7,132 bases of DNA, taken from the NCBI GenBank assembly GCA_020631315.1, contig JAHDHM010000189.1, positions 1 to 7,132 on the forward strand, given 5' to 3'. Shown here in pieces: positions 1-7,132 of the stretch. The notes under the pieces are model-generated. The model did no database searches. It saw only the letters and a program-made list of their open reading frames with translations, and was not told where the DNA came from. Numbering within the stretch: position 1 is the stretch's first letter; every line of letters starts with the position of its first letter. The position numbers and the translations under genes are program-made. Source of the DNA: Acidimicrobiales bacterium. GTDB lineage: Bacteria; Actinomycetota; Acidimicrobiia; Acidimicrobiales; Poriferisodaliceae.

Positions 1-1476
1 GTGCAGCCGACGCCGGCGGGCTCGACCAACAACGCCCTGGTGCGGCCGGTGCTCGAACAGGAGCAGGAGGTCATCAGCTCGCTGCGGGTGGCCGAGCAGG
101 TTCTCGTCGACGTCGGCGCCAACCGGATCCCTGATCGCGATCCGGTGTGGATGCTCGAGCGACTCGACGTGTCGTTCAGGCCGGACTCGAGCGTGCTGTT
201 GCTCGCCGTGACCGGCGAGGACGCCGAGCTGATGCGAGACGTCGCCAACGGGTTCGCCGCCGACTACGTGGCGCAGCGGAATGCCGCCGCCGACGCGGTC
301 TGGGACGACCAGGTCGTGGTCCTCGAGACGCAGGCGGCTGACCTCCAGGCGGCGATCGATACCGCGTCGGCCGAGTTGGACACACTCCAGGCCCAGCTCC
401 GCCTGCTCGACAATGACTCCCCCGAGCGGGTGGCGGTGAACAACCAGATCTCGAGCGTCAACACCGGCCGGTCGCAGGACATCCAGAGCCTGCGGCAGCT
501 CGAGCGCCAGATCGGTGACATCGAAACCGAGCGTGCCCGCGCCGCGGCGCCGGCGGAGGTACTGGAGTTCGCTCGCACTCCGAACGCCCCGGTCGGAATC
601 GGTGACGGCCTTGCCTATGCGGCCGCCCTGGTGGTCGGCCTGCTCCTCGGCGTCGCCTCTGCATTCCTGCTAGAACGGCTCGACCGCACGGCGAAGGATC
701 GCGGCTCGATCGAAGGGGCCCTCGGTGTCGATGTGCTGTCGTCGGTGCCTTCCCTCGGTATGCGGTTCAGCCGGGGCGGAGCCGGGCTCGTCATGCGCTC
801 GGAAGCGACATCGGCTGCGGCCGAAGTCGGCCGCGAGGCCTACCGGCGCCTGCGGACCTCGCTCCAGTTCCTGCGGGCGACCGACGATGTCAAATCCGTC
901 ATCGTCACGTCGTCGACTCCTGGCGAGGGCAAGAGCACCACGATCGGCAACCTCGCGCTGGCGATCGCTCAGAGCGGTGAGCGGGTGGCCCTCGTCTCCG
1001 CCGACCTTCGTCGTCCGTCGCTCGAGAACTACTTCGGTGTGGAGCGCAGCCCCGGTCTCGGCGACTGGTTCGAGGATCCGGACTCCGCCGAAGAGATCCG
1101 GACGGTCGAGCTGGCACCGAACCTCTTCCTCGTTCCGGCTGGTCGTGCCCCATCGAATCCCGGCGAGCTGCTGGCATCGAAGACCTTCGGCCAGCTCATC
1201 GAGACCCTCGAAGCCCAGGTCGACATGGTGCTCGTCGACACGCCGCCCGTCCTCAATGCCGCCGACGCGGCAGCCGCCTCGGTGCACGTCGACGGCGTGC
1301 TGGCCGTGGTGGACTCCGGCCGGACCGACACGACGAGCCTCTACCGGCTTCGGATCGACGTCGAGCGCTCGGGTGGCAAGCTGATCGGTGCCGTGCTGAA
1401 CAAGGAGAAGCAGGGCCGCTTCAGCTCCTACCGTGGCAAGTACGCCTACGAGCGGGCTGCGGCCAAGAAGGGTTGA
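1..1476 (+). CDS. Wzz-type chain-length determinant fused to a BY-kinase domain (5' partial)
   Basis: This is a polysaccharide co-polymerase/tyrosine autokinase that would regulate chain length and export of a surface polysaccharide at the cytoplasmic membrane. The visible 491 residues begin inside the periplasmic/extracellular Wzz region (NNALVRP at about 10-16). The first membrane helix expected of the family is missing, so the GTG at base 1 is probably an internal Val codon and the gene starts upstream. Residues 95-180 look coiled-coil, with many Gln, Glu and Leu. A membrane helix spans about 203-224. The cytoplasmic kinase has the EX2RX2R motif (E279, R282, R285), Walker A TPGEGKST (306-313), Walker A' ALVSADLRRP (330-339) and Walker B MVLVDTPP (409-416, D413). 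Oddities are Ser333 where the first Walker A' Asp is usual, and a tail with only three tyrosines (Y477, Y481, Y483). The next gene follows after 4 nt. A ParA/MinD-like ATPase without kinase activity is possible, but the Wzz fusion argues for a BY-kinase. Confidence 0.92.
   Translation: MQPTPAGSTNNALVRPVLEQEQEVISSLRVAEQVLVDVGANRIPDRDPVWMLERLDVSFRPDSSVLLLAVTGEDAELMRDVANGFAADYVAQRNAAADAVWDDQVVVLETQAADLQAAIDTASAELDTLQAQLRLLDNDSPERVAVNNQISSVNTGRSQDIQSLRQLERQIGDIETERARAAAPAEVLEFARTPNAPVGIGDGLAYAAALVVGLLLGVASAFLLERLDRTAKDRGSIEGALGVDVLSSVPSLGMRFSRGGAGLVMRSEATSAAAEVGREAYRRLRTSLQFLRATDDVKSVIVTSSTPGEGKSTTIGNLALAIAQSGERVALVSADLRRPSLENYFGVERSPGLGDWFEDPDSAEEIRTVELAPNLFLVPAGRAPSNPGELLASKTFGQLIETLEAQVDMVLVDTPPVLNAADAAAASVHVDGVLAVVDSGRTDTTSLYRLRIDVERSGGKLIGAVLNKEKQGRFSSYRGKYAYERAAAKKG
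1465..1472 (+). promoter_or_regulatory. Ribosome binding site of the polymerase gene
   Basis: The purine-rich AAGAAGGG, lying in the last codons of the kinase gene, is followed by 8 nt and then GTG at 1481. This is a good Shine-Dalgarno and decides the start against the in-frame GTG at 1433, which lies deep inside the upstream gene. Confidence 0.6.
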
Positions 1477-1480
1477 CACG

Positions 1481-2800
1481 GTGACCACGATCGGCCGTCC
1501 GGTTGAGGTCGCGGTCTTCGACGCGTCTCAATCGCTCAGCCGGCCGGGGCTGACCGAGCGTGGCGCGACACTGATGCTCCTGTTCATTCTGGGCTTCGGC
1601 GTGCCGACGACGTGGTTCCGGGCGTTCGGCGAGTTCGGCGCCGTTTCCGACAGCGACCCGATCACCCAGGTGACCTTCGTGGCGCTCTTCGGGTACTGCC
1701 TGTTTCGGATGCTCGGGAACGAAGTCGTGATGGTCCGAGCGCTCCAGCGGGCCCCGTGGGTCGTTGCGTTCGTGTCGCTTGCAGGTCTCTCCGTCATCTG
1801 GACGTCGGAGGTGGCGCTCACCTTCGTGAACGCCGTCGCGCTTGTCCTCACCACGTTGTTCGCCGCGTACCTCTTCGCTCGCTACGACCTGCCGGAGATC
1901 ATGTTGATGATCGGGTTCGCGTGCGCGGTCGGGGCGTTCGCCAATCTTGTCTGGGTGCTGGCGTTCCCCCAGTTCTCGAACACCAACCTCGGCTGGAGCG
2001 GCGTTCTCACGGACAAGAACACCTTCGGCCGGCTGACGGTCTTCGGCGTGACCCAGATCCTGCTCGCCTACGGTGTCGACCGCCGACGGCGGCTCTTCTG
2101 GTTCGGGTCGTCCGGGACTCTCGTGTTCCTCCTGGTCGGTTCGGCGTCGGCGACGTCGTTGGTCTCGGGTATCTGCCTCGCCGTCGCCGTGGTGGTCTTC
2201 CGCCTGTTCCGGGCGAGGAAGACGCTCTTCGGTGTCGTCATCCTGGCGTACGTGATCGGTGTTTCTTCCATTGCGTTCGTGCTTCTGGTCGAGATCGACT
2301 TCGTGACCGGCTTGTTCGGCAAGGAAGCAACGCTCACCGGCCGGACGCAGCTGTGGGCGCTCCTGCCCCCGTACATCTTCGATCGGCCGTTCCTGGGCTA
2401 CGGCTACACGGGCTTCTGGACCGGGTGGTTCGGCCCGAACCACGACGTCTGGATCGACTTCGGCAAGGACCTGCCGCACGCCCACAACGGAGCGCTCCAG
2501 GTTGCGCTGGACCTCGGTCTGGTCGGGCTCGGCTTCCTCACCATGGCCTACGTCCGCGGTGTTGCGTTCGCGACCCGGTTCATCCAGTCCACGCCGGGTG
2601 CCGCCGGACTCTGGCCACTCACCACCTTCACGGCATGCATCCTGCTGTCGGTCTCGGAATCGGGTGTGCAAGGACGGAACCTGCTGTGGGTCTCGTTCGT
2701 CGTCGCCGCACTCACCGTCTCGGGCCACACGAAAGACGCCCGCGACCGGAAGCTCGCCGCCGCTCGGGCGAGAGCGGCGGCGCTCGCAGCACAGTCGTGA
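1481..2800 (+). CDS. Wzy-like polysaccharide polymerase / O-antigen ligase family protein
   Basis: This 439-residue integral membrane protein probably joins lipid-linked repeat units into a polymer on the outer face of the cytoplasmic membrane. About 11-12 hydrophobic segments can be seen, the first at about 29-46 and the last near 410-420, with a basic Ala/Arg-rich cytoplasmic tail. The LTDKNTFGR stretch in the middle, the GRTQLW motif (G287, R288) and the HAHNG motif (H335, N336) in the long loop before the last helices fit the Wzy_C/O-antigen ligase family. In that family conserved Arg and His residues of this loop are needed for transfer. The GTG start at 1481 is chosen for its ribosome binding site. 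The stop overlaps the next start (GTGA), so translation is probably coupled. Placement beside Wzz and Wzx genes favours polymerase over ligase, but the sequence alone does not separate the two, nor does it give the sugar substrate. Confidence 0.85.
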   Translation: MTTIGRPVEVAVFDASQSLSRPGLTERGATLMLLFILGFGVPTTWFRAFGEFGAVSDSDPITQVTFVALFGYCLFRMLGNEVVMVRALQRAPWVVAFVSLAGLSVIWTSEVALTFVNAVALVLTTLFAAYLFARYDLPEIMLMIGFACAVGAFANLVWVLAFPQFSNTNLGWSGVLTDKNTFGRLTVFGVTQILLAYGVDRRRRLFWFGSSGTLVFLLVGSASATSLVSGICLAVAVVVFRLFRARKTLFGVVILAYVIGVSSIAFVLLVEIDFVTGLFGKEATLTGRTQLWALLPPYIFDRPFLGYGYTGFWTGWFGPNHDVWIDFGKDLPHAHNGALQVALDLGLVGLGFLTMAYVRGVAFATRFIQSTPGAAGLWPLTTFTACILLSVSESGVQGRNLLWVSFVVAALTVSGHTKDARDRKLAAARARAAALAAQS

Positions 2801-3777
2801 GAGTGCTCGTGCACCCGCCTCCCAAGCCGGGTGATGCGTTCATCTCGGCGTGGTCGTCGTCGTTGGCCGCTGAAGTCGAGCTCGGGGCCCTGACGCTGCG
2901 CTCAGCGATCCGAGAGCCGAATGCCCTCGTGCACGGCCACTGGCCGGAGCACCTGCTCCACGACCGGGCGCGGCCGATCCTCAAGCTGATTCACGGTTCC
3001 GTGCTCGCAGCGGTCCTGATCGCTCGGCGCGGTCCGCTGGTGCTCACCATGCACAACCGGCAGCCCCATCTGGGTTTCCGATCGTTCGTCGATCGCACGA
3101 TCTACCGTCTCATCATCCGCCGAGCCGATCACGTCGTCCGGCTGCTCGACGCGGCCGACCCCGAAGACGGTCCGTGGTTCACCCGGCCATCGACCGTGAT
3201 CCCGCTGGCCCCCATTGACGCGCCCCTCGACGCCTCGCCTCCACCCCCGCCCGCTCCGCCCGTTCGGCTGCTTCACCTCGGCTCGATCTCGCCGTACAAG
3301 TGCCAGGTGGACGTCCTCGAAGCGCTCGAGCCCCGGATCCGTGCGGGAGAGGTCGAGCTCACCGCCGTCGGCCGCGTCCTCGACGACGGTGTCGGAGCCC
3401 GGCTTCGTCTCGCGGCAGAGCGCCTCGACGGCTTCCGACTCATCGCCGAGCACGTCGACGCCGAGCGCCTCGAGACCGAACTCCGAGCATGTCATCTCAC
3501 CATCGGGGTCCAGCGAGACTCCTACAACTCCGGGGTACCCGCCACGGCACTTCCAGCCGGGCGCCCGGTCGTGCTGACCCGCGGTCCACAGTCTCGTGAC
3601 CATCGCCGCCGTTTCGGCACGGAGTGGATTCTCCAGATCGACCAACCGGAGTCGCCCGAGGAGTGGGTGGCGCTGCTCGAGGGGTTCTCGTCGCCGACGG
3701 GCGATCCACCGAAGCTGTCATCGCTGCGCGAGATGGCCGAAGCACACCGAGCCCTGTACGAGATGCTCGTTCGCTGA
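2797..3777 (+). CDS. GT-B fold glycosyltransferase of the HWPE type
   Basis: This 326-residue soluble protein without membrane helices probably adds one sugar to the lipid-linked repeat unit on the cytoplasmic side. The N-terminal half opens with a beta strand and early loop (VLVHPPPKPGD), then HGHWPE (46-51) and LTMHNRQPH (83-91). These resemble the 'LHWPE...TVHN' pattern of a group of exopolysaccharide GT-B enzymes. A proline-rich linker (147-155) joins the C-terminal Rossmann domain, which has HLGSISPYK (160-168) and YNSG (243-246) followed by PAGRPVVL. The EX7E motif of typical GT4 enzymes is absent: the aligned positions are Ser242 and Thr250. Length is somewhat short for GT-B enzymes. 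The start is the GTG in the GTGA overlap with the polymerase stop. The same frame stays open far upstream (to about 1612), but that part only shadows the polymerase. The donor and acceptor sugars cannot be told. Confidence 0.8.
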   Translation: MRVLVHPPPKPGDAFISAWSSSLAAEVELGALTLRSAIREPNALVHGHWPEHLLHDRARPILKLIHGSVLAAVLIARRGPLVLTMHNRQPHLGFRSFVDRTIYRLIIRRADHVVRLLDAADPEDGPWFTRPSTVIPLAPIDAPLDASPPPPPAPPVRLLHLGSISPYKCQVDVLEALEPRIRAGEVELTAVGRVLDDGVGARLRLAAERLDGFRLIAEHVDAERLETELRACHLTIGVQRDSYNSGVPATALPAGRPVVLTRGPQSRDHRRRFGTEWILQIDQPESPEEWVALLEGFSSPTGDPPKLSSLREMAEAHRALYEMLVR

Positions 3778-3784
3778 TCGCTCA

Positions 3785-3803
3785 ATGTCGGCACGTCCGA
3801 CGT
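3785..3803 (+). promoter_or_regulatory. Small hairpin in the gap before the first beta-helix gene
   Basis: GTCGG (3787-3791) and CCGAC (3797-3801) form a perfect 5-bp stem around a CACGT loop, which can be extended by one G-U and one A-U pair. It sits in the 39-nt gap between the glycosyltransferase and the beta-helix gene. No T-run follows, so it is not a classical terminator. It might be an attenuating or stability hairpin, or chance in GC-rich DNA. Confidence 0.2.
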
Positions 3804-3816
3804 CGATGCCACCTGT

Positions 3817-5499
3817 ATGTATCGTGGGGCAGGGGGACGCAGCTGCAGGCCGCTCAGCTTGCTCGCGGTCGCTGCCATCCTGTTCCTGATCGTCATCGCG
3901 CTCACTCCGTCCCGCCCGGTCGGGGTGATGGGGCGCCAGGTCGAGCGCCAGGTGATTCATGTCGCATCGACCGGGTCGGCAGCCGGTGACGGCTCGGCCC
4001 AGCGGCCCTACCGGGAACTCCAGCAGGCGATCGATGCCGTCGCAGGCCCGGCGAGGATCGAGGTCGGCTCGGGGCTCTATGCCGCGGCGATCATCAGCGG
4101 TCGGACGGACATCGAGATCGTGGGCTCGGCCGGCACAACGTTTTCCGATGGTGCTTACGACCGTCGGGCCGCGTTGCGGATCGTCGGATCGCAGAACATC
4201 AGGGTCAGCGACCTCCAAGTGCGTACGTCGCTTGTCGGGGTGCTCGTCGAATCCTCTGCGGCGATCGAGCTCGTCGGCCTCGAGGTCCACGATGTCGGAC
4301 AGGAAGGCATCCACATCCGGTACAACTCGAACGACGTCCTGGTGGCCGATTCGATCATCTCACTGACGGGTCAGCGGCCCGGCTCGGACGACCGTTTCCC
4401 CTACTCGAAGTATGGCGAAGGTGTCTACATCGGGACCGGGACGGGCGATCCCGACTACACCCGCGATGTCCACATCCGCGACAACGACATCAGCAGAACC
4501 ACGGCCGAAGCGATCGACATCAAGCCACGGACAAGCGACATCGTCGTGGAGTGGAACGACATCCACGACATCGAGACCAACACCTCGGGTGCTGTCGTCG
4601 TCGGTATCGGTCCGCTCGAGTACGGCGATCCCAACGTGATCATCCGCTCCAATCTGCTGTGGAACATCTCGACCAGTTCCCCGTACAGCGACGGCAACGC
4701 CGTGACCGTGAGTGCTCCAGCGACGGTGGAAGCGAACGTCATCATCGGGACCAAGCACTTCGGCGTGCTGACCGACGGGAACTTCGGCACGAGCCGCGCA
4801 GTCGAGCTCCGCAACAACGTCATCACGGCAACCGGTCGGGATCCGATCGGGAGTTGGAACGAACCCAACGGTGCGATCGTGTCGCTCGATGGGAACTTGA
4901 CGGGAAGCGCCGCCGAAGCCGTGCTCGGTCCCTCGCCGATCTCGGGCGGCACCCCGACCGCAGCGGCCTACTCGTTGCGGGCCGACCTGGCGGACGGGCC
5001 GTCGGCGACCACCACGACGTCAACCGTCCCGGCCTCCACCACATCGACGACCCTGCCGGCCGAGACGACCTCGTCGACGACATCGGGACCCACGACGACA
5101 TCGGTATCGGTGTCCGAGACCACGGCGCCGGGCGCTGCTCCGACCACGACGATCGGCAGGAATCAACCCGTCGATCCGGTCGCGGTGGCCCCGACGGCGA
5201 CCCCCGACCCGCTTCAGCCCTCGTCCCCGGCCGACCCGGCGATCGAGGTCGCGCGCCCGGACGACGCCGTGGGACTCGACGGAACGATCGAGACCGGGGA
5301 GCCCGTCCGTCAAACCGACCCATCAGAGCCGCCGGCGACGATCACCGCGGCTTCCGAACACCCGGAGCCTCCGTCGGTGCTCGCGCTCGCAGAGGCCGAG
5401 GACGCGACCAGCCGGGGAACCTGGATCGCCTTCGCCGTGGCGGCGGGCGGCTTCGTGATGACCGTCGCCGCTGCGCGCGAGATGTGGCGTCAGCGCTGA
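3817..5499 (+). CDS. Membrane-anchored right-handed parallel beta-helix protein with Thr-rich stalk (paralogue 1)
   Basis: This 560-residue protein has an Arg-containing N-terminus and a membrane helix or uncleaved signal (about 13-29). A right-handed beta-helix follows (about 46-390), shown by repeated strand-turn units with many Val/Ile and Asn/Asp (such as DVHIRDNDI and VEANVIIGT). Then come a Thr/Ser/Pro stalk (about 395-450), a further acidic, Pro-rich spacer, and a C-terminal membrane helix (about 536-553) ending in MWRQR. The beta-helix would lie outside the cell between two anchors. Motifs shared with the next gene are GQEGIH (161-166), RFPYS (193-197), GEGVYIG (200-206), EAIDIKP (231-237) and TSGAVVVGIGP (256-266). 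Such folds occur in polysaccharide lyases, epimerases, hydrolases and binding proteins; catalysis is not proven here. ATG 3817 is the first start after an in-frame stop at 3775, with no clear ribosome binding site. The operon context suggests action on the exported polysaccharide. Confidence 0.85.
   Translation: MYRGAGGRSCRPLSLLAVAAILFLIVIALTPSRPVGVMGRQVERQVIHVASTGSAAGDGSAQRPYRELQQAIDAVAGPARIEVGSGLYAAAIISGRTDIEIVGSAGTTFSDGAYDRRAALRIVGSQNIRVSDLQVRTSLVGVLVESSAAIELVGLEVHDVGQEGIHIRYNSNDVLVADSIISLTGQRPGSDDRFPYSKYGEGVYIGTGTGDPDYTRDVHIRDNDISRTTAEAIDIKPRTSDIVVEWNDIHDIETNTSGAVVVGIGPLEYGDPNVIIRSNLLWNISTSSPYSDGNAVTVSAPATVEANVIIGTKHFGVLTDGNFGTSRAVELRNNVITATGRDPIGSWNEPNGAIVSLDGNLTGSAAEAVLGPSPISGGTPTAAAYSLRADLADGPSATTTTSTVPASTTSTTLPAETTSSTTSGPTTTSVSVSETTAPGAAPTTTIGRNQPVDPVAVAPTATPDPLQPSSPADPAIEVARPDDAVGLDGTIETGEPVRQTDPSEPPATITAASEHPEPPSVLALAEAEDATSRGTWIAFAVAAGGFVMTVAAAREMWRQR
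4999..5155 (+). repeat. Low-complexity Thr/Ser-rich coding repeat (stalk)
   Basis: Imperfect runs of ACC, ACG and TCG codons encode an irregular Thr/Ser/Pro segment (for example TTTTSTVPASTTSTTLP) inside the first beta-helix gene. It is probably an extended stalk through the cell envelope and possibly an O-glycosylation target. Linkers of this kind are common in exported actinobacterial proteins. It is prone to slippage, so its length may vary between strains. Confidence 0.6.
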
Positions 5500-5598
5500 G
5501 GCCCCCGCCGCCCCCGCTGCGCTCGTGGGTCCCGATACCATTTCCCGATCCGTCGGATCCGCCTCGAACTCCTCCTCGGGCTCGCGATTCTCGCCTCG
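5500..5598 (+). other. Open in-frame extension upstream of the second beta-helix gene, encoding a signal anchor without a normal start
   Basis: From the codon after the upstream TGA (5497-5499) to GTG 5599 the frame has no stop and no ATG, GTG, TTG or CTG codon. Its translation is Arg-rich, then a clear signal anchor: RRIRLELLLGLAILASV reads on into VAVGIVGIASG of the annotated gene. Third codon positions are mostly G or C, as in the neighbouring genes. Reading ATC at 5548 as a start would give MRRIRLELLLGLAILASV, a textbook n-region plus hydrophobic core. No ribosome binding site is visible before 5548. A frameshift from GTG 5525 is conceivable but has no visible slippery site. Confidence 0.55.
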
Positions 5599-6855
5599 GT
5601 GGCGGTGGGCATCGTCGGCATCGCAAGCGGCAGCGACGAGGTCCCCGCGATCTCGTTCGACGTGGGTGCTCCTGACCAGGCTGCCGAGGTCGTCGACACG
5701 ACGCTCCCGTCGACGACGAGTACGGTGACGTCGACGTCGGAACCGTCCTCGTCCACGCAGCGTCAACCATGGATCTACGTGGATCCGGCGGGAGACGACT
5801 CCCGGAACGGGCAATCCTCGGCGCAGTCGGTCCGGACGCCGGAGCGCGCACTCGCCCTTGCCGAGCCGGGCGACACGCTCCTGTTCGCCGCCGGTCGTTA
5901 CGGCCCACTCGTGATCGAGGGACGAGAGGACCTCGAAATCCGTGGTCTCGGAGAGGGCGACGCCACGTTCAGTTCCGGCTCCTACGAAGTCGACGCAGGT
6001 ATCCACGTTCGTGACTCCTCGATGATCGTCATCGTCGGCCTTGCCGTTCGGGAGTCGCTCTGGGGTGTGCAGGTCGAGCGGTCTTCGGACGTCGCCATCG
6101 ATCGTCTCGACATCTCCGATCTGGGGCAGGAGGCGATCCACGTTTGGGACAACTCGACCCGCGTCTCGATCACTCGCAACACCATCAGCGACACGGGGAA
6201 CCGGCCCGGCGACAACGGCCGTTTTCCCTACTCGACGTTCGGCGAGGGCATCTACCTCGGATCTGGGAGTGTGCTGGGCGATGGGACCAACGACGAGACG
6301 TCGGACGTCCTCGTCGAGGCGAATCTCATCGAGCGGACGAGCGCGGAAGCGATCGACATCAAGCCCTTCGTGCGCAACGTCACCGTGACAGACAACGTCG
6401 TCCGAGACGTGGCGACGGCAACCTCCGGGGCCGTGGTGGTCGGGATCGGGCCGAAGGTGTATCCGGATCCGAGCGTGGTGATCAGCCGAAACGTGATCCT
6501 CGACGTGAGCCGCACCAGCCAGTTCCGCGACGGCAACGCCATCCGGGTGAGTTCGCCGGCACTCGTCGCCGAGAACATCGTGATCGGTGCACAACATCAC
6601 GGCATCGTCGTCGACGATCAGAGCGATGCAGAAGGAAGCGGCCTGATCCGGATCGTCGACAATCTCGTCGCCCGAACCGGGTTGGAAGCGATCTCGGACC
6701 AATCAGGTGGTGCGCTCACCGTCGAGATCGAGGGCAACGAGACCGATCTCGCCATCGATGACCTCGCAGTGGAACTCGCTCGCAATGCCGCTGCGGACGG
6801 CCGACTCTGGGCCGAGTTGTGGCCGCTTCTCACGACTGCCGACGGCGAAGGGTGA
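5599..6855 (+). CDS. Exported right-handed parallel beta-helix protein (paralogue 2), start uncertain
   Basis: From GTG 5599 this gives 418 residues, but that start cuts through a hydrophobic signal anchor coded upstream, so the real protein probably begins earlier (435 residues if from ATC 5548). Using that numbering: signal anchor to about residue 28, Thr/Ser stalk (about 50-70), then the entry of a DUF1565-like beta-helix (WIYVDPAGDDSRNG, ending in AAGRYGPLVIEG). The helix continues through GQEAIH (193-198), RFPYS (225-229), GEGIYLG (232-238), EAIDIKP (267-273) and TSGAVVVGIGP (292-302), ending in a short helical tail. It is a clear paralogue of the preceding gene: about half the residues in the motif core are identical by eye. 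It has the stalk before rather than after the helix, and no C-terminal membrane segment. It probably acts at the cell surface on the locus's polysaccharide; enzyme or binding protein cannot be decided. Its stop overlaps the flippase start. Confidence 0.82.
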   Translation: MAVGIVGIASGSDEVPAISFDVGAPDQAAEVVDTTLPSTTSTVTSTSEPSSSTQRQPWIYVDPAGDDSRNGQSSAQSVRTPERALALAEPGDTLLFAAGRYGPLVIEGREDLEIRGLGEGDATFSSGSYEVDAGIHVRDSSMIVIVGLAVRESLWGVQVERSSDVAIDRLDISDLGQEAIHVWDNSTRVSITRNTISDTGNRPGDNGRFPYSTFGEGIYLGSGSVLGDGTNDETSDVLVEANLIERTSAEAIDIKPFVRNVTVTDNVVRDVATATSGAVVVGIGPKVYPDPSVVISRNVILDVSRTSQFRDGNAIRVSSPALVAENIVIGAQHHGIVVDDQSDAEGSGLIRIVDNLVARTGLEAISDQSGGALTVEIEGNETDLAIDDLAVELARNAAADGRLWAELWPLLTTADGEG

Positions 6856-7132
6856 AGACCCGTACCGCCTCGTCCCCTCCATCCGGAGCAGAGGGGCACC
6901 CGAGCCTCGGGACGAACACCGGATGGGCACTCGCCTCCGAGGTGAGCCAACTCGGCTTCGGACTCGTCGTGCTGTTCGCCAGTGCGCGGGCGCTCGGCGA
7001 CGAGCAATACGGGCGATTGGCGGCCGTGCTCGCTTCGGCGCTCGTTCTGTCTTCGCTGGCCCAACTCGGGGCGCAGCAACTGACCCGTTCGGTCAGCCCC
7101 AACGTTCACCGGCCGGGCGCTCCGTCCAACCG
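6852..7132 (+). CDS. Wzx-type polysaccharide flippase (3' partial)
   Basis: This frame starts at GTG 6852, overlaps the previous stop in GTGA, and runs open to the window end (93 full codons). After a polar N-terminus of about 20 residues comes a first membrane helix (about 24-44), then ARALGDEQYG (45-54), a second helix (about 56-73) and LGAQQLTRSVS. The pattern of helix, 'A-R-x-L-G-x-x-x-Y-G', helix, 'L-G-x-x-x-L-x-R' is typical of the N-terminus of oligosaccharide flippases of the MOP superfamily. These move the undecaprenyl-linked repeat unit across the cytoplasmic membrane. Position in an operon with a polymerase and Wzz/BY-kinase supports this. The remaining helices (family usually 12-14) lie beyond the window. 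GAAGG sits directly against the start, too close for a normal ribosome binding site, so initiation is probably coupled to the upstream gene. Confidence 0.8.
   Translation, partial: MKTRTASSPPSGAEGHPSLGTNTGWALASEVSQLGFGLVVLFASARALGDEQYGRLAAVLASALVLSSLAQLGAQQLTRSVSPNVHRPGAPSN

What the first reader, a model, noticed from the sequence alone, without database searches (positions are those of the whole stretch)
5497..5601. Second beta-helix gene lacks a usable start codon and is in frame with the upstream gene across a single TGA
The sequence directly shows a hydrophobic signal anchor preceded by several Arg codons, coded in frame upstream of GTG 5599. There is no ATG, GTG, TTG or CTG between the upstream TGA (5497) and 5599. 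Beginning at GTG 5599 would leave only a stub of the anchor. Three readings are open: non-canonical initiation at ATC 5548, stop readthrough of TGA giving one protein of about 1012 residues, or a mutation or sequencing error (for example ATG to ATC). Readthrough is topologically sensible: helix out-to-in, Arg-rich cytoplasmic loop (MWRQR, then GPRRPRCARG), helix in-to-out, second beta-helix outside.
Basis: partly seen in the sequence, partly recalled or inferred. Interest (0 to 1): 0.72.

Follow-up and report, generated by a model that had tools for sequence, protein, structure and literature searches.

The report
Separate gene with odd ATC start
In a piece of DNA from an uncultured bacterium, a gene for a surface sugar-polymer enzyme seems to lie right behind a promoter of the kind that starts the message at the first codon, but that codon reads ATC instead of ATG or GTG, most likely a one-off mutation or base-call error rather than a new way of starting or extending a protein.

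Summary
In detail: between TGA 5497 and GTG 5599 there is no in-frame ATG, GTG, TTG or CTG, and the anchor is coded upstream of 5599. Readthrough is not supported: the coding signal is absent at 5500-5547 and strong after it; bh1 and the six relatives aligned end in a hydrophobic stretch and short tail; a capped search with the joined 1012-aa frame returned 7 proteins, none fused. In 1137 ORFs of four relatives such a box stands at -12 of ATG/GTG 105 times, of ATC twice, against about 4.5 per control offset. Of 20 homologous ORFs 4 have it before ATG/GTG, including the two closest second-gene homologues; 16 do not. In Mycobacterium smegmatis only ATG/GTG started leaderless messages (PMC4633059). 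So bh2 is most likely a separate leaderless-type gene whose start codon departs from the rule, by substitution or consensus error. A working AUC start is not excluded.

The parts
3817..5499 (+). bh1: first beta-helix protein, 560 aa: N-terminal hydrophobic segment, beta-helix, Thr/Ser/Pro-rich linker, C-terminal hydrophobic stretch, tail MWRQR, TGA stop
   Evidence: (Pfam Beta_helix 2.7e-11)
5497..5499 (+). TGA stop of bh1; read as a true stop
5500..5547 (+). 48-nt gap between bh1 and bh2, not coding-like in frame 1 (-12.4 bits)
5536..5541 (+). TACCAT, TANNNT-type -10 box at -12 to -7 of A5548; one of 6 TANNNT on the + strand of the window, none on the - strand
   Evidence: function inferred
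5548..5550 (+). ATC codon at the predicted +1; inferred start position of bh2
   Evidence: inference
5548..6855 (+). bh2: second beta-helix protein, 435 aa counted from 5548: anchor helix 4-22, low-confidence linker, beta-helix about 75-395
   Evidence: (Pfam Beta_helix 2.4e-14, scanned from 5599)
6241..6255 (+). GEGIY motif of bh2, matched to Glu181/Tyr184 of alginate lyase PsAly (6kfn)
6343..6363 (+). AEAIDIK motif of bh2, matched to Glu216/Asp219/Lys221 of PsAly
6852..7130 (+). next gene, from a GTG that overlaps the bh2 stop; hydrophobic, no NCBIfam match for the 93 aa present; flippase-like only by inference; runs off the contig

Best explanation
bh2 is a gene of its own, not an extension of bh1. 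It is built like a leaderless gene: the -10 box TACCAT sets transcription to begin at A5548, and that first codon should be the start, giving an N-terminal anchor (RRIR plus LELLLGLAILASVAVGIVG) and an outside beta-helix of the PsAly polysaccharide-lyase type. In this contig the first codon is ATC, not ATG/GTG. The most likely reason is a change confined to this lineage or to this consensus sequence (a start-codon substitution or a base-call error). If the base is real, translation should be weak, and perhaps also that of the gene overlapping the bh2 stop. Shown: the box and its spacing, the coding contrast, the intact frame, and the ATG/GTG rule in relatives. Inferred: the transcription start, the start position, and mutation versus error.
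For: Frame 1 scores -12.4 bits at 5500-5547 and +11.7 at 5548-5598; a start at 5548 scores 26.1, at 5500 18.6, at 5599 15.9. TANNNT stands at exactly -12 of 5548. In 1137 ORFs of four related genomes (first 60 codons) it stands at -12 of ATG/GTG at 105 sites, against 66 of 65,320 other in-frame codons. The two closest second-gene homologues in genomes have it 13 and 12 nt before ATG and GTG; 4 of 20 homologous ORFs have it at 12-14. ATC is not enriched at -12: 2 seen, about 4.5 per control offset. In M. smegmatis all but 547 of 343,242 selected reads had ATG/GTG at the leaderless position; ATC was the chosen negative control (PMC4633059, passages and section 11 read). No listed SD-like word stands within 20 nt of 5548 or 5599.
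Against: The sequence around the box fits the relatives' sites poorly (percentile 1.9% for 40 nt upstream, 3.8% for -18 to -1), and TACCAT is the box at 1 of 105 sites. The same pattern occurs a second time in the window, at 3103 inside the glycosyltransferase-like gene, where no start is expected. No -35 match was found. The coding boundary is blunt (27.9 at 5536, 26.9 at 5557), and for bh1 it falls 36 nt after the ATG. 16 of 20 homologous ORFs lack the box at 12-14. Lack of an SD word does not set bh2 apart: the starts at 3817 and 2797 have none either. The closest relative, P0003, is also annotated from inside its anchor, so a non-RTG start might be shared rather than a one-off. In M. tuberculosis mutated start codons lowered but did not abolish reporter expression (PMC9094748, passages seen).
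Confidence: 0.72

Rival explanations
1. Genuine non-canonical initiation: ATC 5548 is used in nature as a leaderless (AUC) start, perhaps to keep expression low.
For: In 30 infC loci of the same family the start-like codon is ATA (28) or ATC (2), and 25 of the 30 have no in-frame NTG upstream, so the group seems to initiate at ATH codons. The bh2 frame and its catalytic motifs are intact. Sister protein P0003 is also annotated from inside its anchor. Residual expression after start-codon mutation is reported in M. tuberculosis (PMC9094748, passages).
Against: Both infC loci with ATC, and 20 of 30 in all, have an SD-like word within 20 nt; bh2 has none. ATC is not enriched behind -10 boxes in 1137 ORFs, and the only ATH candidate without a nearby NTG (an ATT) had the reverse coding signal. 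ATC was the negative control for leaderless starts in M. smegmatis (PMC4633059). P0003 may be clipped: homologue P0018 is annotated from an internal ATG though an in-frame GTG lies 11 codons upstream.
Confidence: 0.1
2. Readthrough of TGA 5497 makes one 1012-residue protein with two outside beta-helices.
For: The two genes are in the same frame with one stop between them, and the topology would be sensible.
Against: 5500-5547 is not coding-like. bh1 and six aligned relatives end in a hydrophobic stretch and a short tail; three weaker hits, P0049-P0051, do not. The 1012-aa query gave 7 hits from a capped candidate list: six of 566-621 aa, and one of 1050 aa that, read by eye, has one beta-helix behind a different N-terminal part. 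P0047/P0003 and P0048/P0008 are separate proteins with equal longest-contig lengths. Neighbours share a frame by chance about one time in three. No Rfam match at 5300-5800.
Confidence: 0.03
3. Translation begins at GTG 5599, giving a 418-aa protein without a working anchor.
For: It is the first NTG in the frame, and the database protein of this contig has this length of 418 aa.
Against: 5548-5598 scores as coding (+11.7 bits). Hydropathy of the N-terminus falls from 2.63 to 1.18, while 17 of 20 homologues reach 1.8 or more. No listed SD-like word is near.
Confidence: 0.06
4. An indel, real or artefactual, hides a start in another frame, such as GTG 5525.
For: GTG 5525 exists in frame 2.
Against: No TANNNT stands 12-14 nt before it (positions), and frame 2 scores only 0.8 to 2.2 bits at 5524-5560.
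Confidence: 0.07

Closest known systems
Leaderless genes of Actinobacteria (Mycobacterium: PMC4633059)
   Same: A TANNNT box 6 nt before the first codon and no SD word; the same geometry is common in the relatives
   Different: First codon is ATC, not ATG/GTG
infC, the textbook example of AUH initiation (recalled)
   Same: An Ile codon is the only start-like codon before the anchor; ATC itself occurs in 2 of 30 infC loci here
   Different: 20 of 30 infC loci, and both with ATC, have an SD-like word and an ATH codon is found in all 30; bh2 has no SD word, and its two nearest readable relatives have ATG/GTG
Alginate lyase PsAly (PDB 6kfn, PMC6796002)
   Same: Right-handed beta-helix; catalytic Tyr184/Lys221 and cation ligands Glu181/Glu216/Asp219 matched in bh2
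   Different: 21% identity; Arg156 falls on a Trp in bh2 (read off); anchor and linker in front; lies in an exopolysaccharide-type operon; substrate unknown

Membership tests
Leaderless actinobacterial gene | -10 box 6-7 nt upstream of the first codon | tested here: met
   TACCAT 5536-5541, 6 nt before ATC 5548
Leaderless actinobacterial gene | ATG or GTG as first codon | tested here: not met
   Codon is ATC
Leaderless actinobacterial gene | No Shine-Dalgarno sequence before the start | tested here: met
   No listed SD-like word in 20 nt; also true of the starts at 3817 and 2797, so weak
Leaderless actinobacterial gene | Mapped 5' end of the RNA at the start codon | not testable with these tools
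   No RNA data
Stop-codon readthrough gene | Coding signal continues after the stop | tested here: not met
   -12.4 bits at 5500-5547
Stop-codon readthrough gene | Fused homologues, or a known recoding element downstream | tested here: not met
   No fused protein among 7 hits of a capped search; no Rfam match
infC-like AUH initiator | AUH start conserved in relatives | tested here: inconclusive
infC-like AUH initiator | SD sequence before the AUH codon | tested here: not met
   None at 5548; but only 20 of 30 infC loci have one by the same word list
PsAly-type polysaccharide lyase | Right-handed beta-helix fold | tested here: met
   AlphaFold2 mean pLDDT 86.9; best PDB match 6kfn, E 3.9e-10
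PsAly-type polysaccharide lyase | Catalytic Tyr and Lys, cation ligands Glu, Glu, Asp | tested here: met
   E233, Y236, E267, K272 in 31 of 31 rows; position 270 Asp in 24, Glu in 7, Asp in bh2
PsAly-type polysaccharide lyase | Uronan lyase activity | not testable with these tools
   Needs an enzyme assay

The most novel reading that the evidence does not exclude
A natural leaderless message that initiates at AUC, possibly shared with the sister species carrying P0003, against the ATG/GTG-only rule for leaderless initiation.
Probability: 0.1. Interest if true: 0.55.

Novelty: new member of a known kind. Interest (0 to 1): 0.25.

Why it matters
As it stands it is a caution for annotation: the database start of this gene cuts most of the anchor off, and the promoter, not the codon, hints where the gene begins. 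If reads and the sister species confirmed ATC, it would be a natural test of the rule that leaderless initiation needs ATG or GTG.

Tried and rejected
Readthrough: disfavoured on coding signal, protein ends and lack of a fused hit. Closer relatives at DNA level: two genome-contig scans (none confirmed; 54 loci, best 49%), one viral-contig scan (none confirmed), searches of two families of 39 and 19 genomes (18 repeats the family of 17, and 67-68 that of 66, so they added nothing) and of 397 genomes of the order, where only 4 candidates per genome were scored. Nothing above 49% identity was found, so the codon of the sister with P0003 (59%) could not be read. A third protein search, with P0003, gave no further protein closer than 47% apart from P0003 itself and the window's own protein. 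A search for ATH starts behind -10 boxes in 1137 ORFs gave one candidate, an ATT with reversed coding signal. The first search for infC starts used a wrong pattern and found none of 30; it was redone. A paper search for leaderless + Acidimicrobi + promoter found 0 papers; other listings were used only to choose papers.

The pattern was written after seeing the site, so its chance expectation (0.03) is not an independent test.

Full report
Observation. The window is a 7132-bp contig without a held genome. It looks like part of an exopolysaccharide operon: from the contig's start a tyrosine-autokinase-like gene (1-1476; TIGR01007), a Wzy-type polymerase/ligase (1481-2800; Wzy_C), a glycosyltransferase-like gene (about 2797-3777; only sub-threshold Pfam matches), two beta-helix genes (bh1, bh2), and the start of a hydrophobic protein at GTG 6852 overlapping the bh2 stop (no NCBIfam match). 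Hydropathy of the N-terminus is 2.63 from 5548 and 1.18 from 5599; 17 of 20 homologues reach 1.8 or more. The nearest genome homologues lie in Acidimicrobiales and other actinobacterial MAGs, so the host is probably of that group (inference).

Not readthrough. With codon statistics learnt from the window's own genes, frame 1 scores -12.4 bits at 5500-5547 and +11.7 at 5548-5598. In-frame 16-codon stretches of those same genes have a median of +7.9, out-of-frame ones -8.3; this is an in-sample yardstick, and one reverse-strand frame also scores +7.8 at 5548-5598. With a second scoring, a start at 5548 scores 26.1, at 5500 18.6, at 5599 15.9; the boundary is blunt (27.9 at 5536, 26.9 at 5557), and for bh1 it falls 36 nt after the ATG, so the method cannot fix the exact codon. 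bh1 and the six relatives I aligned end in a hydrophobic stretch (17-residue hydropathy 1.75-2.55) and a short tail, basic in most; the weaker hits P0049-P0051 do not end so. The 1012-aa query, scored on a capped candidate list, returned 7 proteins: six of 566-621 aa and one of 1050 aa that, read by eye, has one beta-helix behind a different N-terminal part. P0047 (bh1-like) and P0003 (bh2-like) share a longest-contig length of 6950 bp, and P0048 and P0008 share 35009 bp. That suggests separate neighbouring genes in relatives, but those contigs could not be read.

Promoter. TACCAT at 5536-5541 followed by TTCCCG puts ATC 5548 at the predicted first base of the message. TANNNT occurs 6 times on the + strand of the window and never on the - strand. 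In stretches of four related genomes (1,651,305 bp, 1137 coding-like ORFs from a simple caller, first 60 codons of each open frame), TANNNT stands at -12 of ATG/GTG 105 times, at -13 58 times and at -14 31 times, with single-digit counts per genome at the other printed offsets, 8-11 and 15-29. Among 65,320 other in-frame codons 66 have it at -12. Leaderless genes are therefore probably common in this group. The two closest second-gene homologues in genomes have the box 13 nt before ATG (L055, 49%) and 12 nt before GTG (L056, 43%); 4 of 20 homologous ORFs have it at 12-14 and 16 do not. Against this: the sequence around the window's box resembles the relatives' sites poorly (percentiles 1.9% and 3.8%); the box-plus-ATCCG pattern also occurs at 3103, inside the glycosyltransferase-like gene; and no -35 match was found.

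Why ATC is odd. At -12 ATC was seen 2 times in the four genomes against about 4.5 per control offset, and at -13 and -14 never; only one ORF had an ATH codon behind a box with no NTG nearby, an ATT with reversed coding signal. In M. [quoted passage not shown] ATC, the presumed negative control, showed low activity (0.2%) at the leadered position with a Shine-Dalgarno sequence (PMC4633059; passages and section 11 read). On the other side, mutated start codons in M. tuberculosis lowered but did not abolish reporter expression (PMC9094748, passages seen). In 30 infC loci (of 34 genomes with a match) the start-like codon is ATA in 28 and ATC in 2, with no in-frame NTG upstream in 25; 20 of the 30, including both with ATC, have an SD-like word within 20 nt, which bh2 lacks. 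The best account is therefore a leaderless-type gene whose start codon departs from the rule in this lineage or in this consensus sequence. I cannot tell substitution from error without reads.

A caution. P0003 is annotated from inside its anchor too (MLLSLAIAA). That could hint at a shared non-RTG start. But at least one other member is clipped by annotation: P0018 is annotated from an internal ATG although its DNA has an in-frame GTG 11 codons upstream.

What the protein is. AlphaFold2 (31 sequences: the window, 27 of the 43 other hits and 3 of the 7; mean pLDDT 86.9) gives an N-terminal helix 4-22 at low confidence, a low-confidence linker and a beta-helix from about 75 to 395. The best structural match is alginate lyase PsAly (6kfn, E 3.9e-10), also the best profile match (E 5.3e-19). 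Its paper names Tyr184 and Lys221 as likely catalytic residues and Glu181, Glu216 and Asp219 as cation ligands (PMC6796002, passages seen). All have counterparts in bh2: four positions are identical in 31 of 31 rows, and the fifth is Asp in 24 (bh2 among them) and Glu in 7. bh1 carries the same motifs. bh1 and bh2 are thus likely anchored, outward-facing enzymes that trim or modify the polymer made by this operon (inference); the substrate is unknown.

Noticed in passing
L125-L154 (infC loci of the G001 family): The start-like codon of infC is ATA in 28 and ATC in 2 of 30 loci; 20 of 30, including both with ATC, have an SD-like word within 20 nt.
   Followed up: yes
window 3820-3825: TATCGT, another TANNNT, lies inside the first codons of bh1; the geometry used for bh2 would put +1 at 3832 (GGG), where there is no ATG/GTG. 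Unexplained; may be chance.
   Followed up: partly
window 4414-4524 and 6241-6363: Both beta-helix proteins keep the GEG(I/V)Y and AEAIDIK motifs that hold the catalytic residues of alginate lyase PsAly.
   Followed up: yes
window 2797-2800 and 6852-6855: GTGA overlaps link wzy to the glycosyltransferase-like gene and bh2 to the next gene, so loss of bh2 translation might reduce the next gene's product.
   Followed up: no
P0018 / L080: This homologue is annotated from an internal ATG although an in-frame GTG lies 11 codons upstream, so annotated N-termini in this family can be clipped.
   Followed up: partly
window 3103-3119: The box-plus-ATCCG pattern of bh2 occurs a second time, inside the glycosyltransferase-like gene.
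   Followed up: no
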